NCBI RefSeq assembly: GCF_040954835.1
Contig: NC_090714.1
Coordinates: forward strand, 6,746,501 to 6,810,500
Direction: 5' to 3'
Source: Lepisosteus oculatus
Lineage: Eukaryota; Chordata; Actinopteri; Semionotiformes; Lepisosteidae
Length of the DNA: 64,000 nt
Shown: positions 1 to 64,000 of the stretch, one piece after another
Numbering within the stretch: position 1 is the first letter of the stretch
How the letters are laid out: the number at the start of each line of letters is the position of its first letter
Translations under genes and position numbers: made by a program
The notes under the pieces: generated by a model
The model's input: only the letters and a program-made list of their open reading frames with translations
Database searches by the model: none
What the model was told of the DNA's origin: nothing

Positions 1-267
1 GCCCTCTCCGGCAGCAGCGGTGGCAGCAGCGGGGGTGGGGGAAGGAGTCTGGAAGTTTCCCCTGACGAGCTGGATAGGTGCATGGCTCGCCTGACGGGGG
101 TGGTGTTCACGGGCGACGAGGGGCCCCGAGGGGACCCGTACAGGACCAGGGTCCAGGAAGACCCCTGGCAGCAGCCAGCCCCTTCCATCCACAGGACCCA
201 TGTCTACGTGTCGCCCCCCGGAGGCCCAGAGAGCGGACGCTGGCAGCCAGCCCCGGCCAAGTCAGAG
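1..267 (+). CDS. Exon of the unrecognised left-edge gene
   Basis: Frame 1 is open from the first base to a TAG at 283-285. The likely exon end is at 267, where GAG is followed by GTACCC. It encodes a Ser/Gly-rich run, then an acidic segment with ELDRCMARLTG, then Pro-rich sequence. Ending here gives phase 0, which fits the next candidate exon at 4716. The donor is only moderately good. The ATGs at 78 and 82 are probably internal, because the frame is open to the left. Confidence 0.5.
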
Positions 268-3200
268 GTACCCCCCTTTTCTTAGGGCAGCTGTTCCCGA
301 CGTTTGCCCTGATCCTCCTTTTCGGCGAATAAAACGGCCAAGTCAACAGGTTACAAATCACTGCACCTGACGACCTTGAGCTGTAGCGAGGATAACGGAT
401 TCTGCAGCAAAACATTCCAGAAAACGCCCAGAATAGGGAAGAATCCTGGGAAATGAAGATTTGGCCAGGGTTTAATTTTTCGGCTAGACCCTTTCAGATA
501 ACTAGTGATCGGTTTGTATACCAGCTAAAAAGTCCGTGTGGCGCGCTCAGTCTCTGTGCATCAGTATATTATGTGTTGTGGAAGAGGCGTGTAGAACAGT
601 TGCTTTGTTTTCTAGGACAAGTGGTTGTTAACTGCAGAGAACGGCCTTCTAGGATCCTGGAAGTCTAATAATTAGCTATAATTATGCGATAATTAGCATC
701 TGATTCCCTCTTGAAAGTTTACCGGAGTATTGAATGGTAGAGAATAGTGTAGTGACAGGAAGGACTGTGACATCCAAGTAAAGGAATAATCGTTTCACAA
801 GGGAGGTGTGGTAAAGAATGATGGGAAATATTAAAATGGCAAAGCAAATTCGTGGCACAGACATGGTAAAACCAAAGAGCAAACGACACATTCATCAGTG
901 TAAAACGCCACAGGGAGTCTGTGAGGGACTCCAGCACGTAGGTGATGGAGGGAGACAGGGTCTCTGATCTCGCTGGGGTCTCCCACAGACAGGGGTTCTG
1001 GAGTGTGACAGACCCGAGTCACCTTCTTGCATGACAGCCACACACATGAGTACTGTTATCTTGCATCTGTAACGAATTCACTAGAACATCTTAACTACTG
1101 CTTACTTGGATTGATGAGCTGTTAATAGTTAGGTGTTATCACGGAGAAAGAGCTTAACAAAATGCTGTTCGTCCCAATTGGGATGATTTAACTTGTTTTA
1201 GATACGGGGCAGCAGTGTGTACAACTACAACTGTGATTGTGAGAATTTTACAGTGTTTCTGCTTCCATTTGTTGCCAATTTGCTATTTCTCAGATGATGA
1301 TGAGGCTTTTTTTCCCCCCAATAGTTTTACAGCAGGCAGATACAGCTAAGCGACTTGCAAAAGACATGACTTCTGCCAATGGGATTTTACAATGGGTTGA
1401 ACAGGGGTGTTTCGTCTTTCTCCATGTGTACAGACAGGATATGAGTTTGACCTGAACAGGATTCAGATTGGGCAGGTCTAGTTCAGCTTACTGATCCACT
1501 ATGATCACTTGTGCAAAACAATATCAAAACCTCACTGAAGAGAACAACTGGAGATATATCTGACGTGGCAGTATCTCCTCCCCCTTTAGAAGGCGCAGTG
1601 TCTAGAAAAGCCTTTTTTCTCAGCCTCCTTGTTACCTGAAAATAAACAGCTGACCGATGGCAGTATTGGGATATTTACTGGCGGAGAACTGAAGCCTTCA
1701 TTTCTTACACATTCCTAGGGGGTTTTTCCAGTTAAAGGGAGGATATAAAAGCTTCAGCGAATGTTAATTCACCCTGCCGATCAGTTAGACTGTCTGCTGT
1801 TGTCTTTCACAATGGAGACCTTTACTGTGTATGCACACTGTACTTCTTGCAATATTCTAATTCTGGTATAACATAAATCTAAACCTACAAACAGAAAAGA
1901 GACTCTTAAATGAAAGGGTGCTCTTGAAAGAACTAGGGATTCGTTAAAACAGAAAATCAACTGTATGGCAGGGCTGTGAGGTAACTGCAGATGACAATGG
2001 CACATAACAAAAGGTCAAAAGGTGCAATTAGGCCCGTGATCACACTAAGAGAGAGAGAAGCTGTTTCTCTGACATGAAGTTAAAAAGACATAATTTAATC
2101 CAGGGATTTATATCACTCAATTTCACTCTCACAAAACGCTCAGAATTGCAAGAGTCTATTATCTTTTCATTGAAATACATTAGCCCACGTATCGACCCGA
2201 TGCAAGTTCCATAATTTAATATTACCAGAAAGATTCCAGTTATTCATCATGATATTAGAGACGTAATGCAGGACTGCACACATGACCGTCTTGAAACCAT
2301 GCAAATTCTATCCATTAAAGTTCAAGTCATGGAAGGCGCCTTCTGTACAAATGCGTGGGTTCGGAAATTTCTCAGAATCCCAGTTTCCTACTTTTCATCC
2401 AATAAAAACATCCATGTTCGTGCTAATTGGATCTCTTTTTTTTTAATGAAATGTGCAGGCATGCCTAAATCCCTCAGCCCCTAGAACTCTTTCCTGAGAA
2501 AGTGGGATTTCTCAGCTCTCAAGGCTGCTGTGCTAGTAGTGTTTTTTGTGCCCAGTTGAGATGGAAGGTTGCTTGTAGAGCATTGTAAACACCCAAAGAC
2601 AGAGGACCCATAAGGCTGATGCGGGCAAAGGCAGCCAGTCTGTCAGTGGATGCCCTCACAGCACTGTCCTGGGTACAGGTGTTCTGTGAGCTAGCGAGGG
2701 GGAGAATTGCAGTCCGAGTCCTGCTAGTCCAGACCCTCTAAAATTAGTTCCAAGGCACAGGGCATGATAGGCTGTCAGACATGTTGACAGAGGCCACCTA
2801 CAAGAAGCTAAATGGTTAGCAAACAGGATGATCTGGGGTTAAACTGACTTCAAGCTCAGTACCCAAATCGGAGACGCTGACTTGAGAACAGCCAATGACC
2901 TGACATTCGTGACTGAGCCTGCCAGGAAAGTGTTGTGTTTCAAAGTTCCCCCACCCAGTGGCCAGGAATCATGGGACGGAGGGAGTCATTTTTAGATAGT
3001 CCTGCAAGGCACGGTGTGTTTTGAAATACTGATGTGCAGCAGGACGGGGGTGCTGACACACTCTGAAGCAACAGCTCCGTCTTCATAAAGGCGACAGCTG
3101 GTCTGTCCATTAGTCAAACTCGGATCACAGTGCAGAGGCTGCCCCAGGTTAACAACCCAAAAGGTCCCAAAACCCAGAACAATGCAAATCACCCCCAAAC

Positions 3201-6200
3201 ATCTGAGCAAAAGCAACATGAATACAGGTTTGCTTAAGATGGCTTTCTATGACGCAAGGAATTTCTACCACATGTAATGTTAGCAGACGTTTGAACTAGG
3301 CTCTCAAATAGAGTGGCAGAAGCTACACTTTTCAAGGAATACAATGTATGATTTTATTTTAGTTGTATATTGGAACCATGACTGGCGTTGTTAAGCAGAA
3401 ATGACAGAGGATACTGTTATTCCTAGTTGGGCTATTACTAATATGGGCTTGTGTATGGGGCAGATACCTGCAATTCTCCCCAAAATATTTCCAGGGAAGG
3501 ATCCTAGTCAATCCATGTTGACCTTCATTCACTCAACAGGTTAAAAGCCACACTGGCTTTTTCAATCGAAGGATGGAATAATTATGGATTTTGAGACAGT
3601 GTTAACATAACATCACTTTATTAGCCCTATACAATTTCTTGCATTAGGAATTCATCTTTTCACATACCCCAGCTTGCTCTCCATGAGACACACAGACAGG
3701 GAGAGAAGCTTGGGGTTAGACTGCAGGGTCAGCCATTTATACGGCGCCCCTGGAGCACTTGGGGTTAAGGGCCTTGCTCAGGGGCCCGACGGAGTAAGAT
3801 TCTGCTGCTGGCCGTGGGATACGAACCAGCCAGCCTTCCAGCCACAGGTACAGATCCTTAGCCACAGAGCCACCGTTAGCATCGGATGTTCTTCACGGAC
3901 AGCATATAAAGTTCCAAACGGCTGGCCGACGCGTTAGACAGGACAGTGAAGTCTGGATGGTTTTTGGTTTCCAGCACAGGCCGGGATTTCTCAGACACCT
4001 CCTCCTCCTGCCCCGCAGAGAGGTGGTTTCTAGTTACCTTCGGGACCTGGGGAAAATGTGAGGCGACACGATATACCGCCGCCTGCCCCCTCCCTCTGCA
4101 CTGACGTCGCGTGTCCGCCATGCCGTTAACAGAAAAGTTTATTTGCAGGAACTGACCTAGCGCCTTGAGAGACCTCTACCCCTGATCTTTAAAAAGGGTT
4201 CGATTTCACATTCTGAAAGCATCACAGCTCCTGTACTTCTCTGTGAACTTGTCCAGTCTGACGGCTGTTAAACTGGGAGGCAGCAGCAAGATGCCAGGTT
4301 TGGTTTAGAAAGCCACACACCCAGCACATGTGCCCTAATTTCATAGACACTGCACTCTGGTTTCTGTTATACTACAGTACTGAACAGAAGGAGCCAATAC
4401 ATAAATACCAGCACAATGGAAGAAGGTTAAATGTCCTAAATGAAATCCCATTAAAATGTTTTTTTAGGAAAATAACATTTGCCTACAGTGTTTTCTAATT
4501 ATATGTAATCATATAATTATTGGATTTAATTGGACTTTCACATATACAGTAAGTGGATTTTCTGTTCAACAACCAGCTCATGATGGGACTGCTAAGACTC
4601 GATGGTTAGATATCTAACTATCAAAGACATCTGATGAGTCTTTGGAAGCAGATAAATAACCCAGATGGGCCATTTGGCGATGGGGTGACTGGTGTTCTGG
4701 TTTGGTTTTTCCTAGGTGAGTGCAAAGCAGCCCCAGGAGTTTGAGCACATCCTCTCCGAGATCGGTGAGTTTGTAGAATCCTGTCATTCGTGCACGTATA
4801 CTCCTGGAGGAATTCCATAGCTGTGCGTGAACAGCTGAAGTCACATAAACAACAAAATTAGTCTTTTCTCATGGCTACCACAGGGTACAGGAAGATGGGA
4901 ACGTCTTGATCAGTGCTGACCGGCAGGATCGAGTCATGCACATACAGTTATGGCAAAGGAACAAGTAAAGGTTAATTCCATGCTGAAAAGAGAAGAAAAG
5001 AAACAACGTTTTGGCTGTGGAGCCTTTTTCTGGTGTGAATTTGGGACTTTACTTGTTCCTTTGCAGCCTTCGCATGCTGACGCAGATACCTACTTGAGCT
5101 ACTTCATTTTCGGCAAAGTCTCTGTAAGGACAATGTTCATATTGATTTTGATTCCATCCATAATTTCATTCCATACTACAACGAGGTCTTACTGTATGAA
5201 AAGCGATTGCATTGTTTTCTGTATTTCGAATTTCTGATCTAGGCATTGTACCTCAGTTCCTGTAACGCGTGCATTCTTATTGAATGCTGCTCAGTAGACG
5301 GCAATTTGCAATTCCAAGAGCATAATTAATTAACATAACACTTTTACACCAAGCTCTCTGCAGATTCAACAATGATCCTAGGTATTTTAGAATGGAGACA
5401 GAGCGGCCCCATCCAGAACATTGTGCCAATTTGCATGTCCCCCACGCCGTGTCCTTGGGCAAGACCATTGAAATATAGGACAAATGGAAACCTCCAGGCC
5501 CCATTTCCAAGCAAAAAAAAAATTCAAAAGCGTTTTAATTTGGTTGCCGGGAGGTGGGGAGCACACAGATGATTAGTAAGCGGTGTAAACAAAGGCCCAT
5601 TCCACAGATAATGGAAACATTTGAGGCTTTCTGAGTGGGAGACTCTGCCACAAAACTGAGCAGGCAGAAAAACCGCATTTATTTTTTAAGGTTTCATATC
5701 TCACCGTAAATTGATTTTAGATAAGATAAGATCACTTTATTAGCCATATACAATTTCTTGCATTAGGAGTTCAACTTTTCGCATACCCATGAGACACACA
5801 GACAGGGAGAGAAGCTTTGGGACAGAGCGCAGGGTCAGCTATTGTACAGTGCCCCTGGGGCAGTTGGGGTTAAGGGCCTTGCTCAGGGGCCCAACAGAGT
5901 AGGATTCCTCTGCCGGCCGCGGGATTTGAACTGGCAACCTTCCAGCCACAGGCGCAGAGCCACCACTCCACCCCTAATATAATATAAGGTATGAAATATC
6001 CAAGACCCCCAAAACAGTCACTGATCCAAAAAGTCCCATTCCTTTAAAGTCTTGCAATTGAATGAATGAAATGCCCTCTCCTAAATGAAGCCTACTGTAC
6101 ATCAGTGTATTTAGGAACCAGCTTTGAATTTGAAAAGTTTAAATTCTCACAGGACGTTAATCAGGAGAGGGGCAGGCCAGGCAGATTGGCTGACTTTTCC

Positions 6201-9200
6201 AATTACCAGTAAATCCTTACCAAAGACTTGATCTACTGATAGATCAGGCAGTCCCCTAGGTATTGTCAGGGATTGCACTGTTTATCATTTGGAACTCCTA
6301 TTTACTCGCATGTTGGTACTCTGTGAACAGTAAGAACTGCTTGGACAGGCCAGTGAAATTCTGAAACATGTGAAGCCCAATCCACCCCCTTCTTCCAGGA
6401 CTGGCTTCAGCAGAGCCTGAGACGAGGTCAGAGGCATGTAGACATTTTCTCCTTTGGTAGAGTCGAGTCTATTGCCACATGAACTGTACATCGGAATTCT
6501 TAATCGCACTGATCTCTGGGTACATACGCAGTACAGCAGACACCAGAACACCGTGTAGACAACAGGAACATTCAATATGTTGTAGAACAATAAACACAAA
6601 GTAGTAGTGAAACACAAAGAAAAACCATGGTAGACTATGCAAAATAGTGCAGCTGTGTTAGCTGTTGAGGTTGTGTACTGCAGTGGGATAGAAGCTGTTC
6701 TTGAGTCTAGTGGTCCCTGCTTTAAGACAAGATCACTTTATTAGCCATATACAATTTCTTGCATTAGGAATTTGTCTTTAATACCACAGCTTGCTCTCCA
6801 TGAGACACACAGACAGGGAGAGAAGCTTGGGGTCAGAGCACAGGGTCAGCCATTAATATGGTGCCCCTGGAGCAGCTGGGGTTAAGGGCCTTGCTCAGCA
6901 GCCCAACGGAGTAGGATTCCTCTGCCAGCCGCGGGATACGAACCGGCAACCTTCCAGCCACAGGCGCAGATCCTTAGCCACAGAGCCACCGCTCCGCCCC
7001 AATGGTGCGGTTCCATTTCCCAAAGCGCAGGGGAGAGTCTGTGGCCGAGACGATTGGGTGGGGTCATGGTTTTGGGTTGGGATCTTTGGTTTTCAAAGAT
7101 CTGCGGTTTCTTCAAACCAGCGAAGGGGAGGAAAGTCTGCCCTGCGGTGCTGAAAACACCCACACAGTGAGACTGCAGCTCATAAAAAAAAAAAAACCTG
7201 AAACTGCCTTGAGCTGCTGTGCCTTGGGATTCAGACTCCCATCTCCATCCTGCTACACTACGTATTCGGGGAGCTGCCTGGAGCTGCACTGCAAAATAAG
7301 AATCACTGAGAACCATTAAGAAATCTGATTCTCAAGAAGCAGAAGTAAGTGAATGAGTGACGAATGTGTTTACTTCATCTCCCAATACTCACTCTAGAGC
7401 AAGCAGTGCAGGAGACAGTGGAGCCCGAAGAGCTTATTAGAAGAACCAGGAGGAGGCAGCATATGACCACTCATACTGATACAAGGTGAGGAGAGTCCCT
7501 TTGTTAATGACTCCAGAGTTAACCAAGCTAACAACAGTTCCATCTGTCAAAGCACCTGCAAAATGTTTATTACGAAACAGTGCAACAGTGCAAGAGAGAG
7601 GTTACAAACAAGATGAAGCCATTTGGCCTTTCTTTTGGCTGCTGGTCGCTTAACGGCCTTTGAACCTGTCAACTCTGACTGTCTTAATTTTGTATCTCAC
7701 GCTGTCAGAAACAATTGTATTGAGTGCCATTCCCTTAAGTTCTTCCGAACTGAATGTTGTAGTCGTGCTCTTTCCTAAACTAAGCCTACATCGGTGTAGC
7801 TAGCTTTGAATTTGAAAACCTACAATCTTTACAGAACCTTATCAGGAAAGAGGATTAATGCCAGGCTGTGCAGATTGTCCAAATTTCCCAATTACCTGCA
7901 GAGAAAGTCAATCCTTACCACAAACCTGCTCTTCTGAGAGATCATGCTGCCCCCTAGGTATTGTATGAAAGTGCAGTTTATCATGGTTCTGCATCTCCCA
8001 CACTGCTGTTTTGTTACACAATATTCTTTTTTCAAAGACTTGTCAATGCCATGCCTACAGGATGCGATGCATTTGTCTGCTGACACCTTAACTGGGTTAA
8101 CTTGACTGTCTTAAACTAATCATGCTTTTTTATCTTCCTACAACCGGTTGTCATTTGTCTTTCATTCATCCGTGGACTCTCCCTGTCTGTGTGTTGACAA
8201 AGAGACACTATTGAAGTTCGGTACAAAACATCTGCAATCTCTGGTTAGAATCATACGAGATTCTTCGTGGGGTTGAGAACATTTTTTTTCCCCGTATTAT
8301 TTTTGTTTTATCTGTAGAACCGAGACGTCGAGCTCAGAATTTCCCGGAGAGAGAGGCAGTCAGTCCTCACCATGATCGGATGAGAAGATGGTGAGCTGAA
8401 AGAGATACTTTACCTTTCATGGACAACAGTGAAGCTCCCATTTCACAGCAATAGGATCCATTATGAACTCACGCAGGACGACTGCTCCAACACAAAATGT
8501 GCTTTGGAAGTTGAAACGCTTATACTGTATTACACAAACTGACTCAAAAAAGAAAAAGAAGATCCCATATCCAAAGATTTAAACATCCAATTCTTGGCAA
8601 TGGCTCTTATTCAAAACCCTGTAAATCTTATACAGGACATCCAATACATTTCATCTGTAATGTAATGGAATCTTTGTTCAGTCTCTAATGTTTCCTCTTT
8701 CCCTGCGTGTAACATTTGTAAAACTAGTGTTTTATTAGCAGGGACTGTCTGTTTTGAATAACACAAAGTTTGGAACTTGACATCAATTTATCATTGAAGA
8801 GCTATTAGCGTTACAGACCATATTATTTGCCCTGCAGGAATATAGAGTAGTTCTATGGTTTTACCTTTCTTGGATGTGGAGATCTGTGGTGGACTTCCAG
8901 TTCTGCCTGATCCAAGCACTTCACATATTAGTCGACTTCAATGTTATCGTTCAACATTATATAAATGATTGTATAAAAATGCAATTGGCTTTGCAACATT
9001 AGTGGTTGATATTGAGAGACATGTAAAAGCTGCAGAACTGTGGCTCTGCAGCACAGGGTGGGGGTGGTGTAAAAGGACATGGCTTGAATGCCAAGGGACC
9101 AAAGTACAAGTAGAGGCTCTTAGCAGCAGGCACAGCAAGATTGCTTTTAGGAGCATGGAGTCGGATTTCCAGTACCATTACCTGTGGTGTTATTTTGCAA

Positions 9201-9795
9201 AACCTTGTTTTGCCACAAAGAATGCACTTAGGTGGTGCCTTTCCAGCATGGTATGCGACATTAATGGGTGATAGCTGGAGACCCCTCTCTATGACCCTGC
9301 TTGTTGCGCTACAATAAATAAACTTTGGGGGCAAACATGGCATTCTGGGAACCCTCTTCCATTTATGGTTTAGGTATGGTTGCCATCGGAGACCACTTCA
9401 GGCCTCGCTGGCTACCCTATTGACACCCATGTTGCACCTCCCTCAACCCCACCCGTGTGTGATGGACGTTCCTAAATTTCTTGTCCAGGGACTGTACAAT
9501 GCAAATTGCAGATCGAATCAGTTCAATGAATGCGGTCTCAGCAAGACGTTGTAAGGAACCTACCTTGTAAGAATAGAATTCTTAAAGTATCATATATATA
9601 GTTAGAAATCATATTCAAGTACATTACAAATGTAGAAAGTGTCCAAAACCTTTTTTTATTGTCTGTTTTACAGATGAACCGAGACACTTTGTCTCTGGGA
9701 AGAGAAGACTGATCAAAGGGGAGGACGATCTTCACCCCCGAAGATGTGAACACCTTAGCTGTAAAACTGAGAGCACAGCCTCAGAAGACATTTAG
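1..9795 (+). CDS. 3' part of an unrecognised multi-exon gene (partial)
   Basis: I do not recognise this gene. Three pieces chain together in phase: an exon running in from the left edge to 267, a 49-nt exon at 4716-4764, and a terminal exon at 9674-9795 ending in TAG. Exon 1 ends in phase 0 before GT at 268. The second exon enters after a pyrimidine-rich tract and AG at 4714-4715 and leaves in phase 1 before GTGAGT. The last exon enters in phase 1 after TTTTACAG. The joined product is 146 residues: a Gly/Ser-rich start, a short acidic helix (ELDRCMARL), a Pro-rich middle, the segment EFEHILSEID and a basic/acidic tail ending TASEDI. No catalytic motif is visible. A canonical AATAAA lies at 10077-10082. 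The open frame and matching phases argue for a real gene; its identity is unknown. Confidence 0.55.
268..3604. other. Intron-like sequence, no gene seen
   Basis: AT-rich sequence with only short, stop-bounded reading frames, lying between two candidate exons. I recognise no exon, RNA gene or named repeat here. Confidence 0.5.
3605..3885 (-). mobile_element. tRNA-derived SINE, copy 1
   Basis: Read on the minus strand this begins with a tRNA-like head: an A-box-like TGGCTCTGTGGCTAAGGATC, then GGCTGGTTCGTATCC as B box. A central block follows with GAGCAAGGCCCTTAACCCC, typical of several fish SINEs, and then an AATAAAGTGAT-type tail resembling an L2-type LINE 3' end. Copies at 5.7, 6.7 and 56.8 kb confirm the family. 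This copy has several substitutions. Confidence 0.85.
4716..4764 (+). CDS. Short internal exon of the left-edge gene
   Basis: A 49-nt exon between a TTTGGTTTTTCCTAG acceptor and a GTGAGTTT donor. In the frame inherited from exon 1 it encodes VSAKQPQEFEHILSEI plus one base, with no stop. Good splice sites on both sides and the phase match are the support. The peptide looks like a continuous amphipathic helix. Confidence 0.5.
4953..5175 (-). repeat. Dispersed repeat with perfect 17-bp inverted arms
   Basis: The arms at 4953-4969 and 5048-5064 are exact reverse complements around a 78-nt centre. The centre carries GCTGAAAAGAGAAGAAAAG and a hairpin GGCTgtggAGCC. The core (GCTGAAAAGAGAAGAAA ... 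GGCTGTGGA) and the distal ATTGATTTTGATTC recur near 62.46-62.73 kb, so this is a repeat family. On the minus strand it resembles repeats with a CTGAAGAAGGC-loop-GCCGAAACG motif, often seen at the ends of Penelope-like elements. That family assignment is from memory and tentative. Confidence 0.5.
5722..5978 (-). mobile_element. tRNA-derived SINE, copy 2
   Basis: Same element and orientation as the copy at 3.6 kb. The head reads TGGCTCTGCGCCTGTGGCTG, having lost part of the A-box region (the CTAAGGAT stretch), while the CCTTAACCCC block and tail are intact. Flanks are AT-rich, as expected for SINE targets. Confidence 0.85.
6725..7003 (-). mobile_element. tRNA-derived SINE, copy 3
   Basis: A nearly full-length copy. 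On the minus strand it starts GGGGCGGAGCGGTGGCTCTG, with B box GGTTCGTATCC, the GCAAGGCCCTTAACCCC block, and a tail ending CTAATAAAGTGATCTTGT. It also creates the apparent minus-strand reading frame over 6882-7316. Confidence 0.88.
8318..8390 (+). CDS. Candidate alternative 3' exon of the left-edge gene
   Basis: A strong acceptor (long T-rich tract, then CTGTAG at 8312-8317) opens a phase-1 frame beginning E-PRRRAQNFPERE and reaching TGG TGA at 8389-8394. A donor (GTGAGC at 8391) also lies here; splicing it on to the 9674 exon would create TGA at the junction, so either use gives nearly the same C-terminus. Overlapping AATAAA signals at 9313-9318 and 9317-9322 could terminate a transcript that reads through. 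The exon opens with the same AACCGAGAC as the 9674 exon. Confidence 0.3.
9674..9795 (+). CDS. Terminal exon of the left-edge gene
   Basis: This exon follows the acceptor TTTTACAG. Entered in phase 1 it is open for 40 codons (DEPRHFVSGKRRLIKGEDD, then a Cys-containing tail) and stops at TAG 9793-9795. The frame has no stop although the surroundings are AT-rich and stop-dense. The 3' UTR would run to the AATAAA at 10077-10082. Confidence 0.45.
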
Positions 9796-10076
9796 AGAAA
9801 GAAAAGCGCAGACAATCGTCTTAAGAATATAGTGAAATCCATTTGAATAGTCTTTTGTTTCTGGCTTTAACGCTTCATTGATTTTCTAGACTTTTAGAAG
9901 CAATGGTTAAAATTGTGGTTTTTAACCTTTAATTTTGTAAAAAGTAAAGCCCTCATCTCCGTATCGTCCCCTGCTGTGTACCCATTACAGAATCTAATGG
10001 CTATACATGCCTTTCAATTTCTCAGTTCTTGAACTGACAAGGCTAACATTCTTGTGTATTTTGGTTTATTGCTTTA

Positions 10077-10082
10077 AATAAA
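10077..10082 (+). terminator. Poly(A) signal AATAAA
   Basis: A canonical AATAAA 282 bases after the TAG of the candidate terminal exon, followed by TG/T-rich sequence. It is the likely cleavage signal of the left-edge gene. Confidence 0.45.
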
Positions 10083-10429
10083 TGAACTTTCAAAAAAACA
10101 ACCTATTGGCCATATAAGGTTTTAAAGGTAATAACAGCCTGTGGAATTCATTGTGAACTGTTCGAAAAGCCTTCATGACAAGTACTTGCATTTAATTTAT
10201 TATGTGCCGCGTTTGCTAAAAGAGTTAGTATGGTTTGCTATACAATGATGATGTTAACACTTACTGTAAAAATAAAACATTCTAATAAAAGGGATTTGTC
10301 ATTATTATAGATTATAAACAGGCACCCCCCATTTACGAATTTTCACTATAAAGTGTTGTGTATATTTTTGCCATTTTTCAAAAATCGACCGTTTTTGCGC
10401 TAACGAACTCCTGCGCTGATACATCCTGC

Positions 10430-10680
10430 CGTAGGCGGAGGAATACACCTCTGTGCGTAGCATAGGTCCAAGCATCATATGTCGTCCGCTATGACCGTAT
10501 TAAGAATTCAGCTGTAACAAAGTGTGCAAATTTACACTTTATATATTTTATGAAATATGAACCTATGTTTTGCTATAACGAGCTGAATTTCTACGTTGAT
10601 CCTACTCCATGTGGAGGAATACACTTCTGTGCGTAGCGGAAGCTCAAACACTACGTTGTCCACTACGACGACGCCTGCAA
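10430..10680. repeat. Degenerate repeat pair, 176-bp spacing
   Basis: GGAGGAATACACnTCTGTGCGTAGC occurs at 10437 and again at 10613. Similarity extends downstream (AAGC/CAAAC, TCGTCCGCTATGAC versus TTGTCCACTACGAC) and upstream (GCTAACGA versus CTATAACGA). This is a diverged tandem or internal repeat of about 176 bp, possibly inside a larger unclassified element that starts near 10320. Confidence 0.6.
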
Positions 10681-10796
10681 ATTCAGACGTTTTTTGAATA
10701 TTCAGACGTATTTTCTTATTAGTTCTTACCATATCGAGCATCCTATTTCTGTTATGTTAGACTTATTGTGAGTGTTCTGTTCAAGCTAAAACATTT

Positions 10797-10851
10797 AATA
10801 TATATATAAAGTGATATATATATATAAATATATATATAAAGTAATACTGTC
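10797..10851. repeat. AT-rich simple repeat
   Basis: Three runs of (TA)n, each followed by AAAGTGA- or AAAGTAA-like spacers: a simple repeat with a longer unit on top of the dinucleotide. Confidence 0.8.
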
Positions 10852-11572
10852 GTCACTGTAATGATTTCGCACTGCGCAAAATTTTGAAAATGTGTGGATA
10901 TTTCTGGGATTTACATATATTCTTATGGGAATTATTATTTTTTATTTAAAAACTTGTCCTTACGAACAGTTTTCATGGAAGGGATACAGCCAGGGATGCT
11001 TGTATCGTATTTCAATAGGTGGCGTTTTTGACCATGTGGTCTCAACTGCTCCCTCCAGTGGACAAAGCGCGCCACTCTTTTCTTATTCTTTCAGTAAATC
11101 CCCACAGATTCGGAGTTTTAATTTTTCAAAAGTGGTTTTGCCATCATCATTAAGCTATTATGAAAAAAAAAATTTTTTAGCGGAACCTGTTCTTTAGCAG
11201 ACAGAACGTTATAACGAGATAAACTGCTCTGCAGCGAGCTCCACGTCTCGGACGTCCAAAAAGCAGAGTGACAAACTACAAATAATACATCACGTGTTAA
11301 CAATCACATTTGCACGAATATCTCCTCAGCATTTGCCCAACGATATAAATTAAATTACTGTGCGCTTTCAAAGTACGATAGAACATTAAGCCACTGTGTC
11401 TGCTGAACAGTAACGAGCAACATTTATCAGCACCGTGTTCCGCTTCATCTAAAGACATTCAGCTGCACGACTTTCTCAGTCTTTTAAGTAAAACAAACGA
11501 TCGATTGCGGTATAGGTATTTTTTTATTCTGGGTTGTAAAGTGTCAAATACAGTTTCTAGATTTTTTTTTAG

Positions 11573-11579
11573 AAAAAAA
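11573..11579 (-). terminator. RNA polymerase III terminator of tRNA-Lys
   Basis: A run of seven A on the plus strand is TTTTTTT on the tRNA strand, six bases past the tRNA 3' end: the expected pol III stop. A second T-run lies a few bases further on. Confidence 0.85.
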
Positions 11580-11585
11580 TGGAAT

Positions 11586-11658
11586 CGCCCAACGTGGGGC
11601 TCGAACCCACGACCCTGAGATTAAGAGTCTCATGCTCTACCGACTGAGCTAGCCGGGC
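11586..11658 (-). tRNA. tRNA-Lys (anticodon CTT)
   Basis: The reverse complement is a complete 73-nt tRNA. The acceptor stem GCCCGGC/GTTGGGC closes with one G-U pair and leaves the discriminator G; CCA is not encoded. A box TAGCTCAGTCGG and B box GGGTTCGAGCC are intact, with anticodon loop CTCTTAA and CTT at 11625-11623. There is no intron. It decodes AAG. The sequence looks like the vertebrate consensus tRNA-Lys-CTT and all stems pair, so it should be functional. Pol III termination is supplied by the T-run just downstream. Confidence 0.97.
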
Positions 11659-11929
11659 GCTTCTGCAAACAAACTCGCTTGACGTCGCCTTTTTCCTGAC
11701 TCAGTATTGAGGATGACATAATTTGATCATTTTAGCGATGAATTTGACGTGCAAAACCGCATTCTTTAATTTCTCAAACAATACCCCCAAATGTATGCTA
11801 AGCTTCAATGGGTTATTAGCAGTGCTTCTTTTTGATTAGCAATAGCCTGATTTACAGATTGCAGATGCATTTCTGTTTCTAAAAATGTAATTCATTCTTG
11901 AGAAAAAATAGGACGTATAATGCATTTTC

Positions 11930-12560
11930 ACAGAAGCTCCGACAACCTTCTGCTTGCAGGAGCCGTGCAGGAGGCTGGAAATCGCGGCGGTGTACATGTT
12001 GAGGAGAAACTATGGCGAGTGTTACGTAAAGTCGGAGAATGTCGGCTTGGTTGCGGGGGATTGAAAAAAAATGTGAAGAATTTGGGTCTAGCGGTAGATG
12101 GCAGTGCTATTAAAACTGTGTAACCTGCGATGTGGTTACGCAGCCATTACACGGACAAGTGGAAGGGAAGGAGAGCAGCCCGCCTTCTGTGGGACTGAAG
12201 CCGAGGCGCAGCGACAGGGAGCCGGGAGGGTTTGGGGCGAAGACCTCGGCCCCCCAACTGGTCTGCAGACAACTGGACGGCCCGGTGCTTAAAAGGAGCC
12301 CAAATACGTCACGTCACTGATTCAAAGGTGGGGGGGCGGATGAAGGGGGTTGTAAATTGAGCTGGAAAAAAATAAAACGTGGACAAAGAGGGTGAGAAAG
12401 TGCGTGTAAAAGCCGAAAAGTGCCAAGACCGTAGCGCGCAGGGTGCGTGTTGCCTGGTTACGAAGTGAATCGTGAAACGGCTTTCGGGTGTCGGAGTCTC
12501 TCACTGCAGGCCGCGCTGCCCCAGATCGCCGGCTCGGCTCCTGAGAAGTGGGGTTTTAGG
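11930..12560 (+). promoter_or_regulatory. GC-rich, promoter-like region upstream of the zinc-finger gene
   Basis: Base composition shifts abruptly to GC-rich with many CpGs (for example GCGGCGG, CACGTCAC, GTAGCGCGCAGG) inside otherwise AT-rich DNA. The first coding exon of the zinc-finger gene begins just after a splice acceptor at 14329-14330, so an upstream non-coding exon and promoter are expected. This is the best candidate. I cannot place the transcription start or a donor confidently. Confidence 0.4.
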
Positions 12561-12708
12561 GAGCACCCCAATGGCGCCCCTCAAGTGCAGTTTTTATTAC
12601 TGTTAAGACTTAAGAGCCTCGTCGTAGCTAGCGCAACACCACTTGCCCGGTAGCTCGTTTTACAGCCCTATTGAGTTCAGAAAAACATGCAGTTAAGTTT
12701 CTGTGTAC

Positions 12709-12724
12709 ATTATATATATATATG
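12709..12724. repeat. Short (TA)n microsatellite
   Basis: An alternating AT run. Confidence 0.7.
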
Positions 12725-13275
12725 AAATCCCTAAACAAACCTTATCTAAGATTTACGTAATTTCACGCCAAACGCCCCACCTATGGTTTCCGTAGTTTGT
12801 CTTTGTGTATAATTTTTTTTAAGAGTTGCCATCGTGAACTGGCAACGTAACACCGTTGATGAATGTAAAGGCGTGTACCTACCTTTAATGAGGGCAACTG
12901 CAATGATATTAAACATACTGCTAATCTCCCGCAATGTTGACAAAGAGTAGAGTTTCTCGTTTAAACTTCTTGCAGTTGACGAAAGGGCGCTCGTCTTTTG
13001 TGCAGGACTAACCCGAACCAATAGAGGTCTTAAATATGTGGGGCTTATAGTGGCTTCATAATATTTGCTTTTGGTTTTAAGTAACTTATTAACTGTCTGC
13101 CATGCTAACCTCATAAACAAAGCACATTCGTCTTCAGCGTTTTGCCAAAGCCTTTTCTGGTGTTTTATATTCGGGGACTTTTCATAAGAAAAAATGTAAA
13201 TTCTTGGAGAAAGTGTAATTGGGGCAGCAATACTTTATTTTTTTACTATAATGGGAATTAAATAATAGGAATTGA

Positions 13276-13576
13276 GAGATTCCTAAAGCAAGAATAGAAA
13301 GACTCTTAGCTGGCCACAAGAAATGTTTGGAAGCTGTGATTTCTGCCTAAGGAGGTGTTACTAAGTACTGACCAAAACTTTTGTACATGCCACTTTCATA
13401 GTTTTATTTTTTTCAATCTGTTAAATTCAGCAAATGAGTAGTAACTGTGCATTAAAATGTGCAGAAATATGTTTACGTTTGTACCCTGCAGAGGTAGTGA
13501 TCACTTATTTTCAGTAAAAATTTAAGTGAAACATGCAGTTTGACCAGGGGTGCCCACACTTTTGCATACAACTGTA
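13276..13576 (+). mobile_element. Tc1/mariner-type transposon remnant (3' end)
   Basis: At 13276-13371 the plus strand reads EIPKARIERLLAGHKKCLEA, then VISA, an internal stop, GGVTKY and the final stop. This is the usual C-terminus of a Tc1/mariner-type transposase, broken by one nonsense codon. About 200 bases later it ends in a CAGGGGTGCCCACACTTTTGC-like terminal sequence common to these elements, finishing near 13576. The rest of the transposase and the left terminus are not recognisable. It is dead. Confidence 0.7.
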
Positions 13577-14353
13577 AGACTGGTTTCTGTCAAAATCTGA
13601 TTTATTATAGATGCTTTTTTGGCAGGTGGTCAATCTTAAAATGCTTTTATTTTTAAGCAACATCAAAGATGGCAAGCAGTTTTAGTTAAGGGGTGGCAAA
13701 ATTGACATTAATTCCATTTAGGAATTGTCCTTTAAGGAATGTTGTCTGCAGACAGATAAAAGAAATTCTGTTTCTTTAGTCTTGAACAGAGGAGAATCTA
13801 ATGAAAGTGGTTAAATCTTGAAACATATTGACAAATTCTATGCAGATCTATACTTTCAAACCATAATAAAATTAGGACCCAAAACCCTGAGTGCGTTTAG
13901 GGCATTTAGGTGAGGTTCCATTTATTGAAGTTAAGAAAGCATGTCTGTACACAAACAGTTGTAGAGGAGTGGAACAAATTACCCATGTTGAGGTTGGTTC
14001 CCTGGGATTCTTCAGGAAAATGCAGGATGAGGTCCTTGGATCAATAAGGTATTAGCAAATTTCAAATGAGCAAGAGGGATCGAATACTCGCCTCTCATCT
14101 GCAGTGTTTCTTGTGATAATCACCTCTCCCGAGGCCCCCAACAACATCAAGGCCCGTAATTGTTTATACCGTAAAACAAAACCATTTATTTTCTCTGATT
14201 GCAAATGCATCTGTCCGAAGCAGGTGTCTTTGTCTATTTCCTGCCGCACTGAAATATATGTGATATGAAATGGGTAGACTGCGTTAGAATATGCGTCAGG
14301 CAGAGTTTTATATTGTTTTTCCGTTTACAGAACGGCGTGTTGGAGGTCTGGAA

Positions 14354-15963
14354 ATGATGGATGCAGACGCAGCGAGCGATTTCAAGATGGAAGCCGTGCG
14401 GATCAAAGAGGAGGTGGTGGATGAGGAGAGTTCAGAGACGTCGTGCCGTGAAGATGCCGCCGAGGTCGCCGAGCCAGGGCGCGCCGTGGGCGACGAGGGC
14501 TTCCCGGAGATGGAGTGCGTCACGATCAAGGACGACCTGGGGGGCACCTGTCGCATTTCTGAAAGATCCTCGTCGATTCGTTCCTGCAACGCAGGTCGAG
14601 TACCAAAAGAATGAGAGAGCGCTCGTTTGATAACACACTGCTGTGTGGCTGTTTCTTGCCTGTTATTTCGTGTTATCTGGAATCCTGCTACTTAACCCTT
14701 CCCCTGCGTCTCTCTGTCTGTGTCCCTGTAGATCTGGAAACGGATCGCTGCCAGTGCCCGCAGTGTAGCCCTTCCTGCCCGGGGCAGAAGACCCTTGGAA
14801 AGCACACACTGTCCCAACACGGGGGCCGTGCCGAGGCAGAGGACGGAGCGATGGGTCTTTCTCTGAGCTTGCCCGTCGTCAGCCCGGCTCTCCCTCCGCC
14901 GTCTCCCAGCAAGCCCGGAGATGGGGAGAGCCTCCTGACGTTCCACCACTGCCCGGAATGCCAGCGGAGTTTCCCGTGCGCGGACAGCCTGGAAGGGCAG
15001 CGGGGGGGCGCGGCCGGCCGCGGGGGTCCGGCAGAGGCGGCGGGGCCCCTCCGCCACTGCGTGAGAGGCGGGAAGACTTTCAGGCACAGGGGAGAGCTGG
15101 AGGCTCACCACAGGACGCCCACGGGAGACGCGCCCCACACTTGCTCCGTCTGCAGCAGGAGCTTCAGCCAGCTGGGCTCCCTGAAGCTCCACCAGAAGAG
15201 CCACTCGGGCGAGCCCCCCCATCACTGCGGCGGCTGCGGGAAGAGCTTCCGGCAGCTGCGGACCCTGAAGAGGCACCAGCTCCTCCACGCCGAGCCGCGG
15301 GCCCCCCACTGCGCGGACTGCGGCCGGGGGTTCGGGCAGCTGCGCGGCCCGCACGAGCACGAGCGCGCCCACGGCGGCGCGACCCTCTACATCTGCGCGG
15401 ACTGCGGGAAGAGCTTCCGGCAGTCGGGCAACCTGCAGAGGCACCAGCGGATCCACACGGGCGAGACGCCTTACCACTGCGCCGACTGCGACAAGAGCTT
15501 CAGCCAGCTGGGCTCCCTCAAGCTCCACCAGCGCAGCCACACCGGCGAGACGCCCTACCACTGCAACTTCTGCGAGAAGAGCTTCAGCCAGCTGGAGAAC
15601 CTCAAGAGGCACCGGCGGACGCACACGGGCGAGACGCCTTACCCTTGCACCGAGTGCGGGAAGAGTTTCAGCCAGCTGGGCAACCTCAAGGCCCATCTCC
15701 GCATCCACACCGGGGAGACCCCCTTCCAGTGCTCCGAGTGCGGGAAGAGCTTCAAGAACAAGGGCAACCTGAAGGCCCACCAGCGCATCCACACCGGGGA
15801 GACGCCCTTCCACTGCTCCGAGTGCGGGAAGAGTTTCGGCTGGCTGGCCGCCCTCAAGACCCACCAGCGCACCCACACCGGCGAGCGGCCGTACCACTGC
15901 GCCAGGTGCGGCAACAGCTTCACCTACTCCTACAAACTCCGCACGCACGCCTGCCAGGTGTGA
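14354..15963 (+). CDS. C2H2 zinc-finger protein (two coding exons)
   Basis: Exons 14354-14594 and 14732-15963 join through GCAG|GTCGAG and TCCCTGTAG in matching phase to give 490 residues, a probable DNA-binding transcription factor. ATG 14354 is the first in-frame start after an acceptor at 14329-14330. The N-terminal exon is acidic and carries [10 protein letters not shown], a sumoylation-like IKEE common in fish zinc-finger proteins. No KRAB or SCAN is seen. Exon 2 has one degenerate finger-like stretch near 14950, a second near 15055 (C-x2-G, no proper second Cys), then nine canonical C2H2 fingers from about 15141 to 15879. A last finger ends RTHACQV and lacks its final His. Many fingers share [10 protein letters not shown] or FSQLGNLK. 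Linkers are mostly TGETP instead of TGEKP. The gene cannot be named from this. Confidence 0.9.
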
Positions 15964-17618
15964 GCAGAGAGGGCCGGGGGGGTGGGGGTCACTGGCCCGT
16001 CTTGTACTGTATATGCTGGACGGTATGTGTACATATACCTGGGTTTTACCATCTCATTTAGGAAGAGAGAACCCAGTGTTTGTGAATCAAAAGGGTGAGG
16101 TCAAAGCGAAGTAAAAAAGAATGTAAAAATGTGAGAAATGACTCCACCACGTGCACTTTTCTAGTATTGCCGAAAGGAAAAAAGAAGACTACATAACTGC
16201 TGTTTCACTGGCTTCCAGAGGCCTGTGGGAGCAATAATACTCTGAGGCTTCACAGCACTGAAGGTTGGCGTGAGAGATTTGAGGCTGGATCCCAGACTGC
16301 TCTGGGGGTGACAGAAAGTGTCCCTTTTCTGATCATTTGCCCATTTCTGGGATGACAACAAGTGCCTCCTACCTGCTGTCCGGAACCTGTCTGCCAATTC
16401 CTTTTTTTCAGCTCTTCGTTTGTAAAATCCACTTCCACCTTTTTCTTCAGACTCCTGCCTTGACTTGTTGTTTCCCGAATTTCATTAGAACCCGGCTTCT
16501 CTTCTGCGAACAAGGGTCTGCTCTGCATCTTTTCAAGATGAGGGCCGTGAGATTTTCTGCCGTTTGTGTAATGTCGGTGTGAGAATTCCAGGTAGTATCT
16601 AACAACACTGCCCGGTGGCACTTATTTGAAATAACCGTTTGTCTCATCTTTGTTTGTTTCCTTGGTGAACCTGGTAATGAAATTGAGAAGCCACATTCCA
16701 CTGAGTCAGAAGAGATTAAGGTCCACATTCCTGACCGGCCAGCCCATATGTTCGATACACTCGGTGAATTTCAAGGGGAAAAAAAAGGCTATTTTTGTGA
16801 AAGGTACAAAAATAACATCTTGTTTTTCTCTGTCAAAACCTTGAAGCAAAGTTGAGCAAACATTAGTATTGATAAAAGAAACACAAATCTGAGCTTTGTC
16901 TTATTCAAGGAGGTCTAATCTTCAGAACATCATGTGGCTGCTCCTGCTCATTGTACAGTGTATCTTGTTGCCAGAGTTTCCTGCCGAGCTGCTGCATTGC
17001 AATTAAGCTTTCTCTTCAAGTTAAGGAGATCTTGTTACATTCTGTTGGAGGAAACGTAACTATTTTATCACAGAAATTAAGCATGAACTGCAGGTGAGTG
17101 CAAAGGCAGCTTTTATTTTTACAGAACTACTGTAGACGCAACATAACTCGAATGATCCCTTTTTAAAATTACCACAGTCCTTTTTTTCTGAAGTACGGAA
17201 ATTCAGATGGACATACAGTGCAGATCAGATCTCGCTTCAAATGCGAGTCCCCCCAAAATCCCGAAGACAAATCCAGCACTGCACATTCCCAGACTTCTTG
17301 TAGAGCAGGTTGTCTTCTTGGTCTGTTCTAGTGCCCTGTTTGTATAAGCAGTATGTGTAGCAGTGGGAGGATGTGGGATATACTGTATTGTACACACTAC
17401 AGGGAGGATATTCCAGGATAGTAGATACTGTAGGTCTGATCTGTTTGGGTGGAGAACAAATTCTTAAGATTAAACGGTTGTTAAACCTTAAACGGCTCTC
17501 CATTTATTTAACATAAAATACGGTTTAGGTGTATGACTTGGCTTGTTCAGAACAAGGCAGGTGTAATGAAAATGTTCTTCACTTAAACCGCTGTTTTTGC
17601 CACAACTGTAGAATTGTA
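15964..17618 (+). other. 3' flank / 3' UTR of the zinc-finger gene, no other gene
   Basis: AT-rich sequence after the TGA at 15961-15963. It presumably begins with the 3' UTR, but I could not place a convincing poly(A) site. No further open reading frame, RNA gene or recognised repeat is seen before the Tc1 element. Confidence 0.4.
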
Positions 17619-18157
17619 TACTGGAACAAAGAAACGCAACACCTCCTCCTCCACACTCTGGCCCTCCCGTCTGTGTGGAACAGGCTGAAGAGTGACTCAT
17701 CCGTGAAGAGGACCTGATGCCACCGCTGACGAGTCCATCGCAGCCCCTGTCTGGCCCAAGCCAGTCGGGTGTGACGTCTAGGAGGTGTGAGCAGAGGGCC
17801 TCTGACAGGTCGCCTGGCTCTAAGGCCAGCAGCATGGAGCCTCACTGTCCTGTCACCGACGCGGGTATTGTGTCTGCTGGCAGTTTCAGCAGCAGTACGG
17901 GTGGCAGATCCGAAACGATCTCTCAGATGGACCAGTCTGATGTGTCGGTCCTGCTCTGGCGTGGTCACTCGAGGGCGACCGGATCTTGGACGGTCATCTG
18001 TCCTGCCGGTCCGCTGAAACCTTCTCTGCAGTCGGGACACAGTGGAGCGGCTTATTCCATAGTGTCTGGCAACGCTGGCACATGACATGTCTGCCTGCAG
18101 CATACCAGTGGCCCTCTCCCTTGCTTCTGGTGACATTCGAGGCATTATGGAATGCAC
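17579..18157 (-). pseudogene. Truncated Tc1-like transposase
   Basis: This 192-codon frame starts MHSIMPRMSPEARERA. A paired-like HTH follows (SVARHYGISRSTVSRLQRR), then a second basic HTH region with GRPRVTTPEQD, and the start of the DDE core at VLFTDESLFSLF, which holds the first catalytic Asp. After GRARVWRR the frame continues into the terminal repeat and host flank, so the remaining DDE residues are missing. Full Tc1-family transposases are roughly 340 residues. There is no internal stop or frameshift before the deletion, so loss of function came from the deletion. Confidence 0.85.
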
Positions 18158-18440
18158 AGAAAACTGACTAAGTGTGGCCTTTTTCTTGCAGTGATCTAAG
18201 CTCTGAATAAGGCCTTTTTAAAGGTGACCTGATAAGGCATTGTTCCACCTGGACCTCGTTGGGTTAAAGTGCACCTAACGAGCTGTCGTGTGATTGGCAA
18301 GCTGCAGTGCCTCACTGCACAAGCTGTATTGTGCTGGTCAGAGGGCTCAAAACAAATTGACAACTTTTTGTGAAAGTACATAAGCTAGAACTATAGTATT
18401 CTCATTCCAGAAAATGTTGTGTTTCTTTTTTCCATCAGTA
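17619..18440 (-). mobile_element. Internally deleted Tc1-like DNA transposon
   Basis: The 822-bp element is flanked by TA on each side (17617-17618 and 18441-18442). Its ends are imperfect inverted repeats: left TACTGGAACAAAGAAACGCA, right the reverse complement of TACTGATGGAAAAAAGAAAC. Between them lies a minus-strand transposase frame that runs straight into the left terminal repeat. The part encoding the second and third catalytic residues is therefore deleted, with both ends kept. Such a non-autonomous copy could have been mobilised in trans. Confidence 0.85.
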
Positions 18441-19572
18441 TATTTATTACAAGTGCAATTTGGTGTGGATTTGTTTGTGGTAGAAGGGGATGGAGAAAGT
18501 TTGAGCCAGTAACCTTCTTCTCCGTTCAGTGACTGTGGTATGCATCAGAAATGGGGACCATCAGCTGACTATGACAAGCAGGGTGACTATAGTTTTGCAA
18601 TACTGTCAATTCATTTGTTTACTGAGATTTGGTCTAAGAAATGTGGAGTACAGTTCCCCTTTAATGATGTACAAACCACTTCTCAAGATATGTCAGAGCA
18701 ATAGTTTGAATTGCAATAGTTAAAATACCATACAGTATATGGAAAAACACACTTCCTTAACAGTCAGTTGTAACATCTTTTCTTAACCCAAATGCAGCTA
18801 GTTTCCTGCGTACTGAGTGTGTGGATTTGCAGTCCTCCTGTTTTATTCTTGCCAAGTTGAGGTTGTTTGAAGATCATATTTTTACTGAAAAGGAAAATGG
18901 AGCATTTTCAATGTTGGGAAAAACATACTAGAGCTGCAGTTTTGCTTCAGTGACTAACTTTTGAGTTTTGTTCAGTATTTTAACACACAAGACAAGGTCT
19001 GATCATGGCTGTAGATTCTTCCTCTAAATATTGAGCTTTCTCAGTAGCTCTTCCATGTAAGGAGAATGTCTCAAGAAGTGTTCAGCCACTTTCTATTGAA
19101 GGGGAAGAATGTTGCCCAAAGAATTCACAGCAGATCTGCTTTTTGCCTGACTGCCTTTTCCCCCCCTCTGGAAAACACTTGTTGCTCATTCCTGTATTCA
19201 TACAATAATAAACAACACAGTTGTAAAACAGAAGTGGAGTCTTGATTAACTGTGACTGATCTATCACCACAAAGCCACTTGTTCTTGGGAAGGGTCACGA
19301 CTAGATAGCACCTTGGAGCTCAAGCCAGGACCAGAGCAGGGCCCCACAAGGACAATATACTGTGCAACAGATAACCCATCCTGATGGGAGGAAACCTGTG
19401 CAAGAGCAAAGACACCATGCAAACTCCACACAGAAGGCACCCTAGTGCAGAATTGAACCCAGAACTTGAGCACCACCAGCCTGTTTCACACTGCACCTTC
19501 ACGGCAGCTTGGATTTGATCGCCAGTTCTTATCTGACTTAAACAAACGACCCAATATAGGATAGCTACCATC

Positions 19573-20092
19573 AAAGATCAACCCAGGTGTGAGCCTGGTC
19601 AGTACCTGGATGGGAGACCTCCTGGGAAAAACTAAGGTTGCTGCTGGAAGGGGTGTTAGTGGGGCCAGCAGGGGGCGCTCACCCTGCAGTCTGTGTGGGT
19701 CCTAATGCCCCAGTATAGTGACGGGGACACTATACTGTAAACAGGCGCCGTCCTTCGGATGAGACGTAAAACCGAGGTCCTGACTCTCTGTGGTCATTAA
19801 AAATCCAAGGCTGTTTCTCGAAAAGAGTAGGGGTGTAACCCCGGTGTCCTGGCCAAATTTCCCATTGGCCCTTACCAATCATGGCCTCCTAATAATCCCC
19901 ATCTCTGAACTGGCTTCATTACTCTGCTCTCCTCCCTGTGGGGAGCGTTCTGGCGCACTATGGCTGCCGTCGCATCATCCAGGTGGAGCTGCACATTGGT
20001 GGTGGTGGAGGGGAGTCCCCATTACCTGTAAAGCACTTTGAATGGAGTGTCCAGAAAAGCGCTATTTAAGTGTAAGCAATTATTATTATTAT
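19573..20092 (+). mobile_element. 5S-rRNA-derived SINE (SINE3-like), copy 1
   Basis: The 5' head GCCTGGTCAGTACCTGGATGGGAGACCTCCTGGG is the 3' half of 5S rRNA, including its internal promoter region. A body follows with TCCTTCGGATGAGACGTAAA, CATTGGCCCTTACCAATCATGG and GGGAGTCCCCATTACCTG. The tail GTAAAGCACTTTGAATGGAG ... GCGCTATTTAAGTG plus (ATT)n matches L2-type LINE 3' ends. Three more related copies are in the window. Confidence 0.88.
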
Positions 20093-20939
20093 CATCAAAG
20101 AAAAGGTCTGAGATTGGCGTCTGGTCATTTGAAGTTTACTTTTAATCATGATACGAAGACGCTTAAGATTTTTTTAACCTACTCATGGAAAACCACAATG
20201 AAAAAGTGATCTCTGGAGCCATACATTCTGAAAGGGAGGGCTGTGTAGTTTGCAGTTCACAAGTCTTTACGTTTGAAAGTCACTCAGGGTGGATGAGAGA
20301 GGGGGCGGTGAAACCCATCTAAATGTGATAAAAATGTAGACGATTTCTGAGAAATACCGGAGAGTCCAGAACTGCATTCCTCCAACTATCCTCTGGTTTT
20401 AAGTGAGCAATTACAGTAGCTATTTCATCCAAAGCAGTATGGTAATTGTTTTCTCGGAAAAACGCATATCCAGCAGTTGTAAAACTCGGGAGACGTGCTG
20501 CAGTTTTCTACGTTACTGGTTCATAAGAAACGAAAACCAAATTCCATCCATCCCTTGTCAGTTACCGCTTACTCCAATACCGGGTCGCGATGTGCCGGTG
20601 CCAAACAGGCAGATGTCGGGAGCAAGGCAGGATACGCAATGTCGTGGTAAGACACTTAAAAAAGAAAAAAAGAGGTCAAGGTTCGGCCATTACAAGCGTT
20701 TCACAGCAGTTTCTCATCAAGCTTTCTGCAGCCCGAACACCCGCGTTGACGTTTCAGGACGGTCGTGATTTTTCTCGGAAGAAGGCGGCGCGACTGTTCA
20801 GCATCATTCCAGTAGATGGTTGGGCCACTCGGAGCCTGCTCGCAGGAAATGCTTTTTCCATTTGCAGAAAGAGAAAAAGGAGGGGACAGCAAAAGTTGCA
20901 GTGCAGGAAAAAAAAAGTGCATTTTGAGGTTCGGGATGA

Positions 20940-21074
20940 GAGGAGACGCGTTTCCGGTAACTTAAAGGGGTTTGATACTGTGCAAGTGAGCTGTTTTAGC
21001 AGAGGAGATGAGCCAGGAGTAACATTGTTGCATTTAACTGTGATGTGGACAAAGACAAGCGTTTGGTGCTCTAG
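20940..21074 (+). other. Candidate non-coding first exon of the LTD membrane-protein gene
   Basis: A CpG-containing stretch (from about 20.58 kb) ends at a consensus donor CTCTAG|GTAAGC (GT at 21075-21076). The first coding exon of the LTD gene begins at an acceptor (CCCACAG, 23476-23477) with 74 bases of 5' UTR, so an upstream exon must exist. This is the nearest good donor next to GC-rich sequence. The exon start is not determinable. Confidence 0.35.
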
Positions 21075-23477
21075 GTAAGCTTTAAAAACGCTTTCTACAC
21101 ATTTCTATACGAATTTGTGCCGAATTACTGATTGGGGCTATCGTTCACGCTTGTACGTTTTAGCACCCAGTTTAATTTTCAACACAGACAAACGCGTATA
21201 AATAAATATTAAAACAAAAATCTTTTCATACAGTAGACCTGGGTTATCATTAATATTAACGTTGCTGTTAAGAGGTAGTACTTTTGAAATGTTAAAACCT
21301 TAAAACGATGCGTTTACTGAATAATCGTAAATGCCCCCCTGCTAACCATGACGTGGTTATATTTTGTTCACTTCTGCAGTTTCTGTACTTTTTCGTTTTG
21401 CGCAACTGGCACCTACAGTAGTTTTTGTTCTCTTCTGCGTAGTTTTGTCAGCACTATTTTTGAAGTGCACTAAGATTTAAGAATCGTGCACGGCTACCGA
21501 AGTACACGTTCAAAACGTTTACTGTGACGCACTATGGTAACGCAGTACCACAATGTTGTATTACAGTGAAATCATGGTACACACCACAGCGACCCCTGCA
21601 AGGCTGAGTAAAATCATGGTAAAACCATTAGAAAAGCCTAATTATATCATGGCAAACTACAGTATATAACGGTTCTCTCCGGGACGATATAGATGCAGTT
21701 TTGTTCTAAGACAACCGTCCAGGTGAACTTTAATACAACTGTGGTCCAGGGTGTGTAATTCAAAGGGTTTGTGCACAGCAGTCAGGGACTCGAGGTGGTT
21801 AGAGTTTAGGAGGTGAGGAACCATCAACAAACCTAAAATCAGTACCTGAGTGTTGGGCTGTGATCTTGATGGCGTAGCCTACCAGTTTGAGAAGACAAAA
21901 CTTCTTTTGCATTGCAAACTGTAATACTGTGTATGACCTCAATTATAGGATATGTTCATTAATAGATTCATGTAGTGTCTGTGCATCTTGATAGGATGTT
22001 TGAATAATTCACAGGTGCCTTAATTGTCCTCTCTTAATTAGGCAGTTTAGTGCATCTGTTTTGGCAGTGTGATAAAATGCAGTTTAAAGGGAATTACATT
22101 TGATCCTGATTAGGAGACACTAATGGATATTCTCATAGATTTAGCAGAGAAATGAGTAGTTTCTGAATCAAGCTTTCTGTTGAAATGTTACATACACGGG
22201 CATTGTTCTTTTCTGTCAACAGTCATAGTTAACGTGTTTGTCACCAGACAGCCGATACGTTTGGGCAGATACAGTCTGCTCTGTGAAGTTCACGCAAACG
22301 CACGTGTCATCTCCATATTCTGGGACCTTTATAAACAGAGACCCGACTTTTCCTCAAGTTGTATGAACTGTAACCGTGGCTAAAAAAACAGAAAGTGGAG
22401 AAATCGAGAGGGTGGGATTGTGAGTGTGGTTACAACTGAGAGACAGGATGAGTCAATGTTGCGGTTTTGTGGTGAATCCAGTGATTAAAATGTGATGGTA
22501 ACTTATGTGGAAAGACAGGTTTGTGGGCATCGAATTGATCAAAATTGCTTAGTTAAGGTGCATTTAGTTTGCAAGTGCTTGTGAATTTTGTATCTTTTAC
22601 ATACAGCAAAGATTGTAATCACTAGCATTATTTTTCTAAGACTGTGTAAGCTCACGTCTAACTCTCTAACAAACTGTTATGGTGTTGATTGCTCGGCCAA
22701 GTTGATAAAGAACTCCTCGGCTTGAACAATTCTGGACTCATTTTCCACGCACAACGTTGGAGGTGCAGCCATGAGGTGAAGTCGAGTATTTGTGTCATTA
22801 CTTCCTTCCAAAACGAATGACATATTGAATGAAAGAGTTGGTTGTTCTGCCCAGCACAACTGCTGCTGCTGCTGCTAGCGATGAGACACTACGGCAGTCC
22901 AAGCTGGCCCTCCCCACTGTGTGCTTCTGCTCTTGTCATGCGGAGAGGAGCGGTCTGACTTGTGGGCCAGAGTTCGTGGCTGCACTCTGACTCAGCTCTG
23001 TTCTGGGAACTGTGCGAAGCGCAGGGAGGACGTATGCCCAGTGCTACTTCTAAGAAAGTTACTGGGTCGAAAAAGAGAGAAATGTGTCACAACGATAGCA
23101 CTTGCACTTTTGGGGGGAATGCTTAGCACACCCAGATTTAACATCTGGGCATTTGAGACAAGTCAGCGTGTCATGACTTAGATTGAGAGTGAAAAGTTGG
23201 TCCACAACATATTTCATTCTGAATACATATTTCACGCACAGCTCAATGGTCTTCTGCCAATCATTTTGCCAAAGTTCAAATTTAATGTTAGTACTGACCT
23301 TATTGGTCAGAAATACTGAAGGTTGCCAGGCCTTCGGCTACAGAGGAATTGGGGCAGTGGCCCTCAAAACCGGGAGGACCGCTGCTGTAGTGGAAGAGCT
23401 CCACACCTCAGCCTTTCTTCTGCGTCTCAAGCGTGTGGCGTCCCCAAGTCTGAATGATTTCTCCTCTAAACCCACAG
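21075..23477 (+). other. Probable first intron of the LTD gene, no gene seen
   Basis: AT-rich, with no convincing exon. It holds a short CTG run (22860-22875) and sequences near 21540-21670 with repeated ATCATGGTA or ATCATGGCA words that may be a small dispersed repeat. Confidence 0.35.
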
Positions 23478-23551
23478 GAAGCGGAGCTCCGTTTCGTGGG
23501 CCGAGGACTGACCCGAGCGGCACCCCCGCTGGGAGCAGAAGAGCCAGAGCG

Positions 23552-24383
23552 ATGAGTCCGCGTCCTCCCGTCCCCCGGGAGCTGTGGCACTGCTTCCTGG
23601 GCCTCCTGGTGGCGGCGGCGGCGGTGCAGGGGGCGGCCAGCGAGAGCTGCCTCCTCATCAGCGAGGTCAACGCTGACAACCCAAGCTATGACTCCACTGA
23701 GTTTGTGGAGCTCTACCACACCAGCGGGCGCAGAACCAGCCTGGATGGCTACACCCTGGTCTTCTACAACGGGAACGGCAACCTGGCCTACAAGGTCCTG
23801 AATCTGGGCGGCAACGCCACGGACGAGCAGGGATTTTTCCTCGTGGGCTCGGCCGGCGTCAAGCCGCCGCCCGCCGTCGTCCTGCCGCCCAACACCGTGC
23901 AGAACGGGCCGGACGGCATCGCGCTGTACCACGGCGGGGCGCGCTACGCCGAGCGGATGAACGTGACCGCGGAGGGCCTGGTGGACGCGATCGTGTACAG
24001 GTCCCGGCGGGGCGGGGAGGCGGAATTCCTCGCCGAGGTCCTGACGCCAGGTTTCCCGGTCTTCCTGGAAGACGAGTCCCTGTACCAGCAGGATGAGTCC
24101 ATGGAGCGCTGCTGGCTGTTCGCCACCAACTGGACCTTCCAGACGGGCCCTCCGTCCCCGGGCCTCAAGAACCCCTGCGCCACGGGACGAGCGCGGGAGG
24201 CACAGATCAGTGAACTCAGCCTGGGGGAAGGCGTCTTTCTGGAGCTGAGCGTCCCCCAGCCTCCCAGCGCCCTGGTCCTAGCGCTCCTGAACGGGACAAC
24301 AGGGGCGGTGGAGTTCAGCATGGACATCAATGCCTCCAGAGCCGGGCTGCTTCTGATGTGCCCATCCGGATGCTCTCGGGAAG
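23552..24383 (+). CDS. LTD gene, coding exon 1: signal peptide, LTD1, start of LTD2
   Basis: ATG 23552 follows an acceptor at 23476-23477; the open frame further upstream is intronic. Residues 1-29 have a charged start and a hydrophobic core (CFLGLLVAAAAVQGAAS). LTD1 follows with LLISEVNADN, DSTEFVELYHTSGRR, SLDGYTLVFYNGNGN, FFLVGS, LPPNTVQNGPDGIALY and LVDAIVY, then a C-terminal extension with Cys (ERCW, KNPC). Sequons NAT, NVT, NWT and NGT are present. A second, weaker module starts at AQISELSLGEGVFLEL. The donor AAG|GTAGGC leaves phase 1. Confidence 0.88.
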
Positions 24384-27300
24384 GTAGGCCTTGTGAATCA
24401 CAACCTCCAGGTCATGGATTTTTGCCATCGGTGATGTTGAACGACTTGGATTTCATCCAGTCAGCTTTAGGTTATTTTAATTTTAATATGCCGGCCATAC
24501 GCACTTTCCACAATTCACACCCTGCTTTCCGGTCATTCTGTTCCATGCCCGCAGACACCGGACCACGCGCAAGTGTTGTTTTTGCATTGACATTGCTTGG
24601 CAGGATACGAAGGCTTTATGGTTGATGTTTGCCACGTATCATGGATTTTAATATGTTCTGTAATTTGCTGCATGGTTAATTCACAGATCAAGTGAATGGA
24701 GATGAATGGACCACGGATCAGTTTAGTCATAATATGTTTTTCAATATTCCTGCAATGCTGAAAAAACAGCTGGCTCACTTTTCAGTCTGGTAGTTTCATT
24801 ATGCAGGGAATGATTGCATCACTAAGATGACTGGAGTATCTTGGACGGTTGCAGATGCTGTGCTATTGCCCCCCAAAGCCGAGTCTGTGTTGAAGCAGCA
24901 GGGGTCGCTGTCGGGGGCGGTGGCGCTCTACAGCGGGATGGCCGCGGATTTCCCTCACGGGGCGCCCCTCAGCCCGAGGCAGCCGATCGACGCGTTCGTT
25001 TTCCTGGGAGAGGGAGGCGAGCAGGGTGCCAGCTTCGTCGAGACTCTCATCCCTGGCAGACAGGCCTTCCTTCTCACCAGCAGGTAGTCGGCCAACCGCG
25101 AGTGCGTGTGTCCATTACTGGTGTGAATCCACCCACCCCGCTTGTTTCTCGCCCTGACGCTCGCTCTGTTTGCTCAGGTCCCTAGGAGGGGGCGTGTCCC
25201 TGAGCCGCTGTGGCGCAGCGGTTTGGAGCAGGGACACGGAACTCTTTGTTGAAGCCCCTCCCACTCCAGGGCAGGCCAATCAGTGCTCGGGGGTGGAGTC
25301 ATGTCCACACAATGTAGGTGAGTGACTGTAGCCAAGAGCCCATTGCTGCAGGCTGTACCTGTTCTTGGTCAAGAAGGATTGATGTACCTATTATCAATCA
25401 GGTGTGCCTATAAAAAGCTGCCAGGAAAGGCTGTTTAATGCAGCTAATTATTAGGGGTGAAGCAGCAACTTCTATATGTAGAGCTCATATCATGCTATTG
25501 ATCTTTCTTGCACAAAATAGAGACCTCGGGGCTTCATTGCAAGCACCCTGTGTGTTGAGAGCCTCCGGAAACTCTCAGGAACCCCCTGATGGGGAGACTC
25601 AATGTGGGACTCAGAGAAATGAAGACAACTTGAGTGACATATGAGACCATATCACTCTTAGAAAGTTTGCCATGATGTACCCTGGTGAAAGTAAACTGAA
25701 ATGTTGCGAAGCACAGTGAGATTGTGGTAAAAACATAGTAAAGGCATGGATAGGCTTTGTCATGGTATTGCCTTTATATATGGTATTTTATTATATAGTT
25801 TTTAGTATATGGTTTTTACTCCACATAGGATTTGACTGATGTTATAACTCCACTTTGCTGCGAGATGTGCTTCAGATAGTAAACAAAACGTTTTAAACTA
25901 ATCTAGATGGGATATAGTGAAGATGTTTTTTTTAGAAATTAAGACATATGTAATCTTTCTAGTGACTTAAAACTAGCAATTTAAATAAATGCGTTCAGTG
26001 ATGTAGAAGTGATTATTGTGCTTTATTATTGTAACTGAAAGATGTGTAGGAACAAGTTTTGACTTAGCCTGCGCAGGCATGTCATGCCTGTGTCTGATCT
26101 TTAAGTCACGGGACCTCTTGCAGAATTAAGGGTGGAGTACAGCTGGCATCAATTGAATGATGGGAAGCCTAAGGGGGTTAAGGTATCTGAAGGTTGGTGC
26201 GCAGCCTGTGTGCTCAGCAATTCAAAGTGTATGCAGAGATTATACACTCATGGGGCCAAAATATTAGGGCCCCCCACTGACTTTAATGATCCGGATTTTC
26301 GGAGGACAGCAAGAGCAGTTTTGAACAAAATATGTAGCTCAATTCCCACCTCATTCTCCCACCAGGATCACCTCTACCTGTGCTACTGGTAAAGGATAGA
26401 GCACACTCCTCCAGATTGCAGCAGTACTGGGAACGGGGCATTGTTCAGACCAGTTGAGACAGCCAATTATTGCCTGTTGCCACAAACAGGAGCAGGGGGT
26501 TCCTAATAGTTTGGCCGGTGCCTGTAACATGACTTGCAATGAAACTGCAGCTGGAAATTGAGACGCTTCTCCACTGCACGCTCCTGTCACCTTGCTGAAG
26601 GACGACAGTGCAGTGTTAGTATGACAGGAGACATTTCCACCCACATAAAAGCTGCTGCTGTAGCAGACTTGACCTCACTGGTGCATAAGTAGCAGATGCG
26701 CAAAGAGGTGAGTTTCATGTTAGAAACCAGAAATCGGCAGCAGCCAGTCACACTGATACTCGGATTCTGGAAAAAATGTTTGATGTGTACTGTAGGTAGG
26801 ATGCTCATTGGCTTCCAGCCCTTGTCCTAGCAAAACAGTGTCTGGTGGTTTTCAATTCTGCTGAGCTCTAAATCTCTCATGCTTCTTTATGGCTTAAATG
26901 ATCTGCTCAGTTGTTTAGACTTTTACTTAATTTAATTCCCTAAAACACATAACTTGAAGGGTGCTATTACCATTAACTTCAGCACACAGACCTTTTTGCA
27001 GCAAATCCTCATCTTAATGGCCATTATTTCTGACTCAACAGCTTTTACTAGCGAACTAGAAGACAAGTGTTCCTCCAGGACCAGGGCTAACAAACACTGA
27101 AGTCATTCCTAATTTTTTACCCAGTGACTTCTTATTGAGGATTTTATTTGTAAGGGTGCGTGTAGCTTGCTGCTACATCCCATGTAGTTTTGGAAGGAGG
27201 TCAGTATGTGGAGTTATGCCCAGAACCTATGGTCCACTCAGGATGTCCGAGAATGCACTATGGCCACAGTGTGTCATGTCATTGCAGTATTTTTAAAATA

Positions 27301-30300
27301 ACTTCAGCGAATTTTGCAATAAGGGAGTGGCATCAGCTGTTATATAAAACAGCTACAGTATAAGAACCACTAGGGAAGTCCTCAAATCCGGACGTCATTG
27401 TTTGTTTTTAATCGGAGAGTTTGGATTGTGTAAACATGAAAAAAACTAGGATCTCCGATTGGTGGCCATCAGTCAACAAAGCAAACGGTTCGAAGGCAAT
27501 AAAAATGAGCATCACAGAGAACACGCACCACCAGACATAAGCCTCTTTAGAAGGCTTAGTGAAACCCCTATCAGGAGCTATGTTTAAGGTAATCCATCAT
27601 ACAACTGCTAGGGAATCTAGTTATAATTGAGATTACTTCCTGGCACCTTGGATGGTAGACTGAGGTGATGGGCGTTTCTTAAATTGAAGTGAACCGTTGC
27701 AGAATGTAGTACGATATGAGAGTGCCTGATTGCAAGTCACTGGGTCCGTCTGAATCTGGCAGCTGCTCTGAGATTCGTTTCACTCCCTGATGACCTCTGA
27801 ATGCTCTGGGGGGGGGGCTTGCTTCCTGGTTCCTGTGGCGCTAAACCAGCAGCCGTCTCTTTCCGCACAGTCGTCCCGGAGAGTACAGCGGCACCTCCGC
27901 CGCTGCCCCCCAGCCCCAGCCCCGCCGGTTACCAGGACTTCCTGCTGAGCGAGGTCAACTCGGACACCCCCGGCGCCGCCGAGGACCGGGAGTTCATCGA
28001 GATTTGGCACCCCTCCGGCCGGCGGGTCAGCCTGGATGGGATCTGGCTCCTCCTCTTCAACGGCAACGACGACAAGCCGTACCGCCAGATCAGCCTGCAC
28101 GGCTACTTCACCGACGCCCGGGGGTACTTCCTCCTGGGCAGCCACCAGATGAGCCCCCGGCCCGCCATCCGGCTGCCGCCCAACACCGTGCAGAACGGCC
28201 CGGACGCCGTGGCCCTGTACCGCAGCCCCCTGGGGCCTCCCGTCCCCAAGGAGGGGGGAGCCATCCCCACTAAGGGTCTGCTGGATGCCATCGTGTACCG
28301 TGGGCTGAGGTCCGATAAGGAAGCCCAGAATCTGAGGGACGCGCTGACTCCTGGGCAGGTGCCCCTCCTGGAGGATCCGGACTTCAGCCCCGAGGATGAG
28401 TCTCTGAGTCGCTGTGGCAGCCTGCTGCCTGCAAACCTTACCGCCTTCCAGGTGAGTCTCGCGGCTCAGCCCCCTCTCCGTTCGGCTCCTGGCTTAGGCG
28501 TTGGACTGCAAGCTGTCCGTTACCTCCGTGGAAGCATTTCTGCCCTCGTTGCGTCCATTAGGAAAGACGGAATAACCCAGTGACCCAAGCAAGGCCATCC
28601 TTCGAGGGGTGCTGTCGGGTTCCCCCAAAATGCAAGGGGAGTTAGGAGGAAAGGGAGGCCCCAAAAGTTTCATACCCCCCATGCCGGTGTGGAGTGCAAG
28701 ATGAGTTGTTCAGGGTGCTCGATGATATTAGAGGTACCTGGGAAAGGAAAGTAACTCCCAATGCGTTTCATGAAACGATGCCTCTGGGTTTGAGGACTGA
28801 GGCTGGTGAACGCCTTGTCCTGCCGTCTCAATTAGGAGCCATCGAACGGCGAAGGTGCTGCCCATTCCTGGAACCAACAGCACTGATCGCATTTGTAATG
28901 TCTCTCGGTATATGTGCTCCCCCCGTTCATATCCACTCTGTGGGTGACAGGGCCTTTTGTTGATGTGCCTCTAGCTCTGGAACACTATCCCAAAAGACAT
29001 GGCCCACTCAACCATACAGGATGCTTTTCACTCTAGCCAAAAATACGGCATTTCCTGACAGCTACCTTTTTAGCTGTGGAATCTTCTTTTCTTTCATGAC
29101 CTTCATGTTGTGTGCTGTGAAGCACTTTGAGATGATTGCTTTTAAAGCTCCCATAAAAAATAAAAATGAGCTTTTATTATTTGAAAAAACAAGGGAAGGA
29201 GATGAGAGGATTCTTGGGCAACTTGGAAAAAGCTGTATCATACAGTATGTGGGCCTTTCCCCAACGTGGAAGGTTTATGAGCTTCTCCCGAATAGTTTAG
29301 TTGTGAGTTTGGTGCAGCTCGCTCTTGCATGTCATGAAAATGGGTGCGATACTGGGGTGTTCCCAGCTGGCCTGGCCCGTGGTCTGCTCAGCGCAGTGCT
29401 GATGAGCTGCTGCTCCGTGTCTCCTAGGTGACCCCCCTCACCCCTTTGAAAAAGAACGCCTGTGGGTCTCGCACAACCCCTGAGCCCCCTCTCCAGGTCG
29501 TCATCAACGAGGTATCTGCCAGCTGGACCAACGGCAGCCAACAGGAGGCCTTTGTGGAGCTGGTGACGACCCCCCACGCCAGGCTGCAGGGCCTGACTCT
29601 GCTGCTGTTTGAGCAGGGGCACAACAGCGAACCCCTGGCCGTCCCTCTGAAGGGGTCGGCCAGCTCAGACGGGCTGTATGTCCTTGGGAACACCAGCAAC
29701 GCAGGTGAACTCTCGCTCGTGTACAGTATGTCTACCTGAGCGCCTCCTGTTGACTCTCACATTACGTGGAAGTTTACCTACAACAAATAGTATCAGATTT
29801 ATGAACCAACTGGTTTATAAAAGCTGCCATCTGCACATACAAGTGCACACAAACGATCATGCCACTGATTGCAGATGCAGAATTGTCCCACATGCATGCC
29901 TGGCGACATAGACAAGGTGATGATGTGTCAGAAGCCATACTTAACCTCACAGACACCCGGAGTGCAGGCTAGGGGACCAGATGCTCCACTTGTTGCCCTC
30001 GTTGGGGATAAAAATCTGCCACAGATATTATGACAACCTTCACCCAAAATCTCTGAGTCATGCAGGTAATCGGGCTACTCGAGAGTGAACGACGGTTTTC
30101 AGGAACATAAAACCCCTTCTCTTCTCTCCAGATCAGACCCTTCCCATCAGCCCCTCTAGGGCATGGAGAGCTGTGGCGCTGTACCAAGGCTATTTCCAAA
30201 CGGCTCGAGCACGCCTAATAGACGCCGTGGTGCTCGCCGAGGACCAGGAGCTGTTGGAGAAGCTCAACACCACCAGCGGGCAGCACATGTTGTCTGTGCT

Positions 30301-33300
30301 CAGGTGAGTGTTGACTTGAGAGTAGAAAAGCATATGGGGAGTAAGGTTTATAAGTTCATAAGGGGGCATAGCAGTTAGAAATGCTGATAATGCTTGAAAC
30401 AAGAACAGAAATCTGATTTGTAAACGGAGTGGGTACCATTGAAGCTATTGGCAACAAAGCAGGAGCTACTGGAAAGATGAATTGTTTTATTTCATGTTAG
30501 GTTTATTTCCATACAGATGTTCTTATTTGACTCCTTAATCGGCTAATTAAGTGGAGACTTATTTAAGGTTCATGTTAGTTGCAGGCTTATTGGGCATGCT
30601 CAATCAGGTTTTCTCTCTGTGGGATACCAGTCTGGCCTTGCTGAAGGAATTTCATAAGAAAGGCGAATCTGGGAATTGGAGACAATCCAGGCTAGCTCTT
30701 GCAAAACCTCCCTCTCTGTGCCTCTCAGCTCAATGAAGGAGCCTGTCTCTCTGAGCCGCTGTTCCTGCTGTGAAGTGAGAAACCCTCACGTTTGGATTGC
30801 CTCAGGCCAGACCCCAGGGCAGGTCAACCACTGTCCTTCCTCTGGCTTCTCCAGTGAGCTGGTTCTCTGTCTCGGGCCCAAGACCAACAGGCTCTGGCAG
30901 CAGGTACCAGGTAAATACAGCTGATTCAGGTGGCAATTGAAATATTTTTGGTCTTAATAAATTGCCTAGGCAGGCTGTTATAGCTTGTGATGGAAGATGC
31001 TTCTTCAAAATATAGTACATAGACTAACTTTTAGCCAAGTGGCTATTTGATGTGGCTTTCATTGTAGTTGCATCTTGAATGGTTTAATTGGACTCATTGT
31101 TTGCTGAATTTGTTCTTGATCAAAATCACACCTCTGCTAACTTAATTTGCACTGTGGAGCGTCTCCCTCTTTGTCTTTACCTGTTATTCCTTTGCATGAG
31201 ATTAACAGTGACTGACTTGTGTTTGAACACAAAGGACGGATTAAGCATTTGCCCTGTTTCACATCACGTACTTAACATTAGTTGTACAATACAGAGTTTT
31301 GTCACCTTTTTGGATTTCCAGCAGTGGCATCCCCGTAATTCAGTGAGATGTCCTGAACCCGGAGTGGTACAGATGTCTTCCCCAGAGGGCCGGCCTACAA
31401 TGAGTTGTTGTCTCTTTCTCTGCAGGTTGTGCTGCTCCGGGGCAGAAGAATGAGAGTCTCCGGGAAATGCAGAGTGAGATAGCCCAGTTCCTGGAGGAGT
31501 CCTGTCACTGCGGGATCTCAGGCCTGTACCTGCAGGGTGAGGGCGCGTCGCTCTGCACCCAAAGGCCTAGAGCAGGGGTTCCCAGTCCTGGTACTGGTGA
31601 CCCACCCACCTGCTAGTTTTCATTCCATCCCACCATCATTAGATCATTGAACTTGCTTGATTGGAATATTTGCATTTTCTTTCTACTCACAAGTTTGGGA
31701 GTTGTGTCTCTCCGTACATCAGTTAAAGCTCCGACATTATTTAAATTAATCTTTATCACTATGACTACTAAAGGGGAGCTGTATTGCTATTTTTATATAG
31801 AAAGAATCAGCATTGATTCATGCATTTCAAACTGCAATGAAAGTATAATTTACATATCGACTTTGAGACAAATCACGTGGTTCACATGGGAACATTTCTG
31901 CGGTGAAATGTCCGATGCACGACCTGTACGCATGTGATCACATTAGTCATTACAGTGACTAGTGAGCAGGAAGGGCCACATCACATCACATCTCGTGGGA
32001 ACTCGCGCTCTGGCCCATGGTCAGACCAGGGGTTTGTGACAACATGGCGACTCACAGGACTTTCACAAAGTTCGCGATTTTGTGCTTAATTAGCAATTTG
32101 TACATTTTTGCAATACCGTCTATTTTGTTAACAAGATTTAATAACTGGTCTGAGAAACTGGGACTGCAGTTCCTCTTGAAGTGAAGGAATTGTTTGATTG
32201 TGTAACTGAGGGCTCCTGTGTGGGTCACCAGGACCAGTATTGGGAACCACTTGTGTAGATCAGCACTCATCAATGTGTTTCCCACGTTGATGAGCTTCCC
32301 CCATTTTATTGTACCTTGCTGTGGTTCAACCCAAAAGAATCTGCATGGAATGATGACAGGGCAGAAGACATGCAACACAATAGCTTAATCTGTGATGGGC
32401 AATGTATTCCTAAAACAGCACACACTCTTAGATCATTCAAGTCTTCAAGCTGTGCATCCTGACCTCCTAAAACAAAGGCAAGTGTCAAACCAAGGCACAA
32501 ATGTTTACAGAGCCTGGTGATGATAGTCTTTTGCTAGATGGCATTCTGTTTTTGCAGCTGCTGTGTGATGGCGGAGGTCCTGATCCGTCAGTCTTGTGCA
32601 GGAGTCATTACACACGGGCATGTCTCGTCGGTGACATCCTGATTGGCGCTGTAAGATCTCAGAGGTGCACCAGTGGTGCTTCTGTGACTTCTGAAGGCGT
32701 GTGCAACGTCCTGGTGGGGTGTTCCAGAAGTATTTGAGCAGATCCAATGTTTGATTACGCTCATCATTGGACAGTAAGGTATCACTTTGTGAGGCACAGG
32801 GATTCTTGTAAATTTATGATCGCTTGAGGTCTTGGGTCTTCTTAAAGAAGAGGTATTGGTGAGGCCAGTAGGGGGTGGTCACCCTGCGGTCTGTGTGGGT
32901 CCTAATGCTCCAGTATAGTGACAGGGACACTGTACTGTAAAAAGGTGCCATCCTTCGGATGAGACGTAAAACCGAGGTCCTGACTCTCTGTGGTCATTAA
33001 AAATCCAAGGCTGTTTCTCGAAAAGAGTAGGGGTGTAACCTCGGCATCTTGGCCAAGTTTCCCATTGGCCCTTACCAATCATGGCCTCCTAATAATCTAA
33101 TCCCCATGAATTACCTTCATCACTCTGTTCTCCTCCCGACTTGGAGCTGGTGTGTGGGGAGTGTACTGGTGCACTGTGGCTGCTGTTGCATCATCCAGGT
33201 GGGGCTGCACATTGGTGGTGGTGGAGGGGAGTCCCCATTACCTGTAAAGCACTTTGAGTGGAGTTTAAGGAATTATTATTCTCTTTCCACAAAACAACAG

Positions 33301-36300
33301 CATACATTTAGGAACACTGTCAAGAAAAGACATGGGCACAAATGAGATTCTGGCAAAAAAACACTCATTGTTTGTACTCTCTTTTATACCATAGTTTTAA
33401 GTCATCAGTCACAATGAATTTTATTTTGTGACACACGGAAGTGGTACAAAATCCTCATCACGTGTTTTCGTTACCAACAGAGACAAATATTTCCTGTGAA
33501 GACGGCTTGCTACATGTGAGTGGACAAATCCAAGGGCTGTCCGCAGACCAGAGAGACCTCATCCTCAAGACCACTAGCGCCCTGATGCTGAAAGACAGCT
33601 GTACTGAAGTCACCATGGAGAAGTTTCAAGCCAGAAGTAAGACGTCGCTTCGCTGGCCTCCTGAGCCTGTTTGTCAGAATTGCCCAGAGTGGTCCTCTCT
33701 AGTAATGAGAAGATAAACAGATGAGATCAGAAGGGTTGCCAACAAGTGAAGGCCGTTCAGCCTCATTTACCCTGGTTGGTTTTCAGGAGCTAATTAATCC
33801 AAGGATATCATCCAGAGGTTTACTACCAACAAAACAAGATGGCTGTATAGTTTCCTCTGATTTGCAACGTATCGTAATTTATTTTGGGGTATTATTTGTA
33901 CATTTTTTCCCAGTGTGGGTTGATCTGAATCGTAGTAAAGGATAACACAGATTTTCATGTGAGCTACTGGTGTTGCAGTAGGTAAACGGTGCTTCTGTGC
34001 ATGCATTACAATAAATAAACTACCCAGTGGGTATTATTCACTACAATTGAATTCCTCTTTTGTAACTTACAGACATCCACTAGGTGGTACTGCAAGCTTT
34101 CACAAGAATTGTAACGATCAATCATGCAGGGGCTTTTCTTCGTGTTTAGCCCAGTGAGAACATTATTTTTTTGAAATATACCTGTCTTTATTGAAAATTA
34201 AAAGTTCAAGCTATGTACTGAAGAGCTACTTTCACATTGGATAAGGTGATAGCTACCCTGCTATTGAAAAGATGTAAAAGTGGGACGCCCAACTGACTGA
34301 GCTCGTAGCAGTGCCGTGCAGTCCAGACAGCACTGGCTCAAGTGAGTCATGTTCCTGACTCCTCCTGAGTCTGTCTGTGAGCGATGGGGTATGGTAGAAT
34401 TCCCCTGATGGGGCGATCCCAGGTATTTGGGCACACCTGCAGATCTCTTGCTTGCCTTCAGAGCAGAAGGCCTGGGTTGGAAAGCCTCCCCAGGATCAGG
34501 TGGAGCAGAGAACTACAGCTCTGAGCCCTTTGTGCGCTGTTTCCTCTTCAGAGGCCGGGCTGGGCTGGGAGATTGCACTGATCATAATCGTCCTCTTGAC
34601 CCTGGGGCTCGGGGCAGCCCTGGGCACCTACTGGTACAGAAAGAGGTGAGTCCAGCCAACACCATGGCAGCAGATGTCAGCTGGTTGCGGTGTTTCTTGT
34701 TTTAAAGCTGTTTCCTGCCCGATGACACAAGAAGAGGCCTCTTGTGCACCTACAGTAACTGACCCATTCTTTGACCTCAAGAGACGGCTTTTTGTGGCTC
34801 CCCTTTCTCCCAGTGTAACTCTCCTGCATATTCTGTGACCTAATAACTAGCATAAAGAGCTTAGGACTCATGCAAGGCTGTAGAGTACAGTATATACTGA
34901 TGTTACTCCTCTGCAAGATCCCTGATGGTTTTCTATTTTGCAATGACAAGTCATTTTATTTAGCATGTCTAATAGGTTTAGCATTAAGATCTTGTTGGGA
35001 CAGAGCAGTCTGATTGCTCAGAGGTGTTCCTGATCTGGGATCATGGGAACATGTTACATTAGCTTGCCTTTAAACATTTAGGTCACCAAACCCTTTCTGG
35101 TTATTCTCAAAAAAGGCAGCGAGTCCTAGATGACTCTACATTATCTTTATTAATAAAAAAAGTACTTTTAATAGCTCTTTAAAGAAAATATGCAGCCCCA
35201 GGGCAGGCTCACTCCTGCCCAAGAACAGGGTTGAGAATTTAGCAATATTTGGATCTATATGACTCATTGATACAATATCCATTCTCTTTTTTTTGTAGAG
35301 ATCTGTGTATAACGCAGGTGGAAATGATCTGATTAAAAATGTCAGAATATGTGCTCCTGAAACAGGGCAAGTCAAAAACAAAAAGGTTGTTTCCACCTCG
35401 CAAAACATTTAAAGTGATGCGTGTTGGCACTGACCGTGCTGACTGAGAAATTCCAGAGTTACGATATCGAGAGAAATTGGTTAAAAGTGAAAGCTGCCAG
35501 AGGTGCCCCAGTCCTCAGCTGTCAGCTTCCCGCTGTCTCTCCTGTCTCCTTTTCACAACCGAAACACTTTCATTTCATTTTGCAGCTTCAGTGGACTCTG
35601 CCTTGTTCTGTTCTGTAGTCAGGCAATTCTTTAAAGGGCAAAACCAATGGGAATAAAAATTATACAAGAAATAAACGTGGGCACAGTATCAGTGTATGAA
35701 GACGACATGTTTTTAATACATTCAGCCTTATCGTTCATATCTATTGCTATCAAAGTACCAGCATATCAGCATTTTTCTAGCATGTATGGGTATAAAGGAT
35801 CGTGCATCTTTAAAAGTGCAGTGCCTTCTGAAGTACATAAAAGTGTACAGATAGATGCAGATCAAATACCAAACTGTAGCATAAGATAACAAAATTGTAA
35901 TTGTACCCAGTGCATGATTCTCTAACACCAGATGGCTCTTTACTGCCAGCTTGTGTGAAGCCATCATAGGTGCCATTCCAAATGGCGTTCTATTTAGAGG
36001 CTGTACTTGCAGGAGTAACGTCATAAAGTCCCATCTTTGTTAAGTAGATGTTACCAGCTCCATTAACAAACCCTCCTTTCCAAAAGCGTATGCTCTACAG
36101 CATGCAGAGAAGGATCGGTCGGCCATAATGGATATTGGTATCTCAAACAACAGCATGTTAACTCTTACTAGCACTGCTGTGTTTGCTGTTGAGATAATGT
36201 ACTGTAGCGTTACCTGGTCATGCTCAACTCTGGGATAAACGCCTAACCCTGTAATATTGTAGAGCCAGGATGAGTCAATCTGGCCCCTCCTTGTGTTGAC

Positions 36301-36625
36301 TGGGCCTGGGCTTGCGTGTGGAGGTGTGTGAACAGCATCAGATTGGGCACAGGTAGCTGAGATCTGAACTGCACTGACATGCCGAGAAACGCCTTGTGGC
36401 ACAGTGCCTAGCATTTTGAGAAAGCATTTTTTTTCTCAGAAATCGTGGACTATTCGCAGACAGAAAACAATGAAACGACAACCTTCGCAGTCCTATAGAA
36501 GTTCTTGCCAGAAAAAAAGTTGTTAGTGTTCCACTGTTTGCTTTTTCCTCCACAGGCGTCCCCACAACTACTCCACCATCGAGCTGAGCGAGCAGGCAGA
36601 GGGGGAAGGGGAGTTTGATCTTTAG
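23552..36625 (+). CDS. Type I membrane protein with four tandem LTD-like modules
   Basis: Eleven coding exons join without one phase conflict into 948 codons: 23552-24383, 24855-25083, 25178-25317, 27871-28451, 29428-29704, 30132-30303, 30729-30910, 31426-31536, 33481-33636, 34552-34645, 36556-36625. Order: signal peptide (about 1-29), LTD1 (31-209), diverged LTD2 (about 216-395), LTD3 (about 408-605), LTD4 (about 610-755), Cys-containing stalk (about 756-893), membrane helix (about 900-920, IALIIIVLLTLGLGAALG), basic stop-transfer YRKRR and a short acidic tail with NYSTIEL. LTD1 and LTD3 show the hallmark SEVN, EF(V/I)E(L/I), SLDG and F-N-G-N. LTDs are known from lamins; here the modules would face outside the cell. 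Several N-glycosylation sequons support that. Ligand and role are unknown. I cannot give a trusted symbol. Confidence 0.88.
24855..25317 (+). CDS. LTD gene, coding exons 2-3: rest of diverged LTD2
   Basis: Exons 24855-25083 and 25178-25317, separated by a 94-bp intron. They encode the middle and end of LTD2: SGAVALYSG corresponds to the GIALYHG step of LTD1, and DAFVFLG to DAIVYR. SLSRCGAAVW and PPTPGQANQC form the C-terminal Cys extension. Entry is phase 1, internal phase 2, exit phase 1 using AATGTAG|GTGAGT, the only donor in phase with the next exon. Confidence 0.82.
25318..27870 (+). other. LTD gene intron 3 (2.55 kb), no gene seen
   Basis: No convincing exon. It holds a GCCTGCGCAGGC palindrome with a nearby GCATGTCATGCCTG near 26068-26092. 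Near 25665-25760 there is ATGGTA-rich sequence resembling 21540-21670. Confidence 0.5.
27871..28451 (+). CDS. LTD gene, coding exon 4: LTD3
   Basis: Acceptor TTCCGCACAG, donor CCAG|GTGAGT. It encodes a Pro-rich linker, then LTD3: DFLLSEVNSD, DREFIEIWHPSGRRVSLDG, LLLFNGNDD, GYFLLGSHQM, RLPPNTVQNGPDAVALY and LLDAIVYRG, followed by DESLSRCGSL. It is the closest relative of LTD1, sharing an exact LPPNTVQNGPD. The exon ends in phase 0 after LTAFQ. Confidence 0.87.
28975..29170 (+). mobile_element. LINE 3'-end fragment (L2-like)
   Basis: The plus strand reads LWNTIPKDMAHSTIQDAF then, after a stop, KYGIS: the decayed C-terminal end of a non-LTR reverse transcriptase (the usual LWNxLP motif). A 3' UTR-like segment with TGAAGCACTTTGAGATGATTGC follows, shared with the L2-type end at 40.37 kb. 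It lies in the intron before LTD gene coding exon 5. Confidence 0.6.
29428..29704 (+). CDS. LTD gene, coding exon 5: end of LTD3 and first half of LTD4
   Basis: Acceptor TGTCTCCTAG, phase 0. It completes LTD3 (the KKNACG Cys) and begins LTD4: LQVVINEVSASW, EAFVELVTTPHARLQGLTLL, GLYVLGNTSN. The INEV start and FVEL strand are classic LTD positions, although LTD4 lacks the FNGN and PNTVQNGPD signatures. Donor GCAG|GTGAAC, phase 1. Confidence 0.82.
30132..30910 (+). CDS. LTD gene, coding exons 6-7: end of LTD4 and start of the stalk
   Basis: Exons 30132-30303 and 30729-30910. The first carries AWRAVALYQGY and ARLIDAVVLAED, equivalent to the ALY and DAIVY strands of the other modules. The second starts SSMKEPVSLSRCSCCE and continues WIASGQTPGQVNHC, the same C-terminal extension as LTD1-3 (SRC-x-n-PG-x-n-C). 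Phase 1 in, 2 between, 1 out. Donor CCAG|GTAAAT at 30911 is preferred to GTACCA at 30904, because only the former keeps the next exon open. Confidence 0.82.
31426..33636 (+). CDS. LTD gene, coding exons 8-9: juxtamembrane stalk
   Basis: Exons 31426-31536 and 33481-33636. The sequence is helical and Cys-containing: QSEIAQFLEESCHCGISGLY, then ETNISCEDGLLHVSGQI, LSADQRDLILKTTSALMLKD and SCTEVTMEKF. The alternation of strand and helix just outside the membrane is reminiscent of a SEA-like or stalk domain, but no family motif fixes this. The intron between them contains an hAT-like element and a 5S SINE. Confidence 0.75.
31571..32262. mobile_element. Non-autonomous hAT-like DNA transposon
   Basis: Imperfect terminal inverted repeats: left GGGGTTCCCAGTCCTGGTAC-TGGTGACCCACCC from 31571, right its near reverse complement ending GGGAACCACTTGT (32213-32254 region). 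The ends are about 690 bp apart and nothing between them codes. Imperfect 8-bp candidate target duplications flank it (CTAGAGCA / GTAGATCA). The GGGGTTCCCA start and 8-bp target fit the hAT superfamily. It sits in an LTD-gene intron. Confidence 0.65.
32853..33285 (+). mobile_element. 5S-derived SINE3-like, copy 2 (5'-truncated)
   Basis: Matches the 19.6 kb copy from GGTGAGGCCAGTAGGGGGTG to the GCACTTTGAGTGGAGT tail, but lacks the 5S-related head and has a small deletion at the 3' end. Shared words include TCCTTCGGATGAGACGTAAA and CTTACCAATCATGGCCTCC. Located in the intron between stalk exons of the LTD gene. Confidence 0.85.
34552..36625 (+). CDS. LTD gene, coding exons 10-11: membrane helix and cytoplasmic tail
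   Basis: Exon 34552-34645 encodes EAGLGWEIALIIIVLLTLGL (the first residue becomes K after splicing), then a Gly/Ala stretch and YRKR. Exon 36556-36625 encodes RPHNYSTIELSEQAEGEGEF and the last residues DL, and stops at TAG 36623-36625. YSTI fits the Yxx-phi endocytic/sorting motif. The tail is acidic and ends after about 25 residues. Splice sites AAGAG|GTGAGT and CTCCACAG are strong and in phase 2. Confidence 0.85.
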
Positions 36626-39600
36626 GTCTATCCTGGGATGTTTCCTCTCTCCCAGACACACTGGAGAAGGACAGGACACTCCTTGCGATTTCTGCTCTGA
36701 GGACAGAAAGGAAAGGAAATATCTCTCTCCTCTCTACAACAGCGTTTCTAACGGGGTTGGACAGAACCACTTGAGATCCATGTGCACAGAAAATGGATAC
36801 GTGTGTCTGTGTGGAGAGTCTCCCCCTGGACTGGCAGTATATTGTACATATTCACCTTCATGCTTTACAGTCCCATCCACACTGTTTCACCTAAACCCCT
36901 GGAGTGCAGATGGTGTGGATCTCTTGCAAAGCTTTATGAGCAGTGCAGGTAGTGAGGTGCTCTAATATTCCTTAGCATGTAGAGTAAAAATCCACTGGAG
37001 ACCTGTTTGCTGAGCAGAAGCATTTATTATATTTGGTCAAGGAGAAGCACCCTCCTTGCAATTAGGAAGGTGATTCCAACAAGAAAAGTTACAGCTGACC
37101 TTTTATACACTTACTTGATAAGGAATACAAGGAGCTTAAGTCTCAAAAAGAAAAAAAAACTTCAGTCTTAATTAATTTCTATTGGTTAAGCAAGCGTCTG
37201 CTACAATCGGAAGATGTCTGCATAACTAAGCTATATCAGTGTTTTCTTCAAGCAGGTAGTTTATAATTGGCCTTCTACACAAAATAAGTCTTTGGGATTT
37301 TTAAAACAAGCATTCTTTGTGTCTGTAGGCCCCTAGTCTTATCAGCAGCAGATAGTGAAATGTTTCAGCTGGCATTTTGCTGAAACAGAGAAAGAATTAA
37401 TAACCCTTCAAGCTGTAGAAAACATTGGCAGGGACACTAAAACTGTCAGGGAAGCCTGAGACTTCAGTAGCACTAAATGACTTTGACATCCATACAAAAT
37501 TGAAATCAACATCAGTTTCCAAATTCTTAAAATACAAACTTAATTTCAAATATAATTTACTCTGTTCCTCCTTGATACCTGTACTTCCTGGATGGGTACC
37601 AGGATATTGCCTACCAGGAATATCGCTTTCTGATAATGTTTGGATATACCTAATATGAAGCTTTGATGCAAATATCATATCTGTATTATTTGCATATAAA
37701 TATACTGATCATCAAAAGAAATATCACTCATAACTGTCATTTCCCTGATAAATTTGTGTTTGTATCTGTATTTTTTTTTTTAGCAGTTGCACTGACCTTT
37801 TCATTATACAAACCTGACACAATCATTATACCCATTTGGAACTGTCATCAACATGGTTTAACATCTTACTCTGAAAGGGCACAGGCTCGTTCTACCTGTG
37901 GCTACCACTGGAAGGAAAGCAAGCTGTACTTCCATCAACAGTTGCAACGCATGTGGAAGTGATCTTTGAAGCAGTTTTGGCGTTCAGTGACCTTTTCACT
38001 GGTCTCTGATGCCAAGATGCCACGTGTCATCCCACAGGTGTTAAACTGGGACTAAGTCACGTTCACATCTCTCCAGAATGTTGCAGGCTATTGGATGGGT
38101 TCAAAGGCCTCCTCTCGTTTGTACAGTTGTACATTCTTAAGAAAGGCATTGTTACACTAGGCTGTGCACTGTCCTGAGGAAAAGGTATTCAGATTAACAG
38201 CAAGTGAGTTCCCACTACTTGGTCAGAGCAGCACTGTGCCTTTAATCACGATAAGTGGATTGATCTTCTTTCTGGATTTTCACCAGGCAGAACATTCAGC
38301 AGGTTCACTTCATCACCTGTGCCAGATCACCTTTCTCATTTATACAGTGGTTTAACGATTCTGCAACAAGGTTCCTCAAGTCTACTATAGTCACTCATGA
38401 ATGATCAGCTAATCTGAATAATGCCTAGAAATTAATCAGTGTGCAGATTAAATTTCTGCATCTTTTTAGAAAATGAATAGTCAAGTTTAGTCAAGTTAGA
38501 CTGCATTGTGTATATTAAAAGTTTCTGTGTCGGTTACAAACACTGATTGCTGTGCGTGACACCAGGTGATTTCTGACGTGGCCTTGATTCATAGGCAACC
38601 ATGAAAGATCAGCACTGGTTGTTTAGTCTAGGGGCTGCTGGAAGATACTGATTATGCTTATTTCTCCGTCCAATGAGCTTGAAACATATACAGTAGAAAT
38701 CAAAAAGTTTTGAAAGAGCTGTTGATGAACTCGGTTTTGGTGAAGAGTTTTGAGAAGTCGGCTGCAGACTTTATCGGGGAAATAATGTTGCTGCTTTGCT
38801 CCTGGGCTGCAGAGTTGCAATTTCTTGATTTTTTTTTTCTGCACTAGCACTGTTTACCTTTAAGCAACAGATTGCAATTTAATTTCAAGTACCGAGTCTT
38901 ACTGTAGTGCTAAGCTCCTCCTTATGCTTTGACCTGCTGGCTGTTCTTTTTTTTTTTTCTTCGGAGGGGGCAGTTCTGTGTTGCAAAACGTTTTACATGC
39001 ATTTGAACTAGCTGAGGAGCTGTCCTCCTCTCACTCCGACGTCAGGGGGAAAACAAAGAATGTTTTTAATTTTGATTGTGATTACCTTCTGTGTACGTTC
39101 TTGGAGAAGATTTGCAACTCTTTTTTTTTCGGCAATAAACATTGTTACAATTTGTTGTTATCTTGAGTGTATTTTTTTTATCTTGGGATGCAACCTTTTC
39201 CTTACAGGCAAGCAATTCTTTACACAACAGGCTAAGCTTTCCTTGCACAAATGCTTGTTAGTTCTCCTTATTTACTCTGAGCATTTTTTTTTCAAAATCT
39301 CCTCTTAACATACTGCATTGCAGGTAGATGCTATATAAATTAACTAAATGCTCCCACGAGACATATATCATAACTTATTCTGTGTGCACATAATGTGTTG
39401 CATTCTTGAAATTTGCTATGTACCGTCACCCTACAAATGCACAAATGATAAACTTTTTATACTGTAGCTTATGTACATGTACAGAATGGGCTGTTTGAAG
39501 AGCTGGGTGTCTGATCCTCCCATGTCTCAGCTATTTCCTTACATCTCTCCTGCTTTTGTCCAACTGCTGGCCTGGTGTCCACATCTGTCCTGGGAGAAAC

Positions 39601-39864
39601 TTTCCACTGGAACTGGACGAGATCAGCCAGGAGTGTCAAAAGTCTTTGTCCGAGAGGTAAATCCATCCATCTTTCTCTGAGTTTTCCTTTGATCAGGTGA
39701 AGGGAAGAGTGGAGAGAAAGTGCAGTTTTATGGTTGCACCCCACACAACAAATAAAATGCCATGTTGTGACATTTCTTGGTAGGCTTTGTGGCCGTGTTG
39801 GAACAACCATGTGGGTTGTTGCGGTTGTTTGAATATGATTAAAAAAAAGACATGAATTTGTTTG
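36626..39864 (+). other. 3' UTR / downstream flank of the LTD gene
   Basis: The 3' UTR must start at 36626. I see no close AATAAA; ATTAAA at 38514-38519 and AATAAA at 39134-39139 are candidates only. The rest is AT-rich with short frames and no recognised gene. Confidence 0.35.
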
Positions 39865-40430
39865 TCCTATGTTATCGCTAACTTTGGCTGAAAAGCTGAT
39901 CAACACTTTTGTCTTCTCCCGAATTGACTACTGTAATGCTCTACTCGCTGGGGTATCTAAATCCACACTGAAAAAACTGCAGTATGTCCAAAATTCGGCA
40001 GCCAGAATCCTGACCAGGTCTAGTGCAAGTGATCACATTACTCCTATCCTGGAGTCCCTGCACTGACTTCCTGTCAGGTTTTGTGTCGACTTCAAAATCC
40101 TCATGCTCACCTACAAGGCTCTGCATGGCTTGGCTCCTCAGTACCTGTCTGAGCTACTATCACCCTACTCTCTACTACTCTCTCACCCTGCTCACCCTAC
40201 CTTCTCTAAACTTCTTCAAATCCAGACTCAAAACCTTCTTTAGAAGAGCCTTTACTTAACTGGTTATTTACCCCTCTGCTCCTACTGTATTCAGTACCCC
40301 CATCTACTGTCTCCTCTCATTGTTCATACGTTGGGTATTTTTTTCATTGCTATTATTGTAGTTCTGTAAAGTGCTTTGAGAAGCCACCTTTAAGGTGCTA
40401 TATAAAATAGTTTATAATCATATTATTTGT
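39865..40430 (+). mobile_element. L2-like LINE 3' fragment
   Basis: The plus-strand frame carries NTFVFSRIDYCNALLAGVSK, TLKKLQYVQNSAARILTR and SDHITPILESLH, the conserved C-terminal region of L2-clade reverse transcriptases. After a stop and frameshift, FKILMLTYKALHGLAPQYLS, FFKSRLKTFF and a 3' UTR with TAAAGTGCTTTGAGAAGCCA follow. 5'-truncated and inactive. Confidence 0.82.
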
Positions 40431-40935
40431 TTCTGTATTTTATTTTCCAGCTGCAAGAGCATGTTTCTGGAATGTGTGACAGAACTGAGAACCTCCAGTT
40501 TTAATTAGCATCATCCCTGATTGAAGGCCTTCTGATCAGAACCTAGTCTTTGGTGAAAATGCTGTGTTTAATGAGGTACATTATCTTTTCTGATTCTGCA
40601 TACTGATAGTGGGCGATCGTATTACTGAAAAGCAGCCAGTCAAGGCTGTGGGCGTCTTCATACCCTTGGCTATAGAAGATGTGAAAAAAAGTTATTGTAA
40701 CTTTGGTAACCAGGCACAACTACAGCGCTTTTGCTTTTCAGCAGTTCCGTTTCCCTCATCTTTCTGATGAGCTGTACTGTGTGTCAGTTTGGCCAGACAC
40801 TACACACGGTGTGTCTATGTTTTTACCACACTCTGCCGGCCTTTACAGCTCCTACTAGTGGCACGATCAAAAAGGATGCTGTCTAATAGATAATTAGTGA
40901 AATCCTGACCGACTGCCAGTTTTTTATTAACAATT

Positions 40936-41236
40936 AATAATAATAATTATAATTGCTTACACTTATAAAGCGCTTTTCTTGACACTCCACTCAAAGTGCT
41001 TTACAGGTAATGGGGACTCCCCTCCACCACCACCAGTGTGCAGCCCCACCTGGATAATGCGACAGCAGCCAGAGTGCACCAGTACGCTCCCCACACACCA
41101 GCTATCAGTGTGGAGGAGAACAGAGTGATGAAGCCAGTTCATAGATGGGGATTATTAGGAGGCCATGATTTGTAAGGGCCAATGGGAAATTTGGCCAGGA
41201 CACCGGGGTAACACCCCTACTCTTTTCGAGAAATGC
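40936..41236 (-). mobile_element. 5S-derived SINE3-like, copy 3 (truncated)
   Basis: The reverse complement matches the 3' two thirds of the 19.6 kb copy: GGGTGTTACCCCGGTGTCCTGGCC, the CATTGGCCCTTAC block, GGGAGTCCCCATTACCTG and the CTTTGAGTGGAGTGTCAAG tail with ATT repeats. The 5S head is absent. Confidence 0.85.
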
Positions 41237-44200
41237 CAGTTGAAGAAACCCTCTTAGAATTAGGAAATGATGTAGCCTAGCGTCTGAGTTATATCTGGAC
41301 TGTTGGTCTCAATGAAGAGTTTAATAAGTTGATCCGCTCGGGAGTTCCCCCAGATTCGTATTTTTACACGTCTGGCACTTGCCTGTCAGCGCGACGGAAA
41401 GAAACCGCGAGCACCAGCCGTCCCCTCCTGTTCTGGGGGTCGCTGACGGCCGGTGGATTTCAGGGGAGCTCTGGTTTCTAACTCAGCTGCAGGAAGGAAG
41501 CTGCCTGATCGACGTGCGAGGCGCTGCTCTGATCTTCACGACGAGGCCCCTGCGGTTTGTCAGCATCCTGTCTAGTGTCCCGAAGGCCGCGCGGCGCTGT
41601 GCTCTGAGCAGCCCAGGCAGGGATACAGAGGCGGGTCACGCAGGCGCCTGCCGAGCCTGTCATTCTCAGACTGCCTTTGAAGTCTGTAGGGGGGGACAGG
41701 GGGCTGGCAGATATACCCACATTGGTTTCATCTACTGGACTTAGCAAAGCGGATAGGGTCACGTTTTGACGTGGGGGCTTGCACCGCAAGTGCGCCTGTG
41801 ATTGCCATATTTAGATGTGGTTGGGCAAACTTCATTTAGCAGTCTGGGCTGCTCGATTGCAAGGGTACACTGTTAGAATAGTATCCCGTCCATTGATCAG
41901 ATCTCCACAACTCCCCCCTGCAGAGAACGCCTCTCATCCTGTCAGTCTTCTGTGGATGATACCTAGACCAGAAAAGGAGTCTTCCTCGGCTGGGAACTGA
42001 CGAGATGGAGGAGAGGTTTTTCCGAGTCAAAGGCTTTGGTTGCATTACCAGGATTTGCTTACCTTTGGATCTCATCGTCAAACGTTTGAGGCAAACAACA
42101 TGCCACGTCAGGTCTTGATTCAAAATCTGTACCAGCAAATGCAGCTTTCTGCCAGGTGTCCCTTCTTTACTGACTTGCAGCACTTCCTTTGTCACTGTCT
42201 TCGCTGGGCGATTTCTCAAAGTCCTCCCTTGCTCAGAAGGACGCTGTCATGTCAGCCGCGCTTCCTTCCTGCACGTCTCCGTCTGTCAAAACGGCAGCAG
42301 GCAAACGCGTACCTGCCCCGCTGCTTCCTGTGTGCAGGTCGGCTGTTGTTTGGGTTGTAAATCACTCTCGCAGGAAACCTTTCTCAGTTCGTCTCTCTGG
42401 GTGCTTTCTCTTCCTCTCGGTGTGGATTGCAGTCTCTCTCTCTTGTTGTCCCCCTGTCCCCGTCCCTGTCCCGGTCCCAGCAGATACTTGTAGGAAATAG
42501 GTGCCCTTTTCTAGCTGCTCCCAAAGAGCTTCCCTTAGGACTAGGCCAAGATCTGTAGACTGGAGAGGCTTGGTGATTTCATTCCTGACTTATTCATTGG
42601 ACTTAATGACCAATCACTTGCTTAATTAGTACAAACTGGCAAGTTTTCAAGGTCCTGTCTCATTGGCTGTTTAAAGTTTCTTAAGACAATGCAGGGTGTT
42701 CTCTGCATACGCGTTGAAAGCTCCTTTCTCTATGCAAGGTGAAACTACTGTTTTATTGTGTTTTTGTGTACAACTCAAAGCAAAATGAGACAGACATTGT
42801 GGCCAGTGATTTTTAGGTGCCCCATCAGTAATGTCCCCGGAGACAGTTTAGAATGGTAAAAAGTCATTTATTCCTGCATTATTTTCACTGTGCTTTTTGT
42901 CTATTTACCAGGCGTTCCAGGCGTTCACAGTAAATCATGCCTCTGTGGGTGAGTAACACCGCTCTCTGTAGCTTTGAAGATGGCGAATCATGGCATTATT
43001 ATAGTCTAGGGTAGTAAGGATCAGTAAATGTACTGTACAGGGATGTTATGCTCCGATAGTGTGTAGAATTACTGCTCATAGTTACCATAGTAAACGTTCA
43101 TGATTTTTTCCCCTCACTACCCAGCACCATAGACGCAACGATAACCAGCCAATGTGCTCCAACTCTTTCTTAACATCTGCTTTCTGTGAGGGTTCAATTT
43201 GTTTGTTTTGTGACAGACACCGGAGGCAGAAATCGGGTAGACGAGCAAGGTGTGTTGGGGCCCAAACTAGACGTTCCTTTTGGTCCCCGATTCTGAAGTT
43301 GGCTACATTAAGAAACCGTGATGCAGGAAAAGCTCTCTGAAGTCACAGGTCACAGCGTTCAGTAGCTGACAGTATTTCAATTTCAAATCTCTGGACCGTG
43401 ACACTCGACAGGAAGAGAGCAGAAACCAATGAGACAGGAAGAGGTGCAGTTTTCAAAGACACGACGCAGGGCTTGCTCTGAACAGGAGTTATCTTGATGC
43501 CGTTCCATTTTTATGCAGACATTGCTGGTGTGTTTCTGTGTGGAAGCTCTTTGTGGAATTAACTTCAGCTGACGGGGCTGTAGTCTTACTGAGGAGTGCA
43601 GCTTTCCTCCTGTTTAAGACGGCTCAGAGCTAACTTGACCTTAAAGATGGATCTCTTTCGTTCTTGAGGAAGGATGACTGACACGCTGCAAAACTGAGCA
43701 AAGACTTTTAGAAGACGGGCAAAAGGAAACTAAAACATTATAGACCGATATTCTTTGGAATAATCTGGCTTGCTTGATTAAAGACTCACTCATCCTTGGA
43801 ATTTGCTCAAGACTCCAGATTTAATAGTTTGGGTAAGTGCTATTCTCTTAAGGGCTTAAAAAGACTTATAACTTCGGCTCTCCTTGCATAAAAGTTATGT
43901 CAGTTATACAAACTGTAAGATATAAAGGGGGTTAATTGATGTTCTTTTGACTCCTTGTTTACCTAAACCAGGCGTTCATGTGCAGATGTTACCCTTACTT
44001 CATGTAAGGCGTATGTTTTCTTCTAAACCACAATTTCCAGCACTTATGTTCACTACATCTTGTGCAGAACTCGCAACAAATACTTTGAGCTAATTTTTCT
44101 GGTTTGTCGATTCTGTTAGCTGGTTTGCCCAGAGCATTTCGCCAGCCTTTAGGAACCCATGTATTTCAGGCCATTATTTATACTATTTCAGGCTCAGAAA

Positions 44201-44370
44201 ATGAAAGAAAAAGCGGGGTGTGGACTGAATGGAAAGACAAAGGAGAATGGAAATTATATAAAGATTGCTTTTGGATCTGCTTTACACTTGAACATGGGTC
44301 AGCTCCAGCTTCTTGGCAGAGATGAAATAATTCTTTTGGCGGAGTTAAAATATTTTGCGCGGATGGGTTA
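41237..44370. other. Intergenic or NLRC3 5' intron sequence; GC-rich patch at 41.38-41.72 kb
   Basis: A short CpG-containing stretch follows the SINE (GCGCGACGGAAAG, CCGCGCGGCGC), and around 42.45 kb there is a (CCCTGTCCC)-type low-complexity run. Open frames here are short and resemble nothing known to me. It could host a non-coding transcript or a distal promoter, but nothing proves it. Confidence 0.3.
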
Positions 44371-44374
44371 GAGG

Positions 44375-44965
44375 AGTGGGTCTCAAGTCCTTGAGTACCT
44401 CTGTCTCTGCTGGTGTTCGCTCGTTAAGTGGAGCATTAATCACCTGTGCTAATTGCATTGATTTGCTTGCCTAGGCTTTTTTCCTGCACTCAGGCCTAAA
44501 TGCTCAGTACAGTGACTCTCAGTTCGCATCCTGGGTAACACTTGTGTCTGTTTTTGTTGCTCGGGCCAAGAGTTTAATCTCTAGCTAACATGCTGTAAAT
44601 TGATTATTTTATTTGAGGCTTTGTTGACATTTGCTTTCAGTGCTTAACAATGTGCTTTCAGTTCTTAAAAATGAGCTTTCGGCTAATTTGTGAGTTATAG
44701 GGCTGTCCTCATTGAGGTGTGTGAGCTGAAATATAGCTATTTGGATTGAAGAAAAAAACAACACTGCCTCACCTGATACAATGTCCTTCCCACTGGTGTG
44801 TGTTCATCATCAGTCAACACCATTTAATTAACGTTCTTAATTAGAAGGCCGAGGGGCAGCTGTACACACTCTCACTAAGGTATTTTTGATACCTAGGCCT
44901 GAAAGCAGGAAAAAGCCAGCAAACACAGGGGTCACCCAGGAAGTGGGTTGTGAACTATTGGATTA
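44375..44965. mobile_element. hAT-like non-autonomous element (degenerate)
   Basis: The left end AGTGGGTCTCAAGTCCTTGA ... CTCTGCTGGTGTT and the reverse complement of the right end (AGTTCACAACCCACTTCCTGGG ... TTTGCTGG) are weak inverted repeats about 590 bp apart. The layout resembles the 31.6 kb element. No coding capacity. Confidence 0.4.
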
Positions 44966-45684
44966 GAGAATGAAGAGTTGTTCAGTTGACAGCTTCCCCA
45001 TTTGCTGTCCATTATTCCTGAGAATGAAAGAAAATGACACGCAATGCTGCACATTTTATGCTAAACTTGAAAGGCCCAAGAGTGTGTGAAATCAGGCATG
45101 AAGATCCTTGCTCTGTAAGCATCGTGTCTTTCTTTTGGTAAGCTGGTGTGCTGGTGAGCTTCTGGAATCCATGGGTAGATATTGAGCGCATTGACGATTA
45201 AGAGAACAACGATGTTACTGTATCTTTTAAAAGGTGCTTTATTGCTGCTTTTGCTGGTGCTTGTGACTGTAAAGGGATGCAGCCCAGCAGCAGTGGAGCT
45301 TATACTGAAAATGTACTTGAGCAACTAAACTGTTGCTTCTTGTTTTTTCTTTCAACGGCGGGACTATCTTTTCTTCCAATAACTGTAGTGAAAGCCTGAG
45401 TGAATGGACCAGATTAAACCATCTCAGGCATGATATTCATGGTCTGACCTGAACTGTTACATCCTGATTTTAAATGCCTGTTAGGATTCATCTAGCACAG
45501 CAGGGAGTAAAGAACATAAGAAGAAGTTGAGCTAACAGGATAGCGACTGTTCAGCTCATTTCACTCATCCCATTGCTTGTAGCTGAAAAAGCCTGAATCG
45601 TGCCCAGCACTTGCCTGAAGTTTGAAACCAGTGAATCCAACACTTTCCTCTCCAATGCAAAAGCTGGTGCTTTCAATAAAAAGC

Positions 45685-46065
45685 ATCTTTACCAAATGCA
45701 TCCATTCATATTTTTCAGTGGTCCCCTTACACTGTGTTTGTAGAGATGGCGTTCTTGTATATTTTTGGACCTGAAGAACGCAGGTTCTTTGCCGTCTGCA
45801 GATATATACATATGTTAATGCGGTAAAACAATTAATGGCTAAACTAGTCACATACAGCCTTACAGTTATCGTGGTTTGACTGAACAAGAGTTCAAGAGAA
45901 TTTTTTTTTTGCAGCAAAGTAAGTTCTAACAATCTTGACTCCGAATGATGTCTCTAGCCTCAGTCAGCACATGCCCATAACAGCTTAGGTCAAACAGAAG
46001 AATGAGCTTTTCTTGTCTCCTACTGGATTCCTACTGGAATTCATCTGGAACAGCACCATGAGTTT
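45685..46065. repeat. Direct duplication, copy A
   Basis: Largely colinear with 47105-47455 on the same strand, from AAATGCATCCATTC to the GACAGCACCATGA-like end (GGAACAGCACCATGAGT here). Conserved blocks include GAAGAACGCAGGTTCT, AAAACAATTAATGGCTAAAC and AGCCTCAGTCAGCACATGCC. Indels of 2-20 bases separate them, so the duplication is not recent. Confidence 0.8.
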
Positions 46066-47104
46066 GCCGCATCGAAAACACTCCCAGTGCATGTTCTTGT
46101 AATGTAAGGGGAGAGACCAAGAAAAACCCACATTGTCAGAAAGAGAGTTCCGTGCATCAAGTTATTCAAAGTGACTATGCAGTCCTCAAAGGGTGCGTTG
46201 TATTGTAGAAATTGTATTGTATTTCATCTTAAATTTCATGTTCAAAATTAATTTTAAATGATCTGAAGCGCAGCCTTAGTTCATCATTGTTGAGCACACA
46301 AACTGGTTTCTAATCCAATTTGGCAAAGACACAGACTACCGGATAGCATGCAGAGACGAGTCAACCTGTCTACAGCCTGCTGCAGAGTAACTGAAGACTT
46401 CAGGAACAGCAACAGAGTGAGTCCATATTTTCTGTGGCTCTCGATACTTACAAAGAAGCAGCAAAACGGATAACTGGCCTTTTAAATTCTGGATACAGCG
46501 CAACAATACTGGATCCTAACAACCTAATACAGCTATCACACAGAAGCCAGGGACTGCTCTGCAGCTCTCGAGCTCTCCTCTCTTCCTCTCCAGACAGACA
46601 TGCTGCCCCAGGATGGCCAGGGATCTGCAGAATGTTTTACACTGGCCCTCAGTTAAACTACAGTAATTATATATAATATAATTATCAATGGCGATTTAAA
46701 CCTGAAACCCCCAACAAGAGCCAATGAGGGGGCCAATGAAATTTAAGAAATATTAAGTGTATTAATAATATGCACCTCTCTTGGTCATACTCAGGCACTT
46801 TGAGTCTACATTCCAGTCACTTTCATGCAGAAGTCCGATTTATTTTTACTCAAAGGGCTTTAGCCAAAGTAGCACCCAGTCGTGATAACACTGAAAAACT
46901 GAGAAAAACACATATGAGCCATAGTTCAAACCCTATTTCAGATGTGCAGATTCTTACCGTGAGGAGGACTGAGTTCACTTACAAGAGCAGTAGGACGTCC
47001 AGATTCCCTCTGTCGAACACTGGGTTTGTATGCCTTTTCTGTTGTAACTCAAGTTTTACTGTGGAATCCTTTTTTGTTTGCCTTTTGCCAAAGACCGATA
47101 TTCT

Positions 47105-47455
47105 ACCTTCCTTTACTAAATGCATCCATTCCGTTTTTGGTTTCTTGGGATCTGAAGAACGCAGGTTCTGTGCCGTCTGCAGATATATGCATATGTTCAC
47201 ATGGTAAAACAATTAATGGCTAAACAAGTAGTCTGCATGTTCTAGCAGTCCCATACAGCCTTACAGTTGTCGTGGTTAGACTGAACAAGAGTTCAAGAGT
47301 GTTTTTTTGCAGCAAAGTTCTAACAATCTCGGCTCCGACTGACGTCTCTAGCCTCAGTCAGCACATGCCCATAACAGCTTAGGTCAAAAGGAAGAACCAG
47401 CTTTTCTTGTCTCTGCATCCTACTGGAATTCATCTGGGACAGCACCATGAATGCT
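47105..47455. repeat. Direct duplication, copy B
   Basis: Partner of 45685-46065, offset by about 1.42 kb. It has an extra stretch of roughly 20 bases (GTCTGCATGTTCTAGCAGTC) within the shared region and lacks a partial CTACTGGATT duplication seen in copy A. No coding function or element termini are recognised. Confidence 0.8.
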
Positions 47456-47989
47456 GCTACTGTGTTTATATTACTAATATTGATTAATGAATCAATTCAA
47501 AGATACAGGTTTCCAGATTTTACAATGCGAAACAGTATTGCGTAAGACCGTCGCAACAATACAAATAATGAATCATCTTCCACAAATGGACTTTAATTGG
47601 AGGTGACTGAATACGTGCACCCCTTTAACGTGCACACAGAGGACTTCTCAATTATTCTACCGCCTCTGGGAGGTCTTGAATATGTTTGCATTTCACAGAG
47701 GGAAGCCTGTTGGCTGAACCACTCCAGGTCGCTGAGGGGGTTTAAAACAGGGCTCTTCCAGTCTTGACTGCAGAGGCCGATCTCTCTGCACAGCGTGATG
47801 GGGCTGAAATAGCACAGCCCTTCAGCAGATCCACAGCTCTGTTTCATCAAGGCCATCTGTATTCCAGTCCCCAAGGGCGCTTTGCATCTATAACTACAGT
47901 ATGTGCTCTTTTCCGCAGACCTCTCTCACTGATGACCAGCAGTTGGGGAAACGCTGTTTCTCTGTGTAACTTTTAGCTGTGACTCCTGT

Positions 47990-48187
47990 ATGGAACTGGA
48001 ATCTTTACTGTTATGTGGTGGGATGGCTCAGTATTTACGAAACTTGGAAAAGATGATGGAACTGGAATCTTTACTGTTATGTGGTGGGATGGCTCAGTAT
48101 TTACGAAACTTGGAAAAGATGATGGAACTGGAATCTTTACTGTTATGTGGTGGGATGGCTCAGTATTTACGAAACTTGGATGAAGAT
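47990..48187 (+). repeat. Perfect 66-bp tandem triplication
   Basis: Units start at 47990, 48056 and 48122. The first 57 bases of all three are identical, as are units 1 and 2 over 66 bases. Because 66 is a multiple of three the frame stays open: each unit encodes MELESLLLCGGMAQYLRNL plus EKM (units 1 and 2), and unit 3 ends DEDDDLIRYI before a TAA at 48209. Whether it is translated is unknown. Confidence 0.9.
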
Positions 48188-49229
48188 GATGATTTAATAA
48201 GATATATTTAAACTAAATGTGTTAAGGAACATTTAAGACCCTAATATTTCATTCAGTGGAATAGACTTCACACAATCTGAAGAAAATGAGACAAAGGATG
48301 ATGTTTTTGTGTCAGCAGAGCAGGCTTTGCCTGTAAGTTAATCTAGGCCAGAGGTGCTTTTAGCCTGATAGAACTTTGCCAGTTTCTTCTTTTTGTAAGC
48401 ACCCACTTTCTATCGGATCATTCGCAATACCTTTGCCGCCAGAGCCCAGCCTCTCTGGCCCGTGATGTTTGTACTGGACTGTGAGTTGAGCCGTTGGACC
48501 AACATACGGGATCGTGTTATACTGTAGCTGCCAGACTTCCCCAAGCTGAAATATTTTGTCACGGTGTCATTGTGCTGCTTATTGAGGAGCAGAGTGGGGT
48601 TTAAAGTTGTGTAGCCTGTGCTAAATACAGTACGTCAATTACACCTTCCTACCCATGTGCCTTTATTTTGATGTCAAGAAGTGGAAGTGTCTTGGAGGTT
48701 GCTAGGCAGCGCTACAGGAAAGACGTTTTCGATTCCAGCTTTTTTCATAGAAAACTGACTCATCTTCCAGCTCATCTTATATAATAAACACTTACTGCTT
48801 ATTACTAATTTACTTGGACATCATCTGCAACCAGGCAGCTTTCAGTTCTTAAGGCTCCACAAGAATGGTGCTGCTGGTTCCCTTCATTAAAAAAAAACTG
48901 GCTTTGTGGGTGCTGCGGATTTATTCTCCACTTGTGGGTGATGATCATCAACACGTTAACTTGCTGTGCTGCTAGCCAGCATTGCAAAAAATCGAGTTCC
49001 CTTTGGTTTGATGTCCCCCGTTGTCGAAACATTTGATGTTTGATTTAAAAAAAAAACTATTCCACATCTCTACGCGCTCTGCGTAAAGGGAATTTTACAG
49101 AAACGGCCGGCATAAGAAAGGAAAACTCCACGCACCGTAGATGCAACAGACGGTGCCTCTCTGCTGTTACTTTTAAATTCAGGCCTGAAATATTTCTATT
49201 CAAACAATTATTTTATTTTTCCGTGATAG

Positions 49230-49560
49230 ATGACCAGTAGTACCGGACTTGCTCCCGGCAGGCTTCACCTTCTCTAAGGTAAGCGCAGGTCTGCCGCTGC
49301 TGCTGCTGCGCTCGAACCCCCGGCAGGAAGTGGTGACGCAGAGCCGCCAGCGAGCCGGGGGGGGCGGCGCCTTCCCTCTGTGCAGAGCGCTGCATAGCGT
49401 GCAGGGACGCGCCGGTCGCGGTCGGCTCTAACCTCAGAGCTTGTTCTGCCTCGTTCTCCTGGCGCCTGTGTCGAGGGAGAGCGCGGCGCGGCGTACCCGC
49501 CGCCCGCCAGCCTGTGGATGAACTGGTCTGGCTGTGGCACCGGTGGGGGGGGGACGAGGT
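49230..49560 (+). promoter_or_regulatory. CpG island, candidate NLRC3 promoter with first non-coding exon
   Basis: The strongest CpG-rich patch between the LTD gene and NLRC3 (GCGCGGCGCGGCG-like and GACGCGCCGGTCGCGG sequence). A consensus donor TCTCTAAG|GTAAGC lies at 49279. NLRC3 translation starts in an exon whose 5' side is a splice acceptor at 53556-53557, so its promoter lies upstream; this island is the best candidate. The frames on both strands over it are composition artefacts. Confidence 0.4.
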
Positions 49561-52500
49561 CATGACCCCTGCTGCCTGTCATTCACTGGCGCGCTGGGCT
49601 GCTGTTTGAGGTGTTGAAGGCTCACCTGTCCGTTTCGCCGTGTTTTGCTTCTTGAATGTTCGAATAAATGCTCTTTAAAACCTATAGGCAGATCTGCCCT
49701 GCCCCCCTTTTCAACATTGCATTTGTTACATGTGTGCTGAATCCTGCAGACTCAAGGTTGAGTGCTGTAGTACCAGTCCATCCCTATGCCTTGTCCTGCA
49801 TTGCCTAGCTGTTGCAGCAAACCTAGCGCACGACTTTAAGGGCATGTGGTTAGGAGCCGAAAAAAACCCTGCAGAACAGCAGTTTTGCAGGGCTCGTCAA
49901 CTTGCAGCAACTCCATTCTGCTCTATTGCTGTTCTTTAAAGTAGTCAGCCCTCCATTGCTATACAGAATATTATAGATCCAGCTACTAATCAGTCAAATA
50001 ATTATATTTATTTATTTAATATGCTGGACAAGTGTGTAATGGAGAAGATTGTATGGATTGTATTGAATTGTCCTGCTGAACAGCATTGCAGAACACACAA
50101 TTTTGCAACGCATCTGGACCCTTGAAAGCAGGACACTCTTAGAAGAGATCTTAGTATCTCTCGGGTCCAGGCAGAACACCGAACAACCATTGCAGATCTG
50201 CCTACCTTGCAGATCATCAAAGCTCGTCTTTAATAGCACACGGGTCTTTCTGTTAAAGAAATGAATTTCTGAGTGGTTCGGGTTTCTACGGGAGTGAATG
50301 ACTCTCTGGTTCTCCTGTCAGCTCACACAGGGGTGTACAAATTAGCTGAGACTAATTTGCTTGAAGTTGCAAATTTGAATAACCTTTAACACAGATCTTC
50401 TTCAGAATGCCCCTTAGATCTTTGCCTGGCGTTAGCATTTTTTTTTAGATGACGTGCACGAAAATCAAAACAAAACTCTTCACGGCTGCGTTGTAGTTCT
50501 CTTGAGGATAACCGTCGGCACCAGTCTTGTCTAAGGCTCCCGTCGTGCTTGGAGCTGCCGTGCAGAAGGGCGCCAGTACGTTCAGCACCTCAGGGTGTGG
50601 TATTCCTGTACAAAAAGCAACCTCCAGAGTCTTGAGTGGCCGTAACTGAGCAGCAGAAATGCTTTAAGGCACGCACTGGGGGTTGGTTTTGCTTTTGTTT
50701 CGGTTTGTTAACACACGGGCTTCAAAGTTTATACCAAACAAAAAAAAAAATACATGCAGAACTGGAACGCTTATTTAACACCGAAGAGGATCGGGTTGAA
50801 AACGTAGCTACATGTTGGCTCCCGTCCTCTTGAGTGAAAATGCCGACTGTGCATGCTTTTCACTCTGTGACTTCATTGTCTGTGAATTGATGGCTTTTCT
50901 GAGGTCGGATCTGGAGCTTCTGTACGTGTCCTTGTCTCCAGAGTTGAAGGCGGATGTTCAGGCTCTCAGTTTAGCTTGTACTTCGCCATTTACCCTGATA
51001 TAGCTAGTAGCATACAGTACTAGCATTTACTCACGGTTTTTGATGTGGGTATGTGCAAACAGTAATCCTGGGGACAACATCTTCTATGCATTTGCTGATA
51101 TAGCTAGTAGCAAATACCTCCTACCCTTGTGTTACTTTCGCACAACCTGTAAATTGTATTGTAAATTGCAATTGGGTGATTTATTGTATCCTAATGTTAA
51201 TCTAATCCCTATAAATTCCTGTCCTTCTATCCCTCTTAACGAGCTCACGGGCAAAGCATTTAATTGCCGACAACACCGCTGTATGCTGTACTGATCGATT
51301 GATTGATTTTCAGGAGCTGTGCAGATTTGTTGCACGCATGTTTTGAGCTAATGGTTCCGTAGGGCATGCAGATGCAGATGGCTTCTGGCCCTGTCCAGCT
51401 TCTCACAACACATTTCTCATCGCATCGCAGTGACACCAGGGCCCGTGGTGACGCAGCACCCTGTTCCGCGCCGGGGCCTGTGGGTTTGGGGCGAGCTGGG
51501 CGATCAGTGCACAATCAGACTTTTCTGTGCCGTGTTTGGCGGGAGGTCTCTGGAGGAAGCTGCCCGAACACACAGCCCACTGCTCGGGCTGGTCAGAAGC
51601 TTTTTTTAGTTTTGCCCGCTGAGCTGGGGATGGTGATGTTGCCTTTTTGATGAGGCACGTTATCTTGTCAAGATAACCCTCCAATAAGTGCGTCATCTGA
51701 TTCACTGGAATTTTCCCCAGGCCAATGTGAGAAAATGTTATCTTATAAGCAACAGGGGCTTTTGAAAAAGGCCTGCAGGGTTATGATATTCACAGCTTGG
51801 ATGTGTACAGACATTCTCATGGATAGCAAAAGTTTCTCTTCTCTGAAGTTCTCATTACAATGAAAGACGATCATCTGTAAACCAAGAGAACAGTGCAGTT
51901 TACCATTCTTTGTTCTAATTGCAAACAATAAGGTTGGCATCCCTTATCTCCTGAAGAGAATCCAACCTTTTTTTTTTTCTTTTTAAGTAAGTCATCTGAT
52001 AGACGGGATATGAAATATTTATTTTTCCTTAAACAGCTGCACGCACAACTTGCCAAGACCAGCTCGATCAGAGTGAGCCCTGTCATTTCAAATGCACGGC
52101 CTTTCGATCTCCAAACTGATCATGTTCTGGAAAAGCAGTGGCAGGTGCACACCTGCTTTCCAAAAGTGTTCCTAAGGACATTTGATATTTAAAAAAAAAA
52201 GCTTTCGGTTGTTTAGGTGTCGAATAGCAGCTCGCTTTGTATGGGCGTTTCAGATCAAAGATTAGCTCTTCTCCACTAACTGTAAGGTTCTAAGAAATGT
52301 CTGATTCTTAGCTCTTAACTCTTCTAAGAAAGATTAAATATCTGAGCTCTGGTCTCTCTGTAAATGGGTTTGATTGATTAAATGATCCAAATTACCTTTA
52401 TTCTCTATTTTCCAATCATTTTCTAAGCCCCAGCACTGTCACCCACAGATGATCTTTTCTGAATTGGCGTAATTTTACACAATATAATGTTTTCAAAAGA

Positions 52501-52910
52501 GACCGTAGAACTGATGGTTGAAGTTTTGCAAAGAAGACACCATAATTTATATATAGGTTCTTTTTTAATGTCAATAAATTTAAAAAACAATTATCAAGAA
52601 ACAATTTTGTTAATTCCTTTCAGCCAATTGTCCCATTAGGTAACAAGCAATATGACAAATGTTTTTGAATGACTTACAGTTTCGGCCATCATCTTTTTTT
52701 TTTTCAAGTTGATCTCTTGTGTTTCTTAATTATTTAACAAGGCAAAAGCGCTACTGCTCTCCAGGACTATTTTCTGAGATGCAATAACCTGATTGAAGTG
52801 GGTCTTTTCAGGGACAATTATTTAGGAAGGTCCACTTTATTTAACTGGTTCCTTCAACTAGATAAAATAAAATACAAGACTGAGAACTGTTTTAAACTTA
52901 AGAGCAAAAT
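49561..52910 (+). other. Probable 5' intron of NLRC3, no gene seen
   Basis: AT-rich with many poly(T) and poly(A) runs. Only short frames, none matching a family I know. Confidence 0.35.
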
Positions 52911-52914
52911 ACAT

Positions 52915-53400
52915 ACAAAGAAGGTAAGAGGAGGGCATTCAGTCCACAAAGCTTCACTGGTTGCTAGAGACATTTGATCTGAGGACCTCATCTAGCCAAT
53001 TCTTGAAGGGATCCAGGGTATCAGCTTCAATGTCATGGCTGGGTAGCTTGTTCCACACTCCCACAACTCTTTGTGTAAAGCAGTGCCTCTTGTGCTCAGT
53101 CTTAAATGCAGGCCTCTCATTCGTGATACAGTGTTAATCCCCAAGAAGTTTATTGTGTTGACTGTGTCAGTGCCTTTGATGATTTTGAACACCTGAATAA
53201 AGTGATTTCATAGCCTTCTCTTTTCAAGGCCAAGAACATTCTTTACTGTTAACCCATCAGTGTAGGATATTCCTGTATAACCAGAACCTAACCCACAGCA
53301 AAGATATACCTTTTTGTAATGTGGTGACCAAAAGTGTGCATAATATTTCACAATACATTTACGAATACATTTTACATTTTTTTTACACTTCTTGCTTTAA
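52915..53400 (-). mobile_element. LINE 3' coding remnant on the minus strand
   Basis: Minus-strand translation gives MFKIIKGTDTVNTINFLGIN, then TRGLHLRL-like sequence, LHKELWECGTSYPAMTLKL and IPWIPSRIG. This is the decayed ending of a non-LTR reverse transcriptase ORF, whose usual form is TRGH-x-n-LF-x-R-x-n-WN-LP-x-n-F-x-LD. The clade is not clear (CR1/L2/Rex-like). 5'-truncated and degenerate. Confidence 0.6.
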
Positions 53401-53557
53401 AATCTACACTTTAGCTAAACATCCTACTGCTGCATGCCTTTTTTACCACTGTTATTAATTCATTATACTTTTTTATTACTCTTTACAGGAACACCCAACA
53501 CACAGCCTCATGCAGTTGGGTTAGTAATGCTTAAAAGGCTTTTGTGTCTGTTTTCAG

Positions 53558-53710
53558 TGCAATGGAAGTAGGCTAAGCGAGGAGTTGTGACTGAGAAACT
53601 GTGAAGAACCTTCAGTTTGGATCACAGCGCAAAGATAGCATGGCTGTAAGGCCATTCCCTGGAGCTTCAATCTGACACTCCCTCCCCATAAACAAAGATG
53701 AAAATGGAAG
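53558..53710 (+). CDS. nlrc3: NLRC3 start exon (13 coding bases)
   Basis: An exon between acceptor TTTTCAG (53556-53557) and donor GAAG|GTAAAT. Only ATG AAA ATG GAA G (53698-53710) is coding; the rest is 5' UTR. The single leftover base completes a Gly codon at 54334. An in-frame TAA at 53689-53691 shows the frame cannot extend upstream. The product begins MKMEGVWINRYRKQL. Confidence 0.72.
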
Positions 53711-56700
53711 GTAAATTTCTATTCATTGTCATCTGTACTTTCAGTAAAGTGTTAATCAGTCACCTGTCTTTCAGATGAGATATTAAACTGAGGTCCTGGC
53801 TCTCAGTGGTCATTAAAGATCCCCGGACATTTCTCGAGAAGAATAGGAAGTTATACCAGTGTCTGGGCCAAAATCCACCCCTCGGCCCTTACTGTGGCCT
53901 CCAAATTGTCCCCATGTGTGATTGGCTTGCACTTGCCCTGCGATGGACTGGCGTCCTGTCCAGGGTGTACCCTGCCTTGCGCTCGTTGCTTGCTGGGTAG
54001 ACTCCGGCTTTACCACAACACCGTATGGTATGAAGCGGTTTGGTAAATGACATGACATGACATTAATCAGTCATTCCATGATCTCTTTTTGAGTGTTAAT
54101 TTGTGATTTAAAAGGAAACTGCGTATCATTTCCAGCTACAGTTAAGAGACCTTGAGAAGGTCTTTAACATGTGAAACACAGAATAACAAAGGTCATACCA
54201 AATACACTTTTTAACGACTGTGAGAACGTTTTACCTGTCCTCGCAGAAGAGCTGAGAGATGACGCTCGCCACGCAGATACAGTGAATTGACCGTGTTTGA
54301 AATGAAACCAGCCTGACCCCTTGCGTTCTGCAGGTGTTTGGATTAACAGATACCGGAAGCAGCTGGTGAGGTCCATCTCGGGGCCCTTCCTGGAGAACAT
54401 CGTGAGCCACATGAGGAAGCTGGAGCTCCTGAGTAAGGACGAGGCCTGCCAGATTCAGGCCGCCGGCCACGTGTCTGAGAAGGTGCGCACGGTCATCGAC
54501 ATCCTGGCCTTGAAGGGACCCCAGGGCTCCGAGTCGCTGCAGGCCTTCATTGAGACCACCAACTCCCAGCTCTACCTTCTCATCACGCTGTATGGTGAGT
54601 GGGGCTCACAAAGGGGAGTTTGCTCTCTGTTTCAATGGGGTATTCAATTGAGCTATATTTTAAGCAACAGAAAAGGAGAATTCTGGTTGAACACTGACCT
54701 TCGCTGGAGAAACGGGTGTCCCGATTTCTTACCACCCTCCTCCGCAAGCACAAAGGATTGTTTCGGCCTTCTGACAGAATGTGGTCGGATTTGACCGACG
54801 TCTCTTCTCTTCTGTGTTCAGACCCGATGGTGCAGAAGCACGTGGAGGTGCTGCAGAGCCGCTACGGGCCCTGGCTGGAGCAGAGCCTGCTGCCGATCAA
54901 GCCTTCCCTCGACAACTTCACCAACCTGCTGCTGGTGGAGGGGCTGTCGGACCTCCAGCAAAAGGAGCACGATGTCATGCAGATCGAGGCCACCAGAGGA
55001 ACCGGGAGACACAATGCCAGGAGGCTGGCCCTGGACAAACTGCTGCTGCCTCTCACCAGGGTGAGCATGCCCCCTCGGATCCTGTTGACTGTGGGAGTGG
55101 CGGGCATCGGGAAGACCAACCTGGTGAGACACTTTATCCACCACTGGGCCAAGGGAGAGATCTACCAGGAAGTGAACTTTGTCTTTCCCTTCACCTTCTG
55201 GGAACTCAACGCCTACGAGAAACTATCTGCTGAGCGGTTGATAAAGCAGACGTTTCCCCACATCGCTGACGTGAGCCAAATCTTCAGTGGCACTCCTCGC
55301 GTCCTGCTGATTTTTGATGGGCTGGATGAGTTCAAGTGGCCGCTGGACTTCTCGGACACCGTGGCTTGTACGGATCCCAAGAAGGAGGTCCCTGTGGACA
55401 ACCTCATCACCAACATCATCCGGGGGAACTTGTTCTCTGAGGCCTCTGTCTGGCTGACCTCTCGGCCCACAGTAGCAGCCCAGATCCCTGGGGGCCTAGT
55501 GGACAGGTTGACCGAAATCCAAGGTTTTGGACATAAAGACATCCAGCATTTCCTACAGCAGCTTTTCCAGGATGGAGACCTGCCTTCGCAGATTTGGTCC
55601 CACCTGAACTCCAACAAGATCTTCCTGGTGATGTCCTACGTGCCCTGCGTTTGTTGGATCATTGCCTCCACCCTTGGACACCTCCTGAGGAATGACACGC
55701 AGGATGGCTTGCCCAGAACGTGGACCGAGCTCTACTCTCACTTCTTCAAGATGATGGTGGAAGGGGATTCCAAGGATAAGGAGCCCTTAAAGATTGAACA
55801 AGCCAGCGGGAGCAGTCGGAAGCTGATGGGCAGCCTGGGGCGATTAGCCTTTTACGGGCTGATCAAGAGGAAGTACAGCTTCTATGAGCAAGACATGAAG
55901 GCTTATGGGATTGACCTGCCTTCCTTACAAGGCAGTCTTTGCACTCGCATCTTAGTAAAGGAAGACTCCCCAGTCTCCACAGTCTATTACTTTGCCCATC
56001 TCACACTCCAGGAGTACCTGGCGGCCACCTACTACTACACGGCCTCGAAGCGCGCTATATTTGATCTGTTCACGGAGAGTGGGATGTCCTGGCCCAAAAT
56101 AGGCTTCCAGAACCACTTTAAAAATGCTCTCCAGAGGTCCCAGCAATCCGAGGATGGACAGCTGGATGTTTTTGTCCGCTTTCTCTCCGGCCTGCTCTCC
56201 CCCCAGGTGATCAAGCCCCTGTCTGGACTGCTCTTGCTGGCCAGGGACGAGCACAACGGCTACCGAGGTCCCGCCATCTCCTTCCTGCAGAGCAGCCTGA
56301 GCTCCGGCTGCACCATCTCCCTGCGGGCCGTCAACATGGTGCACTGCCTCCAGGAGCTGCAGCACACGGAGCTGGCCCGGACCGTGGAGGAGTCGCTCCG
56401 CAACGGCAGCCTGGCAGGCAAGCTCAACACCGTCAACTGCTCGGTGCTGGCCTACCTGCTGCAGGTGTCGGAGGAGTGCGCAGAGGAGACCAACCTGTCC
56501 AGCTGCCTCAACTACAGCATCGTCAAGAGCCTGCTGCCGCAGCTCCTCTACTGCAGCAATCTCAAGTAAGCCCATGGGCAGGGTGTAGGGGGTGGGAGGA
56601 CGGGGTATATTATACCAAAAAAGACACCCCGTGCAATACAGAGCTCGTTGATTGATATGGTCATTTTAACCCTTGCAACTTGACCAGAGGTAATTGGAGG

Positions 56701-59700
56701 TCACTTTGGACAAAAGGATCTGGCAAATAAATATACACCTGTATTCATATTCCCAATTTAAGATAAGATCACTTTATTGGCCATATACAATTTCTTGTAT
56801 TAGGAATTTGTCTTTTCACATACCCCAACTTGCTCTCCAGGAGACACACAGACGGGGAGAGAAGCTGGGGGTCAGAGCACAGGGGTCAGCCATTTATACA
56901 GCACCCCTGGAGCAGTTGGGGTTAAGGGCCTTGCTCAGGGGCCCAACGGAGTAGGATTCCTCTGCCGGCTGCGGGATACGAACCGGCAACCTTCCAGCCA
57001 CGGGCGCAGATCCTTAGCCACAGAGCCACCGCTCCGCACAATATGAAGGATTGTCAGGGAAAGACCTTTAATTTCAACACTTTGAATTTAGCCATTCAGT
57101 ACATTTGGCCAAGATTAGACATTAGACAGTATATACCTGGGAACTGTGCAAAGGGAGGTGCATTATTTAAATGGTGCTCAACTGATCACAGCTACAGAGA
57201 TGTTCCATGAAAGTGTGATGCTGGGCCTCAACTGGTTTTAAGTACCACCTTCTCTGGTATCTGTTTGTGTTGCCTTTTCCAGACTGGAGAATAACCAGTT
57301 TAAAGATGATGTCATGGAACTGCTGGGCAGCTTGCTGAGCGCCAAGGACTGTCACATCCAGAGGATCAGGTCAGAGCTCACCCTCATTGCTTTGAGCTGC
57401 CTGTTTGTTCTGGGGTCTCTTGAAGATGTTGACACTAAACAAGGGAACTGCCATCTATTTAGAAAAGGTTCATTTCTAGTGAGAAAGGCATCGCTCTTCT
57501 GTATCAGCTGGTGTAAGTGTGCACAGTTATGTTCTTCAAATGCAAATATTTCCTCAGAAATATGAATTTATCCCGGAGTGTAGACAAGAAGTAAGAAATT
57601 ATTGTCCCTCATCTATGGTTCGTTGTCCATGAGTATTTATGGCATATTTTAAAAGTATACTAGGTATCTAAAGTCATACATTTCAAACATTTTTGAATTC
57701 CAAAACACTCCCACTGAGACTCAGTGTATTTTTTATTACAAGTCCTCTGGTGTCACAACTCTGATGAATAAAAATAACGACCTTGTTTACTCTCAGCTAG
57801 GCTGAAGGAAAGCAGCACAGGGGTCAGCTGCGTTCTTTGTTTAACATCATTATCTCTGCTTCCTAGCCGGTTAAATTGACTCATTAACAGTATATTTGTG
57901 ATGGAGATATAGTTATTTCGCTCACCCAGCGACCTGAAACATACAGTAATTGTGGTTTTTTTTTTTATCCTCCTTTGCTTTGAGAAGCGCCTGTTCCGTG
58001 CGGTTCGGGAAGGCGACTGTGACAGCTGTGTGACGATTCTCGTAGCTCGGGGAAGGAAATGATTGACATTCTTGCTGCCATTTGTCAAAACATCGATTTG
58101 CCTTGCCTTGCCTTTCTGCACGACTGGCTAGGAAACATTGCCTGCCAATACAAGCTTGGGGAGAAAGTAGACAGAGTTATGTGTGCTCTTCTAATGACTG
58201 TAATAATACACTCCAGCTGGATTTGCGGGTCTGAAATGACTTGTAGTCAGGGGACAGAAACGTCCACACATTTTAAAATCGCCTCCAGACCAAAATGCAT
58301 TTGCTTTTTTTCTATTATTTACTAAGCAAACTGTTCACGGACGTCATATATTCTCGCACGAACCGAGGAAACAATCCACATTGTCTTTAGATCAAGACAA
58401 ATGAATTCAGTGCTTTACAGCTGTGACCTTGATCAGGATTTGCTTCAACAATGTTACTAGACAAACAAATACTAAACAGCTATCGCACTTAGAACAATTG
58501 TTTTTCTACTGTAAGGTAATTGGTAATAAGACTAGCATGACTCATGCATAGTTAACTGTAATAAAACATTGATGTTTTAAACACTATTTTTCCATTAAAG
58601 TTATGCATACTAGTAGGAAGCCAGTAGGTAGAGTGTTTAGGCTTTTAAGAAGTCAGTTTTATTGGTTATTAACATTTTAAAGCTATGGGCTATGATGGTT
58701 TATGCCTCCAACAAAATAAATATATCCAGAAAGCGCACAGTTAATCTGCCATTTGCACTTTGCGCTAGCGAAACAAGACAGATCAGAACGTGACTCCAGA
58801 GAATCATTTCTCTCTCTCTCTCAATGTCGACAGAAGGTCAGTGGAGGATGGGGGGGGATTTAGGTTGATTACTCTAATTGTGAAGAAAAGTGATCAATTC
58901 CAGCCATGTCATTCCTTTATTTCTTACAGTTTTCCCGTCTTTCAACTAAAGCGTTTTCTTTTGAATAAACCATGTCTGCCAAGCACAAGGGTCTTTCTTC
59001 ATGCTGAAATACTTGTTTTGTGTTCGTGAAAGTAAAACCCATTTTGTGTTTGAGAAAGCACTGTCTTGCCTCTGATATGCCTTCACCCTACCACCAGCCT
59101 GGTTGGTACTGTATTCAGGAGTCCATCAGAACCAGCTCTCTGAGCCTATGTATGGACCATAAAAAGGCACTTTGCCAAGTGTCCTTGAGTGGCGCCAAGG
59201 TACCAGTGGAAAAGTGGGATAATCACTTTGCAGTAGCCAAGTGTGAGGCTATTTTAATCCATTCCTGTGCAGCTCTGTAGCACAGCCAGCTCAGTTGGCC
59301 CCTGAATCGAGCTACAGGTTCTCAAAATATGATGATGTTATCCGTTCAGTCGAATCCGACTCTCTGTGATTCTATAGGCCATCTCTCGCCACGCTTTCCG
59401 GTCTTGGACTTTCCCTTTCAGCTGTTCTATGCCTAAGCATGTGTCTGTTTTGATGGCGTCGAGCCAAAATAGCTGTCATGCTATTTCTGTCCGAACCATT
59501 CTTGAGCATGATACAGTAATACCCTGTCTCAGGATGCCGATTTTAAAATAACATAAAACAGAGTGAATCAGCTTTAACTTTATAGGCACAGAGTGGTTTA
59601 GCTTTTGGTAGATTGCGGTTTGGTTACTCAGCCCACCTGTGCGCTGCAAGGCAGTGCAGTCAGGTTATCTCCAGCTGGCTTGGTTTGAGTGCAGACTGAG

Positions 59701-62700
59701 CTGCATTCTTGGGGATGAAACACAGGTTTACTAGTATGAAGGACCCTGTATACAGTACAGGTGTTAACTGCTGCTCATGTGTTCTGCTGTTTCCCCAGTC
59801 TCGCTGAGAACGCCATCAGTAACAAAGGAGCCAAGGCCATCAGCCGGTCCCTCATGGTGAACAGGAGCCTGACTGCTCTGGAGTGAGTACGACACACGAT
59901 GCAGCCCAGCGGCGCAGATGATCAGCACAGACCGCTTCCTAAATGCTTGAACCTCGCTTCACCACCCCACTGTAACTAATGCAGATTGCGGGTCTGACCC
60001 ATGAAACATTTTGTTTTTAGAAAACCTAACATCATTCAGGTTTTGGAATTGTTTGATATTTCTGGAAGGATTTTAGTAGTGGACATTGCTCAACCACCTA
60101 GTAACCAATACAGAATTGGCACCCTAGGAAGCCTAAAGCCCGCGCAGAAGACATCGGCTCTGTAGTGGCCATAAATATAGATATCTCAGCTGTGGTTTTT
60201 TTTGCTGTGGAGTGACAGACTCATTGCTTTCCCTGATCAGTGGGGACCCAGCTTAATCCAAAGACTGTGGGGGCTCTTGAGGGGCCTCAACCAGTAGAGG
60301 TCTCTGCTTGAAGTGCAGGATAGGACATAGAGTCCAGAGGTTGCTGGTTCTATTCCAGGCTGTGTCAGTAGTCCATTGTGATACTGATGTGGAAGCTGTA
60401 GCACACAGTAGTCTCATTAGCAGCAGGGTACCTTTGAAGTTGATTGGTGAACTTACTTTGCTGTGCAACATAGGTTCTTATTAGATTTCTAGACACCTAC
60501 AAAGCTTGGAGTGTTTTAGCGACAGCTGTATCAGACAGCCGAGGACACTTACCTCTGCACTAGGGCTTGGCTGCAAAAAAAGAGAGCCAAATAAAGGCAG
60601 AGCCCTTGTTTTCTTACGCCTCTCCCCTGCTGGTCTGAGGGTTGAAAAGATTTCCAGTCAGTGATGGATGTCCGTGGTGCTGGTCCTTTCGTGCCGCTCG
60701 TATCGCAGTTTGATTGCCATGCTTGTCCTTACAGTCTCCGCAGTAACAACATCGGGCCCAAAGGAGCCAAAGCCCTGGCAGAAGCGCTCAAGATCAACCA
60801 GGGCCTGGTGTTTCTCAGGTGAGCCTCCGTCCTCCCCTGCAGCTGCTCTGCCACTGCTTCATCTTATTCCGACTCCCTGTCCAGCTTGGCATCCATACGG
60901 TAGTGTCAAGGTTTGCTTTACTTAATCTGGCTCTTGCTCTCCGGCAGCAGCAGTAGGTCTTCCTCTCTCCTCTCTCCCAGTTACACCTCAACTGGTGCGA
61001 CACACTCCAGAGGATCTGCCCTCTGTCTCCAGACAGCAGGACCCTCTGCTTCCTGGTGTTTCATAGTCACCTGGCCAATCATCTTCATCTGAATGGTCAG
61101 GTGACAAAGGGTGGTAGAGCATTCCCCACAGCCTTCTGGGAAATGTGGTCAAGGATCTTCATTTTGTCTTATCTTACCATCCTGCCTAACTTAAATGTTA
61201 CTTATTGTGGTAAGCTACAGAAATCTAAAAATGGGTCAAAATCCCTTTGCTGTTAGTGTAACCACAGAAAGCTCCTAAAATGAAAATGATGGGCTTAATA
61301 CTTGTTGTCACGAAATTATCTAACCAAACCGAAAATACAGCTTCTGAATTTAGATGTGGAGTACCCCTGCAGATACTGTAGCAGTTACTCTACTATTTCT
61401 ACAAGAGAAAGACAGTGATGAAGACAGTCTGTAGTGTTTCTTCTCATTGACATTGTGTGAGTCGATACTTTGTGAGTACTATGGTACTTACAAAGTCAGT
61501 GAAGACAGTGAAGACTGACTGAGGATTTGAAGGAAGAATTGGTGTGAGGACTTTGGTGACCCAAACATCTGTTAGAGTTTCTGCCACTTTACACAGGCTG
61601 GCTGGCTGGGCGTTCAACGTTTTGACTGCTTTAGAGATTGTTCCTGTGTTGTCTGTGTGATATTCAGTGATGCTTCTGGAGCACAGTGGGAGATGATATG
61701 CTGTATATTTTAGTCTCTCTTCACCACTCTGCTGTTCTCTTCCAGCCTCCAGAACAACTTAATCGGGGAAGAGGGAGCCAAGGGCATTGCAGAGATCCTG
61801 ATGACAAATCGCAAGCTGGTCACCCTTCAGTGAGTTTAGAGAGAGCCTTGACCATTTCCTCCCTGTGCCACAGTCTCTTTCTACCTTCCCTAGAACCTAG
61901 ATAGGTGATGTCAGTTAGTTGGAAAGGATGCTACAGTTGGATCAGTGTCAATGCTTATCATATTTTAACTTCTAGAGAGAAAACACCCTGTTAAAGCTAT
62001 TAAGTTTATGTGTACATCTATCAGGTGCTGGAAGTATCTTTCCACTCTTGAATGAGAACGCTATCCTCAAACAATGGTGCTTTTGGGACATGTCTGTAAT
62101 AGGTTACATGCACATCTTCAGTGTTTGGAACCCTCTTTCAGCCAACCAATACATTATTTTTCTTTGCCTCTTGGGGTAGTAATATCCATCTCATCTTCTC
62201 TACTGATGCACTGTATATGTTTATGCAGTCTTGGTTAGTTCTTGTGTTAAGTCAGAAGACAGGTTTGTTTCCTGATGTCCCAGAAAAGGCCGGAGTGCAG
62301 TTCTGTGTCACTCTGCCTGGATGGTGAGTGAGCCTCTGTTTGTGTCTGGCAGCCTGCAGAAGAACTCCATCACTGCAGAGGGAGGCAAGCTGATTGCCGA
62401 GGCGTTGAAGAAAAACCGGAGCCTGAAAGAACTGATGTAAGAGAGAGGCAAGGGAACAAGAAATAGGTGTATTCCCTGCTGAAAAGAGAAGAAAGGAAAC
62501 ACAACATTTCGGCTGTGGAATCTTCTTTGAGTGTGAGAAAGAGGCAGCCAATTACAGGACAGGCAGCTACCCTGTCCCACCCCCATGAGAAAGTTCTTAA
62601 CCAATCACATACCAGATTCTGCGCAATGTCTTCACACTGTCAGCGAATCACAGCAGAGGCATCTGCTCCTTTTAAAGTTACTGTTCACAGAAAAAGGCGC

Positions 62701-63636
62701 AGCACTGTGTCTATTGATTTTGATTCAAGGTTAACCACGTAAATAGGACTCTTGTGAATCTGTACATAGCACTAGTGATAATCATATTTTTAAAGCAAAA
62801 TTATAGAGCTTATTTCTGAAAACTATCAAAGGGAAAAAGGGGGAGTAAATTATTTTGCTAGATTTAGCCCTTTATATGACACTTGTTTCTTTTCTCCCTT
62901 CAGTCTGTCCAGTAACCAGCTTGGTGACAAGGGGGCCACTGCGCTGGCCCAGGCGCTGATGGAGAACCACAGCCTTGTCGCTCTTCAGTGCGTCTGGAGT
63001 ATTACTGTTCCTCTTCCTTTCAAGTGATATTCAGCATGAATATTCAACATGAAGTGTGACAAAAAAACCAAAGTCAGAGCAAAAATACTTCAGTTTCCCT
63101 AGCGTTGCTTTTCCTTAGTGTTGTTCAGGGTGAAATCTTGTTTTTTTTCCAGTGTTTTCTGGAAAACCAAACAGCTAATGACTAGAAAGGTAGAATCTTG
63201 TGGGGATGTAGAAGCTGATGTTGTTGTTTTTGATCTGAATTGGTCTGGTATGTTTATCATGGGTGAAGTCTTTGCTGGAAAGTGTCTTCAAGACAGTATA
63301 TTGTAGATGGAGATGGGTATATTATGTTGTGTGTCTCAAAACCATGAATCGGCCCTTTCAGGGTAACTTTCATAATATACACTGCACTGTCATTAACTAG
63401 GAATATGATAAGCCAGTATGTTGTACAAGAACTTAATTCACAGTAGATAAGAGTATGAATCATGAAAGGCAGGCATACCTTACATCCCATAATACACCCA
63501 TCTCGGCTAGGCCTGCCTCGCTCTTATCACTTTTCTGTTTCAATGATTGCAGCCTCCGGAGCAATTCCATTAGTAACAAAGGGGTCACAGCGCTGACACG
63601 GGCTCTCAAGCACAACAGAGGACTGACTGACCTCAA
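53698..63636 (+). CDS. nlrc3: NLRC3, CARD-NACHT-LRR protein (3' end beyond the window)
   Basis: Exons: 53698-53710, 54334-54594, 54822-56565, 57283-57369, 59799-59882, 60735-60818, 61746-61829, 62353-62436, 62904-62987, 63553-63636, all in phase (about 869 codons here). The cytosolic product has a CARD-like region (about 6-90), a NACHT ATPase with Walker A GVAGIGKT (183-190) and Walker B VLLIFDGLDE (252-261), the family segment ACTDPKKEVPVDNLITNIIR, winged-helix/NAD2-like sequence and then LRRs. NLRC3 in mammals restrains TLR, STING and T-cell signalling. Similarity to human NLRC3 extends across NACHT (EGL-DLQ-EHD, TNIIRGNLF, FDLFTESG) and LRRs (NQF-D-VMELLGS-LS-KDC-IQ), so I call the ortholog rather than a fish-expanded NLR. 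ATG 53698 has A at -3 and an in-frame TAA nine bases upstream. Confidence 0.93.
53745..54060 (+). mobile_element. SINE3/DeuSINE-like fragment with a different tail
   Basis: The body matches the 5S-derived SINE (TCAGATGAGATATTAAACTG, GGTCCTGGCTCTCAGTGGTC, GGCCCTTAC), but the 3' third is unlike the other copies: GCGATGGACTGGCGTCCTGT, CCAGGGTGTACCCTGCCTTG and a GGTAAATGACATGACATGA end. That tail is a common fish repeat module, so this is a related SINE with a swapped tail, or a nested insertion. It lies in intron 1 of NLRC3, 35 bp after the start exon. Confidence 0.65.
54334..54594 (+). CDS. nlrc3: NLRC3 CARD-like exon
   Basis: Acceptor TTCTGCAG, donor CTGTATG|GTGAGT. It encodes an all-helical segment RKQLVRSISGPFLENIVSHM, KLELLSKDEACQIQ, EKVRTVIDILALKG and LQAFIETTNSQLYLLITLY, the typical helix pattern of a CARD, including the RxxxLxxxL and (D/E)xxxLxxxLxxxG-like steps. 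This is the adapter-binding end of the protein. Confidence 0.85.
54822..56565 (+). CDS. nlrc3: NLRC3 NACHT exon
   Basis: One 1744-base exon holding the whole NACHT and associated helical domains: a linker with SLDNFTNLLLVEGLSDLQ, Walker A GVAGIGKTNL, Walker B LLIFDGLDEF, sensor-1-like LTSRP, then HLTLQEYLAATYYY in the winged-helix/superhelical part, and a pre-LRR end YLLQVSEECAEETNLS. All nucleotide-binding motifs look intact. Donor CTCAA|GTAAGC, phase 2. Confidence 0.95.
56760..57042 (-). mobile_element. tRNA-derived SINE, copy 4
   Basis: A full-length copy in the intron before the first LRR exon of NLRC3, same orientation as the copies at 3.6-7.0 kb. Minus-strand head GCGGAGCGGTGGCTCTGTGG, B box GGTTCGTATCC, CCTTAACCCC block and AATAAAGTGATCTTATCTTA tail. 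Confidence 0.88.
57283..63636 (+). CDS. nlrc3: NLRC3 LRR exons (seven in this window)
   Basis: A first 87-bp exon (57283-57369) is followed by six exons of exactly 84 bp (59799, 60735, 61746, 62353, 62904, 63553), all phase 2. Each encodes one 28-residue ribonuclease-inhibitor-type repeat of the form LxxNxIxxxGAKxxAxxLxxNxxL. The last donor, CTCAA|GTGAGT, leads out of the window. Human NLRC3 has many more LRRs, so roughly half the array lies to the right. Confidence 0.93.
57370..59798 (+). other. NLRC3 intron; probable LINE/SINE remnant near 59.3 kb
   Basis: Mostly unremarkable intron with a short (TC)n run near 58.80 kb. At 59325-59480 the sequence ATGTTATCCGTTCAGTCGAATCCGACTCTCTGTGATTCTATAGGCCATCTC resembles RTE/BovB-associated repeats (CAGTCG-TCCGACTCT) known in vertebrates. 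Family assignment is weak. Confidence 0.4.
62455..62745 (-). repeat. Dispersed repeat, second copy of the 4.95 kb family
   Basis: Shares CCCTGCTGAAAAGAGAAGAA, ACAACATTTCGGCTGTGGA and distal TATTGATTTTGATTC with 4953-5175, but is longer and lacks the exact 17-bp arms. On the minus strand it reads CAAAGAAGATTCCACAGCCG then AAATG, the decayed CTGAAGAAGGC/GCCGAAACG pattern. In an NLRC3 LRR intron, 19 bp past a donor. Confidence 0.55.
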
Positions 63637-64000
63637 GTGAGTGCCCAATATATGATCTCTACCATAGGTCACCTGATGCGAATTCACTGTGCTTTGTCGC
63701 TCTCCTAAATGCATTTTGCTGGACTAAATGGCTTGAAAATTAAATCTGATAGCATACATTAATTAATTTATTATAATTGCTGTTATTTTCTTTAACTCTT
63801 AAACGTAAACGCATGAATAACTAGTTTAATTAAGATTTATTTCTCAAAATTAAGCTGTGCGCTGCTGCATTAGAGTTCAATCCCTGAATTATTAATTGAT
63901 TAATTAATTTAGCCATTGTTGGCTTCATGTCACCGCACATTAGGCTGGAGCCATGAAAGAACAGGGTGACTTTTTTACAATGCACACGCAGACTGATAAC

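Follow-up and report, generated by a model that had tools for sequence, protein, structure and literature searches.

Lamin tail domains (LTDs) of animals are familiar chiefly from nuclear lamins and related filament proteins, whose tail they form. A gene of the gar Lepisosteus oculatus whose product appears to carry four such domains on the outside of the cell poses the question of which LTDs these domains are related to and what they do there. The gene lies on the forward strand at positions 23552-36625 of the window, by which we mean the whole 64,000 nucleotide stretch of DNA that was analysed. An earlier note on this DNA had described a protein of 947 residues encoded by 11 exons joined in perfect phase. 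The frame is indeed open throughout, with 11 exons and 10 introns, every one of them GT-AG, joining into 963 codons and a stop codon (2892 bases) with no internal stop, although the protein is thereby 16 residues longer than was claimed.

Exon 1 opens with the start codon and a signal-peptide-like hydrophobic segment (residues 1-30, 23552-23641, from translation and hydropathy). It continues with the whole of D1, an A-type LTD (residues 31-209, 23642-24178, recognised by Pfam, by a bacterial profile and by its predicted fold), and ends at a phase 1 donor with the first part of the B-type D2 (24179-24383, from translation, bacterial profile and introns). The middle of D2 forms exon 2 (24807-25083), which ends in phase 2 and is placed by translation, introns and a six-frame scan. 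Exon 3 (25178-25317) supplies the end of D2 (to 25286) with its Arg-Cys...Asn-Gln-Cys and a linker, as read from translation and a weak profile match. A Pro-rich linker and most of the A-type D3 make up exon 4 (27871-28451; translation, Pfam and profile), D3 covering residues 433-610 there and reaching 622 in exon 5. The latter (29428-29704; translation and profile) completes D3 (to 29463) and begins the B-type D4, which continues in exon 6 (30132-30303; phase 2 at its end; translation, introns and a weak profile match) and finishes at 30834 in exon 7 (30729-30910; translation, profile and introns), where a juxtamembrane module starts. Exons 8 (31426-31536) and 9 (33481-33636) translate into the remainder of this Cys-rich module. 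Exon 10 (34552-34645) encodes the membrane helix (about 34572-34637, from translation and hydropathy) and exon 11 (36556-36625) the cytoplasmic tail, in whose translation the motif YSTI (36569-36580) was read by eye, and the stop codon. Intron 8 also holds, at 33014-33272, one of two copies of an interspersed repeat, the other lying downstream in the opposite orientation at 40976-41233, with arms of 167 and 84 bases that are 90% and 92% complementary.

Elsewhere in the window are a C2H2 zinc-finger array (14563-15963, forward strand) and a Tc-type transposase fragment with HTH_Tnp_Tc3_2 and helix-turn-helix matches (17579-18217, reverse strand). A CARD-NACHT gene at 54306-56569 (forward strand), with a NOD2-type winged helix and an NLRC4-type HD2 by Pfam, is an ordinary NLR-type innate immune gene and shows a weak match to the fish-specific FISNA domain (18.9 bits against a cut-off of 28.1).

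The Pfam LTD model (PF00932) gives the joined protein 45.8 bits against a cut-off of 34.3, from two stretches corresponding to D1 and D3. As isolated domains D1 (30.7 bits) and D3 (16.1 bits) both fall under this cut-off, and D2 or D4 alone gave no match at E up to 1. A profile made from bacterial LTDs only (27 rows, about 178 positions) finds four copies in the joined protein with a total of 309.5 bits. Its best-domain scores for the isolated domains are 139.6 bits for D1, 116.2 for D3, 41.3 for D4 and 28.5 for D2. Within the joined protein the corresponding values are 133.8, 110.7, 35.6 and 24.4 bits, over profile positions 2-178, 3-175, 2-178 and, for D2, only 88-178. The E-values of this last run derive from a handful of sequences and are not quotable, shuffled sequences being the better control. 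The best of 2500 residue shuffles per domain reached 9.4 bits for D1, 4.1 for D3, 5.3 for D4 and 5.1 for D2, so that all four copies stand above them and the four LTD repeats of the earlier note hold. Each copy ends in the same manner, with Arg-Cys and then, just past an Asn, another Cys, and the paired cysteines may form a disulfide in every domain.

The same profile was run over the raw window in six frames, using stop-free pieces of at least 20 residues and matches with E up to about 1, a scan that is independent of the exon model. Matches fell only in exons 1, 4, 5, 2, 3 and 6, all on the forward strand (23651-24172, 27942-28418, 29497-29721, 24911-25012, 25200-25280 and 30170-30283), with none elsewhere in the window. 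The weakest were those in exon 3 (25200-25280, 8.0 bits) and exon 6 (30170-30283, 5.9 bits), the match in exon 5 extends 17 bases beyond the exon end, and exon 7, where D4 finishes, gave no match at that threshold.

These results bear on whether the gene is decaying or its exon chain false. The strong divergence of D2 and D4 would suit such a reading, as would exon joins that are predicted from genomic sequence, but 11 exons that are phase-consistent and free of stops, profile matches confined to the exons of the model and introns that correspond between D2 and D4 make it very improbable.

The four domains differ in how closely they resemble each other. D1 and D3 are 44.9% identical and all other pairs 23.6-27.2%, D2 being 27.2% identical to D4 as against 25.3% to D1. 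Both D2 and D4 are interrupted by two introns, the second at the same alignment column and in phase 2 in both, the first in phase 1 in both and 6 columns apart in a region in which D2 carries an insertion. D1 lacks internal introns and D3 has a single one, near its end and in phase 0. Since the introns of D2 and D4 correspond and the D3-D4 unit is flanked by introns 3 and 7, both in phase 1 as in a duplicable unit, we infer that the ectodomain is probably a duplicated A-B pair (D1-D2 and D3-D4). It is the introns that argue for this pairing, because the D2-D4 identity hardly stands out and D2 and D4 do not join in a tree of D1-D4 with the 27 bacterial rows. In that tree 18 of 28 inner branches are open, D1+D3 (94/23) is not firm and D2 and D4 sit on very long branches, so that neither the A-B pairing nor the donor of a gene transfer can be read from it. 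Conservation follows the two types: D1 keeps 36, D3 34, D4 24 and D2 21 of the 46 columns in which the bacterial rows agree to 95% or more. A QNG-D patch and a second early Asp are present in D1 and D3; D2 retains only the Q and G of the patch and D4 none of it. A Pfam LTD search of this 1.2 Gb genome returned one locus, which is D1, and because it missed D3 of the very same gene it cannot show the absence of paralogues.

Hydropathy supports a type I layout for the predicted protein, consisting of a signal-peptide-like start, ectodomain, one helix and tail. The N-terminal start is hydrophobic and there is one strong helix at about residues 917-938, in agreement with the signal peptide and single membrane helix proposed earlier; one extra 19-residue window, at residue 228 in D2, barely passes (1.49 against a threshold of 1.4). 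The tail is short, as had been stated, with 25 residues after the helix; it contains YSTI, which we take to be a YxxPhi-type sorting motif, and the protein ends in EFDL. Of 12 N-glycosylation sequons 11 precede the helix and one is in the tail. The view that the ectodomain is made only of LTDs fails, because residues 796-916 are a separate juxtamembrane stretch with six cysteines, in which the searches run found no LTD, Pfam gave no match and matches in the PDB were at chance level only. This module may resemble SEA-like modules.

In order to place the domain we scanned prokaryote contigs in which 84,980 species are represented by a single genome each, which gave 279 candidate stretches and 165 relatives, the best 80 of the 165 being kept. 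The first 34 of these 80 (L003-L036) were studied, some of them truncated where the retrieved DNA stopped, and seven (L008, L017, L020, L023, L025, L028 and L035) were excluded from the alignment used for profile and fold (A4). Many of the 34 align to nearly all of D1, and in the fold alignment identity to D1 is 34-42% across the 27 bacterial rows. At E up to 0.001 Pfam finds an LTD in 29 of the 34, Exo_endo_phos in 19, Exo_endo_phos_3 in 11, Endonuclease I in two and a type IX sorting tail in 17. The Pfam LTD model spans 109 positions against about 178 conserved in the bacterial domain and at that threshold misses the LTD in five of the 34; there seems to be an extended LTD without a model of its own. 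Among 330 pattern matches no viral relative was confirmed, phage records gave no match and two plasmid records gave partial matches, one of them annotated ExeM/NucH.

Because the bacterial identities and profile scores are high, while lamin A reaches 1.7 bits and PDB searches return no lamin, D1-D4 by sequence group, among the LTDs compared, with those of secreted bacterial proteins rather than with the lamins. A nuclear lamin tail relocated to the cell surface is very improbable. The bacterial profile gives D1 139.8 bits against that 1.7 for human lamin A (sequence entered by hand), and the PDB returned no lamin when its sequences were searched with D1 (E up to 10) or the A4 profile (E up to 1). 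Pfam finds LTDs only and no filament domain in the joined protein, whose EFDL terminus is no CaaX end. The surface protein with four LTDs of the earlier note is supported by sequence, by exon logic and by the predicted fold of D1, but the note's stress on lamins was misleading, as the kin by sequence are bacterial and the domain is longer.

Structure prediction, which had been proposed as a check, covers D1 only and was made with the bacterial rows in the alignment. It models D1 as a beta-sandwich with a predicted lamin-tail fold; a single-sequence fold of exon 1 was uninformative (pLDDT 34.6). When the D1 model was searched with Foldseek, no PDB entry reached an E-value of 0.001 or lower, 4q1z ranking 15th. 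This nearest solved structure (BT_1938 of Bacteroides thetaiotaomicron, DUF4876), a chain of 389 residues that includes other parts, matches the D1 model structurally with 12% identity in the alignment, although Pfam gave no DUF4876 match at E up to 1. The Ig-like tails of lamins (1ifr, 3gef, 3umn and 2lll) have a beta-sandwich core of about 100 residues in common with the D1 model, and in most rows their structural alignments end at about D1 residue 120-125, D1 being the longer domain.

Our leading explanation, tentative and held at somewhat less than an even chance, is a single-pass type I capture receptor of the cell surface in which extended bacterial-type LTDs in A-B-A-B order stand on the Cys-rich juxtamembrane module. 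The A modules D1 and D3, which are the most conserved, would bind an extracellular ligand, D2 and D4 would be spacers or carry an altered binding face, and the short tail with YSTI, a four-residue motif of a kind often met by chance, would bring bound material into the cell. Capture of substrates from outside may be the common thread of the bacterial and gar proteins, a theme that we infer because bacterial LTDs are often on secreted DNases and because genes of the 4q1z family lie beside those for TonB-dependent receptors, DUF4876 genes being described as accompanying a TonB-dependent receptor gene in iron-dependent clusters (PMC10434189).

A close second, and a real possibility, is an adhesion protein, in which the rod of four LTDs binds itself or a partner on neighbouring cells while the tail anchors or sorts it. 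Four tandem domains with D1 predicted as a beta-sandwich, 11 extracellular sequons, a Cys pair at the end of every domain and B modules that have drifted as expected of spacers are all consistent with adhesion, but the searches made turned up no homologue that is known to act in adhesion and no cytoskeletal binding motif was recognised by eye in the short tail. The adhesion or pattern-binding role put forward in the earlier note is thus a possibility.

Returning to capture, the ligand could be extracellular nucleic acid if a job that the domain may have on secreted bacterial nucleases had been retained. Nuclease fusions are frequent among the bacterial relatives, ExeM without its LTD is described as slower in vitro (PMC6085458) and halophilic DNases have been suggested to use an LTD as a further means of binding DNA, in a proposal based on association (PMC4486849). 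All four gar domains are acidic, however, with pI 4.5-5.7, which argues against simple electrostatic DNA binding and led us to downgrade DNA binding as the main reading. The LTD is, moreover, largely dispensable for clearance of DNA by ExeM in vivo, which stays almost at wild type level and shows that it is not essential even in that enzyme, the role of LTDs being described there as not yet elucidated (PMC6085458). We regard such a receptor as unlikely. More doubtful still is a fuller scenario in which a bacterial-type LTD entered animals apart from lamins and became an A-B-A-B endocytic receptor for nucleic acid or a microbial polymer. The gene represents the other, extracellular branch of LTDs, still near its bacterial form, in a predicted membrane protein of an animal, and the identity of its ligand would reveal what the extended LTD does.

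Nuclear lamins, by comparison, are nuclear proteins with a coiled-coil rod and a CaaX end, and neither a filament domain (by Pfam) nor such an end was found in the gar protein. Eukaryotic proteins with an LTD-like domain and no coiled coil, not direct relatives of lamins, have been described; they share this much with the gar protein, no surface receptor appears among them in the sections of that source bearing on them, and the gene bears on the question raised there of how eukaryotes acquired LTDs (PMC5630835). Seven proteins of an octopus mucus proteome are listed as carrying a lamin tail domain, filament-type or extracellular not being stated in the relevant passage (PMC10138644). Among the entries listed by searches of open-access papers there was no described protein of the present architecture, and some other subjects were off-topic or unclear (SMP-LTD of shark sperm, the octopus mucus LTD, a flatworm filament protein and a tsetse lamin). 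The secreted bacterial LTDs resemble D1 in their length of about 178 positions and their 34-42% identity, and some of these proteins have at least two copies. Many carry an EEP-type nuclease, NCBIfam NF033681 (ExeM/NucH) matching the nuclease part of one (L029). In the joined gar protein Pfam found no nuclease domain, EEP-type or other, at E up to 1, and NCBIfam, run on exon 1 only, gave ExeM 13 bits against a cut-off of 1300. Paired end cysteines occur in four of 43 bacterial domains scored and in four of four in gar, where in place of the nuclease the LTDs come in A-B pairs with a membrane anchor and tail.
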